A stretch of DNA of 44,261 bases from Candidatus Hydrogenedentota bacterium. Its GTDB lineage: Bacteria; Hydrogenedentota; Hydrogenedentia; Hydrogenedentales; CAITNO01. Position numbers and translations under genes: made by a program. The stretch covers positions 1-44,261 of the forward strand of contig JAKJCY010000003.1 of assembly GCA_022706235.1 (NCBI GenBank), read 5' to 3'. A model generated the notes under the pieces. The model ran no database searches. It was given only the letters and a program-made list of their open reading frames with translations, and had not been told where the DNA came from. Shown in pieces: positions 1-44,261 of the stretch; within the stretch, counting starts at the first letter, position 1; every line of letters begins with the position of its first letter.

Positions 1-1716
1 AACAGCATCATAGGTCAAGGTGCCAATATGTTGGGGATTACCTCCTGGACCGCATGCAACTATTTGCTTTCCGAAGCGCCAGGATGGCGGAATCCCTTCT
101 CTTATGGTATTTCGCCATTACCTGGCCGGTCGAATAATTATTATAAATATGGCAGCCACAACGCCTATGCACACGGTCAAAGCAATGCCTGCGATGATGA
201 CGACAGTAATGGAAACCCTTCCTATGCGGCGAAGGTATTCCGGGATTATGACCGATCGTGGTCCATTTATTGCCTATATGGTGACATGGGCCATACGGAA
301 GGCTGCTTGCCCATAACCATTTCTTGCTTTGATCATGTTGCCGCCTTACACGGACTCTATAACACTGTTGCCGTAATGCGACAACGGGCTAAAACCAAAT
401 TACCTGCGGGCCAGGACCTCTTCGTCACCATCAACAACACGGACGGTGATGTTCGCACCAGTTATGGCGCACACTTGAACGTATTAATCCAGCGGCAATT
501 GTTTGACGATATTCTTTTCCGGAAACCGCATTATCTAGGCTTTGCCGCGTCCGTATTGGCGGCGGTTACTCCCATATTTGGACAAGGACATGTGCTGTGC
601 GTTCCGGGAAAGAAACCCAGATATGTGTTATCCCAGCGTGCACACCACCTGGGCGTGCTGGTCTCCCCATCGACCACGACAGCCTTTAGAAGGCCGTTAA
701 TCAACTCCAGGGATGAAAGTCACGCCCATAAGGATATGGCGCGTTTGCACCTGATTAATTTCGATGCCTCCCTGCAGCAATACACAACCCTATTTCGTGT
801 ATGGTTTATGCAATCTTTTCTCGCCGCTATGGAAGACGGCTACTGTGATTCCAGTTTAATGCTCGACGACCCCATACTGGCACTAAAAGTGTGGTCTTCA
901 GGTTTCTCCCCGAAAACGGGGCGTATTCAACCGGTCTGTTTACGGGTGAACGGCAAATCCATAACACTTGTCGAACATCTCGAATCCCTTACGGAAGGTA
1001 TTGATAAGGCGTATACGGCAGGGTCATTTTCCGAGGAGGAGGTTCCCGGATATCAACTGGTATTTCCCAAGTGGGTCCGCTTGCTCAAAGCCCTTGGAGA
1101 AGGGGATGTACAAACCTGTGCTGCCCAACTTGACTGGGCGTTAAAATTCATGATAGTCGACCGGGAAATGCTACGTACCGGCCATGATCTTGATGCCCCG
1201 GAAATAAAACTTCTCGATCAATTATACGGTCATGTTGATAAGGGTGTCGGCCTCTACTGGGGTTTTGAATCCGCCGGAGCGGTTGATCGGTGCGTATCAC
1301 AAGAACAAATTGGGTATATGCAATCAGCAGGGCCAGATAATACCCGGGCCTATATGCGAAAGGCGATTCTGGAAAAGTTTGGGGATTCCATCGTTTCCGT
1401 GGACTGGGGAGAAATCCGGATACGTGTTCCCAATGCATCCGGGCTGTTAACCACGGAGAAAAGGATCCTTCTTGACAACCCGCTGCGCTTTACAAAACAT
1501 GAAATGGAACCCCTCCTGCAATCTTCGGCTACCATTGGCGATTTTTGCGCAGCCTTTGATGCCAGGAGATTAAGGGGAGAACTAAACTCCAAAACTCTGA
1601 CAGATCGTAGCGCTGATAACGACATCCATCCACGCTTCGAAATCTCTGGCGATGTAAAAGCTACTGGTACTACCGTCTCTTTTGTTCCTGAAAATAAAAT
1701 CGATAGTGATAGTTAG
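1..1716 (+). CDS. Pup ligase/depupylase family protein (PafA/Dop-like), 5' partial
   Basis: The reading frame is open to the left edge, so the start lies outside the window; the first ATG is at 28. The protein belongs to the glutamine-synthetase-like PafA/Dop family, which attaches or removes the small tag Pup through a Glu-Lys isopeptide bond. Visible family blocks, in order (numbered from the ATG at 28): YGDMGHTE near residue 84, matching the loop that carries the catalytic Asp in Dop (V-D-x-x-H-P-E); INNTDGDVRTSYGAHLNV, matching the N-N-x-D-x-x-x-x-S-Y-G-x-H-E-N-Y block; INSRDESHAH, matching N-T-R-D-E-P-H-A-D; ARLHLINFD, matching R-R-L-H-V-I-x-G-D; and a C-terminal NTRAYMRKAILEKF...VDWGEI, matching the T-R-A-x-x-R-G...W block. 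The usual HENY is HLNV here and the K-L-G-T-T-A-L block is lost, so it is divergent. It lies 32 bp before the Pup-like gene. I cannot say whether it acts as ligase or depupylase; family membership is fairly sure. Confidence 0.75.
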   Translation, partial: NSIIGQGANMLGITSWTACNYLLSEAPGWRNPFSYGISPLPGRSNNYYKYGSHNAYAHGQSNACDDDDSNGNPSYAAKVFRDYDRSWSIYCLYGDMGHTEGCLPITISCFDHVAALHGLYNTVAVMRQRAKTKLPAGQDLFVTINNTDGDVRTSYGAHLNVLIQRQLFDDILFRKPHYLGFAASVLAAVTPIFGQGHVLCVPGKKPRYVLSQRAHHLGVLVSPSTTTAFRRPLINSRDESHAHKDMARLHLINFDASLQQYTTLFRVWFMQSFLAAMEDGYCDSSLMLDDPILALKVWSSGFSPKTGRIQPVCLRVNGKSITLVEHLESLTEGIDKAYTAGSFSEEEVPGYQLVFPKWVRLLKALGEGDVQTCAAQLDWALKFMIVDREMLRTGHDLDAPEIKLLDQLYGHVDKGVGLYWGFESAGAVDRCVSQEQIGYMQSAGPDNTRAYMRKAILEKFGDSIVSVDWGEIRIRVPNASGLLTTEKRILLDNPLRFTKHEMEPLLQSSATIGDFCAAFDARRLRGELNSKTLTDRSADNDIHPRFEISGDVKATGTTVSFVPENKIDSDS

Positions 1717-1748
1717 GCGAACCATAACAACCCCAAGGAGAATTCACA

Positions 1749-1961
1749 ATGAGTGAAAAAGAAATCAGATTAATCCCGTCGAATGATCCAGGCAGTGATG
1801 ATGGTGTTCCCACAGGACCCAATGTTGACCGTTTATTGGAACTTCGACACCAGGCGGAAGTGTTTAACAGAATTGCTGAAAGAGCCTCGTCCTTTGCACT
1901 GCATAGCGGTCTGTCCGCATTCGACCTTCTTGATTCGATTCATAACACGAGCGGCCAATAA
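1749..1961 (+). CDS. Putative Pup-like protein modifier, 70 aa
   Basis: This small protein sits between two PafA/Dop-family genes, the position where pup lies in dop-pup clusters. The start is supported by AAGGAG eight bases before the ATG. Residues 1-25 are rich in Ser, Asp, Pro and Gly and look disordered. Residues 26-63 look helical and amphipathic. The protein ends in N-T-S-G-Q. Actinobacterial Pup is about 64 residues, largely disordered, and ends in G-G-Q or G-G-E; the Gln form must be deamidated by Dop before ligation. The Pup-like UBact tags also end in Gly-Glu or Gly-Gln. Apart from size, layout and C-terminus I see no clear sequence match to either. Lys4 is the only lysine. The stop codon overlaps the next start (TAATG), so translation is probably coupled. 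The role as a tag is an inference from context. Confidence 0.6.
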   Translation: MSEKEIRLIPSNDPGSDDGVPTGPNVDRLLELRHQAEVFNRIAERASSFALHSGLSAFDLLDSIHNTSGQ

Positions 1962-3376
1962 TGACCGCTTCATCGCAATTTTGTTTCGGCATCGAACAGG
2001 AACATCCGCCCATATCGATTCTGAATGACGGTACTCCCCGGCCCACGAATAACATTGAGGCCTATTACGGATTGAGGGATGCAATCAAGAAATCCGGAAT
2101 TCCTCATTTGTTCGATAGACGGGGCATGTTTATTCCTTATGGGCGCTTCTATCTTGAAGGTGTGGGCAACCACGTTGAAACGGCTGTTATTCCCTGTGAA
2201 AATCCCGACCATGCCGTTAAGAACGAAGCAAAATTTACGCGTGTGCTTCAGGATGCTATCATCTCCACCCGCGCACAGTTTCCCGGACTTAACCTTCTGA
2301 GGAATAACATAGACTATATCACCGGTTCGACGTGGGCCTCGCACGAAAGCTATGCCATTGACCGCCCGCCAGAATATCTTAAAAATGCTCTACTTCCCTT
2401 TTTGATAACACGCCAGGTGTTTAGCGGTTCAGCAACCATTATGGGTGGGGGCATGCGCCTCAGCCCGCGCGCCCTTTTCATGAATGTCTCCAGTGGCGGG
2501 GGTACCACGCACAAGCGTGCCATCTACTCCCTTTCCAGGGATGAACCTCTTATGGACGGTTCAGCATTCACCCACCGACTGCACTTGATTCTCGGAGACG
2601 GATTAATGTCCCAATTCGGTCAATGGTTGAAACTCGGAACCACTGCTCTGGTGATCCGTTTGGCGGAAAATAATCCCGACATCGGAGAAGCGGTAAAGTT
2701 CCATCAGCCCGTATCCGCCATCAAGTCCTTGTCTGTATTAACTCCCCAGAAAGCGAGTCTCTTCAACGCAAAACTGCTTCGTGTTCAAAAACACTATCTT
2801 TATGCGGTGTCACGCATGCTGGAAAAGGGCTTCCTTCCGGAATGGTGCGAAGATGTTGTGCAGGCTTGGTCTGAAGTTCTCTCCACACTTGAACAAGATC
2901 CGATGGCTTTGTGCGACCGGCTTGACCCCTATATTAAGCTGCGTCTTTACGATGAATATTTGCGCTCCCAAAAGTTAACATGGAGTGATGTCACCTCATT
3001 TTCCAACATCTACTTTCAGCTGGCCATGTTGGATGTCCGGTACCATGCTCTTGTCGATGGTGTGTTCGAAGAATTGGATAGCAGTGGTGCACTGAACCAC
3101 AGACGATATGACGACGAGGAAGTCCGCCCGGGCTCGGAAGCGGAACCTTTTATTCCAGAATCACTACCCAGGGAAGTTCTGCGTGCCCGAATCATCAAAA
3201 CACATTCAGGGCGTGAGGGCTACAGCTGCAGATGGACCGAAATAGTCGATGAAAATATCAGGAGAATGATAACCATGAACGATCCCTTTTCAAGCGACTG
3301 TTGCTGGACCCATTATGATAGCCGCAATCCATTCGACGATGAATTTATACGATTCCGGGATCTCTATTTGGAATAA
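1961..3376 (+). CDS. Second Pup ligase/depupylase family protein (PafA/Dop-like)
   Basis: A complete 471-residue member of the PafA/Dop family; Mycobacterium PafA and Dop are about 450-500 residues. Blocks in order: F-G-I-E-Q-E-H at 8-14, matching the N-terminal G-x-E-x-E metal-binding motif; YGRFYLEGVGNHVE near 60; NNIDYITGSTWASHESY near 112, matching N-N-x-D...S-Y-G-x-H-E-N-Y; SRDEPLMD; HRLHLILGDGLMSQFGQWLKLGTTALV, close to the Dop/PafA R-L-H-V-I-x-G-D...K-L-G-T-T-A-L-V; LDVRYH; and a C-terminal R-A-x-x-x-x...W-T-E-I...D-P-F. The Asp that normally follows R-x-Y-x in the N-terminal loop, the catalytic Asp in the family, appears as Glu (Y-L-E). The start overlaps the Pup-like stop and has no strong ribosome site of its own, which fits coupled translation. 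Ligase or depupylase cannot be decided from sequence alone. Confidence 0.78.
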   Translation: MTASSQFCFGIEQEHPPISILNDGTPRPTNNIEAYYGLRDAIKKSGIPHLFDRRGMFIPYGRFYLEGVGNHVETAVIPCENPDHAVKNEAKFTRVLQDAIISTRAQFPGLNLLRNNIDYITGSTWASHESYAIDRPPEYLKNALLPFLITRQVFSGSATIMGGGMRLSPRALFMNVSSGGGTTHKRAIYSLSRDEPLMDGSAFTHRLHLILGDGLMSQFGQWLKLGTTALVIRLAENNPDIGEAVKFHQPVSAIKSLSVLTPQKASLFNAKLLRVQKHYLYAVSRMLEKGFLPEWCEDVVQAWSEVLSTLEQDPMALCDRLDPYIKLRLYDEYLRSQKLTWSDVTSFSNIYFQLAMLDVRYHALVDGVFEELDSSGALNHRRYDDEEVRPGSEAEPFIPESLPREVLRARIIKTHSGREGYSCRWTEIVDENIRRMITMNDPFSSDCCWTHYDSRNPFDDEFIRFRDLYLE

Positions 3377-3422
3377 ATCATGTTTCAGGACCGTGCCACG
3401 AATAGTAAAGGAGTATTTCGTC

Positions 3423-3831
3423 ATGATGAGCAAGGTTTTGAATGCGCGAATGAGATGTTTACATATTGTTAATGAGAATGCATGTGAACATACTGTTCTA
3501 CTGCGCGATGTGCATGGGGTTGTGGTATCGCCGCTTTTAGCGTGAATAACATGGAAAAACTCCAGGCTATCATGGAGGCGGCCAGGGAAACAGGTTCTCC
3601 CGTCATTATCCAAGCGTCACGGAGGGTACGCAATATACTACGGATGCCTATCTCCGTCACCTTATACTGGATGCGGTGGAATTGCATCCGGAAATCCCCG
3701 TAGCCATGCACCAGGATCATGGCAATTCGCCAGGAACCTGTTTTTCAGCAATTCAATGAGGCTTCACCTCGGTTATGATGGATGACTCTCTCAAAGAAGA
3801 CGGCAATACCGAATCCGATTATACCTATAAT
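3423..3831 (+). pseudogene. Decayed class II fructose-bisphosphate aldolase (5' two-fifths)
   Basis: A chain of short reading frames in shifting frames matches the N-terminal part of class II fructose-bisphosphate aldolase, the glycolytic enzyme that cleaves fructose-1,6-bisphosphate. In order I read [20 protein letters not shown], then GSPVIIQAS, then after a frame change [40 protein letters not shown], a stop codon, and GFTSVMMDDSLKEDGN. The family consensus is close to A-F-N-V-N-N-M-E...P-V-I-x-Q-A-S...H-x-D-H-G...G-F-x-S-V-M-x-D. At least two frameshifts and an in-frame TGA break it, and homology stops near 3831, so the C-terminal half is absent. A good ribosome site (AAAGGAG) still precedes the ATG at 3423. 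It fills the gap behind the Pup-like operon. I see nothing coding from 3832 to 3929. Confidence 0.7.
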
Positions 3832-3929
3832 CAGCGGAACAGATTCATTTAAACTCGCTTAAAAGTGTATATCTTCTTGGTTCTCGCCTCAATTTTCGGT
3901 TCCGCTTTTGATTCGCCTGGCGTGAACTT

Positions 3930-4535
3930 TCAGATAAAATATCTGCTGGAGGCGGGGGGCGGCATAACGTAGTCGCCCCCGAAAGATTCCAATGTCGCTA
4001 TCAGGCGTTTTTCCAGCGCAATAAGTTTCGGTGAAGCAGGACTCAGGCAAATTCCTTCGCGCACGTGTTGCAGCGCCGTGGCAAGAATGCCTGAAGTGGC
4101 TTGATCCGACATCCCCGCTTTTCTTGCCTCGGCGACAATACGAGCAAGAACAAGCGCCGTTTCATAATGAATGGCGGCTTGAAATTCTTCAGTGGTCTGT
4201 TCCTTATCCGGGAGGTCCATCCTCGTTGCATCCCGAATCAGAAACGCCGCCATGTCAAATTCACCCTTTGCACGGGTCAGCTCCGGTATGCGCAGGTTGG
4301 CATAGCAGCGGCCCAGTAAAAAGTGTGCGGTCGGGCTGTCAGGATGGGCAAGCGCATAGTTCCGTGCCAGCGGGTATGCCTGCGAGAACGAATCCGACGC
4401 CGCATATTCCCACGCCTGCTGGAGCCACACGGTATTTTTTGGCCCGATACAGCCGAACGCTGCACTTAGAATACAGCACACCAGCACTGCGGATACTTGC
4501 CCCCATCCCGGGCCGATAAAGCACTGTTTTTGCAT
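3930..4535 (-). CDS. Small TPR-like lipoprotein, function unknown
   Basis: A 201-residue predicted lipoprotein. I chose the ATG at 4535, one base after the stop of the HtrA-like gene upstream; a longer GTG start at 4556 would place extra residues before the signal sequence. The N-terminus has a hydrophobic stretch (S-A-V-L-V-C-C-I-L) followed by the lipobox S-A-A-F-G-C, so it is probably lipid-anchored to a membrane. The middle, with AYPLARNYALAHPDSPTAHF and LLGRCYANLRI, reads like a tetratricopeptide helix pair, a typical protein-protein interaction fold. The rest is helical and unrecognised. Its position directly behind two HtrA-like genes suggests it serves the same envelope process, perhaps as an adaptor or scaffold. 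That role is an inference. Confidence 0.7.
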   Translation of the reverse strand: MQKQCFIGPGWGQVSAVLVCCILSAAFGCIGPKNTVWLQQAWEYAASDSFSQAYPLARNYALAHPDSPTAHFLLGRCYANLRIPELTRAKGEFDMAAFLIRDATRMDLPDKEQTTEEFQAAIHYETALVLARIVAEARKAGMSDQATSGILATALQHVREGICLSPASPKLIALEKRLIATLESFGGDYVMPPPASSRYFI

Positions 4536-4536
4536 A

Positions 4537-5922
4537 CTACCAGCGGGGCCGCACACGGAAGAAGCCGGTCACGGTTCCTGCCCGGGCAAAGATGGATATC
4601 TCCTCAGGTTTTGCATCCAAAAGAACATCCATACTTTTCTTGAAATCCTCCAACCCTGCGACCGGCATGTCCGCAACAGACAGAACGATGACACCTGGCT
4701 GCATACGCGCAATCTGGGCAGGGCTTCCTGAGATGACGCGGCGAACGATAACCCCCTGGACATCTTCCCCGAGGTTGAGGAGGATCCGCAGGTCACGCGT
4801 AATCTCGCGCACAACCAAGCCCAGGGTTTCATCCGTATATTCTCCGGCATCCTGGGCTGATCTCGGTCTTGCTCCCAGATGCACGGAAAGCGTTTTTGTC
4901 TCGCCGTCACGCCAGATGACAATTTCCACGGTCTGATTGATCTTCTTCTCACGAACCATTTGAGTGAACAACAAGACGTCCCTGTCCAATACGGCGCGGA
5001 TAGGCTGGCCGTCAAATGAACGTATAATATCACCAGAAAACAGACCGGCAGCGGCAGCGGGAGAATCGGGCAGCACTGTACTGATAATCAAACCGCCTGC
5101 GGAGTCCAGCCCCCAATACTCGGCATAATCCTCCGCCAGCGGTTGCGTCAACACACCCAGCCACGCCTCTTCCGTTTCTTCCGTCTCAGTCCTATTTTCA
5201 GGTGGACGATCTATATAGTGGGAAAATAAATCGCTCTGAAATACCATCGGATGACCGCTTCTGGTATACAAATCACCGCCTTCACCCACGCTTAATTCAA
5301 AACCGGTAACCCCGACCACTTCTCCGTGCGCATTGATAACCGGTCCTGTGACATATCCCAAACGAAGAGCATTATCAAGGCAATATGCGGTTCTCGGTTC
5401 CTCGATAATTGCGGAAATGCGGGCGACGATCAAACTATGATGGAAATCCATGGTTTCGCCCATGAGCCCCAGGACAGCCACTTCCTGCCCAATCTCCAAA
5501 CTGGATCCCCGTGTAAATCGAACAAAGGGAAGATTCAAAGGCTCTTCCGCGGCTATCTTCAAAAAAGCGACATTGATGTCCTTCGGTTTCTCAAGCAATG
5601 TTGCTTTGTATTCCACTTCGCGGTCATCCCGTTGCATGACTGCACGGAAGTTGGCAGTCGTTATATTTTCCCGTTGCAGGTGGCCATTGGACAACAGCAG
5701 GCCTTCCGGCGAAACCACCAGCGCAAGGGCATTGCCGTTCTGCTGCTGCAGTTCGCCTGTGCGCGGATCGGCAACTTCCTGAGTGAATTTCAGGATGCAC
5801 AGCGATGGGGCCCAATGGGCATAAGCTCGCTGCAGGATTTCTTGAGTAAAGACCGTTGCGCCTGCAGTGGAAGCCAATAACAAAGCGATGGTAACGCCAT
5901 ATCCGGTGTATCTACTCCGCAT
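4537..5922 (-). CDS. HtrA-like PDZ protein with inactive protease domain
   Basis: A 461-residue protein with the layout of HtrA/DegP: an N-terminal hydrophobic signal (V-T-I-A-L-L-L-A-S-T-A-G-A), a trypsin-like domain and two PDZ domains (near residues 250-350 and 365-455). The ATG at 5922 lies ten bases after AAGGAG; a TTG two codons earlier is less likely. The triad is broken. His is kept in L-S-N-G-H-L, but the Asp of D-I-A-V-L-K is Asn (I-N-V-A-F-L-K) and the Ser of G-N-S-G-G-P is replaced (G-Y-V-T-G-P). It is therefore probably a pseudoprotease that binds unfolded or C-terminal peptides through its PDZ domains. It overlaps the end of the active HtrA-like gene by 11 bases, so the two are almost certainly co-expressed, and the pair may form mixed oligomers (inference). 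Confidence 0.85.
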   Translation of the reverse strand: MRSRYTGYGVTIALLLASTAGATVFTQEILQRAYAHWAPSLCILKFTQEVADPRTGELQQQNGNALALVVSPEGLLLSNGHLQRENITTANFRAVMQRDDREVEYKATLLEKPKDINVAFLKIAAEEPLNLPFVRFTRGSSLEIGQEVAVLGLMGETMDFHHSLIVARISAIIEEPRTAYCLDNALRLGYVTGPVINAHGEVVGVTGFELSVGEGGDLYTRSGHPMVFQSDLFSHYIDRPPENRTETEETEEAWLGVLTQPLAEDYAEYWGLDSAGGLIISTVLPDSPAAAAGLFSGDIIRSFDGQPIRAVLDRDVLLFTQMVREKKINQTVEIVIWRDGETKTLSVHLGARPRSAQDAGEYTDETLGLVVREITRDLRILLNLGEDVQGVIVRRVISGSPAQIARMQPGVIVLSVADMPVAGLEDFKKSMDVLLDAKPEEISIFARAGTVTGFFRVRPRW

Positions 5923-7315
5923 GCTCAAGGATCTCCTTGTCTATGGTGGTCTCAGAAATGCCTTTGCTGTTTATCAATACATACCGGGTAAGCGCCCCGC
6001 GTTGAACGAACAGCATGACGAGGTCTTTCTTTTGTTCAACGCACGCAGCATACAATTGGGAAAACTGAGAGAGGGAAACGATGGCAGTCTTATCCAATTC
6101 AAGGATGATATCGCCAGGTGTTAAACCGGAAACGGATGCAACAGCCCCCGGGAGACAACCCGAAACCAACACGCCCGTTTTTCCTGCCAATTGTGCCCGC
6201 CTGGCAAGTTCAGGGGTCAATTCAGCCACCGTAAAGCCCCATTCCAGGAATTCCGCCTGCATGCCTTTGGAAGAGAACTGTTCCTCCGTAACGGCGGCAA
6301 CCTCAAGTTGCTCATCGCCCCGAAGCAGTGTTAAAACCGTCTTTTCCCCGACAGGAAGGTCCGCAATTGTTTTACGCACCGAGGACAGGTCTTCTTCAAA
6401 CCGGGCATTTACGGGTTTTCCATTGACCGCGGTAAGAACATCACCGGGGCGGATATCCGCCTCCTGGCCCGAAGAAAGCGGCACCACATCAGCAATGACC
6501 ACTCCTTGAAGGGAGGGATTATCTGTTTTCGCCTTCATTTCCTGAAGACGGAGCCCCAGCGAACTTCGCCGTACGCGCCCGTCCTTAATGATAGCGTCAA
6601 TAACTTCACGGGCACTGTCCATGGGGATGGCAAAGCCAAGATTTTCCGCACCCATCAGAGTCAACGTATTGATACCTACAACTTCTCCTTCCAAGTTCAC
6701 AAGCGGGCCGCCGCTGTTGCCTCGGTTGATGGCGGCATCGGTTTGAATCCAATTATTATATTGTCCGACCGCCCCTGTAGAATCGCCCAGATACCGGTTT
6801 GTGACACTTACAATACCGAGTGAAACACTACGGGCAAGGCCATGTGGGCTGCCCATGGCTAAAACCATCTGTCCTGATTCAAGTGCGGAGGACTTCCCCA
6901 ATTTGACACTGGACAATGCGCCGCCCGGCTCCAGTTTCAGAACGGCAATATCCGTATCCGGGTCGGTGCCGACAACCTTGGCTTCCATTTCCGTATTATC
7001 ACTTAATACACAAAGTACCTGGCTGCTTTCTCCGGCTACGTGCTCGTTGGTAACAACATACCCGTCCGGGGAAAAGATAAACCCGCTTCCCACAGCCAAT
7101 ACTTCATGGCGCTGACCTTGCGCAAAAACCTCCTTCACCGGGCGGATATGAACCAAAGCGGGTTCCACGGCATTTTTTGCAGATAGTACTTTCTCTTGCA
7201 CACCACTCATTGGAATCGTGCCACATCCATGCAACAGCAAGAAGAGTAAAATCAAGCAAAGGCGCGGCCAATCACAGTGACATTCCGTGGGCCTTTCATA
7301 AACAAATGCTTTCAT
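5912..7315 (-). CDS. HtrA/DegP-like serine protease, lipoprotein
   Basis: A 467-residue envelope serine protease of the S1C (DegP/HtrA) family, which degrades or refolds damaged envelope proteins. A complete triad is visible: His92 in V-V-T-N-E-H-V, Asp122 in D-T-D-I-A-V-L-K-L, and Ser201 in N-R-G-N-S-G-G-P-L-V-N. Two PDZ domains follow (about 240-350 and 365-455). The N-terminus has a hydrophobic segment ending in the lipobox L-L-L-H-G-C (Cys31), so it is probably tethered to a membrane rather than soluble. DegP itself has an ordinary cleaved signal peptide, so the lipid anchor is a difference. The ATG at 7315 starts directly after a non-coding gap. It is the first of three close-packed genes with the inactive paralogue and the small lipoprotein. 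Confidence 0.93.
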   Translation of the reverse strand: MKAFVYERPTECHCDWPRLCLILLFLLLHGCGTIPMSGVQEKVLSAKNAVEPALVHIRPVKEVFAQGQRHEVLAVGSGFIFSPDGYVVTNEHVAGESSQVLCVLSDNTEMEAKVVGTDPDTDIAVLKLEPGGALSSVKLGKSSALESGQMVLAMGSPHGLARSVSLGIVSVTNRYLGDSTGAVGQYNNWIQTDAAINRGNSGGPLVNLEGEVVGINTLTLMGAENLGFAIPMDSAREVIDAIIKDGRVRRSSLGLRLQEMKAKTDNPSLQGVVIADVVPLSSGQEADIRPGDVLTAVNGKPVNARFEEDLSSVRKTIADLPVGEKTVLTLLRGDEQLEVAAVTEEQFSSKGMQAEFLEWGFTVAELTPELARRAQLAGKTGVLVSGCLPGAVASVSGLTPGDIILELDKTAIVSLSQFSQLYAACVEQKKDLVMLFVQRGALTRYVLINSKGISETTIDKEILEHAE

Positions 7316-7440
7316 TGCGCTACGTCCTCTTAATGTTGAATATCAAATACCATCTATTTCCCATCGTACTAAAAATCAGCCCCAGAGCGGAAGAAATAAG
7401 GAATTAAGACAAAACAACTGCACCCGAAACGCTGCGGAAA

Positions 7441-7680
7441 TCAGCCTTCATCTCGGTGGTGCTGAATAGATGCAGACACGACCGAATACACACGTTCTAA
7501 GGTGCCGCTCTCTTTTTTAGGCTCTGTTTCAGGGCCTTCATAGGAGTTTTAATAACTTGGGAACGCATTGGCGTATGCGGAATCCAAGAGCGTTTTACCA
7601 GGACGGATATCCAGGCACCCTGTCATAAAACATGCACCACTTTTGCCTGTAAATGCTTCATCTTTTCGGGCTGCAGTCAG
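7441..7680 (-). pseudogene. Possible decayed coding remnant in a 420-bp gap
   Basis: The gap 7316-7735 between elongation factor P and the htrA-like gene has no intact gene. On the minus strand one frame from 7680 to 7441 stays open for 80 codons apart from a single TAA. It reads with protein-like composition, for example LTAARKDEAFTGKSG, DIRPGKTLLDSAYANAFPSY and, after the stop, TLERVYSVVSASIQHHRDEG before a final TGA. I do not recognise the family. It could be the wreck of a gene or simply chance. No clear promoter for the protease operon was found in the gap. Confidence 0.3.
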
Positions 7681-7735
7681 CAAATAGGGTTATGCACGTA
7701 TATTCGTGACGGGGATGAAGAAGAATCTACCACTG

Positions 7736-8293
7736 TTACATACGCTCTACATATTCGCCGGTTCTTGTGTCCACTTTTACCTTGTCACCTTCACCCAGGA
7801 ATAGAGGGACTTGAATTGTTGCACCCGTTTCTAAAGTAGCCGGCTTCTTGGCTCCACTAGTGCGATCCCCCTGAACCCCCGGGTCTGACTTTGCAATAGT
7901 AAGCACTACATGCGACGGTACTTCCACGCTTATGACTTTGCCATCATAAAACATAATGGAAACATCAGAATTTTCTTTCATCCATAGCGCACTGTCACCC
8001 ACGACATCCGCATTCACCGCAAGCTGCTCATAGGTTTCATGCTCCATGAAGTGAAATTGAGTCCCGTCATTGTACAGAAACTGCCAGCGCTGTTCCTCAA
8101 TACGGGCCTCTTCAAATTTTTCTCCGGATCGGAAAGTCTTTTCCAATACCCGCCCGGTCAGAAAATTCTTGAACTTTGTACGAACAAAAGCGCCCCCTTT
8201 GCCCGGTTTTACGTGTTGGAATTCAACAATTTCCATTAAGTCACCATCAAGTTCAATCACCATTCCATTTCTAAAATCGGCTGTTGAAATCAT
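7736..8293 (-). CDS. efp: Elongation factor P
   Basis: A 185-residue EF-P, the translation factor that binds between the P and E sites and rescues ribosomes stalled at consecutive prolines. Its length equals the usual 185-190. The N-terminal KOW-like domain carries the loop H-V-K-P-G-K-G-G-A-F; Lys32 corresponds to the lysine modified in Escherichia coli EF-P (Lys34). The C-terminal OB domain ends in V-D-T-R-T-G-E-Y-V-E-R, the family signature. I chose the ATG at 8293 (M-I-S-T-A-D-F-R), two bases after the aminopeptidase stop; a TTG two codons upstream is less likely. No EpmA or EpmB modification genes are nearby. Confidence 0.97.
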   Translation of the reverse strand: MISTADFRNGMVIELDGDLMEIVEFQHVKPGKGGAFVRTKFKNFLTGRVLEKTFRSGEKFEEARIEEQRWQFLYNDGTQFHFMEHETYEQLAVNADVVGDSALWMKENSDVSIMFYDGKVISVEVPSHVVLTIAKSDPGVQGDRTSGAKKPATLETGATIQVPLFLGEGDKVKVDTRTGEYVERM

Positions 8294-8295
8294 AC

Positions 8296-9378
8296 TCAAA
8301 GTATCCGTAATTCTTTTGATGTTAAGGTTAACACTTCACTGCCATCATCGGTAACCGAGACCAAATCCTCTATGCGCACACCGCCTTGTCCCGGTATATA
8401 GATGCCCGGTTCCACAGTTATTACCATTCCTGAAGCCAATCGACTATCCGATTCTGCATTTACTCTGGGATTTTCATGGACTTCAAGGCCAACCGCGTGT
8501 CCCGTCCCGTGTCCGAATTGCGCACCATAGCCTGCGGACTCAATCACTACACGGGCGGCTTTATCCACGTCACGGGTATTCGCCCCGGAGCATACAGAAT
8601 TTAAGGCGTTTGACTGTGCACGGTATACATACGCATAGATATCAGAAAACCAAGTACCGGGTATCCTACCGAAAACAAAAGTCCGGGTCAAGTCAGAGCA
8701 GTACCCTTCCAGCACGCATCCACAATCAACCAGGACTATGTCTCCAATTTCCAAGGGGTTGGATTCTGGCTTGCCATGGGGGAGTGAACTTCGGGCACCG
8801 AACAGAACAATAGTATCAAAGGAAGGGCCTTGCGCGCCACGTTTCCTAAACTCGAACTCCAGCGCTGCGGCAAATTCATTTTCACGCATACCACATTTTA
8901 CCGTTCCAAGCACACATTCCAAAGATTCTTCCGCAAGACGGCTCGCTGCCCGTATACAGTTCACCTCTGCAGGTTCCTTTATTTCCCGCAACTTTCTGCA
9001 TAGTTCCGGAGCAGGATTTAATGAACCGGGAAAAACCGATTTTATCGTATCATATCTTGAAACAGTGATACATCCGGGATCAAAGGCCGCCCGCTTTACG
9101 CCGGCATGTAGGAGGTGTTCCCCGAGTCGATGGTCAAAACTTCCTTTGCAGATTACCGGAGTAACCCCTGATGTTAATAAACTCGCCTGTTCTGCATATC
9201 GGAAATCACATAAGAGCAGGGCTTCTCCCCTGGTAATCAACACTCCCGATGTGCTTCCAAAAAATCCTGTCAGATACGCATTATCCGGCGGAGAAACGCT
9301 GAAGAACGCATCACACTCGTGTTCGGCCAGTTGTTGCCTGAGCAATTCAATGCGACGATCATAATCGAAAGCATCCAT
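8296..9378 (-). CDS. M24 family Xaa-Pro aminopeptidase
   Basis: A 360-residue cytoplasmic metallopeptidase that removes an N-terminal residue preceding proline. The N-terminal creatinase-like domain (1-130) is followed by the pita-bread domain with all five metal ligands visible: D in V-L-V-D-C-G, D in S-D-L-T-R-T-F, H in the G-H-G-T-G-H-A-V-G-L-x-V-H-E block, E in T-V-E-P-G-I-Y and E in G-V-R-I-E-D. Length fits the family (about 350-370). AAGGA lies seven bases before the ATG. It is followed at once by efp, a pairing that recurs in many bacteria; both proteins deal with proline-containing peptides, and the two are probably one transcript. The choice between PepP- and PepQ-type naming is open. 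Confidence 0.93.
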   Translation of the reverse strand: MDAFDYDRRIELLRQQLAEHECDAFFSVSPPDNAYLTGFFGSTSGVLITRGEALLLCDFRYAEQASLLTSGVTPVICKGSFDHRLGEHLLHAGVKRAAFDPGCITVSRYDTIKSVFPGSLNPAPELCRKLREIKEPAEVNCIRAASRLAEESLECVLGTVKCGMRENEFAAALEFEFRKRGAQGPSFDTIVLFGARSSLPHGKPESNPLEIGDIVLVDCGCVLEGYCSDLTRTFVFGRIPGTWFSDIYAYVYRAQSNALNSVCSGANTRDVDKAARVVIESAGYGAQFGHGTGHAVGLEVHENPRVNAESDSRLASGMVITVEPGIYIPGQGGVRIEDLVSVTDDGSEVLTLTSKELRIL

Positions 9379-9432
9379 AGAATATTCCTTTGGGGTGATG
9401 CATCGTTTCCTTCAAATACTATTCTGTCTTAT

Positions 9433-10419
9433 TTACTTAACAATCACAGGACGCCCACCATTTGCGGCGGATTTCCAGGCGGCTTCCGTGACTTCGATTA
9501 CGCGCAATCCACATACGGCCGGGGTTTCAGGTTGGGCCTTGCCTTGAATAGCATCGACAAAATTAGAATCAGGATTACCTGCATATTTTGGAACCTTAAC
9601 GGATACACATCGTCCCCGGGCATTCTGTTGTGTCAGTCCACTACCTTGCCTTAAATAGAAAGCGCCTTTGCTACCCACAATGGTGTGGTCTTCATACCAT
9701 GCAGGGGCATTACCGATTATGGAGAGATTTCCCAAGGCGCCGTTTTCAAAGCGAAGGGTCAGGGCTGTATTGATATCCACGTCGGTAGTGAAATTCATCT
9801 GTAAGGCGGAAACTTCACGGACCTTCATCCCGGTAACCCACATCAAAATATCCACAAGATGGCTTCCCGAATCGTTCAGCTGTCCGCCACCTGAAAGGGA
9901 TAATACCTGGCGCCAAGTATTTCGAGTAAGTCGAAGCCACTCCTGGCAGAGTACGGCCTGAACAAATTGAACTTCGCCGATAGCGCCTTTTTCTATTTGC
10001 GAACGCATATAGCGAAACAGGGGATCATAGTGACGCTGGTAGGATATCATCAGCACGCGCCCGCTTTTATACGCTTTTCCGATCAGCGCTTTTGCATGAT
10101 GTATGGTACAAACCATTGGCTTCTCTGTAAGCACATGGATTCCCATTTCCAACGCGTCTTTTATCTGACTGTAATGCGTTGTGTGAGGGGATAGAATAAT
10201 AACTCCGTCCAACGGTTCCCGTTTCAACATCTCCTTGTAGTCCCGGTATACCGGCAGCCCTTCAGCGCCCTCGCAATTCATAAGAAAACGTTTTAGCGAT
10301 ACCTGACTGGGTTCGGTAATGGCCGCAACTGTTGCCCTTCCGGTTTCCATGAGGCGCTGATAGTGTGCTTGAGCTATGCCGCCAGCACCGATAAAACCAA
10401 TCCTCAACTTTTCTTTCAT
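9433..10419 (-). CDS. Gfo/Idh/MocA family oxidoreductase
   Basis: A 328-residue NAD(P)-dependent oxidoreductase of the family that acts on sugars, inositols and their derivatives. The N-terminal Rossmann fold starts I-G-F-I-G-A-G-G-I-A-Q-A-H, and the catalytic-site motif E-K-P appears in LTEKPMVCTIHHAK. The C-terminal sheet domain includes DSGSHLVDILMW, the usual D-x-G-x-H-x-x-D block with the catalytic His. I chose the ATG at 10419, with GGAG ten bases upstream, over an ATG at 10437 that adds six residues ahead of the Rossmann fold. It lies 74 bp behind two glycosyltransferases and may act on a sugar in the same surface-polysaccharide pathway, but the substrate cannot be read from sequence. 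Confidence 0.88.
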   Translation of the reverse strand: MKEKLRIGFIGAGGIAQAHYQRLMETGRATVAAITEPSQVSLKRFLMNCEGAEGLPVYRDYKEMLKREPLDGVIILSPHTTHYSQIKDALEMGIHVLTEKPMVCTIHHAKALIGKAYKSGRVLMISYQRHYDPLFRYMRSQIEKGAIGEVQFVQAVLCQEWLRLTRNTWRQVLSLSGGGQLNDSGSHLVDILMWVTGMKVREVSALQMNFTTDVDINTALTLRFENGALGNLSIIGNAPAWYEDHTIVGSKGAFYLRQGSGLTQQNARGRCVSVKVPKYAGNPDSNFVDAIQGKAQPETPAVCGLRVIEVTEAAWKSAANGGRPVIVK

Positions 10420-10493
10420 AGAAGGGATACTCCACATAGGTAATGATTAAACGGTTTAAACCTGTATGGTTTATGTAAGTGCGAGGTACTATT

Positions 10494-11591
10494 CTATTCT
10501 GACCGGTGCTCTGACAGTAATTCCCGATAGGTATCCAGGGTGGAAGCAACCATGCGTTCCACGGAAAACTTTTCCCTGGCAAGCGTCTTGCCCCTTTCGG
10601 CCATTTGCAAGGCTTTGTCATGATTCCCCAGAGAAAACAGTATGGCCTCGGCCAGTGCGCCGGGATTTGTTGATGGAGACAGCATGCCGGTAACCTCGGG
10701 AATAACCATCTCCCGTGCGCCACCCGCTTCCGTGGCTACTACCGGAGTGCCCGCATACAGGGCTTCCAGAATGGAGGTTCCCAGCCCTTCAGACCAGCTG
10801 GAAGAGACATAGAGGTCGGCACTGCGGCAGATACCGGGCGCATCATCACGGTGACCGAGAAAAGAGACCGCCGGAGCAATGCCCAGCGAAGCGCTTCGTT
10901 CCTTTAAAGTCGCCATAAGGGGACCGTTCCCTGCAATACATAAACGCGCATCCGGAAATGAATTCCATACCAAAGCAAAGGCTTGCAGAAGATTATCATG
11001 GTCCTTATGTTCGACAAGGGACCCTGCGGAAAATAAGAAGGGGACTTTTTCCGGGATTCCCAAAGTTGCCCTGGGAACGGCTGTCATAAGTGCCCGTTCA
11101 GGGTCTACGGCACTGTGAACAGTTTTCAATTGTGAGGGTCCGAGTCCGAAACGGCGCAAGGTATCATGTACGGTCTGAGAAACACATAAAATACGGTCGG
11201 CCGCGTTGTATTTATAGCGGTTTAGAAAACCACGGCGAGGCATGAAGTTTACCCGCCGTGAAACCACCAAAAAACTCGGCGACCCCAGGAACTTTGCCAT
11301 AACGGCAATGCCATGAGCATGACTCGTATGGGCATGGATAATATCCACCCCGAGTTCAGTTGTAATACGGGCGAGGCGAAACGCGGAGTACCAGTCAAAT
11401 TCTCCGCGCAGTGGCAATGCTATACGGCGCAGTGTTTCTATCCCGGGGAGCATGGATACGAAAGGTTGAGACGGCTTGCCGACAAGGATATTGCTTACCC
11501 CAAGCCCCGAAAGACCGCGCACCAGCCATGAGGCTTGCCGTTCGCCGCCACGGAACCCGCGTTGTTCATCCAGATGCGCTACTGTAATCAT
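10494..11591 (-). CDS. Glycosyltransferase family 4 protein
   Basis: A 365-residue GT-B-fold glycosyltransferase, probably building lipopolysaccharide or a surface polysaccharide. The N-terminal domain has the acceptor-side pattern H-L-D-E-Q-R-G-F-R-G-G-E-R-Q and D-I-I-H-A-H-T-S-H-A-H-G. The C-terminal nucleotide-sugar domain carries FSAGSLVEHKDHDNLLQAF and SWSEGLGTSILEALYAGTPV followed by V-A-T-E-A-G-G, the GT4 E-x-x-x-x-x-x-x-E signature region. The start overlaps the stop of the next glycosyltransferase by four bases (ATGA), so the two are translationally coupled. The sugar and linkage are unknown. Confidence 0.9.
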   Translation of the reverse strand: MITVAHLDEQRGFRGGERQASWLVRGLSGLGVSNILVGKPSQPFVSMLPGIETLRRIALPLRGEFDWYSAFRLARITTELGVDIIHAHTSHAHGIAVMAKFLGSPSFLVVSRRVNFMPRRGFLNRYKYNAADRILCVSQTVHDTLRRFGLGPSQLKTVHSAVDPERALMTAVPRATLGIPEKVPFLFSAGSLVEHKDHDNLLQAFALVWNSFPDARLCIAGNGPLMATLKERSASLGIAPAVSFLGHRDDAPGICRSADLYVSSSWSEGLGTSILEALYAGTPVVATEAGGAREMVIPEVTGMLSPSTNPGALAEAILFSLGNHDKALQMAERGKTLAREKFSVERMVASTLDTYRELLSEHRSE

Positions 11592-12751
11592 TTGCCCCGC
11601 CCCTTAGTGTTATCTTTTTTAAACGACTGCAACACCTCCAGATATACCTCTACCGTGCGCCGGACAAAAGTGGCACTGCTGAACTCTCTGCATACCCGTT
11701 CACGCGCAGTTTCACCCATTTGCCGACCCAATTCAGGACATTGTGCCAGTTTTTTAAGTGCCCAGGCCAGGGGCTCAACGGTGCCATGGGGAACCAAAAA
11801 CCCTTCCTTGCCATCATCGATAATTTCGTGAAGGCCGCCGTAATCCGAAGCCACAACTGGAATGCATGCGGCCATTTGTTCTTTCATGCTGAAGGACGAC
11901 GTATCGCAGTCTATGGACGGCTGCGCTCCGATATCAAAGGCCTGTACACAATACTGCATATCTGTTCGAAAGCCATGGAAACGCACTCTGGATGAAATTC
12001 CCAAATCAGAGGCCAGTTGCGTCAGTTCGTTTTCAAGTACCCCCTGTCCGAACACCAGTATGATTAGATTGGGAACCTCATCTTTCAGAAGGGCGGCTGC
12101 TTCAAACAGAAATCGATGACCTTTTGCCGGAACCAGCCGCGCTACAATACCGCATACGAAGTCATCTGGTTTGCAGTTGAATTCCTGTCTTGCCCGCAAA
12201 CGGGCGGCTTCATCCCGTTGGTACAGGTCCGTATCCACACCGTTGTGAATTGAACAAAGTCTGTCCGCTCTGAAGGCAGGATGTTGCGCAAGGGTTTTTC
12301 GAACCGTGTCGCACACTACAATCTGAAAATCCGTCAGTTGACGGTTCAAGATGACGTTCGCCGGATTCGGGCTGACGGCGTAGGTATTATGACGTGTCCG
12401 CAGCAGAGGAATGGTGTGACCTGAAGCCTGGTTGGCAAGAGCCATGGTCCAATGGTCCTGAGACCCGTTCACATGAATAATATCAGGATGTTGGGTACGG
12501 AAAAGCAGTCGGGCAGCACGCAAGTCATGTATCCATGCGCGGGGCCGAAGGCCACCCTTAAAAAGAAAGCGGTCGTAGGAAAAGGCGTGCTGGCTGGTTT
12601 GTTCAATGAGAACACTTCCGGGCCGGCATCCAATGGTAACGCGGTGTCCTGATGCCTGCAACCCGGCGGCCAGTGTTGAAATATACCGCACCTGACCACC
12701 GCCCTGTAGATGGGGATCGGCGATGAAGATATGTAAAGATGAAGCCTTCAT
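11588..12751 (-). CDS. Glycosyltransferase family 4 protein
   Basis: A 387-residue GT4 enzyme, the upstream partner of the overlapping glycosyltransferase. Visible features are a Gly-rich N-terminal loop (Q-G-G-G-Q-V-R-Y-I-S-T-L), D-I-I-H-V-N-G-S-Q-D-H, the C-terminal V-C-G-I-V-A-R-L-V-P-A-K-G-H, and SFSMKEQMAACIPVVASDYG, where the Ser-Met-Lys-Glu region replaces the usual E-G-F/G-x-x-x-x-E motif with the final Glu kept. It starts at the ATG at 12751 behind a 150-bp gap in which I saw no strong promoter. Together with its partner and the Gfo-type oxidoreductase it looks like a short sugar-transfer operon (inference). Confidence 0.9.
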   Translation of the reverse strand: MKASSLHIFIADPHLQGGGQVRYISTLAAGLQASGHRVTIGCRPGSVLIEQTSQHAFSYDRFLFKGGLRPRAWIHDLRAARLLFRTQHPDIIHVNGSQDHWTMALANQASGHTIPLLRTRHNTYAVSPNPANVILNRQLTDFQIVVCDTVRKTLAQHPAFRADRLCSIHNGVDTDLYQRDEAARLRARQEFNCKPDDFVCGIVARLVPAKGHRFLFEAAALLKDEVPNLIILVFGQGVLENELTQLASDLGISSRVRFHGFRTDMQYCVQAFDIGAQPSIDCDTSSFSMKEQMAACIPVVASDYGGLHEIIDDGKEGFLVPHGTVEPLAWALKKLAQCPELGRQMGETARERVCREFSSATFVRRTVEVYLEVLQSFKKDNTKGRGK

Positions 12752-12901
12752 ATGACAAGAACCTGCTCGTAACGTTTCCCCGCGTATCCTTCATCTCTTA
12801 TGAAATGACTATAACCAGGATGATTGGGAATGAACGGATACCATGTATGGGCGGACTGACGGAACCGACACGGATCTTTAGAGTTAAAAAGGCAGTAGAG
12901 C

Positions 12902-13129
12902 CTATCCTGCGTGTTGGTCCATGGCGGACTTATCCTCCGTGGTATTCTTTTCGTCTAGAGCCGTCGAGGGCTTGTCCGATTCTTCGGCTGCGGTCAGGGC
13001 ATGTTCACGGAGCATAGTCTCGATGCGCAGATTGGTTTCATCGAGATGTTCCATGGCATCGGAAAGCTCTGTCTCAATTTCAGAAAAATCTTCAGCACGC
13101 GTTATAGTGATTTTGCTTTTTTTCGACAT
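12902..13129 (-). CDS. Small charged coiled-coil-like protein, unknown
   Basis: A 75-residue hypothetical protein. The start is supported by AAAGG about nine bases before the ATG. Residues 12-50 (for example EDFSEIETELSDAMEHLDET) are acidic and helical, with hydrophobic spacing that could form a coiled coil, and the tail is charged and probably disordered. There is no signal peptide, membrane segment or recognised domain. It stands alone between the glycosyltransferases and a repeat-bearing gap, so context gives no clue. It may be a real small gene or an accidental frame; the ribosome site and biased composition favour real. Confidence 0.5.
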   Translation of the reverse strand: MSKKSKITITRAEDFSEIETELSDAMEHLDETNLRIETMLREHALTAAEESDKPSTALDEKNTTEDKSAMDQHAG

Positions 13130-13152
13130 TAAAGTATACCTTTGCCGCTTAT

Positions 13153-13188
13153 CTTCAAATCAATGTTAATCCACCGGCTTTACCGGTG
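13153..13188. repeat. REP-like palindromic repeat, copy A
   Basis: AAATCAATGTTAATCCACCGG is the left half of the element at 26118-26164, kept almost unchanged here. The hairpin CACCGG/CCGGTG closes on a five-base loop (13172-13188), but the right-hand flank differs from copy C. It lies in the 355-bp gap 13130-13484, which has no convincing gene. Confidence 0.65.
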
Positions 13189-13300
13189 AGAATTCGTAAG
13201 GCTTTGCCGTTCCATCATTTTTCTTTGCTTATGAACATGCCGGCTCTTTTTGCTGTTACAACATCCTTGCTTGTACCGTCATGCTGTTTTTTTTTCGCGC

Positions 13301-13417
13301 CTATACGGTGGTCCCTTCAAAACGCATCAACGCGCGCGAAAACACCGGAATGACGCAGGCTCGGTCGTGATACGATGGAGAACAAGGCTTTGAGACGGAA
13401 TCGATAGTTGTTTTCAT
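13301..13417 (-). CDS. Doubtful 38-aa ORF with a hairpin-sequestered ribosome site
   Basis: A short frame (M-K-T-T-I-D-S-V-S-K-P) that I do not recognise. AAGGAG precedes the ATG by four bases, but it lies within the perfect hairpin at 13420-13436, so it could be masked. It is downstream of and on the same strand as the stress protein gene. It is listed because the ribosome site is strong; it could equally be chance. Confidence 0.2.
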   Translation of the reverse strand: MKTTIDSVSKPCSPSYHDRACVIPVFSRALMRFEGTTV

Positions 13418-13419
13418 GA

Positions 13420-13436
13420 GGCTCCTTTTAGGAGCC
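13420..13436 (-). other. Perfect 7-bp hairpin (GGCTCCT/AGGAGCC)
   Basis: A seven-base-pair stem with a three-base loop lies between the stress protein stop and a short ORF. There is no run of T behind it, so it is not a standard terminator. Its 3' arm holds the AGGAG of the short ORF on the minus strand. It could protect the transcript end or control that ORF. Confidence 0.45.
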
Positions 13437-13443
13437 CTCCTCA

Positions 13444-13473
13444 TACCACCGGCCCTGCCGGTGGTTGTTGATT
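13444..13473. repeat. REP-like palindromic repeat, copy B
   Basis: A perfect eight-base-pair stem, CCACCGGC/GCCGGTGG with a three-base loop (13446-13464), is followed by TTGTTGATT. It shares the stem and right flank with copy C at 26118-26164, while its left flank differs. It lies 11 bases beyond the stress protein stop, as REP elements often do. Confidence 0.7.
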
Positions 13474-13484
13474 GAAAGAAAAAA

Positions 13485-14315
13485 TCAGCGAACCAGCAAC
13501 ACGGGGCAAGGTGCGTGGTTAATGGTGTAAGAGGTGGTGCTGCCGAGCACCAATTCGCGAAGTTTGCTGTGCCCATAGGCGCCCATGAGGATGATGCCTG
13601 TTAGGGAGTCTTTTGCAACGGCCACAATTTCCACGCCCGGTTCTCCGGTCTTGCGCTCAAAGGAGACGTTGATGGTATGACTCTGCAAATATTCCTGCAC
13701 TTCTTGTTGAAGGTAGTCGGAAGAAGCGTCACCCACAATGAGTACATGCATTTCCTTGTCGTGTTTTTCAGCCAGATCCGCTCCGAAACGGAGAGCCTTT
13801 TTCGCGTGCGAGGAACCATCATAGGCCAAGAGAAAATGCTGGGCGCTGGGCTCGTCATGCCCGGTAATGAGAACAGGAACGGAGGCACGCCTTACCACAG
13901 CTTCCGTAGTGGACCCAATAAGGCCATCCAAAAACTGATTATGTTCGCCCGCTCTTCCCATTATGATCATATCCACCAGTTCAGATTTTTCACAGATCAT
14001 TCGTGGAACGATACCTGTTTGAAGGCTCGTTTCACACGGTATCCCTTTTTTTTCGCACAAATTGTCGGCATAGGCCAGGGCAGTCTTGCCCCGTTCTTCG
14101 AGCAACATGGAAATACTTCCCTGGTAATTTACATAAGGGGCGGTGCCCAGGGAGGATGCCAGGTCACGAAGTACGGGCCCCTCCAACAATTTGATGTCTA
14201 CCACATGCAGCGCGAGCAGGGACGCGCCTTGTTCTTCAGCCAGTGCCACTGCATAACGCACACCGATTTCCGCGGCGCTGCTGCCATCAGTCGTAACCAT
14301 AATTCGTTTAATCAT
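13485..14315 (-). CDS. Universal stress protein with two UspA domains
   Basis: A 276-residue tandem UspA protein. The first domain starts K-R-I-M-V-T-T-D-G-S and ends near IIMGRAGEHNQFLDGLIGST; the second starts F-L-L-A-Y-D-G-S-S-H-A-K-K-A and ends with ILMGAYGHSKLRELVLGSTT. Both carry the ATP-binding G-x-x-G-x(9)-G-[ST] pattern, so they probably bind ATP. Tandem UspA proteins are cytoplasmic stress and persistence factors of ill-defined mechanism. The ATG at 14315 has AAGGA eight bases upstream; a longer frame from 14357 has no support. It lies 51 bp behind hisH on the same strand and could be read from that operon. Confidence 0.93.
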   Translation of the reverse strand: MIKRIMVTTDGSSAAEIGVRYAVALAEEQGASLLALHVVDIKLLEGPVLRDLASSLGTAPYVNYQGSISMLLEERGKTALAYADNLCEKKGIPCETSLQTGIVPRMICEKSELVDMIIMGRAGEHNQFLDGLIGSTTEAVVRRASVPVLITGHDEPSAQHFLLAYDGSSHAKKALRFGADLAEKHDKEMHVLIVGDASSDYLQQEVQEYLQSHTINVSFERKTGEPGVEIVAVAKDSLTGIILMGAYGHSKLRELVLGSTTSYTINHAPCPVLLVR

Positions 14316-14366
14316 GGAATCGTCCTTTTTACGGCGCATTTGCGATATGCTGCGCAAGACACCGTT

Positions 14367-14990
14367 TTACCGGGTCAATTCACCAAAATTACGCAGCATG
14401 GTGATTCCGTCCCATTGGCTCTTTTCCGGATGAAACTGAACGGCATAGAGATTACCCTGTCCTACCATGGCCGGGAAGTCCAGGCCATAATTGCACCGAG
14501 CCAATATAACACGATCATCCTCAGGAACCGCATAATAACTGTGAACGAAATAGGCGTAGGGTTTATCACTGACACCATGAAGCAGACGGACATTCTGTCC
14601 AGGCGTGGGTTGGAGCAAATTCCAACCCATATGCGGTACTTTTAGCCCGGAAAGGCGGGCATCCGGAAACCGACGCACATGACCTTTTAAAATACCCAAT
14701 CCTGGTGAACCGGCGCCTTCATCACTGTATTCGAAGAGGAGCTGCAATCCTACGCAAATTCCCAGGAAGGGACGCCCGCTTACCGCCACGTCCTTTACCA
14801 GCCCATCGAGACCTCGTGCGACCAGGCCGTCATAACAATCTTTAAAAGCGCCGACTCCGGGCAAAACAACCCCGGAAGCCTGTGCAATGACTTCTGCTTT
14901 GTCGGTAATTTCAGCGACGATGCCGACCTTTTCAAAGGCTTTTTGAACACTTCTCAAATTGCCCATTCCATAATCTACAATAGCTATCAT
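14367..14990 (-). CDS. hisH: Imidazole glycerol phosphate synthase subunit HisH
   Basis: The 207-residue glutaminase subunit of imidazole glycerol phosphate synthase, which feeds ammonia to HisF in histidine biosynthesis. The class I amidotransferase triad is visible: Cys79 in F-L-G-I-C-V-G-L-Q, and His and Glu in A-V-Q-F-H-P-E-K-S. The oxyanion-strand motif V-L-P-G-V-G-A-F is present. Its length is normal (about 200). The start overlaps the hisB stop by four bases (ATGA). HisF is not in the window. Confidence 0.96.
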   Translation of the reverse strand: MIAIVDYGMGNLRSVQKAFEKVGIVAEITDKAEVIAQASGVVLPGVGAFKDCYDGLVARGLDGLVKDVAVSGRPFLGICVGLQLLFEYSDEGAGSPGLGILKGHVRRFPDARLSGLKVPHMGWNLLQPTPGQNVRLLHGVSDKPYAYFVHSYYAVPEDDRVILARCNYGLDFPAMVGQGNLYAVQFHPEKSQWDGITMLRNFGELTR

Positions 14991-15592
14991 AATTCAAGCA
15001 TTCCCTTGGTGGACGGTACTTCCTTAACGCGGGGGTCCACAGTCATGGATTGTCGTGCAGCACGGCCAAAGGCTTTGAAAAGTCCTTCAAGGCAATGATG
15101 CAGATTACTGCCGTATCTGAGTTCCAGATGCAGGGAGATACGGGCGTTCATGGCCACAGCCCTGAAAAATTCTTCCGCCAGCTCAGCGTCGAATCCTCCC
15201 GGACTACCTGTCGGCAAATCAGCCCGGAATACGAAAAAAGGCCTGCCGGAAATATCTATGGCCGCTTCAGCAAGGGTTTCGTCCATCGGGATAACCGCGT
15301 GCCCGTATCGTGTTACGCCTTTACCTTCGCCGATGGCTTGGCGGAAAGCCTGTCCCAGGCATATGCCCGTGTCTTCCACAGTATGGTGGGGATCTATCTG
15401 CAAATCTCCCGTTGCGTGAATCGAAAGGTCAAATAGCCCATGTCGTGCGATATGGTCGAGCATATGATCAAAAAACCCCACACCTGTTTGTATATCCGAC
15501 TTCCCGCTCCCATCGAGGGTCATACGCAAATCCACACTGGTTTCATTGGTTTGACGGGTAATATGTGCTTCACGGGAACGATTTCTTTTCAT
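14987..15592 (-). CDS. hisB: Imidazoleglycerol-phosphate dehydratase
   Basis: A 201-residue monofunctional HisB that dehydrates imidazole glycerol phosphate, the step after HisH/HisF. The two manganese-binding repeats are visible: GFFDHMLDHIARHG with IDPHHTVEDTGICLG in the first half, and EEFFRAVAMNARISLHLELR with G-S-N-L-H-H-C-L-E-G-L-F-K-A in the second. There is no fused phosphatase, unlike the bifunctional E. coli protein. The start lies 13 bp after the metallophosphoesterase stop. Together with hisH it forms a his pair separated by about 11 kb from hisD-hisC. Confidence 0.97.
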   Translation of the reverse strand: MKRNRSREAHITRQTNETSVDLRMTLDGSGKSDIQTGVGFFDHMLDHIARHGLFDLSIHATGDLQIDPHHTVEDTGICLGQAFRQAIGEGKGVTRYGHAVIPMDETLAEAAIDISGRPFFVFRADLPTGSPGGFDAELAEEFFRAVAMNARISLHLELRYGSNLHHCLEGLFKAFGRAARQSMTVDPRVKEVPSTKGMLEL

Positions 15593-15605
15593 TATATGTC
15601 TCGCT

Positions 15606-16331
15606 TTATCTACCTATATGCAGGCGGTCGGAAAGGAGTTTTGGCAGACGGGCTTCCCTGACACGCAGGCTGGCGCGCTCCACATCATAGGAGGCCCGTA
15701 TCAATTCAAAGGTGCGCGTGTCCGTATCATACAATCCGAAAGAAGCATCCGGATTATTATCCCGGGGTTGGCCAACGGAACCAGGATTTATGAAGTATAT
15801 TTTTTCAGGATCCAAGACGATAGGGCCATCGATGTTAGAAGCATCCTTTCCATCGGCGGTGAATACGGCGGGGGTGTGCGTATGTCCTATAAAACAGACA
15901 TTACAGTTTTGTTCATCCATGAAGTCCAAATGCATTGCGGCATCACGCCAAGAAAACAGATATAGGTTGTGATTTTTAGGCGCGCCATGTACAGCGACAA
16001 ACTCACCATAGTTCAACGCATCCGGCAAACCGTTCAGCCACTCCGATGTCTCTTCGGTGATATGTTCCCTGGTCCACAGCACTGCATCGAGGGCATATTT
16101 ATTAAACCCCCACGGCTCTTCAATACCACACGCCACGGCATCATGGTTGCCCAACACCGTTTGAATGTTCCGTTCCATAATCATGGCGACACATTCATTA
16201 GGCATCGCGTTGTAACCAACGACATCGCCGAGGCATGCAATTTGGTCCACTCCCGACTTGTCCACCTGTTTAAGTACGGCCTCCAAGGCGTCTATGTTCG
16301 CGTGTACATCCGAAAGTATCGCGTATAACAA
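15606..16331 (-). CDS. Calcineurin-like metallophosphoesterase
   Basis: A 241-residue cytoplasmic phosphoesterase. All metal-site motifs are present: S-D-V-H-A-N (D-x-H), C-L-G-D-V-V-G-Y (G-D-x-x-G), L-G-N-H-D, AVHGAPKN and C-F-I-G-H-T-H-T-P. It resembles the YfcE/PrpE-like bacterial group acting on phosphodiesters or dinucleotides; the substrate is not evident. No ATG lies near the N-terminal beta strand. The start is a TTG at 16331 with GGGAG ten bases upstream (M-L-Y-A-I-L-S-D-V-H). It leads a probable operon with hisB and hisH. Confidence 0.88.
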   Translation of the reverse strand: MLYAILSDVHANIDALEAVLKQVDKSGVDQIACLGDVVGYNAMPNECVAMIMERNIQTVLGNHDAVACGIEEPWGFNKYALDAVLWTREHITEETSEWLNGLPDALNYGEFVAVHGAPKNHNLYLFSWRDAAMHLDFMDEQNCNVCFIGHTHTPAVFTADGKDASNIDGPIVLDPEKIYFINPGSVGQPRDNNPDASFGLYDTDTRTFELIRASYDVERASLRVREARLPKLLSDRLHIGR

Positions 16332-16707
16332 AATTTTGAGGCTCCCAGTTGGATTCCAAATCCGCCCGAATACATCACAACAAACGTACCAAAAACATCG
16401 GGAGAACTTATATAATTTCTAAGCGCTGTCCTAGCCCTCTATGGGGAGGCTGACGCTTTCTAGCCTAGACCATACGTAATCCGTTTGCGAATATGTCCGT
16501 CCGTATTCTCAGGGGAAATTTTTCGCTTATAGGCGAGTGCACGCGTTCGCAGCGAAATCACCCGCATATTTTGCACATTGAAGGCTACCTATATCAAGTA
16601 ACAGTATTCGTATGGAAACTCAAAGTCCGCCATCGTTCTTGCTGACGGACACAGAGAGAAGCGCAGCACTGTTCCTGGCTCATATGAATCAGAAAGGGCA
16701 AGAAAAA
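16332..16707. other. 376-bp gap, no gene seen
   Basis: Between the metallophosphoesterase and mutS. All frames are broken and I saw no clear promoter. An imperfect inverted repeat with AGCG/CGCT outer arms and GCC/GGC inner arms (about 16421-16461) may form a hairpin. A second one with GTCCG/CGGAC arms lies near 16626-16651, behind the mutS stop, without a T-run. Confidence 0.4.
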
Positions 16708-19353
16708 TCAACTATGTTCACGCGGCCTATTGGCCAGATGTTTAAGATGGTAAAGAAGAGTCTGAGCCTCCCGGGGCGTAAGAGCGTCCGGGTCCACCTG
16801 TTCTAATTCCTTTTCCACTTGGCTGGGCTCGTGGGCGGAAGGCGGTGCAAAAAGATACATCTGCATCGGTACAGAGTCTGGGCTTGTGGTACCGCCACCG
16901 GACTCGAGGGACTGGAGTATTTCCCGGGCGCGTTTGAGCACCGCCGGGGGCAATCCTGCCAGTTTGGCCACTTGAATGCCGTAACTGTGGTCGGCCCCTC
17001 CGTCAATTACGCGGTACAGGAATACAATGGTATCCTGCCAGTCACGAACTGCGACATTAACGTTTTTTGCGTGTTCAAGTTTCTCCCCGAGCTCTGTCAG
17101 TTCGTGATAATGAGTGGCAAATAGTGTACGGGCACGAACGGTGTCGTGAATATGTTCCGCAACGGACCAGGCGATACTGATGCCGTCATAGGTAGAGGTG
17201 CCGCGCCCGATTTCATCCAATACCAGCAGGCTGTTTTCGCTGGCAGTGTTCAATATGGCGGCTGTTTCTATCATTTCCACCATAAACGTACTTTCACCTC
17301 GCACCAAATTGTCCGAGGCGCCCACCCGTGTAAAAATACGGTCCACCACACCGATTTCAGCAGTGGCGGCCGGAACATAACTTCCCATTTGCGCCATAAG
17401 ACAGATAAGAGCCACCTGCCGCAAGTAGGTGGACTTTCCGGCCATGTTCGGTCCTGTCATAATCAGCATTCTTGCGCCCGCAGTTTCTAGATGGGTGTCA
17501 TTCGGCACGAATTCCCCCTGCCGGGTCAAAACTTCAACGACCGGGTGTCTGCCATCCTTGATATGAATTTCGCCAGAGGCGTTAATTTCAGGCCGGCAAT
17601 AGTTGTTCGTAACGGCTGTTTCCGACAATGATGTTAGGACATCCAGTACCGCCAGGGCATCCGCCGTTTGCCGGATGCGCTGGGCCTCGGACGCCACTTT
17701 TCGTCGCAGGTCGATAAATAATTCGTACTCGATGGATTCCATCTTTTCCCGGGCGTTAAGTATTTCCTCTTCGCGCTGTTTCAATGCCGGCGTAATAAAT
17801 CGTTCCGCGTTTGCCAGGGTTTGTTTACGTTCATAGTCGGCAGGCGCCAGGTGGGCTTGTCCACGGCTTATTTCAATGTAATAGCCGAACACGCGGTTAT
17901 AGCCAACCTTCAGTTTGGCGATGCCCGTACGGTCCCGTTCCTCCTGCTGCAACGCGGCTATCCAGTTTACACCGCCCCGAACGAGTTCTCGCAGGTGGTC
18001 CAGCGAAGGGTCGTATCCGTCCCGGATAAGATTGCCCTCGTTCAAGGTAGCCGGGGGCTCCTCCATCAGGGCCTTATCAATTTCGGCGGCGATATCCTCC
18101 AAAGGGTCAATCTGCTGATGTACGGTTTTCAACAAGGCACTTTGTACCTCTGCGACGGCGGTACGAATACCGGGGATTTGTCCCAGTGCGGTTCCAAGCG
18201 CCTTTACTTCCCGCGCATTACCCGTATTGGCCGTGATGCGTCCAAGCAGCCGCTCGATGTCAGGCATACCTTTGAGCCGTTCCCGCAACGCGAGGCGCAT
18301 GGAAACGCCTTCGAAAAGATCCGTGACGGCGTCCAGTCTCGCTATAATTTTGTCTGGCGTGACCAGAGGATGCAGAATCCATTGTCGTAATTTACGTTCT
18401 CCCATTCCCGTCTGGGTTTTATCCAGAACGCCCAGCAACGAACCCCGTTTTGATTTATCGCCCATGGTTGCGACCAATTCAAGATTACGCTGGGTATTCC
18501 CGTCAAGCGCAACATACGCGGAAGGCTGGTAGTGGCGCGGCAAGGCAAGATGAGGCACAGCGTCCCGCTGTGTTTCGCGAATATAGGCCAGCGTTGCACC
18601 CGCGCAGGAAAGTGCACCCTCGGACTCTTCAAGCGCGCCCAAACCTTTCAAAGTACTCAGCTGAAAAGTTGCCAGAATAAGGTCACGCGCCATATCCGGG
18701 GCGAAAGATTCATCCGTTCGCACCGTGAGTACTAGTTCAGGAAAGCGTTTTTTAAGGCTTGCAATGAATGAGGCATCACCATTTTTCATGACAAGCGCCT
18801 CAACAGGTGATAGTCGGGCTATTTCATCGAATAGGATGCCGTTATTCGAAGAACAGGATAAGGTCAGAAATTCTCCCGTGGTCATATCCACGAATGCTGC
18901 GCCCCCGGTATCACCCGATACAAGAAATGCCGCCAGATAGTTGTTTCGACCGTCTTCGAGCAATTCGGGCTCCGTCACCGTGCCTGGAGTCACAGTACGT
19001 ACGACCTGTCGTTTTACGATACCCTTGGCCTCCCGGGGATCTTCCATCTGTTCACAAATGGTCACCGAACGCCCCATGCGCACCAGTTTTGCGATATAGC
19101 CATCAACGGCGCGCACCGGCACCCCGCACATGGGAACACGCTTTTCCTTATCCGCTCCATCCCTTGAAGTTAATGCGAGATTCAACAAACTAGATACTTC
19201 AAGGGCGTCATCTAAAAACACCTCGTAAAAATCGCCCATCCTGAAAAATAAAAGAGAATCGCCACATTCCGCCTTGGCCTGAAGCAGTTGTCGCATCATG
19301 GGGGTGGTGTGGTGGGGAGATATATCCGATATGTGCAGCCATTTGTCTGTCAT
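16708..19353 (-). CDS. mutS: DNA mismatch repair protein MutS
   Basis: An 881-residue MutS1, the mismatch sensor of methyl-independent or MutL-dependent repair. The mismatch-binding domain has F-F-R-M-G-D-F-Y-E-V-F, holding the Phe-x-Glu that inserts at the mismatch. The C-terminal ATPase has Walker A T-G-P-N-M-A-G-K-S-T-Y and the Walker B stretch LVLDEIGRGTSTYDG followed by F-A-T-H-Y-H-E-L. I chose the ATG at 19353 because the family begins just before H-T-P-M-M; the frame runs 36 codons further upstream without support. Length matches the family (about 850-880). A promoter-like TATACT lies seven bases before this ATG. No mutL is in the window. Confidence 0.97.
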   Translation of the reverse strand: MTDKWLHISDISPHHTTPMMRQLLQAKAECGDSLLFFRMGDFYEVFLDDALEVSSLLNLALTSRDGADKEKRVPMCGVPVRAVDGYIAKLVRMGRSVTICEQMEDPREAKGIVKRQVVRTVTPGTVTEPELLEDGRNNYLAAFLVSGDTGGAAFVDMTTGEFLTLSCSSNNGILFDEIARLSPVEALVMKNGDASFIASLKKRFPELVLTVRTDESFAPDMARDLILATFQLSTLKGLGALEESEGALSCAGATLAYIRETQRDAVPHLALPRHYQPSAYVALDGNTQRNLELVATMGDKSKRGSLLGVLDKTQTGMGERKLRQWILHPLVTPDKIIARLDAVTDLFEGVSMRLALRERLKGMPDIERLLGRITANTGNAREVKALGTALGQIPGIRTAVAEVQSALLKTVHQQIDPLEDIAAEIDKALMEEPPATLNEGNLIRDGYDPSLDHLRELVRGGVNWIAALQQEERDRTGIAKLKVGYNRVFGYYIEISRGQAHLAPADYERKQTLANAERFITPALKQREEEILNAREKMESIEYELFIDLRRKVASEAQRIRQTADALAVLDVLTSLSETAVTNNYCRPEINASGEIHIKDGRHPVVEVLTRQGEFVPNDTHLETAGARMLIMTGPNMAGKSTYLRQVALICLMAQMGSYVPAATAEIGVVDRIFTRVGASDNLVRGESTFMVEMIETAAILNTASENSLLVLDEIGRGTSTYDGISIAWSVAEHIHDTVRARTLFATHYHELTELGEKLEHAKNVNVAVRDWQDTIVFLYRVIDGGADHSYGIQVAKLAGLPPAVLKRAREILQSLESGGGTTSPDSVPMQMYLFAPPSAHEPSQVEKELEQVDPDALTPREAQTLLYHLKHLANRPREHS

Positions 19354-19359
19354 AGGGAT

Positions 19360-19390
19360 AGTATACCGGTTACCGATGCGGCAGGTCACC
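19360..19390 (-). promoter_or_regulatory. Putative mutS promoter (GTGACC-18-TATACT)
   Basis: On the minus strand TATACT is preceded at 18 bases by GTGACC, a fair -10/-35 pair. The -10 box ends six bases before the chosen mutS ATG. Transcription would then start at or just before the ATG, giving a leaderless or nearly leaderless mRNA. This agrees with the lack of a ribosome site there. Confidence 0.45.
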
Positions 19391-19490
19391 TTGCCGGAGG
19401 AATAAAACGACAACAAGCGGAATGGGGCCCTCCAAAAAGAAAGAATCCCAAAGGTATCCATATTGGGTTAATCAAATCCAGCTGCATTGG

Positions 19491-21011
19491 TCACGGCGTT
19501 TTGATTGCATATAAGCGTGACAACGTCGAAACATAGAGAACGCCATTGGCCGCAGTTGGCGTACCATGGATTGCATCCGGGAATCGGGTGGAGAACAGTA
19601 CTTGCTTCTGCTTTGTCGCCGCCAGTATGGCGAAATCCCCGTTGCGCGCACCAACGTAAATACAGTGGTCCGCGCCCAGGGCTGAGCTCCAGATACTTCG
19701 GCCTACTTTATGTACCCAATAGGCTTCTCCTGTTTCCGCATCCACACAATGAACGCAGCCAGCGTCGTCGGTCACGAAAACCAATCCGTTTAAAATGGCA
19801 GGAGTGGCACAGGACTGGCGGGGAATGTCATAGGACCAAAGTTCCCCGGTCCTCGTTATATCGCCTTTTAGAGTCGCGTCAATACACTTTAGCCAGGACC
19901 TTCTTTTTCCCCACCAAATGTCTCCCCCCGCGACAACATAAACACGGTTTTTGTAAAACACAGGCATGCCCATGATCTCGCTTGGGCTTTCCCTGGTGTT
20001 GCCGACATAATCATGTATGTTTTCTTTGGGAGCCTCTGGGTCGCAATCAAACCGCCAAACGCAATCAAAAGAAATAACCTGTTCTGAAAACGGGGTCACA
20101 AGCGTCTTGAAGGCATAGCAAATACCATCAGGGCCGCCGAAGAAAAGCAGGCGGCGACCGTTGACTTCGCCAAGAGAAGGGGAGGACCAACTTTCATGAA
20201 ACGTTCGTGGGCCTATACCTTCATTTTCTTCGGCGAGCAGTCGGCCTGTCTTTTTGTCCAAGGCAATACAACTGGGCGCTTCAGGATTGCCGATTTTTTT
20301 ATGCGTATTATCCACACCGTTGCCCGTATTAAGATAGAGGCATTCCCCGTCCAGTAAAATACTCATGTGGGGTGAATCATGGGGATATTGACCGATTTCA
20401 GAACGTAAATCAAAGCGCCACAGGATATCCGCATCCGGCGGAACTGTCGCAATCGCCGGTGAGTCCATGGGCACACTGTGCCTTCCCTCATCAAGATAAG
20501 GCCCGTCGTTGCCGTTCTCCAACCCGTGCAGGTCAAGACAAACAACCTCTGACCGGGTGGTTACCGTGTAAATCCGGTCGCCTTCCACTGTTGGTTCAGA
20601 ACATATCCCAACTCCGGGCCAATCGAGAAAATCATCGCCTCCAATTCGCGGGACGACCAATTGCCAAACAAGGCTTCCGTCACGCGCATCGAGGCATAGC
20701 AGTACACCCCGGTCCCCATGGTGGCGTTCATCTAAAGGTTCTGAGTTGTTTGTTCCTATGAATACGCGGCCTTGAGCGACAATGGGTGAGCCATAGGAAC
20801 CTCCTCCCAACGCGACTGACCATAATATACCCTCTCCCGTTTCCAAGTTAAATCTTATTGGCAAGCCTGTCTCCTGGGAAACCATGTTTCGTGAATGGCG
20901 TTCACCCCATTGGGGCTGGTCCTCTCCAAAAGAGGGTACTCCAAGAAAAAGAACGGTACTAAGTATAATCTTTCCGGCAGGGAAAGAGATGAGGCTAACG
21001 TTTATCTTCAT
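19491..21011 (-). CDS. Exported PQQ-type beta-propeller protein
   Basis: A 506-residue secreted protein with an N-terminal signal sequence (ISFPAGKIILSTVLFLGVPS). The body consists of WD-like PQQ repeat blades, for example A-L-D-K-K-T-G-R-L-L-A, V-D-A-E-T-G-E-A-Y-W and C-L-D-A-R-D-G-S-L-V-W. Such propellers are common in planctomycete- and hydrogenedens-like genomes. They are not necessarily PQQ enzymes, and I see no dehydrogenase Cys-Cys disulphide motif. Two ATGs compete: at 21023 the AGGAG touches the start codon, so I prefer 21011, twelve bases away. It could be a scaffold or carbohydrate-related protein. The substrate is unknown. Confidence 0.85.
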   Translation of the reverse strand: MKINVSLISFPAGKIILSTVLFLGVPSFGEDQPQWGERHSRNMVSQETGLPIRFNLETGEGILWSVALGGGSYGSPIVAQGRVFIGTNNSEPLDERHHGDRGVLLCLDARDGSLVWQLVVPRIGGDDFLDWPGVGICSEPTVEGDRIYTVTTRSEVVCLDLHGLENGNDGPYLDEGRHSVPMDSPAIATVPPDADILWRFDLRSEIGQYPHDSPHMSILLDGECLYLNTGNGVDNTHKKIGNPEAPSCIALDKKTGRLLAEENEGIGPRTFHESWSSPSLGEVNGRRLLFFGGPDGICYAFKTLVTPFSEQVISFDCVWRFDCDPEAPKENIHDYVGNTRESPSEIMGMPVFYKNRVYVVAGGDIWWGKRRSWLKCIDATLKGDITRTGELWSYDIPRQSCATPAILNGLVFVTDDAGCVHCVDAETGEAYWVHKVGRSIWSSALGADHCIYVGARNGDFAILAATKQKQVLFSTRFPDAIHGTPTAANGVLYVSTLSRLYAIKTP

Positions 21012-21100
21012 GCGGTTTTCCATCTCCTACTAACAAAATCAGGCAAAAATAACTGTAACACCAAATGTTTGAAATAGATAAGTCGTCGATGACCACAAAT

Positions 21101-21129
21101 ATAATACTACTCTATAAAAGAACACACAA
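21101..21129 (-). promoter_or_regulatory. Possible promoter of the PQQ-propeller gene
   Basis: TTGTGT and TATTAT on the minus strand are separated by 17 bases, in an AT-rich stretch about 80 bases upstream of the start. The -35 box is weak, so this is tentative. Confidence 0.35.
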
Positions 21130-21504
21130 ACTTTCAGAATTAAACCTTATCCTACTAGACCTGAAAAACGAACTCAGACATTCCATGGAAAAATAAACGA
21201 CAGTATCTACTATATAAGGGAAATAATAAACTTGGCTGAACATAAAATGGGATTTATATTTAAACTTATATATTATTAATGTTTTTATATGAAGGACTTT
21301 ATGGACCTACCGGACTGTAATTTACTTTCTTAATTCGTGTTTCTTATAAGTTCCAAAAATCATTAAGAACCTTTCTGTTGGAGTAATTAGAGGGTGTTGA
21401 ACGCACGATACTAATATATATTAGTAACTTTTTTGTAACAGCAACTTTCTTTACCCTATAGCAACAACGATATTGTTTTCTAACCTATTCACTTTGAATT
21501 TTTT
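21130..21504. other. AT-rich non-coding gap between divergent genes
   Basis: The whole gap 21024-21592 is far richer in A and T than the flanking genes and every frame is broken. It separates the divergent PQQ-propeller gene from the large secreted-protein gene, with a promoter at each end. I saw no gene, RNA or repeat between them. Confidence 0.5.
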
Positions 21505-21534
21505 TTGACTTTTTGCCCGGTTTTGCGTTATAAT
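21505..21534 (+). promoter_or_regulatory. Strong sigma-70-like promoter of the large secreted protein
   Basis: TTGACT and a perfect TATAAT are separated by 18 bases, the best promoter in the window. The start site would fall near 21541, leaving a leader of about 50 bases before the ATG at 21593. The leader has only a weak ribosome site. Confidence 0.75.
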
Positions 21535-21592
21535 TCACAAGTTACTTAGTTACAAATCGGACACATGCCACAACCTCTGGAAATAACAAATA

Positions 21593-24500
21593 ATGAAAAA
21601 TTCCATTGAAAAAAAAAGTAAAGTATTTATCGTTATCTATTTTTTCTTTTTGATTTCAACGTCATTTTCGTTTGCATCAGGCAATACACAGAATGATAAC
21701 ACCTATCGGTCAAAGCAGAATCAGTTCATCGTACTCAGCCAAGCCAAAGCAAATCAAATAGTCCATGATATCACGAGTTCAGTCGCGGAGAATCTATTTG
21801 TTCCAGACCTTGTGGGAATGACTTTGGATAATGCAACGGCTGTTTTGTCAAACGTGGGCTTCGTGGTGAGTGCTCCCGTTTTCGACTATTCGGAATCTGT
21901 TCCTGAAGGCATTGTATTATGTCAGAGTCCAACTGCCGGCACACAGGAATCTTATGGTGGCACTATTACTCTCACCATTTCCACAAATCAACTACCGGCA
22001 AAGGACCTTGTTTGTGCTATGGCCTCCATGACAGGTGGTCGGGAACTTCAAGAAGCCTTTCAACGGGCCGCACAGCGAAAAAGCGAGGTACTTCCTTTCG
22101 TTTTTGAAATGCTTCGAGACGGAGCCTGGTTTGAGAAGCATATGATGACAAAATTGCTCCGGTGCTGTTCCTGGTCTGAGGCAGGTCCAGAGTTGGTGCG
22201 TATAGCGTGCACTGAGTCGGAACACTGGCTTGTGCGTGAAGGTGCACTCTATGCGCTTGCTGAACTGGGGTCTCAGGAATATGGTGCTGTTATACATGGG
22301 ATTCTATTGGACCCCGACACTCCTTTATGTGTCCGGCGCGTGGCGGTTGCCACGCTTGCGCGTCTAGGCTATAGACCAGCGGTTAAAGACCTATGGTCCC
22401 TGACAGTAGACAAGGACGATCGCATGAAGATCTTTGCCAACCGTGCCCTTCTGGAACTGGGAGTCACGGGCGATATTGATTTTCTGCTGAACGCCTTGGA
22501 GAATGAGTCCCCTGTTATCCGGGAAGAGGTATGTGGTGCGCTCGCATTGGCCCCGGGGAATGATGTTTCCAATCGGCTTTCTGCGATGGAAGCCGGGGAC
22601 ACCAATGCCTCGGTACGCAGTGCAGCCTTTGAGGCGTTACTATACAGAAATCTGAAGGCTTTAAAATCCGAAGAGGGGAAGTTGTCACTGCTTAAAGCAT
22701 CCCTTGATACAGCAAACCGACAGACGGCTTCGTGGATTGTTCGTAGAATTCTTGCGGAATGTGGGGAGGAGGGACTTGCTTTTGTTCGCGAACTGGCATC
22801 GCAAAACCACCCTTTCAACGAACTTGCTGCGATGATTCTTGTGTTCGCCGGTAAGAGTTCACAAAAACCCGAATTTGAGAATTCAGAATACGAGAGCAAC
22901 GAGGCAGATGAAAAACATGGCGAGTATACCCACACTACCTTTGCCGATTATGCAGTAGCCAAGGCTAAGGCATGGGGGCTTCCCGTGGAAGGAAATCTCG
23001 GAGACGGTGTTAGCGGGTGGGGCATGGCCTGGCAACGTCTTCATGAAGGGGCGGCGCAGGAAGATGAAAGTTTTCTTTCTGTTTCAGGGGAAATTGTCAG
23101 GCAGCGCGAGCATGCCTATAATCCAACGACCAACAAAGGCTTCAATGTTGTGGGAATTCAATTCGGAACCGCACGTGACCGGGCATTGTCTATATGGAAT
23201 GACTCGCTTCTGGGCGCGTATAGTACCGGAGATCTCTACTCGGAGGAAGTTGGCGCCTCAGGCAAAATAGGGGGGGCATGGCAACTATTAGGGCGTATTT
23301 CTCATTTGTTACAGGATATGACTGCGCCTCTTCATGGCCTGGCCATTCAGCATGTCTACCCGTCCTGTAAATTTGAAAATGCATGGAAGACAAGCGGGCA
23401 AAAATTAATTACCTTGCTGGACCCGACTCTCAGCGACTCAATAGGTATCTTGTACAGCGAGAGCGAACTGCCTGAGGAGGCATTAACGGGTCTTGATGAT
23501 TTTTCACGAACACGGCTTGCGTATTGGTTGAACAGCAATGCCGAAAACACCAACGGACCGGTCGGATGCCCGAACAGATTTAAGGATGACGTACGTGGAT
23601 ACATAGAGGTGCTTGCCTGGATTTCCTACTTTCGCACCACGGTTTGGGGAGAAGTCTGGTTCAACAAGGACGAGAGTTCTTCAGGTTCAACTGGCAATGC
23701 CACAAGCTCTGGACTGCTGGAAGACGCCGTTTTCTCGGATATAACTGTTCCCGCGGGCACTCCCAATGGTCTTCACGCAATGTTCGCCGGCAAGGTAAAA
23801 TGGAGGGATACATGGAATGACAACTATTTCACCTTGGAGTGTGCCAATGGCAATATTCTCTATTGGATGAAAACATTTAATATCGATGATTGGGGCGCCT
23901 GTGATTGGGTTAGTAACCGCTGTGAAGGATACAAACTGGATAGGAGAGACCATGATGACCAGGACGCACGTACGGTAGGCCGTTTCTGGTTGGATACGCG
24001 TGAAATTGATCCGGGACAAGCATTATTGGAAAGACATCCTGATGGCACAGATTTGGGAAAAGATATGTATGACTATTATGCTGACACCCTTTTCCCGCTG
24101 ACCGTGCGCTATAATGCCGGGCTTATCCATTTGGCCAACCGCCGCGTAACCATCAAGACACGGACAAGCACACCCGCCCGTTTCGAGTGGAGTCGTTCTG
24201 ATAATTTTGGCAAGGGCCCCATCTTTGAGACTTCGTCAGCAGGAAGCGACTTCTTTTTTGCGGCAAAAAGTAATGTTACCTTGACTGCGCCCCTTTCCGA
24301 TGTTGTTGGCGGCCTATTTACAGGCTGGGAAAAGAATGGTATACCGATAGATTCTACCAAAGGGGAAATTACCATCAATAGCAGCGATAATCCCATCAGC
24401 ATAGGGGGAGACACGTACATCGCTTTATTTGAAGAAGTAACCGAGGGCGAAGATGTTCCCGAAGAGGGGGAAAGTGAAGGGGAATTATCTGAAGGCGAAG

Positions 24501-24817
24501 GCGAAATTGAAGGCGAAGGAGGATATCCCGAGGGGGAAGGGGAACCACAAGAAGGGGAGGGTGAATTGACGGAAGGGGAAGAAGAACCGCAAGAAGGGGA
24601 GGAGGAAACACTGTTTCATCCGGCCGATATCGATAAAGATTTCCAGATTTTAATAAATGAGGCCATTACCTATCTTGTCGGTTGGCAGCAGGGTAATAAC
24701 CCTATTGGATATGCGGTACGTGCGGCCTACTTGTGGCAAAATGGCCAGGCCTACATGTATAAACCTGATGTGGAACCGCCTCTGTGTTGGATATTGGCAC
24801 CTGTCGCCCAGCCATAA
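21593..24817 (+). CDS. Large secreted multidomain protein (PASTA, HEAT, PLC-like, Glu-rich linker)
   Basis: A 1074-residue exported protein. Domains in order: signal peptide 1-28 (F-F-F-L-I-S-T-S-F-S-F-A-S); PASTA-like domain 68-131 (VPDLVGMTLDNATAVLSNVG, ending GGTITLTIS); HEAT-like helical repeats about 145-420; a zinc-dependent phospholipase C / S1-P1 nuclease-like region about 440-690 with LGRISHLLQDMTAPLHGLAI (H-x-x-x-D...H pattern); a region with F-T-G-W-E-K-N-G resembling an InlB B-repeat near 870-945; a Glu-Gly-rich linker about 945-1007; and a dockerin-like tail with HPADIDKDFQILINEAITYL. E-G-E-G linkers with H-x-A-D-x-D tails are, as I recall, typical of Hydrogenedentes exported proteins and may be a sorting or anchoring signal. 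PASTA domains bind cell-wall muropeptides in kinases, but their job here is unclear. No close whole-protein relative comes to mind. Confidence 0.75.
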   Translation: MKNSIEKKSKVFIVIYFFFLISTSFSFASGNTQNDNTYRSKQNQFIVLSQAKANQIVHDITSSVAENLFVPDLVGMTLDNATAVLSNVGFVVSAPVFDYSESVPEGIVLCQSPTAGTQESYGGTITLTISTNQLPAKDLVCAMASMTGGRELQEAFQRAAQRKSEVLPFVFEMLRDGAWFEKHMMTKLLRCCSWSEAGPELVRIACTESEHWLVREGALYALAELGSQEYGAVIHGILLDPDTPLCVRRVAVATLARLGYRPAVKDLWSLTVDKDDRMKIFANRALLELGVTGDIDFLLNALENESPVIREEVCGALALAPGNDVSNRLSAMEAGDTNASVRSAAFEALLYRNLKALKSEEGKLSLLKASLDTANRQTASWIVRRILAECGEEGLAFVRELASQNHPFNELAAMILVFAGKSSQKPEFENSEYESNEADEKHGEYTHTTFADYAVAKAKAWGLPVEGNLGDGVSGWGMAWQRLHEGAAQEDESFLSVSGEIVRQREHAYNPTTNKGFNVVGIQFGTARDRALSIWNDSLLGAYSTGDLYSEEVGASGKIGGAWQLLGRISHLLQDMTAPLHGLAIQHVYPSCKFENAWKTSGQKLITLLDPTLSDSIGILYSESELPEEALTGLDDFSRTRLAYWLNSNAENTNGPVGCPNRFKDDVRGYIEVLAWISYFRTTVWGEVWFNKDESSSGSTGNATSSGLLEDAVFSDITVPAGTPNGLHAMFAGKVKWRDTWNDNYFTLECANGNILYWMKTFNIDDWGACDWVSNRCEGYKLDRRDHDDQDARTVGRFWLDTREIDPGQALLERHPDGTDLGKDMYDYYADTLFPLTVRYNAGLIHLANRRVTIKTRTSTPARFEWSRSDNFGKGPIFETSSAGSDFFFAAKSNVTLTAPLSDVVGGLFTGWEKNGIPIDSTKGEITINSSDNPISIGGDTYIALFEEVTEGEDVPEEGESEGELSEGEGEIEGEGGYPEGEGEPQEGEGELTEGEEEPQEGEEETLFHPADIDKDFQILINEAITYLVGWQQGNNPIGYAVRAAYLWQNGQAYMYKPDVEPPLCWILAPVAQP
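24430..24612 (+). repeat. Low-complexity Glu-Gly linker repeats
   Basis: Purine-rich direct repeats of GAAGGCGAA/GAAGGGGAA type encode an E-G-E-G linker inside the large secreted protein. Such tracts vary in length by slippage. The opposite strand reads as a false Pro-Leu-rich frame. Confidence 0.85.
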
Positions 24818-24863
24818 ATAACCAATGTTTCCGGTAGAACTTAGAGCGTGTATAAAAAGTCGC

Positions 24864-24939
24864 GATGGCTTCACTTCGTTCGCAATGACGATTATACGTG
24901 TACTATGCCATTGCGAGTAAAACGAAGAAAGCCAATATG
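24864..24939. repeat. Inverted repeat resembling a dispersed 'CGCAATGA' repeat
   Basis: Two arms, at 24864-24890 and 24906-24939, share GGCTT, CTTCGTT and CGCAATG in inverted order around a short AT-rich loop. Elements of this type, with the motif ATTGCGA-n-GAA-n-GAA, recur in many bacterial genomes and produce false peptides such as N-E-V-K-P-S. It fills the gap between the large secreted protein and the URO-D-like gene and may act as a bidirectional terminator. I see no gene in 24818-25028. Confidence 0.6.
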
Positions 24940-25028
24940 TTGTACGAATCAAATGAGCCGTCAATGCGATCTTCCGCATACGCTTTAGAATAGATGTTTA
25001 TAGATTGCTGTGGCGGGTTATCTACCAA

Positions 25029-26107
25029 TCAGCCATACCGGCCCAGTTCAAGACCTCGATCTACAAAATACCTATAGGTGCCATAGTCCACGGTGTTTGG
25101 GATCGAATGGTCAGAGTGAAGAATATATCCATTTCCTTCCTTCACCACAGGAATCTTCGCACTAAGTTCACTGCGTCAATATCGTTGGTATACAGTACAC
25201 GCACATCCATACCGCCCATTAGGGAAATGAGCTCACCATAGTTCCGATACAACTTTAGCAGGTCCATGCCGGCCTTTACTTCTATGACCTGAAGACAGTC
25301 AATACCCGATGCGATCATTCCGGGCACCAGTGGCTCCACATATCCGCATGAATGCATGATGACCGGCATGCCATGGTCCTTCGCCCATCCCACGGTGCGT
25401 TTATGCCCGGGCTGAATGAGTTCCTGATACATCGATGGGGATATAAAGGGCCGATTCTTAAACCCCATATCCTCAAAAAACCAGATACCATCAGGCAGAC
25501 CTTCCTCTGAAAAAAGCATTTCCCACAGTTCCACGGTAACCCGAGAAAAGGTATCGACCATATCACGCACCCAGTCCGGGTCTTCCATCATACCAAGCAA
25601 CATATAGTGATGGCCGCATACGGGATGCATGAGTTCGAATACATTGGTACCGCCCCAGACCATAAACCGATTTTGTTCTCTAGCATTGCTGATGGCCTCC
25701 CGAAATCCTTTATAATCTATCCGTGCACTATCCGCAAAGAGCCGTGGTTTGATATGCTCCTCCCAGCCGCTCCGGTCTTTCACCAGAAAGTCTACGTGTT
25801 CCGGGGTGGCTTCATGCATTTTGCATCGCCGCAACAGGGCACCATTGCCGTCACGTGTTAAAATAGTTTCTGCAGTTTCCTCCACCACCTCGGGCGTGAA
25901 ATCAAGCCGTGCTGTGAAATTAAAGGGCCAGAAAAGACGAATATCATGGTCGAAGTGATCATCAAGGCGTTCCCCTTCCGAAATATTTCTCTCCGCTACC
26001 CATCGAGAACGGGTATCACTCCAAAAACTTTCATATACCGCAATGCGATCTACAGGTTTTCTTAAGAGGATATTGCCCACCCGCTCCACGCTGGTCATTT
26101 CTATCAT
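25029..26107 (-). pseudogene. URO-D-like methyltransferase gene, frameshifted near the 3' end
   Basis: A protein of the uroporphyrinogen decarboxylase superfamily, the branch that includes cobalamin-dependent methyltransferases, with the zinc-site-like I-M-H-S-C-G-Y. The intact frame of 321 codons ends at 25142 in an abnormal tail (N-L-V-R-R-F-L-W). Just before that, reading in the -1 frame continues the family C-terminus: AKIPVVKEGNGYILHSDHSI, then PNTVDYGTYRYF and a stop at 25029. A single missing base near 25168-25170 (restoring A-V-E-L-S-A-K) explains it, so this is a real mutation or an assembly error. The rest of the gene looks sound. AAGGA precedes the ATG at 26107. Confidence 0.85.
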
Positions 26108-26117
26108 TCCACAATCC

Positions 26118-26164
26118 TTCTTAAATCAATGTTAATCCACCGGCACTGCCGGTGGTTGTTGATT
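26118..26164. repeat. REP-like palindromic repeat, copy C (complete)
   Basis: The fullest copy. An inner perfect stem CCACCGGC/GCCGGTGG with a three-base loop (26137-26155) is nested within outer arms AATCAA/TTGATT (26124-26129 and 26159-26164). It fills the gap between hisC and the URO-D-like gene. Copies A and B at about 13.2 and 13.4 kb share its left and right halves. Confidence 0.75.
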
Positions 26165-26184
26165 AGAAACGGGGGGGGAATGGG

Positions 26185-27246
26185 TTAAACCGAAGGTAAC
26201 AAAATGCTGGACAGGACTTCTATCAGGGCGGCACATTCCTCATCTGTGCCGATGGTAATACGCAAGGCGTTTTCCAGCCCTGGAAGTTTGAAGTAGCGCA
26301 CCAGGATACGGTGCTCTTTTAACGTTTCAAAGATATGGGCGGCATCCGGACTTCCATTCCATCGCGCCAGTAGAAAGTTGCTGCTGGATTCCGGAACATC
26401 AAAGCCCATGGTTATGAGAGATTCTCGCACCCGTTTACGGGTAGTACGCACTTGTCCGACCCGGCTGCGCATATAGGCTTCATCCTCGATGGCCGCCAGG
26501 CCCGCTGCCTGGCTGAACGTATTCAGATTGTATGAATCCTTGATCTTGATAAACTCGCTGACCAACTCAGGCCGTGCAGCCGCGATACCGATACGGAGAC
26601 CTGCCAGCCCGTATGATTTCGAAAAGGTGCGCGTTACTATGACATTTTCAAATTGACAGGGAAAGTCCATACAGGTATCATCTGAGAAATCCACGTAGGC
26701 TTCGTCAATCAGCACAATGCCATCAAAGGTCTCACAAAAACGCCTGACAGTTTCCCTAGGATAGGCCACGCCCGTTGGAGCGTTTGGACGGGTTAAAAAA
26801 CAAAAACGCCCTATTTCAGCGTACATTGCCTCCGGGAATTGGAAATCGGCGTCAAGGGGAACATAGTGAAGATGGCAATCATGCAGTTGGCACAACACTT
26901 CGTACAGACTATAGGTGGGATATACGGTAACCACTTTATCGCCGGGATCGACAAAGGCTCGTAAGGCCATCGCGAGAATCTCATCCATACCATTTCCGAC
27001 CACAACCCAGTCCTCTCCGGGAAGTCCGTACCGGCTGGCACAGGCCCGTCGCAGCTCCGTTGAAAGGGGATCGGGGTATTTACGCAGGTCCGCAGTATCC
27101 AAGGCCTTCAGCGCATCAAGAACCCGGGGAGATGGGGGGTAGGGATTTTCATTCGTGTTTAACTTGATGAATCCCGCTTCCCTCGGCTGTTCACCAGGAG
27201 TATAGCCTTCTACATGCTCCAAATGTTTTCTTACATATCTGCGCAT
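26185..27246 (-). CDS. hisC: Histidinol-phosphate aminotransferase
   Basis: A 353-residue PLP enzyme converting imidazole acetol-phosphate to histidinol-phosphate. The family signature is clear: L-N-T-N-E-N-P-Y-P at the N-terminus, F-L-T-R-P-N-A-P-T-G, I-D-E-A-Y-V-D-F, and the PLP lysine in T-R-T-F-S-K-S-Y-G-L-A-G-L-R-I-G. Length is normal. The ATG overlaps the hisD stop by one base (TAATG), so the two are translationally coupled. Confidence 0.96.
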   Translation of the reverse strand: MRRYVRKHLEHVEGYTPGEQPREAGFIKLNTNENPYPPSPRVLDALKALDTADLRKYPDPLSTELRRACASRYGLPGEDWVVVGNGMDEILAMALRAFVDPGDKVVTVYPTYSLYEVLCQLHDCHLHYVPLDADFQFPEAMYAEIGRFCFLTRPNAPTGVAYPRETVRRFCETFDGIVLIDEAYVDFSDDTCMDFPCQFENVIVTRTFSKSYGLAGLRIGIAAARPELVSEFIKIKDSYNLNTFSQAAGLAAIEDEAYMRSRVGQVRTTRKRVRESLITMGFDVPESSSNFLLARWNGSPDAAHIFETLKEHRILVRYFKLPGLENALRITIGTDEECAALIEVLSSILLPSV

Positions 27247-28562
27247 TATCGTACATCCCTGATTCGTACCGTTACCGACTCCGCATGGGCCTGCAAACCC
27301 TCCAGCATTGCCAATTCCTCAATATCATGCGAATCGCGCATAAGACGTTCCTTGGAGTATTGCATGATATTCGTCGTTTTTCGAAAATCCTCGGCGGAAA
27401 GGGGCGAACTGTAGCGGGCGCGCCGCATGGTGGGCAGAATGTGATTAGGTCCTGCGTAATAATCGCCAACTGCCACGGGGGTCATAGATCCAAGCATAAT
27501 GGCGCCGGCATTAAGCACTTTGTCCGCCACCCGGGTCGCATATTCCGTCTGTACGCTTAAATGTTCCGGCGCCACAAAATTAGCCAGTTCAATCGCGGTT
27601 TCCATATCCGGAGTAATTACAATAGCGCCGAATGCTTCCAAGGATTTGGAAATAATGGCTATTCTCGATAAACGTGCCATGCGTTCCCGCAATCGTTCAA
27701 GCACCATCTCCGCCAGATTCTTGGAAGGGGTGAAAAGCAGGCATAAAGCTTCTTCGTCATGTTCCGCCTGTGCGAGAAGCTCGGCGGCGGCATGGTTGGG
27801 ATTGGCGTTTTTATCGGCTATCACCAGCACTTCCGAGGGTCCAGCCTCACTGTCTATATCGACAACACCGCGGACCATTGCTTTCGCCGCAGTAACGTAG
27901 GCATTGCCCGGTCCCGTAATTTTGACGACAGAAGGAACCGTTTCCGTGCCATAGGCCAGTGCGGCAATCGCCTGAACGCCTCCGACCCGGAAAACCCGGG
28001 AAACTCCTGCCAGCCGGGCTGCCGCGAGTACAGAAGGATGTATGGAACCGTGATATGAAGGCGGGGAGGCCATGACAATGGTCTTAACGCCCGCCACTCG
28101 GGCGGGAACTATATTCATCAGCACAGACGAAGGATAATAAGCCTTGCCGCCCGGCACGTAAACCCCTGCGATTTCGATGGGCGTAATACGTTGCCCATAC
28201 ATGGAACCGTCCGGCAGCGATTCTTCCCAGGATTCCCGTAAATTTTTTGAGTGAAAAGTGCGGATGTTTTCATGGGCTCGCTCAAGCATGGCGATGGTGG
28301 CTTTGGGTACCGCCGCCGCAGCCTTTTTCATGTCCTCTTCTGTCAATTCCAGTTGGTCTGTCTCAAGGGAAACACCATCGAAACGCTTGGTATAATCGAC
28401 CAAGGCGGCGTCACCGCGTGCTCGCACATCCTGGATAATAGCCTCCACTGCTTTTCTACGATCAGTATCCGCACCGTCATTTTGTGCCCGGTCGGCAGAT
28501 TGCGCCAAGAACATTTTCACGCGATCCAACTGTTCCGGAGAAGTAATTTCAAAAACTTTCAT
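27246..28562 (-). CDS. hisD: Histidinol dehydrogenase
   Basis: A 438-residue zinc- and NAD-dependent enzyme making histidine from histidinol, the last two steps of the pathway. Characteristic stretches are present: the NAD-site A-G-V-Y-V-P-G-G-K-A-Y-Y-P-S-S-V-L-M-N, the substrate-site ITGPGNAYVTAAK and EAGPSEVLVIAD, E-Q-x-x-H-D-E-type metal region A-Q-A-E-H-D-E-E-A, and APEHLSVQTEYA. It lies 36 bp after murA. The murA-hisD-hisC order is found in several phyla. Confidence 0.97.
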   Translation of the reverse strand: MKVFEITSPEQLDRVKMFLAQSADRAQNDGADTDRRKAVEAIIQDVRARGDAALVDYTKRFDGVSLETDQLELTEEDMKKAAAAVPKATIAMLERAHENIRTFHSKNLRESWEESLPDGSMYGQRITPIEIAGVYVPGGKAYYPSSVLMNIVPARVAGVKTIVMASPPSYHGSIHPSVLAAARLAGVSRVFRVGGVQAIAALAYGTETVPSVVKITGPGNAYVTAAKAMVRGVVDIDSEAGPSEVLVIADKNANPNHAAAELLAQAEHDEEALCLLFTPSKNLAEMVLERLRERMARLSRIAIISKSLEAFGAIVITPDMETAIELANFVAPEHLSVQTEYATRVADKVLNAGAIMLGSMTPVAVGDYYAGPNHILPTMRRARYSSPLSAEDFRKTTNIMQYSKERLMRDSHDIEELAMLEGLQAHAESVTVRIRDVR

Positions 28563-28598
28563 ACTTGTTTCCCGATAAGACTGTTCGAAAATGATTAC

Positions 28599-29852
28599 TC
28601 ATTCCTGGATGCGTTGTATATTCGCTCCCAGCGCGGCGAGACGCTCCTCGATGCGTTCATAGCCACGGTCGATATGATAGACTCGCTGCACACAGGTTTC
28701 TCCCCGGTGTGCCATCAGTCCGGCAATAACGAGAGAAGCACTGGCACGCAGGTCGCTGGCCATAACAGGCGCCCCCTTCAGGAAAGGTACTCCCCTGATT
28801 ATGGCGGTATTACCGCTCAATTCAATATCGGCGCCCATACGATTTAATTCTGCCGCCTGCATAAACCGATTCTCAAAAACAGTTTCCCTTATTTTACTGG
28901 TACCCTCGGCGCAAGCGAGCAGCGCCATCATCTGCGCCTGTAAATCGGTGGGAAAACCAGGATAAGGCTGTGTGATAATATCCGCCGCGCGGAGATCATC
29001 CGGAGCGGCAATGCGTATGCGGTCTTCACGCGCCTCAATATCAGCACCGGCGTCCTGTAACTTTTCCAGAAAGGCGTCAAGATGAGTTGCACGGGCACCA
29101 AGTACAGTAACATCACCGTGCGTGGCTGCGCCTGCCAAGAGAAAGGTGCCGGCCTCTATGCGGTCGGGCATAACCGTATGCTCAACTCCCTGAAATGTTG
29201 ATTGCCCGTTGATGATAATGGTATCTGTTCCCGCGCCGGAAATATCGGCACCCATAGCATTCAAAAACTTTGCCAAATCCTCGATTTCCGGTTCCCGCGC
29301 CGCATTGGTAAGGCGCGTGGTTCCTTCCGCCCGGGATGCCGCCATTATGAGCGTTTCTGTCGCACCCACACTTGGGAAATCAAGGGCAAATGAAGCCCCG
29401 CGCAGGCGCCCATTCGCAATTACATAGCCCTCGTCAAGTTCAATAGCGCATCCGAGGGCCTCCAATCCCTTGAGGTGAATGTCCACAGGACGGGTACCAA
29501 TGGCACACCCACCCGGTAAGGAGACCCGTGCACAGCCGAAACGCGCCACCAATGGCCCGAGTACAAAGAAGGAGGCCCGCATTTTGCGAACCAATTCGTA
29601 TGGCGCGTCAGGACTGGAAATTCCGGACGTGTCCAAAATCATATAACGACCAGTAAACTCGATACGGGAACCCATATGAGACAACAACTTGTCCATGGAA
29701 AAAATATCGTGCAGGCAAGGTATATTATGCAGGGTGCAGGGCGATTCGGCAAGAATGGCAGCTGCCATGAGCGGCAACGCCGCATTTTTCGCTCCGCGCA
29801 AATGTACTTCTCCCCGAAGCGGTCTGCCGCCATGGATTACAATTGAGTCCAT
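28599..29852 (-). CDS. murA: UDP-N-acetylglucosamine 1-carboxyvinyltransferase
   Basis: A 417-residue MurA, the first committed enzyme of peptidoglycan synthesis, adding enolpyruvate from PEP to UDP-GlcNAc. The catalytic loop G-G-C-A-I-G-T-R-P-V-D-I-H keeps the Cys, so the enzyme should be sensitive to fosfomycin. Other family marks are R-G-A-K-N-A-A-L-P near the N-terminus and YPGFPTDLQAQMMALLA. Length is typical. It is first in the murA-hisD-hisC run; a terminator upstream separates it from secG. Confidence 0.97.
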   Translation of the reverse strand: MDSIVIHGGRPLRGEVHLRGAKNAALPLMAAAILAESPCTLHNIPCLHDIFSMDKLLSHMGSRIEFTGRYMILDTSGISSPDAPYELVRKMRASFFVLGPLVARFGCARVSLPGGCAIGTRPVDIHLKGLEALGCAIELDEGYVIANGRLRGASFALDFPSVGATETLIMAASRAEGTTRLTNAAREPEIEDLAKFLNAMGADISGAGTDTIIINGQSTFQGVEHTVMPDRIEAGTFLLAGAATHGDVTVLGARATHLDAFLEKLQDAGADIEAREDRIRIAAPDDLRAADIITQPYPGFPTDLQAQMMALLACAEGTSKIRETVFENRFMQAAELNRMGADIELSGNTAIIRGVPFLKGAPVMASDLRASASLVIAGLMAHRGETCVQRVYHIDRGYERIEERLAALGANIQRIQE

Positions 29853-29880
29853 GATACTTGTTTCCTTGGGCCGGGGCCCT

Positions 29881-29915
29881 AAAAGAAAAGTCCAAAGCGA
29901 AGTGCGCCTTGGACT
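29881..29915 (-). terminator. Intrinsic terminator behind secG
   Basis: On the minus strand AGTCCAAGGCG and CGCTTTGGACT pair over 11 positions (one G-T) around a five-base loop, followed by TTTCTTTT. It ends the tpiA-secG unit before murA. Confidence 0.85.
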
Positions 29916-29935
29916 ATGAATTGTACGTGAAAGGG

Positions 29936-30466
29936 CTACTCTGCAGGTGAATCAGACGCATCCCCGCTATTCGAAACACCCGTGTCCAGTATTTCGACCG
30001 GAGTTGCAGGTGACTCAACACTATCGGAAGACTCAGTTTCCCCGACACTTTCCTGTGCTTCCGTCGCTGCGGCTTCCGGAGGAACGCCGTCTTGTTCGGC
30101 GTCACTCTCCATTGCACCTGTATTCGCTTCGGAGGGATCAAAAAGGGAATTCATGGAAGCCTCAGGCACTTCTGCGACAAGTTCAGGCGCTGGCGGCCGG
30201 CCGACCTTGCCCGAAAGGATGGACATAACCAGCGCAAGCGCCATGAATACCCCGGCCGCCGCATAGGTAATTTTTTGCGGCAGGCTTTTGGAGGAACGGG
30301 GGCCAAAAATAGTATCCATACCTCCGCCCATGCCGAACGCTCCCGCCAGGCCCTGTCCTTTGCCTTTCTGCAGCAAAACAATAATGATGAGGGCAAAGCA
30401 TGCCGGAATATAGAGGCAAAGCATCAGCCACCATAGGGTCTTCACACTGAAGATAATACTTAACAT
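29936..30466 (-). CDS. secG: Preprotein translocase subunit SecG with acidic tail
   Basis: SecG is the small integral membrane partner of SecYE that eases protein export. The first membrane segment (ACFALIIIVLLQKGKGQG) contains the family signature V-L-L-Q-x-G-K-G-x-G-L, followed by A-F-G and the second segment (ITYAAAGVFMALALVMSILS). The usual length is about 75-125 residues; here a further 90 residues, rich in Glu, Ser and Pro, form a disordered acidic tail. It follows tpiA by 64 bp, a common neighbour order (pgk-tpi-secG). Confidence 0.93.
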   Translation of the reverse strand: MLSIIFSVKTLWWLMLCLYIPACFALIIIVLLQKGKGQGLAGAFGMGGGMDTIFGPRSSKSLPQKITYAAAGVFMALALVMSILSGKVGRPPAPELVAEVPEASMNSLFDPSEANTGAMESDAEQDGVPPEAAATEAQESVGETESSDSVESPATPVEILDTGVSNSGDASDSPAE

Positions 30467-30530
30467 ACCTTTTATTTCCCTTGTAAAATTTATATCAAAA
30501 ACCGATGCATCGCAAGGCGATAACCGGAGA

Positions 30531-31292
30531 TCATGCGCATGCCTGAACTATGACGGCAAAATCAACCGGCTTTAAGGAGGCGCCGCCGACCAGAAATCCG
30601 TCTATGTTTTCCTTTTCAAAAAGGCCTTCCACAGTTTTCGGGGTTACACTACCGCCGTATTGAATGCGCATTTGAGATGCGGAAGCATCGCCAAAAACTT
30701 TTGCCACCCAACCGCGAATAAACACATGGGCCTCCTCGGCCTGTTCGGGGGACGCAGTTTCTCCGGTTCCGATAGCCCACACCGGTTCATAGGCGATCAC
30801 AACGTTTTCAAGATTTTCCGGAGACAGTCCTGCAAGTCCAAGCGTCAACTGGCGTTCCAGAACTTTGTTGGTAATATTCGCTTTTCGTTCGTCCAGCAGC
30901 TCACCAATGCAGAACATAACCTTGAGTCCGGAAGACAACGCAAACCTCGTCTTTGCATTTTGTAGCGCATCTGATTCTCCCAAAACATGGCGGCGTTCAC
31001 TATGTCCAATAATGGTCCACATGCAACCGACATCCAGGAGCATCTGTGGGGAAATTTCTCCTGTAAAAGCGCCGGAAGGCTTGATATAAGCGTCCTGCGC
31101 ACCCAATTGAATCAATGAACCCTCAAGGGCTTTTCCAACGGCATACAACGACGTGTATGTCGGGCAAACGGCGACATCCACAGTGCGTACCTGTCCCAGG
31201 CTCGAACGGACTTCTTCCGCCAGGGCAACCGCCTCGGCGACAAGATTGTTCATTTTCCAGTTTCCAGCCACAATAGCTTTTCGTAAAGCCAT
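30531..31292 (-). CDS. tpiA: Triosephosphate isomerase
   Basis: A 253-residue glycolytic enzyme interconverting dihydroxyacetone phosphate and glyceraldehyde-3-phosphate. Signature residues are visible: the N-A-G-N-W-K-M-N-type start A-G-N-W-K-M-N, catalytic His in I-I-G-H-S-E-R-R, catalytic Glu in A-Y-E-P-V-W-A-I-G-T-G, and the phosphate loops Q-Y-G-G-S-V and L-V-G-G-A-S. The ATG at 31292 fits the family start and has AGAGG six bases upstream; a longer frame to 31445 is unsupported. It sits before secG. Confidence 0.97.
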   Translation of the reverse strand: MALRKAIVAGNWKMNNLVAEAVALAEEVRSSLGQVRTVDVAVCPTYTSLYAVGKALEGSLIQLGAQDAYIKPSGAFTGEISPQMLLDVGCMWTIIGHSERRHVLGESDALQNAKTRFALSSGLKVMFCIGELLDERKANITNKVLERQLTLGLAGLSPENLENVVIAYEPVWAIGTGETASPEQAEEAHVFIRGWVAKVFGDASASQMRIQYGGSVTPKTVEGLFEKENIDGFLVGGASLKPVDFAVIVQACA

Positions 31293-31325
31293 ATTATACC
31301 TCTTTTTCTGTTTGTAAAGGATTGA

Positions 31326-31359
31326 CAAAAAGATTACCCGTAAGTCTTCTGAGGTAATC
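31326..31359 (-). terminator. Possible intrinsic terminator between the sulfatase-fold gene and tpiA
   Basis: On the minus strand GATTACC/GGTAATC form a seven-base-pair stem with a 14-base loop followed by TTTTT. It could end the sulfatase transcript or act as an attenuator before tpiA. Confidence 0.5.
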
Positions 31360-31475
31360 GTACTGGCGGGGCGCCCGTTCATGGCATTCGTCCATGACCC
31401 GAGCAACAGAATACCATAGTTACCAGAAAGTTTGCAACTATTCACCGCCGGGAACCCCGAAAAAGGATGTTCAGG

Positions 31476-32771
31476 TCATTCCAAGTATCCGAGGGATTTA
31501 AGCGCCTCCATGTCTTCAGCAGTAAGTTCCGGAGCGCCTTCCTTTACACGTGGGTTTGCATTGTTCCACCGGTCAAGATACTCATTAAGTTCCTTAAACT
31601 TGGCGGGATTCGTTGCCCGAAGGTTTTTAAGTTCCTTTTTATCGTCCTGGAGATAATACAATGTCGTAACGCCGCCTTCTGAACGGATAAGTTTCCACCC
31701 GTCCTGAATCACCGCCTGTGAAGAGGGCGAGGTATTCCTCAACAACTTTTTCGCCCCGGGCAGACGGGGGACCGCGCCTCCATATGTTTCCAGAAATCGG
31801 GGCCGGTCGCCTGCTGGCATCTCCTTTGTCAAATCCCGGCCCAGGGCAAAATTGACAGGGGACAACCCTGCCAATCCCAAGAGGGTGGGGCCCACATCCA
31901 TGGCTTCCACAGGCAGGGGAGACCGTCCCGGTGATATTTCCGGTGCGTATACAAAAAAAGGAATATGGACCCCCGGCTGATGCAGGTATCGGCCATGGCC
32001 CAGGTAGCCGTGCTCATATAGGCTTTCCCCATGGTCCGCAACAAAAAGAATGTTCGTATTTTCTGGAAGGGCTTTAAGTAACAGGCCAATATGAAAATCC
32101 GTATAGGCGACTTCGGATGCATACTTTACCCGGGCCCGCTCCTTGCGATCCATGTTGCGGAGCCCATGGCGCACCGGACTGTATCCGGCGTTATAACGAT
32201 AGGGGGCGTGGGGATCACTATAATGTATCCATGCAAAACACGGCTTATTCTGCGGCCTTTCACGAAACATATCCAGCGCCGTCTTGGTAACCTCTTCGGC
32301 ACGGCGTTCACCATTGAAAATGCCCCATCGCCGGTCCTCCAGAGTGTCATCATAGCGCTCGAACCCCCGGTCAAGCCCCGAGAGGCGTCCCTTTAAGGTC
32401 CAGTTACTCTGCACCGCAAAGGTATGGTAACCGGCACTGCGGAAAGACTCTGTGATGACTTCCGTATTTTCCGAAATCCCCATCCCGTTTCTTATCGCAC
32501 CGGTCATTCGAGGATACCGGGAAGTCAACATTGCCGAAAAGGATGGAGCCGTAAGCGGTGTTTCACAACATGCGTTGTCATAAACCATCGATTGTCCCGC
32601 CAATCGATCGATGTTGGGAGAGATATCCCACGGACATCCGTAACACCCCAGGAAATCCGCCCTCAACGTGTCAACCGACAGCAATACGACGTTCGGCATC
32701 TCACCGGTAACATGCGCGCACAGTAACCATAAACCAAGTATCAGCTTACTCAGGATATCATTGTTCAGCAT
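31476..32771 (-). CDS. Sulfatase-fold hydrolase with Thr at the nucleophile position
   Basis: A 431-residue exported enzyme of the alkaline phosphatase/sulfatase superfamily. Motifs are L-L-S-V-D-T-L-R-A-D-F (metal Asp34), T-P-L-T-A-P-S-F at residues 71-78, and A-D-H-G-E-S-L-Y-E-H-G. True sulfatases have C/S-x-P-S-R, whose Cys or Ser becomes formylglycine. Here the site reads T-A-P-S-F with Thr74, as in the phosphatase and phosphotransferase branches. It is therefore probably not a sulfate-ester hydrolase. A hydrophobic N-terminus (LILGLWLLCAHVTG) suggests export. The ATG at 32771 overlaps the upstream lipoprotein by 14 bases; a TTG six codons earlier is less likely. Confidence 0.85.
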   Translation of the reverse strand: MLNNDILSKLILGLWLLCAHVTGEMPNVVLLSVDTLRADFLGCYGCPWDISPNIDRLAGQSMVYDNACCETPLTAPSFSAMLTSRYPRMTGAIRNGMGISENTEVITESFRSAGYHTFAVQSNWTLKGRLSGLDRGFERYDDTLEDRRWGIFNGERRAEEVTKTALDMFRERPQNKPCFAWIHYSDPHAPYRYNAGYSPVRHGLRNMDRKERARVKYASEVAYTDFHIGLLLKALPENTNILFVADHGESLYEHGYLGHGRYLHQPGVHIPFFVYAPEISPGRSPLPVEAMDVGPTLLGLAGLSPVNFALGRDLTKEMPAGDRPRFLETYGGAVPRLPGAKKLLRNTSPSSQAVIQDGWKLIRSEGGVTTLYYLQDDKKELKNLRATNPAKFKELNEYLDRWNNANPRVKEGAPELTAEDMEALKSLGYLE

Positions 32772-33204
32772 ATTCGATGCGCACCACAAGCGCCTCTTTG
32801 AGCGGTATTACGCCCGATTCCTTGGTACGAACCGTGATTGGCGTACCGGTCTTATCATAGGCGGTAAACTCAAGTTTAAATTCGCCCGGAGGCGCCTGGA
32901 ACGGCACATCCACCTGCATAGACCAGACATTATCTCCGGCCTTTTCATCCGGAGCCGCGCCATCATCCCGAAGCGCAAAAGTCGTATCCGGCGCATCCAC
33001 AATTACCCCCTCCACGCGGGTAATAATACGATGCCGGTCTTTTACGGCCAAGGAGATCACCGCGGATTCACCCGGCCGAAGCACGGCAGGATTGATGGTT
33101 GCGCTGGTGATACGAGGCTGCCTGGAAAAGGTGTTGCACCCTGGAAGCGCGACAAGAACAAGTGCCAACGTAGAGAGTAAAAGAATTCGACTTCGAATAC
33201 ACAT
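32758..33204 (-). CDS. Lipoprotein with Ig-like fold, unknown function
   Basis: A 148-residue lipoprotein with an N-terminal hydrophobic stretch and the lipobox L-V-A-L-P-G-C. The mature part reads as a beta-sandwich with P-A-V-L-R-P-G-E-S-A-V-I-S-L-A-V-K-D and FALRDDGAAPDEKAGDNVWS, the D-D-G-x-x-x-D-x-x-A-G-D-x-x-W loop found in choice-of-anchor and Ig-like exported domains. GGAAAGG lies eight bases before the ATG. Its stop lies inside the sulfatase-fold gene, so the two are co-translated and may act together at the envelope (inference). Confidence 0.8.
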   Translation of the reverse strand: MCIRSRILLLSTLALVLVALPGCNTFSRQPRITSATINPAVLRPGESAVISLAVKDRHRIITRVEGVIVDAPDTTFALRDDGAAPDEKAGDNVWSMQVDVPFQAPPGEFKLEFTAYDKTGTPITVRTKESGVIPLKEALVVRIEYAEQ

Positions 33205-33442
33205 GCGTTAAACCTTTCCGTTGAACGAAACCAATACCAGTTTTTTGTTCCATAATTTTCCCCATTCAGGATAACGCTGCCGGCCACTCAAACAACATGC
33301 GCCAACACAGCATATAAGCCCGTGGAGTGAGACCCAATAAAGTATCAGTGTCATAAGGGTAAAACATACTGCGGGGTGGAATCAACCCCTTGTCATTCCT
33401 GCGTTAAGGCAAATCAGGATGCGGTTCCTGAAAACTGAAGCA
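33205..33442. other. Non-coding gap between divergent genes
   Basis: The gap 33205-33580 separates the lipoprotein gene (minus) from the pilT-like gene (plus). All frames are broken. A short GGGGT/ACCCC palindrome lies about 33375-33391. The only convincing signal is the plus-strand promoter at 33443-33472. Confidence 0.4.
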
Positions 33443-33472
33443 TTGACTTTCATTATCTTTTCATGCTATAAG
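33443..33472 (+). promoter_or_regulatory. Putative promoter of the pilT-like gene
   Basis: TTGACT and TATAAG are separated by 18 bases about 110 bases before the pilT-like ATG. Five of six bases match consensus in each box. Confidence 0.6.
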
Positions 33473-33580
33473 GGACTTCCCTCACAAATGCAGGGTGACA
33501 CTTTTGTGTCCTGTATTTTCCTTCCCAGATGCAAATAGGCATGTCTACACCATGCATACAACATTCAGGACTCGGCGCAT

Positions 33581-35074
33581 ATGCTTATAGGCAGTCAGTC
33601 AAACAGTTCCCTCATGGACGTGTTCCGGATCGGCATGACAGAGGTTATTCGTGCCACAGGCTTGCCCAATGAGGCCTTGTTTGAAACACGGGGATGTTCC
33701 CTGGCCGTAAAAGGCAAGGACCTGTCAAACCGAATAGATTCGCTGCGAATCATATTCACTCCCCGAGATGGAGTTACGGTTGAAGAGATAGAAGCGGCAG
33801 TCAACGCGACCCGTATCGGCGCCCGCGTCAAACTTGAAGAGAGCCTCGTTAAAATTACCATCCCTCCTTTCGAGTGGCGCCAACTGCCCATGCTTCTTCC
33901 GCTCGATGAAATTGTTGAAAAGTATGCGGTAAACACCATGCGTTCCGAAACATGGGAACTTAAAGTAAACTCCTATGTGGACAATGGTTTCAACATTAAC
34001 AAACTGATCGAAATCATGCGCGAGAAAAAAGCATCCGACCTTCACTTGCGCGCGGGAAACCGTCCGTTTATCCGGGTCGACAACGACCTGGTACCGCTGG
34101 AGGAAATGCCCGTAATCTCCAAGGAAGACATGCAGCTGTTCTTGCTGCAACTTGGCGGTGAAGAAGAAATACATCTGCTAGAAACGGAGCGTGAATCCAG
34201 TTTCCAATATCACGCCGCCGGAATCGGATACCTGCGTTGCAGCGGATATATCAAGAGCGGGGCCGTGGCTATCGCCTTGCGCCTGATACCGGAACAACCT
34301 CTGCCCTTCGAAGCGCTCAACATTCCAGACGTGGTAAAACGGGTATGCCATAAACATCGCGGCCTGTTCCTCGTATGCGGCGTTACCGGCAGCGGCAAAT
34401 CCACAACCCTTGCAGCCATGATCGATTACATCAACGAACGCCGCAGCAGCCATATCATTACCATTGAAGACCCGGTTGAATACGTCTACAACGATAAAAA
34501 AAGCATTGTTTCCCAGCGACAGGTGGGCCGGGACACCCATTCCTTCGCCAATGCGTTGCGCGGCTCCCTTCGTGAAGACCCCGATGTCATTCTGGTGGGC
34601 GAAATGCGTGACATGGAGACCATCCGCGCGGGACTGAGCGCTGCGGAAACCGGCCACCTTGTGTTCAGCACACTTCATACCACCACCTCCGTGGACACCA
34701 TCAACCGCATGATCAGTTATTTCCCGCAAAATGAACGTGACCTTATCCGCCAGGAAATCGCCTACACCCTTCAGGGGGTGGTGTGCCAGCGCCTCTTGAA
34801 AAGAATTGGCGGAGGCCGTATCCCAGCGGTGGAAATCCTGCTGGGGGGTACGCCTATTGTGCGCGACTCCATTTTGGATGGCGATTTGGACAAGCTTTAT
34901 GGTATCATAGAAGTGGACAGTGACATGCGCAGTTTTGATCAATATGCGGTTGAACTTTATCAAAAGGGTCTCGTAACCAGAGAGGAAGCCGTCAGCGCAT
35001 GCAGTAACGAAGAGGGGTTCCATCGTATCATTTCCGGAATCAAGTCTTCCGAAGGACGGCGGTTGCTCAAATAA
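33581..35074 (+). CDS. PilT-like type IV pilus ATPase with extra N-terminal domain
   Basis: A 497-residue hexameric secretion-superfamily ATPase. The PilT part starts near residue 138 (LIEIMREKKASDLHLRAGNR) and has Walker A G-V-T-G-S-G-K-S-T-T near 267, an Asp box around I-T-I-E-D-P-V-E-Y, Walker B DPDVILVGEMRDMETI and the His box T-G-H-L-V-F-S-T-L-H-T. PilT proteins are about 345-370 residues, so roughly 130 extra residues precede it. This N-terminal piece (R-I-D-S-L-R-I-I-F-T-P-R-D-G...) is not one I recognise. The C-terminal P-I-V-R-D-S-I-L-D-G-D block replaces the PilT A-I-R-N-L-I-R-E. It probably powers pilus retraction, but no pilus genes are in the window. A second ATG at residue 12 is possible. 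Confidence 0.88.
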   Translation: MLIGSQSNSSLMDVFRIGMTEVIRATGLPNEALFETRGCSLAVKGKDLSNRIDSLRIIFTPRDGVTVEEIEAAVNATRIGARVKLEESLVKITIPPFEWRQLPMLLPLDEIVEKYAVNTMRSETWELKVNSYVDNGFNINKLIEIMREKKASDLHLRAGNRPFIRVDNDLVPLEEMPVISKEDMQLFLLQLGGEEEIHLLETERESSFQYHAAGIGYLRCSGYIKSGAVAIALRLIPEQPLPFEALNIPDVVKRVCHKHRGLFLVCGVTGSGKSTTLAAMIDYINERRSSHIITIEDPVEYVYNDKKSIVSQRQVGRDTHSFANALRGSLREDPDVILVGEMRDMETIRAGLSAAETGHLVFSTLHTTTSVDTINRMISYFPQNERDLIRQEIAYTLQGVVCQRLLKRIGGGRIPAVEILLGGTPIVRDSILDGDLDKLYGIIEVDSDMRSFDQYAVELYQKGLVTREEAVSACSNEEGFHRIISGIKSSEGRRLLK

Positions 35075-35237
35075 CGCAAGAATTTTTGGAACAGGGTTTT
35101 ACCGGTCTGTCAGGTTCGGATTTTTCGGGCAGGGAAATGAGGCATGCCCTATCCCGTCAAGCGTCTGTGTACTATGCCTGAATTCCTGATAGTCTTTTCG
35201 CGACTGATATTGGTACTCTTTTCCTCCTTAACCAATC

Positions 35238-37946
35238 ATGAACAATTCATTCTATCTTATTGACGCAATGGCTTTTGCCTTTCGCGCTTTTCATGCAATA
35301 AGCGCCACACTTACTGACAGCAAGGGACACCCCACCAACGCCGTCTTCGGGTTTACCCGCATCCTCCTGAAACTTCTGCGGGAACACGACCCCAAATATG
35401 TTACGGTTGTTTTTGATGCTCCGGGGAAGAACTTCCGACACGAGATGTATCCAGAATACAAGGCGACCCGCGCCAAAACCGCCCCGGAACTACTTGAGCA
35501 AATTCCCAGGATGTATGAAGTTGTTGAAGCAATGAACCTGCCTCTCACGATTGTGCCCGGCGTGGAAGCGGATGATGCAATCGGTACCCTTGCGACGCAG
35601 GCCGTCTCGCAAGGCCATGAGGTGGTTATTGTCAGCGGTGACAAGGACCTTTTACAACTCGTCAGCGACAACGTACGCGTGTTTGACCCTGGAAAAGAAG
35701 AGGAAAAGGCATGGACGGCAGCGGAACAAGTGCGTGAGCGCTTTGGTGTCGGCCCGGAACATGTTCGAGACGCGCTCGCGCTTATCGGGGATACCGCGGA
35801 TAACATTCCCGGCGTACGGCAGGTGGGAGAAGTCAAAGCGGCAAAATTGTTGTCTCAGTATCAAACACTTGAAAACCTGTACGATAACTTGCAAGCCATT
35901 ACTGGCAAACTTCAGGAATACCTGGAAACTGACCGGGAACAAGCCTTTTTCGCTCGGGAGTTAATCACGATAAGAACGGATGTCCCCATGGAAGTCGAAG
36001 TGGCCAAATATGAACGCCGCCCCTGGGACATTAAACGAATATCCTTGTGTTTTAAGGAACTCGCTTTTCATTCGCTTCTTCGTGAATTAGAATCCGAACT
36101 TCCCAAGAAGGAAATACAGCAGGCCTATACGCTGATAAACACGCCGGAATTACTGGAACGCCTGGTTCGGCGATTGCGTACGGCCGGTCTGTTTGCAATA
36201 GACACGGAAACGACCCACATTCAACCCATGCTCGCCGATTTAGTGGGGATTTCCGTATGCATGGAACCGGGCTCGGCATACTATATCCCAGTGCGCCAGG
36301 CTGGGGAAGACCTCGAAACGCTTATGAACGCTTCTGAGTGCCCGTCGGTAACTTTTACACTCCAAGAAGCGCTGAATATCCTTCGGCCTGTTCTGGAAGA
36401 CCCCGCTATCCACAAGACCGGGCACAACCTGAAATACGACATTATCGTCCTTCATCGCGCTGGTATTATGCTGCGCGGCGTTGCCATGGATACCATGATT
36501 GCATCGTACTTGACAGATGCCTCACGTTTAAGGCACAATTTAGACGACCTCAGTCTTCACCACCTGAATCACAAAACGATTCCTATTTCCGATTTGATCG
36601 GAAAAGGATCCAAGGCCGTCTCTTTTGATCAGGTTCCCTTGGAACAAGCAACCGAGTATGCGTGCGAAGACGCTGATATGTCATTGCGCCTGGCGCAGGT
36701 GTTTGAACCACGGTTGAAAGAACTGGGGCTGGAATCACTCCTCAACGAAGTCGAACTTCCCCTAATTCATGTACTTGCGAACATGGAAATGCGGGGGATA
36801 GCCATTGAAAAAGCACTATTTGAAACACTACTGCGCGAACTGAGCGCAAGTCTGCACACACTTGAATCAAATATCCATGCGTTGGCGGGCGAGACCTTTA
36901 ATATTAATTCCCCCAAGCAGCTTCAAGGTGTCTTGTACGACAAACTCGGATTAAAACCCGTCCGAAAAAATAAGAGCGGGTATTCCACCGATGTGGACAC
37001 TTTGGAAGCGCTCGCGGAAAAGCATCCGCTTCCCCGGGCGGTATTGGAATATCGGAGTCTCGAAAAACTACGCAGTACCTACGTGGAAGCCCTTCCGAAA
37101 CTGGTGCACCCAAAGACTGGGCGGCTCCACACATCGTTCAACCAGGCCGTTGCGGCGACCGGAAGATTGTCAAGCAGCAATCCCAATCTGCAGAACATTC
37201 CGACGCGCACCGAGCTTGGGAAGCGAATTCGTCAAGGATTCGTGGCAAGCGGGTCTTCAAAACGTCTCATCTCGGCGGATTATTCCCAAATTGAATTGAG
37301 GGTGCTGGCTCATTTGACGGAAGATTCCATGTTATGCGGCGCGTTCGCATCGGATGCGGATGTTCACCGCGAAACCGCTGCGCGCATATTTTGCGTTTGT
37401 CCTGAAGAAGTCACACCCGACATGCGGCGCCAGGCCAAAGCGGTCAATTTCGGTGTCATCTACGGAATGGGTGATTTCAGCCTGGCCCGGAATGTAGGCT
37501 TGACCCGGGAGGCGGCCAGAAAGTTTATTCATCAATATTTTGAAACTTATCCAGGCGTTGCCATGTGGATAGAACGCACAAAAGAGCAGGCCCGCAAAGA
37601 TGGATTTGTGACAACGCTCATGAATCGCAGACGCCCTATTACGGATATCAACAGTGACCGGGCTGTGTTACGGAGTGCGGCGGAGCGTATGGCTATAAAC
37701 ACGCCTGTGCAGGGGTCTGCAGCCGATATTATCAAAGTCGCCATGATACGGCTTGAGAAAGCCTTGGCCGCCTATGACGCCAAAATGCTGTTGCAGGTGC
37801 ACGATGAGCTTCTCGTGGAAGCGGAAGCGGACTGCGCTCAAGAAGTCGCGGAGTGCATGCGCTCTGTCATGGAAGGTGCGGCATCCCTCAAGGTCCCTCT
37901 GAAGGTGGACGTCGGCACCGGTTCCAATTGGGCCGAAATACACTGA
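35238..37946 (+). CDS. polA: DNA polymerase I
   Basis: A 902-residue PolA for Okazaki-fragment processing and repair. All three activities look intact. The 5'-3' exonuclease has V-V-F-D-A-P, G-V-E-A-D-D-A-I-G-T and V-S-G-D-K-D-L-L-Q-L. The 3'-5' exonuclease has I-D-T-E-T-T near 321, H-N-L-K-Y-D and Y-A-C-E-D-A-D. The polymerase has motif A D-Y-S-Q-I-E-L-R, motif B RRQAKAVNFGVIYGMG and motif C L-Q-V-H-D-E-L-L. The gene starts at the ATG at 35238, 163 bp after the pilT-like gene. I see no good ribosome site there. Confidence 0.98.
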   Translation: MNNSFYLIDAMAFAFRAFHAISATLTDSKGHPTNAVFGFTRILLKLLREHDPKYVTVVFDAPGKNFRHEMYPEYKATRAKTAPELLEQIPRMYEVVEAMNLPLTIVPGVEADDAIGTLATQAVSQGHEVVIVSGDKDLLQLVSDNVRVFDPGKEEEKAWTAAEQVRERFGVGPEHVRDALALIGDTADNIPGVRQVGEVKAAKLLSQYQTLENLYDNLQAITGKLQEYLETDREQAFFARELITIRTDVPMEVEVAKYERRPWDIKRISLCFKELAFHSLLRELESELPKKEIQQAYTLINTPELLERLVRRLRTAGLFAIDTETTHIQPMLADLVGISVCMEPGSAYYIPVRQAGEDLETLMNASECPSVTFTLQEALNILRPVLEDPAIHKTGHNLKYDIIVLHRAGIMLRGVAMDTMIASYLTDASRLRHNLDDLSLHHLNHKTIPISDLIGKGSKAVSFDQVPLEQATEYACEDADMSLRLAQVFEPRLKELGLESLLNEVELPLIHVLANMEMRGIAIEKALFETLLRELSASLHTLESNIHALAGETFNINSPKQLQGVLYDKLGLKPVRKNKSGYSTDVDTLEALAEKHPLPRAVLEYRSLEKLRSTYVEALPKLVHPKTGRLHTSFNQAVAATGRLSSSNPNLQNIPTRTELGKRIRQGFVASGSSKRLISADYSQIELRVLAHLTEDSMLCGAFASDADVHRETAARIFCVCPEEVTPDMRRQAKAVNFGVIYGMGDFSLARNVGLTREAARKFIHQYFETYPGVAMWIERTKEQARKDGFVTTLMNRRRPITDINSDRAVLRSAAERMAINTPVQGSAADIIKVAMIRLEKALAAYDAKMLLQVHDELLVEAEADCAQEVAECMRSVMEGAASLKVPLKVDVGTGSNWAEIH

Positions 37947-38052
37947 TGTCCCATAAAATAAGCGTGTTCAGGTGAAATTCATTCACGCTGCGCATCAAAT
38001 CAAGAAATTTACAGGTCGTATTTTTCAGTACAATACAACGAAAGGATAATTC

Positions 38053-39501
38053 ATGCCTGAGCATCCCGCTTCAGACAATCCCCGCGGCCACAGACCCGGT
38101 AATCTCAAAAGAAAAGGAGTGCCCACATCGCGCGGTCCACAGGGAAAACCCAACAAGCCGCGCCACAATAACCCGGGACACGTGCCAAGGAAATCCACCA
38201 TCCTGGATGTGGCGAACGAGCCTATGCCGGACCTCGGCAACGGGCCTGACATAGCCATCAAAGATATGAAATCCATGACCATGCCGCAGTTGAATGACCT
38301 GGCCGAACAACTTGGCTTGCGTGAATACGGCGGGCTAAAGCGGCAGGATCTTATTTTCAGGCTGCTGCAGGCCAGTATAGAAAAGTCCGGTTCCGCGTAC
38401 GGTGAAGGTACGCTGGAAATTCTTACGGATGGATTTGGATTCCTTCGTTCGCCGGACTATTCTTATCTGCCCGGACCGGATGACATCTATGTTTCCCCTT
38501 CCCAGATACGGAAATTCGGCCTGCGGACGGGAGACAGCGTCAGCGGTCATGTGCGACCGCCAAAAAGCGGTGAACGGTATTTCGCATTGCTAAAGGTCGA
38601 ATCGGTTAACCATGAAAGTCCTGAAGACGCCTACCGCCGTATCAATTTCGATAATCTGACGCCGTTACATCCCAATAAACGATTACGGCTGGAGACGACC
38701 CAGGACGAGATCGCCATGCGAATTATGGATTTAATCTCGCCGATTGGCAAGGGACAGCGCGGCCTCATTGTAGCCGCTCCCTTTACGGGCAAAACCGTAT
38801 TGCTTCAGAAAATAGCGAACAGTATCGCGGTGAACCATCCCGAAACCACCGTTATCGTCCTGCTGATTGACGAACGTCCCGAGGAAGTTACCGACATGCA
38901 ACGGTCGGTACAGGGGGAAGTGATTGCCTCGACCTTTGATGAACCGCCGGAACGGCATGTTCAAGTGGCGGAAATGGTGCTGAACAAGGCGAAGAGGCTG
39001 GTGGAACATAAGCGGGACGTCATCATCCTGCTCGATTCCATAACACGCCTGGCCCGTGCTTATAATGTCATTGTTCCCGCCAGCGGCAAGGTGCTTTCCG
39101 GTGGGGTGGACTCCAATGCGCTCCAGCGCCCGAAACGTTTCTTCGGCGCCGCCCGCAATATTGAAGAAGGCGGCAGCCTGACCATCCTTGCGACCGCCCT
39201 CATTGAGACCGGCAGCCGCATGGACGATGTCATATTCGAAGAATTCAAGGGTACCGGCAACATGGAATTACACCTGGACCGGCGCCTCATGGAGAAGCGA
39301 ATATTCCCGGCCATTGATGTCAATAAGTCGAGAACACGCAAAGAAGAACTGCTGGTCAATGCCGAAGAACTGGAACGTATCTACTTGTTATTCCGAGTGC
39401 TGGGGCCGCTGGAATCCACCGAGGCGGCTGAATTGCTGATTGGCAAGCTGAAGAAAACAAAATCGAACGAGGATTTCCTGTCCCTGATGCAGAAAATGTA
39501 A
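38053..39501 (+). CDS. rho: Transcription termination factor Rho
   Basis: A 482-residue Rho, the RNA-dependent helicase that ends transcription. A basic, Pro- and Gly-rich N-terminal extension of about 75 residues precedes the Rho-N domain ([20 protein letters not shown]). The cold-shock RNA-binding domain has [12 protein letters not shown]. The ATPase has Walker A A-P-F-T-G-K-T, Walker [17 protein letters not shown], and the R-loop K-G-T-G-N-M-E-L. The usual Walker A is P-P-K-A-G-K-T; Phe replaces the Lys here. AAAGGA lies six bases before the ATG. It sits 106 bp behind polA. Confidence 0.97.
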
Positions 39502-40007
39502 ACGCGGACTCCAGCTTGATTTCCTGACTGATATTCCCCGGTGCCGGGCCTTTCTCTCTGGGCAATCTCTGCTGAGTAAACATCCGGATAATTTCAGATT
39601 TCCAGAGTCCTTCGGAAACGCGCGTGGCTCTGGTAAACAAACAAAAGAACGGAGCAAAAAGGGACTGATGGCGAAATAGCCATCAGTAACGAAGAATCCA
39701 CGCTTTTTACTGCAATTGGCCATTCATATGTCTGTACCTTCCCTGCGGCTTATAAGAAGAGTTCTACAAAAGAAGAGTGCCAGACGAGATTCCGAGGAAT
39801 CATTAAAAAGACCCGACGGGGTCAGGAAGTCACTACTTATACCAAGGCGGAGATTCGGTCCTCTCGCGTATAGTCTAGGCTCATCTTTTTTGCACCCTTT
39901 TTCCTGATGCCTATCTTATTATGCAGAATAATGATGCGCGGTGATTGCGCTGTCACAAGCATCTTGTTTTGTTTCAAATCACAGATGGTTGACGATAAGG
40001 TATTATA
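39502..40007 (+). other. 506-bp gap with hairpin, no clear gene
   Basis: No protein gene stands out. A 63-codon frame at 39716-39907 is rich in Arg and Ser and has no ribosome site. A nine-base-pair perfect hairpin lies at 39664-39687 and a smaller GACCC/GGGTC one near 39810. On the minus strand the large hairpin is followed by TCCCTTTTT, so it would terminate transcription coming from the right. Confidence 0.45.
39664..39687 (-). terminator. Perfect hairpin (ACTGATGGC/GCCATCAGT), terminator-like
   Basis: A nine-base-pair perfect stem has a six-base loop. On the minus strand it is followed by a T-rich tail. On the plus strand there is no T-run directly behind it, though TTTTT comes about 28 bases later. 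It could therefore be the end of the rho transcript or a structure with another role. Confidence 0.4.
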
Positions 40008-40535
40008 ATGGAACGCTGGAAACACAGCACGGTCAACTTTGACGGCAAAATATTAAGGCTGCGGACAGGTTGTGTCGTACTCGACGATGGCATCGAAGCC
40101 TACAGGGAAGTTGTCGAACATCCCGGAGGCGCTTGTGTGCTCCCATTTACAGGAGACGCTTTTGTTCTGGTGCGTCAATACAGAATTGCCCTCGCCCAGT
40201 ATGTTCTCGAGGCGCCCGCCGGCAAACTGGAATCCGGAGAAACACCTGAAGCCTGTGCCATCAAGGAACTGCGGGAGGAAACGGGATATCGAGGGCTAAA
40301 CATGATGTCCTTGGGTAAGGTCTTTCCGTCTGTTGGATTCTCAAGTGAGGTCATTCATCTCTATCTTGCCACTGGACTTGAAAGCGTCGGGAAACAGCCC
40401 GAACCGGATGAACGAATAGAAATAGTCACGTTGTCCGTGGAAGAAGTCCGCATGATGCTGAATAAACATGAACTCCACGATGCCAAAACCCATGTCGTTG
40501 TCCATCGTGCCCTGAATCATTTGCGTCTCTATTGA
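40008..40535 (+). CDS. NUDIX hydrolase, ADP-ribose pyrophosphatase-like
   Basis: A 175-residue NUDIX hydrolase. The Nudix box (G-x5-E-x7-R-E-U-x-E-E-x-G-U) is complete at residues 72-94 (GKLESGETPEACAIKELREE). The preceding E-A-P-A-G and R-Q-Y-R motifs are typical of ADP-ribose pyrophosphatases, which hydrolyse ADP-ribose to AMP and ribose-5-phosphate. Its size fits (about 170-210). The ATG at 40008 has AAGG seven bases upstream. It follows the rho gap and precedes an unrelated lipoprotein. Confidence 0.94.
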   Translation: MERWKHSTVNFDGKILRLRTGCVVLDDGIEAYREVVEHPGGACVLPFTGDAFVLVRQYRIALAQYVLEAPAGKLESGETPEACAIKELREETGYRGLNMMSLGKVFPSVGFSSEVIHLYLATGLESVGKQPEPDERIEIVTLSVEEVRMMLNKHELHDAKTHVVVHRALNHLRLY

Positions 40536-40684
40536 AGGAAGTTTATTTTTCAGAAACATCCGGTCGCTGTTTTCAGGCCGGAATATTTACAAGAAATACC
40601 GAAGACGGTTTTAACAATCGCTATTCCAATCGCGGTTGATGGTCGCATAGGATTGTCCGTCCTCCCCGGAAAAGGAGCACTGAA

Positions 40685-41464
40685 ATGAAACTCAGATCGC
40701 TGTCCTTGATATGTATAAGTATGTCATTGTCCTCTTCATGCGTCGCGAAGCCGGATCCGGATACACAGCATGCGTTACCCGATTTCGGCGCTAATCTCCC
40801 CGAAAGGTACTCCCTGGTGTACGAAACGGATTTTTCCACCGACAGTGTCTGCTCTGATTTTGAATTCACGGACCCGAATACGTGGCGCCTCCAGACTGAA
40901 GATGGGGAACCTTGTCTTGAGTTGTATGAAAAAATCGGCGATTATACGCCGGAAGTGCGTTCGCCCCATACCATTGCCTTGTTAACGAAATTTCAGGTGG
41001 GTGACTTCGTTTTGGAGGTAGATGCCGAGTCCACCAATATCAGTGCCGGTGCACATCGGGACACCTGTTATTTCTTCGGCCTTTCGAACCCGTCAAGGTT
41101 TTATTACGTCCACATCGCCTCGGGGGCCGATCCGAATGCCCATAACATCTTTCTGGTCAAAGATGCCCCCCGCACCAATATTGCTACCTACACGACAACA
41201 GGCATTGACTGGGGCGTCGGCATCCGCCATCGCATACGCATTGAACGCACCGTAAGCGACGGCGCGATCCGGGTATATTTCAATGATATGAGCACGCCTG
41301 TCATGCAGGCAACGGACACCAGTTTTGATTGGGGCTTTGTGGGGCTGGGTTCTTTCGATGACACGGCAAAATTTTACGCGCTGAAACTCTACGCCCCGGA
41401 AACGCGCAACGCGATCGCCCGTATTTTTACAAAGAAAGCCACGGACGAGGTTTCATCAAAATAG
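40685..41464 (+). CDS. Lipoprotein with concanavalin-like fold
   Basis: A 259-residue exported lipoprotein: hydrophobic signal and lipobox S-L-S-S-S-C at residue 19. AAGGAG lies seven bases before the ATG. The mature part looks like a beta-sandwich with Y-E-T-D-F-S-T-D, F-V-L-E-V-D-A-E, SNPSRFYYVHIASGADPNAH and FDWGFVGLGSFDDTAKF, which fits a LamG or 3-keto-disaccharide hydrolase (DUF1080)-like fold. Such domains bind or hydrolyse sugars. No catalytic residue set is obvious, so I call no activity. It converges with uvrA. Confidence 0.78.
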   Translation: MKLRSLSLICISMSLSSSCVAKPDPDTQHALPDFGANLPERYSLVYETDFSTDSVCSDFEFTDPNTWRLQTEDGEPCLELYEKIGDYTPEVRSPHTIALLTKFQVGDFVLEVDAESTNISAGAHRDTCYFFGLSNPSRFYYVHIASGADPNAHNIFLVKDAPRTNIATYTTTGIDWGVGIRHRIRIERTVSDGAIRVYFNDMSTPVMQATDTSFDWGFVGLGSFDDTAKFYALKLYAPETRNAIARIFTKKATDEVSSK

Positions 41465-41498
41465 CCACCGGGCCGGCGTGGCCTTCCTTTCAGCACGC

Positions 41499-44261
41499 TC
41501 AGGAGGTCCGGGATATTGGCGCGTTGGTTATCTTTTCCTTCAGGTAGTGTCCCGTGTAAGAACGCCGATTTTTGCAGAGTTTCTCCGGCGTACCTTCCGC
41601 GATAATTCTGCCTCCCGCATCACCGCCTTCCGGCCCCAGGTCAATAATCCAATCCGCCGTTTTGATGACATCCAGATTATGCTCAATCACGATGACGGTG
41701 TTGCCGTAATCCACCAGGCGGTGGAGGACCGTCAGCAGTTTGTCCACGTCCGCGGCATGCAACCCGGTGGTAGGCTCGTCCAGGATATACAGGGTGCGCC
41801 CTGTCTGCCGTTTCGCCAGTTCCGTAGCCAGTTTGACACGCTGCGCTTCCCCCCCGGACAAGGTAATGGCCGACTGCCCCAGTTTGATGTAATCAAGCCC
41901 GACATCGTGCAGGGTCTGTAACTTGGAGATTACCGACGGAATGTTCTTGAAAAAACCGCACGCGTCTTCCACGGTCATATCCAGCACTTCGGCGATGTTC
42001 TTGCCCTTGTACCGGATTTCCAGCGTGTCCCGGTTATACCGCGCCCCGTGGCAGACTTCACAAGGCACATACACGTCCGGCAGAAAGTGCATCTCAATGG
42101 TAAGCAGGCCGTTGCCCTCGCAGGCTTCGCACCGGCCGCCCTTCACATTGAAACTGAAGCGTCCGGGCTGATAGCCCCGCGTCCGGGCTTCCTGCGTGCG
42201 GGACAACAGGTCCCGTATGGGGCCGAAAAATCCCGTATAGGTCGCCGGATTGGAACGCGGCGTGCGCCCGATGGGCGACTGGTCGATGTCGATGATCTTA
42301 TCGACATGCTCCAGACCCTCGATGCTTTCATGCCGGCCGGGCTGCCCCTGGTACATTCCGTAAAGACGCCGCGCCACCGCCGGGTACAGCGTTTCATTGA
42401 TCAGGCTGGATTTGCCGGAACCTGAAACGCCGGTAACCCCGATGAAGGTGCCCAGCGGGAAAGTGACATCTATGTTTTTCAGGTTGTTATGGGCCGCCTT
42501 TCGAATGGAAAGGGTATTGCCGTTGCCGGGACGGCGCTTTTCCGGCAAGGGTATTTTCAAATCCCCCCGCAGGTACTGTCCGGTCAACGACGTTTTGCAG
42601 CGCATGATCTCCTTGGGCGTTCCCTCCGCCACAATGGCGCCCCCGTGCACCCCGGCGCCCGGGCCCAGGTCAAGCACGTAGTCCGCGGCAAGGATGGTAT
42701 CCTCATCATGCTCCACCACGATAACGGTGTTGCCGAGGTCGCGAAGCCGCTTCAACGTCGCCAACAGTTTCTCGTTGTCCCGCTGGTGCAGGCCGATACT
42801 GGGCTCGTCCAGGACATACAGCACGCCGACCAGCCCGCTGCCCACCTGTGTGGCCAGCCGGATCCGCTGCGACTCGCCGCCGGACAAGGATCCCGCGTGG
42901 CGGTCGAGACTCAGGTAGTTCAGCCCGACGCTGTTCAGGAAACCCAGGCGCTCCCGGATTTCCTTAAGGATACGCTCGGCGATTTTCGCCCGGGTGGCAT
43001 CCAGCCGCAGCGTGGAAAAAAAATCAAACGCCTTTTGGATGGAAAGGGCCGTCACATCGGTGATGGTCGCGCCCGCCACGCGCACGGCACACGATTCGGG
43101 CCGCAACCGCGCCCCTTTACAGGCGGGACATGGCCGCGTTGCCATGAATTCCGTGATCATGTCCCGGGCCCGATTCGAATCGGTATCCCTGAAGCGGCGG
43201 GCCAGGTTGGGAATCACCCCTTCAAAGGGGCGCCGCGTCTTGTAATTGCTGTTCTCGCTTTCAAAAGAAAAGGATATTTCCTCGCCTCCGGAACCGTAAA
43301 GAACAACCTGCCTGAAAGCCTCCGGCAGGTTGCGCCAGGCCGTTTTGGGCGACTGCTTGTAATGGCGGCATACGGACAACAGCATCTTGCGGTACATCCC
43401 GTCCAGCAGTCGCCGAATACTCCAGGGGCGCACCGCTCCGTCCTCAATGGACAGTGCCTCGTCGGGAATCACCAGTTCCGGCGCCACCTCCATCACCTCA
43501 CCCAGCCCCGTGCAGCGCGGACAGGCGCCGTTCGGGTTGTTGAAGGAGAACATGCGCGGTTCAAGCTCTTCCATCACCACACCGCATTCGATACAGGCCA
43601 GGTGTTCGCTTTGCAGCAGTTCCTCGGGCTTCTTGCCCGGACATTCATACCAGACGCGGATGAGCCCTTTGCCCAGTTTCAAGCAGGTTTCCACGGAATC
43701 GGTAAAGCGTTTCCGGGAATCGGGGTTGACGGAAAGACGGTCTACCACAACGTCGATGTCATGTTTGACGTATCGCTCCATTTCGATATCGTCTTCTACG
43801 TGGTAAAACGTGCCGTCCACACGGACACGGGCGTATCCCTGCTGTTTGATGTCCGTGAACACCTTCTGGTAGTGGCCTTTGCGCTGACGTACCAGGGGCG
43901 CCATCAGCTGCACCCGCGTGCCCTGGGGAAAGGCGAGAATGCTGTCCACAATGCTCTGGGGCGTCTGCGATTCAATCGGCTTGCCGCATTTATGGCAGTG
44001 GGGGATACCTGCCCGGGCAAACAGAAGGCGCAGATAATCGTATATCTCGGTTACCGTGCCGACAGTGGAACGGGGATTGCGATGCGTCGTCTTCTGCTCG
44101 ATGGAAATGGCGGGACTCAATCCCTCGATATACTCCACATCGGGCTTGTCCATCTGGTCCAGGAACTGCCGCGCGTAGGCCGACAGGCTCTCCACGTAAC
44201 GCCGCTGTCCCTCGGCATAAATGGTGTCGAAAGCAAGGCTGGACTTACCCGAACCGCTCAA
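41499..44261 (-). CDS. uvrA: Excinuclease ABC subunit A, 5' partial
   Basis: The damage sensor of nucleotide excision repair. The frame is open to the right edge, so the true start and roughly the first 30 residues are missing; the visible part opens inside the first Walker A ([10 protein letters not shown]). Family marks are [14 protein letters not shown], zinc modules C-x-x-C (C-H-K-C-G, C-I-E-C-G), the first signature [14 protein letters not shown], second Walker [20 protein letters not shown] and [12 protein letters not shown]. About 920 of roughly 950 residues are visible. It converges with the lipoprotein. Confidence 0.97.

Follow-up and report, generated by a model that had tools for sequence, protein, structure and literature searches.

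A Dop-like, Pup-like tag and PafA-like gene module at the start of a Candidatus Hydrogenedentota contig, and the composite operons of its relatives

The window, the whole stretch of DNA that was analysed, comprises bases 1-44,261 of a contig of 73,782 bases. Its first 3.4 kb carry a gene for a Dop-like enzyme, a gene for a small Pup-like tag and a gene for a PafA-like enzyme (Table 1). The initial annotation proposed two PafA/Dop-family genes around a 70-aa protein ending in Ser-Gly-Gln, and both the open reading frames and the Pup_ligase matches agree with it, the first gene being truncated at its 5' end. The order of the genes also supports its reading of the region as the layout of a Pup-tagging module. 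Comparison with the homologue in the related locus L004 placed the contig start 14 codons inside the Dop-like gene, so that about 14 N-terminal residues and the first active-site motif are missing. The motif AAGGAG lies 5' of the tag ATG, and the stop codon of the tag gene has one base in common with the PafA-like start. This overlap fits the suggested coupled translation of the two genes, which is a prediction.

Downstream of the PafA-like gene, a class II fructose-bisphosphate aldolase gene survives as a remnant, matching PF01116 at 3545-3622 (6.7e-06) and 3631-3756 (8.1e-05); the segment at 3763-3849 showed no family match and was assigned by eye. The remnant occupies the site at which an AAA gene, with the AAA_lid_9 family, stands 3' of PafA in five related loci (L004, L109, L111, L112 and L193).

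Table 1. Positions of the genes and sequence elements at the start of the window
Feature	Position	Strand	Basis and remarks
Dop-like enzyme gene	1..1716	+	571 aa seen, open at 5' end; predicted tag deamidase/tag-removing enzyme
AAGGAG, likely ribosome-binding site for tag gene	1735..1740	+	sequence
Pup-like tag gene	1749..1961	+	ATG ORF, 70 aa, ends ...HNTSGQ; tags at same position in 9 further loci
TAATG, tag stop/PafA-like start overlap	1959..1963	+	sequence; predicted translational coupling
PafA-like enzyme gene	1961..3376	+	ATG ORF, 471 aa, GIEQE motif; predicted tag ligase
Class II fructose-bisphosphate aldolase gene remnant, two frames	3545..3849	+	Pfam PF01116, partly by eye

The two enzymes and the tag

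Both large proteins scored above the gathering cut-off of 25 bits of Pfam Pup_ligase (PF03136), with 192.4 bits (1.9e-56) for the Dop-like and 191.7 bits (2.9e-56) for the PafA-like enzyme, and both matched Dop/PafA chains in the PDB. PafA/Dop was the best match of each, and no other glutamine-synthetase-like family fitted them better. In NCBIfam, the Dop-like protein obtained 168 bits with Dop (TIGR03688, cut-off 492) and 147 bits with PafA (TIGR03686, cut-off 551), while the PafA-like protein obtained 148 and 143 bits, respectively; both are thus far below the equivalog cut-offs. In a tree of the locus proteins and 14 of the 66 PafA hits, the window Dop-like protein was placed on the Dop side, with a clade of seven such Dops (support 100/100), and the PafA-like protein in a PafA-type lineage (100/99) separate from the actinobacterial and UBact PafA.

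The fold motifs have been described as GhExE, conserved acids and [HQ]-x-[NH] (PMC2588565). Among the 66 PafA hits, 11 close ones were aligned, with the 289-aa fragment P0012 excluded. In the PafA-like enzyme, GIEQE (GxExE), Y-L-E...H-V-E and an acidic strand-2 residue are conserved, with H-E-S where the fold motif is H-x-[NH]. In the Dop-like enzyme, D-M-G-H-T-E and H-L-N are conserved; its first strand, which is mostly G-x-D-x-E in the Dops of relatives, lies 5' of the contig start.

Relatives also have the small frame: tags were found between the Dop-like and PafA-like genes in nine further loci. All ten tags end in Glu or Gln, which exceeds chance, and the preceding residue is Gly in eight and Ala in two. 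For comparison, G-[EQ] ends occurred in 130 of 10,812 ORFs of at least 50 aa from all loci gathered (1.2%), a count that includes the true tags. When a profile was built from the tags of seven loci, the tags of three unseen loci ranked as the top three among 4,478 frames. The Pup-like tag is conserved in position and C-terminus. A length of 50-90 residues, a C-terminal G-[EQ] and a gene beside the PafA gene have been given as the marks of Pup (PMC2588565), and the window tag, with 70 aa, an S-G-Q end and a PafA-like gene overlapping its own, fits them.

In Pfam, the window tag matched neither Pup (PF05639) nor UBact, and a word-based search with it returned the self-match only. One of the seven aligned tags matched Pup (E 0.045), and UBact (PF20513) was absent among the families matching the seven tags at E <= 5, a range in which the HMMER filters remove most matches above 0.1; in contrast, the tag of the UBact-proteasome cluster L146 matches Pfam UBact at 2e-22. 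The best match of the seven-tag profile in the PDB was Pup, at an E-value (0.11) that is not significant alone. The earlier description of the tag as unlike Pup except at its end holds for this one sequence, whereas the family profile has Pup as its best, though weak, PDB match.

The composite operon of related loci

In eight related loci, the gene order is RING-like - E1 - E2 - X - Ubl - JAB - ARC/Mpa - Dop - tag - PafA on a single strand; X was undetected in one of them, and no prcBA genes lie between Dop and PafA in any. In the relatives, the ubiquitin-type half lies upstream, beyond the end of this contig.

The identity of the upstream genes was examined by profile searches. One of the three RING-like proteins tested matched a RING family, slightly under the cut-off. 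The E2 profile matched UBC enzymes among the PDB sequences at 0.0097 and weaker; the HIV capsid proteins in the top rows (E 0.0047) were judged spurious, and the E2 model settled the identity. Of the 120 listed E2 hits (209 found), 67 were aligned, and the E2 has an invariant cysteine. E2 hits occurred in 44 genomes; loci were fetched for 20 of them, besides G166 and G358, and 16 of these 20 showed no Dop, PafA or ARC match. For the Ubl profile, the first three PDB rows were designed repeat proteins (best 0.0012, no single stretch passing), followed by MoaD at 0.07, and single Ubls matched Ubiquitin_5 (0.0087), YukD (0.011) and Kindlin_2_N (0.014) in Pfam, one of the five in each case. An AlphaFold model of the L004 Ubl made without an alignment had a pLDDT of 52 and was set aside as poor. 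The assignment as Ubl therefore draws on gene position, protein size, an Ala-Gly end and these weak matches.

PADLOC gave E1 (6e-12), JAB (4e-05) and ARC (as IetA, 1.7e-21) matches, which we read as generic, and neither of the window enzymes matched. The 23 pattern matches on viral contigs included no relative; plasmids gave two records and phages one, at 27-32% identity.

It is very improbable that the small protein serves as a carrier in small-molecule synthesis, with the two glutamine-synthetase-fold enzymes adding amines to its C-terminus, and not as a protein tag. Small-molecule ligases do occur within the fold family (PMC2588565), but the neighbours in the eight loci are ARC, JAB, E1, E2 and Ubl, the best PDB match of the tag profile is Pup, and inspection of the listed ORFs by eye revealed no biosynthetic gene.

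Host genome, proteasome genes and the preferred reading

The genome bin that holds the window is 88% complete and 6% contaminated. None of the composite-type ARC, E1, JAB and downstream AAA genes was found in it: the one ARC hit was FtsH, the E1 hits were TcdA- and ThiF-like and the AAA hits were ClpB/ClpA. A PafA match at 1e-30 was absent in 64 of 68 genomes of the phylum that were compared, including the three others of the genus. The module is thus patchy, and it may be dispensable or have been misbinned.

The absence of these four genes from the bin, together with the aldolase remnant that follows the window PafA in continuous sequence in place of an AAA_lid_9 gene, favour a stand-alone Dop-tag-PafA regulatory module in a lineage having the Pup-like half only, where tagging itself would alter the activity or location of the target; Pup/PafA loci without a proteasome are also known (PMC2588565). 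We nevertheless consider this unlikely, as the contig breaks off 14 codons inside Dop, and every one of the nine loci with sequence upstream of Dop carries ARC, JAB and E1. Both loci of the window subtype (L004, and L124 with L112 of genome G057) have ARC and JAB. Moreover, L126, L178 and the available 852 bases of L125 also show no AAA gene after PafA, and yet all three loci have the upstream half.

The initial annotation noted that no prcBA genes follow the module, and this was confirmed: none lies in the first 3.4 kb of the window, and the single PF00227 match in its own genome is HslV (275.6 bits), not a 20S subunit. The absence of 20S is provisional because the genome is 88% complete. PF00227 likewise matched nothing but HslV in five of the six relatives tested (93-100% complete where given); genome G358 harbors a UBact-20S cluster apart from its composite locus.

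An ordinary Pup/UBact-proteasome system, with prcBA in the missing 12% of the genome and a tag that leads to 20S degradation, is improbable in our view. In its favour, the proteasome ATPase family is the one nearest to the ARC-like ATPases of relatives, and a link to target degradation was proposed for the coupled Ubl-Pup system in 2020 (PMC7159879). On the other hand, such a system does not agree with the relatives lacking a 20S match, with the separate cluster of G358 or with the separate enzyme lineages in the tree, and Dop, tag and PafA are consecutive here without the prcBA that intervene in L146.

The ends of the ARC proteins were also compared; a role of the GQYL end has been reported (PMC8755798). 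None of the ten composite ARCs ends in GQYL and none in two aliphatic residues, whereas among 28 control ARC genes (27 named loci and L146) eight end in GQYL, ten in two aliphatic residues and ten otherwise. The two-aliphatic ends belong to Gemmatimonadota, Latescibacterota, Armatimonadota and Fraserbacteria contigs and to G358; seven of these ten ARCs are UBact-type by the tree and six stand with a PrcB-like gene, recognised by a crude motif. We rejected a missing GQYL as a sign of a missing 20S, since UBact-type ARCs beside a PrcB-like gene also lack it. Having neither type of end, the composite ARCs have tails that are suggestive only and no proof of independence from 20S.

Taken together, we think it probable that the three genes form the 3' end of a composite operon whose PafA-like enzyme would join the tag to target lysines and so mark the targets for an ARC/Mpa-type unfoldase and not for 20S. 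Against this reading stand the genes not found in the bin, the patchy occurrence of the module, the low NCBIfam scores of both enzymes, the missing Pup or UBact match of the window tag in Pfam, and the weak RING and Ubl results. The Dop-like enzyme would deamidate the tag's C-terminal Gln to Glu and would also remove the tag from targets, the PafA-like enzyme would ligate the C-terminal Glu to target lysines, and the ARC-like ATPase would grip the tag. The ubiquitin-like protein would be loaded via E1 and E2 and taken off by the Rpn11-like JAB during unfolding, and the target may be remodelled, released or handed to another protease. More tentatively, the ubiquitin-type E1-E2-RING and Pup-type ligase/deamidase pathways might converge on one Mpa/ARC unfoldase with an Rpn11-like JAB, forming a proteasome cap without 20S that acts as a dual-tag segregase, with the Pup-like tag as handle and the ubiquitin-like tag as checkpoint.

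A conserved array that holds both tag systems together with an unfoldase of the ARC family and an Rpn11-like JAB, but in most of the hosts tested no 20S, would make a role of proteasome-free pupylation testable, as well as tag recognition, unfolding and tag removal as a machine without a peptidase. The further lineage of Pup-type enzymes bears on the question of the ligase/hydrolase split, and the module is a possible source of a new tag/ligase pair for proximity labelling.

Comparison with known systems

Convergent evolution has its textbook example in ubiquitin-type and Pup-type tagging, which are usually treated as alternatives. The actinobacterial Pup-proteasome system also has Dop, a small tag ending in Gln and PafA, and the tags of some relatives resemble the C-terminus of Pup. 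Unlike that system, the present genome has no 20S match, both enzymes fall in separate well-supported clades and the ARCs of relatives have no GQYL end. The UBact-proteasome cluster L146 of genome G358 carries ARC, Dop, tag and PafA in the same order on one strand, but with prcB and prcA between tag and PafA, a UBact tag and enzymes of other clades.

The suggestion that the system is previously undescribed was not sustained, because proteasome-free pupylation has been known since 2008 from Plesiocystis and Rhodopirellula (PMC2588565) and the coupling of Ubl and Pup systems was mentioned in 2020 (PMC7159879). In the former, Pup and PafA homologues without linked proteasome genes and a tag of 50-90 residues with a G-[EQ] end were described, which agrees with our locus. 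Those ligases, however, bear a four-helix membrane insertion and adjoin a membrane protein gene, whereas the window has two paralogues around the tag and no insertion of such size after the PafA H-x-S (alignment, by eye). The Bil/polyUbl operons similarly group E1, E2, Ubl and JAB, while the available text of PMC11354881 mentions neither a Pup half nor ARC.

One sentence of the 2020 paper reports Ubl and Pup coupling in Thermofonsia and planctomycetes (PMC7159879). Ubl- and Pup-conjugation genes occur together there as in the relatives, of which L004 carries a planctomycete label. The available text of that paper describes neither the order of the genes nor the tag sequence, the unfoldase or the proteasome status. 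Compared with that description, our analysis adds how the genes are ordered in eight loci, a family of tags, two lineages of enzymes, the lack of a 20S match in most of the hosts tested and representatives from the phylum of the window, which itself holds the Pup half only.

Composite gene order and the linkage of its two halves

Ubiquitin-type and Pup-type genes follow one another on one strand in seven loci: L004 (a Planctomycetota MAG), L109 (genome G018), L111 (G026), L125 (G358), L126 (G166), L178 (G399) and L179 (G463). The composite order is zinc/RING-like, E1-like ThiF, E2-like, X (a protein of ~300 residues), ubiquitin-like, JAB, ARC/Mpa-type AAA, Dop-like, tag and PafA-like. L193 (G602), which like L178 and L179 was added only after the profiles had been built, keeps this order with X not detected, and L177 (G551), cut by its contig at both ends, shows E1 through the Dop start. 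In G057, one contig carries JAB, ARC and the beginning of Dop, and a second carries Dop, tag, PafA and an AAA gene; we infer that these contigs join as one locus because both end in a Gly/Tyr-rich stretch. The profile search found an AAA gene 3' of PafA in L004, L109, L111 and L112 (the second G057 contig). The corresponding gene of L193 (AAA_lid_9, 1.7e-09) fell under the threshold of that search, and none was found in the window, L126, L178 or the 852 bases available of L125; the L179 sequence stops too close to PafA to show this position. Three cysteines are invariant between the H-x-H and S-x-x-D metal-site parts of the L004, L109 and L111 JAB proteins, possibly forming an extra zinc site; the L126 JAB lacks them.

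E2 profile matches occurred in 44 of the 397 genomes around G358. The five best genomes (E up to 7.2e-43; L125, L126, L177, L178 and L179) all carry the Pup half, that of L177 being counted only as far as its contig reaches. Among the remaining 39 genomes with weaker matches, 17 were examined, and the Pup half was present in one (L193); no Dop, PafA or ARC match was found in the other 16 over the 7-19 kb covered, where E1 was present in 13, Ubl in 11 and JAB in 15. These 16 loci (L180-L192, L194-L196) include six with two E2 matches and nine with at least two JAB matches. Among 386 genomes related to that of the window, the JAB profile matched six, five of which have the Pup half (G018, G026, G166, G358 and, on another contig, G057); in the sixth, G350, it was not found in the 10.7 kb examined.

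The window module and the composite-type genes not found in its bin

Both large window proteins exceeded the Pup_ligase gathering score, with Dop and PafA as their sole PDB matches below E 1e-10, and both scored far under the NCBIfam equivalog cut-offs. The tag and PafA-like genes share TAATG at their junction. The contig measures 73,782 bases, the window being its first 44,261, and the first 14 codons of the Dop-like gene fall outside it; the source bin has 5.03 Mb in 545 contigs (88% complete, 6% contaminated). Shortly 3' of the PafA-like gene, an aldolase gene remnant suggests rearrangement at the module border.

Coordinates of the window module and of features in related loci
Feature	Locus	Position	Strand	Remarks
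Dop-like gene	window	1-1716	+	571 residues seen, 5' end beyond contig start
AAGGAG box	window	1735-1740		precedes tag gene
Tag gene	window	1749-1961	+	70 residues, C-terminus Thr-Ser-Gly-Gln
PafA-like gene	window	1961-3376	+	471 residues
Aldolase remnant	window	3545-3849		class II fructose-bisphosphate aldolase, different frames
JAB	L004	5213-6307		three cysteines
JAB	L109	8505-9566		three cysteines
JAB	L111	14901-15956		three cysteines
Tag	L109	13154-13357		Gly-Ala-Gln end
Tag	L111	11050-11214		Gly-Ala-Gln end
Tag-PafA interval	L109	13360-14128		~770 bases
UBact-proteasome cluster	L146 (G358:C2)	5603-12184		UBact tag ends RSGE
Pup_ligase homologues	L075	9740-18352		four in series

The phylum of the window comprises one order with 68 genomes, and PafA matched at 1e-30 in four of them (G000, the window's own, G018, G026 and G057); the three other genomes of its genus gave no match at this threshold. 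G026, a member of this order, has an E2 identical to a protein labelled Candidatus Hydrogenedentes bacterium, which suggests that the phylum is Hydrogenedentota. A search of the own bin for composite-type ARC, E1, JAB and downstream AAA genes found none; its matches to ARC, E1 and AAA were ruled out as composite genes, being FtsH, TcdA/ThiF-like and ClpA/ClpB. One assembly gap would explain the absence of ARC, JAB and E1, since relatives have all three as one block directly upstream. Loss of this block from the genome is also possible.

The tag family and the enzyme lineages

The tags of seven loci could be aligned with one another. When their profile was run against 4,478 six-frame stretches from 21 loci outside the profile set, the top three matches (6.5e-07, 1.8e-05 and 0.0013) were the three Dop-like/PafA-like intergenic sites of composite type among these loci; the fourth (0.011, L190) sits outside any Dop-PafA interval. 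The tag is real. Ten tags end in GGQ (three), GGE (three), GAQ (two), SGQ (one, the window) and SGE (one), and G-[EQ] ends occur in about 1.2% of ORFs. The Gly-Ala-Gln ends of L109 and L111, in place of Gly-Gly-Gln, are a natural variant of the predicted conjugation end. The tag and PafA-like genes nearly touch in G026, without the ~770 bases that separate them in G018 of the same genus. The best PDB match of the profile was M. tuberculosis Pup, with the C-terminus aligned (E 0.11); Pfam Pup matched one of the seven tags (0.045), and UBact was listed for none. Because of these values, kinship with Pup is judged likely rather than proven.

In a maximum-likelihood tree of 62 proteins, drawn midpoint-rooted and with weakly supported deepest forks, the first enzymes of seven Dop-tag-PafA loci of this kind formed one clade (100/100). 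This clade is nested in a 100/100 group that also takes in the leading genes of 15 further clusters, among them actinobacterial and UBact-type ones. The second enzymes and 13 database relatives formed one clade (100/99), separate from actinobacterial and from UBact-type PafA. Two subtypes were seen, one with the window, L004 and L112, the other with L109, L111, L125 and L126. Four Pup_ligase homologues lie on L075, a contig filed under Candidatus Woesearchaeota, and three of them form a separate long-branched group. Between the first motif and D-x-G-H-x-E, the Dop-like proteins carry a variable stretch, Gly/Tyr-rich in some loci, which in the alignment is absent from the PafA-like proteins; the ~40-residue loop of canonical Dop presumably lies in this region. 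A loop of about 40 residues sets canonical Dop apart from PafA (PMC7947786). The stretch is of Gly/Tyr-rich low complexity in L109, L111, L124 and L112, and the G057 assembly break (L124/L112) falls inside it.

Proteasome status, predicted function and known systems

PF00227 was searched in seven genomes. It matched two genes in G358 and a single gene in each of the others, namely G000, G018, G026, G057, G166 and G386, to which L004 belongs. Seven of the eight genes are HslV above the curated cut-off. The remaining one, in G358, is PrcB (1.6e-44), with PrcA at 9e-23, and belongs to an ARC-Dop-UBact-PrcB-PrcA-PafA cluster elsewhere in the genome than the composite locus L125. None of ten composite ARC tails ends in GQYL, and none in two aliphatic residues as in UBact-type ARCs, which is only suggestive of 20S independence.

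In known systems, Dop deamidates the C-terminal Gln of Pup and takes Pup off, PafA ligates Pup to lysines, and Mpa binds the Pup helix with its coiled coils and docks to the 20S through its GQYL end (PMC7947786, PMC8755798). By analogy, the Gln-ending window tag would need its neighbouring Dop-like enzyme for activation, and the ARC-like ATPase may receive the tagged proteins. The JAB encoded beside ARC would trim Ubl while the substrate is pulled, and without a 20S the product could be remodelled or passed on.

Pup/PafA without a proteasome was already described in 2008 (PMC2588565). Coupling of the Ubl and Pup systems received one sentence in a 2020 paper, where a link to degradation was also proposed (PMC7159879). 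To these our analysis adds the gene order, a tag family with an out-of-sample test, separate enzyme lineages, the lack of a 20S in most of the hosts examined, one genome where the system coexists with UBact, and members in the phylum of the window.
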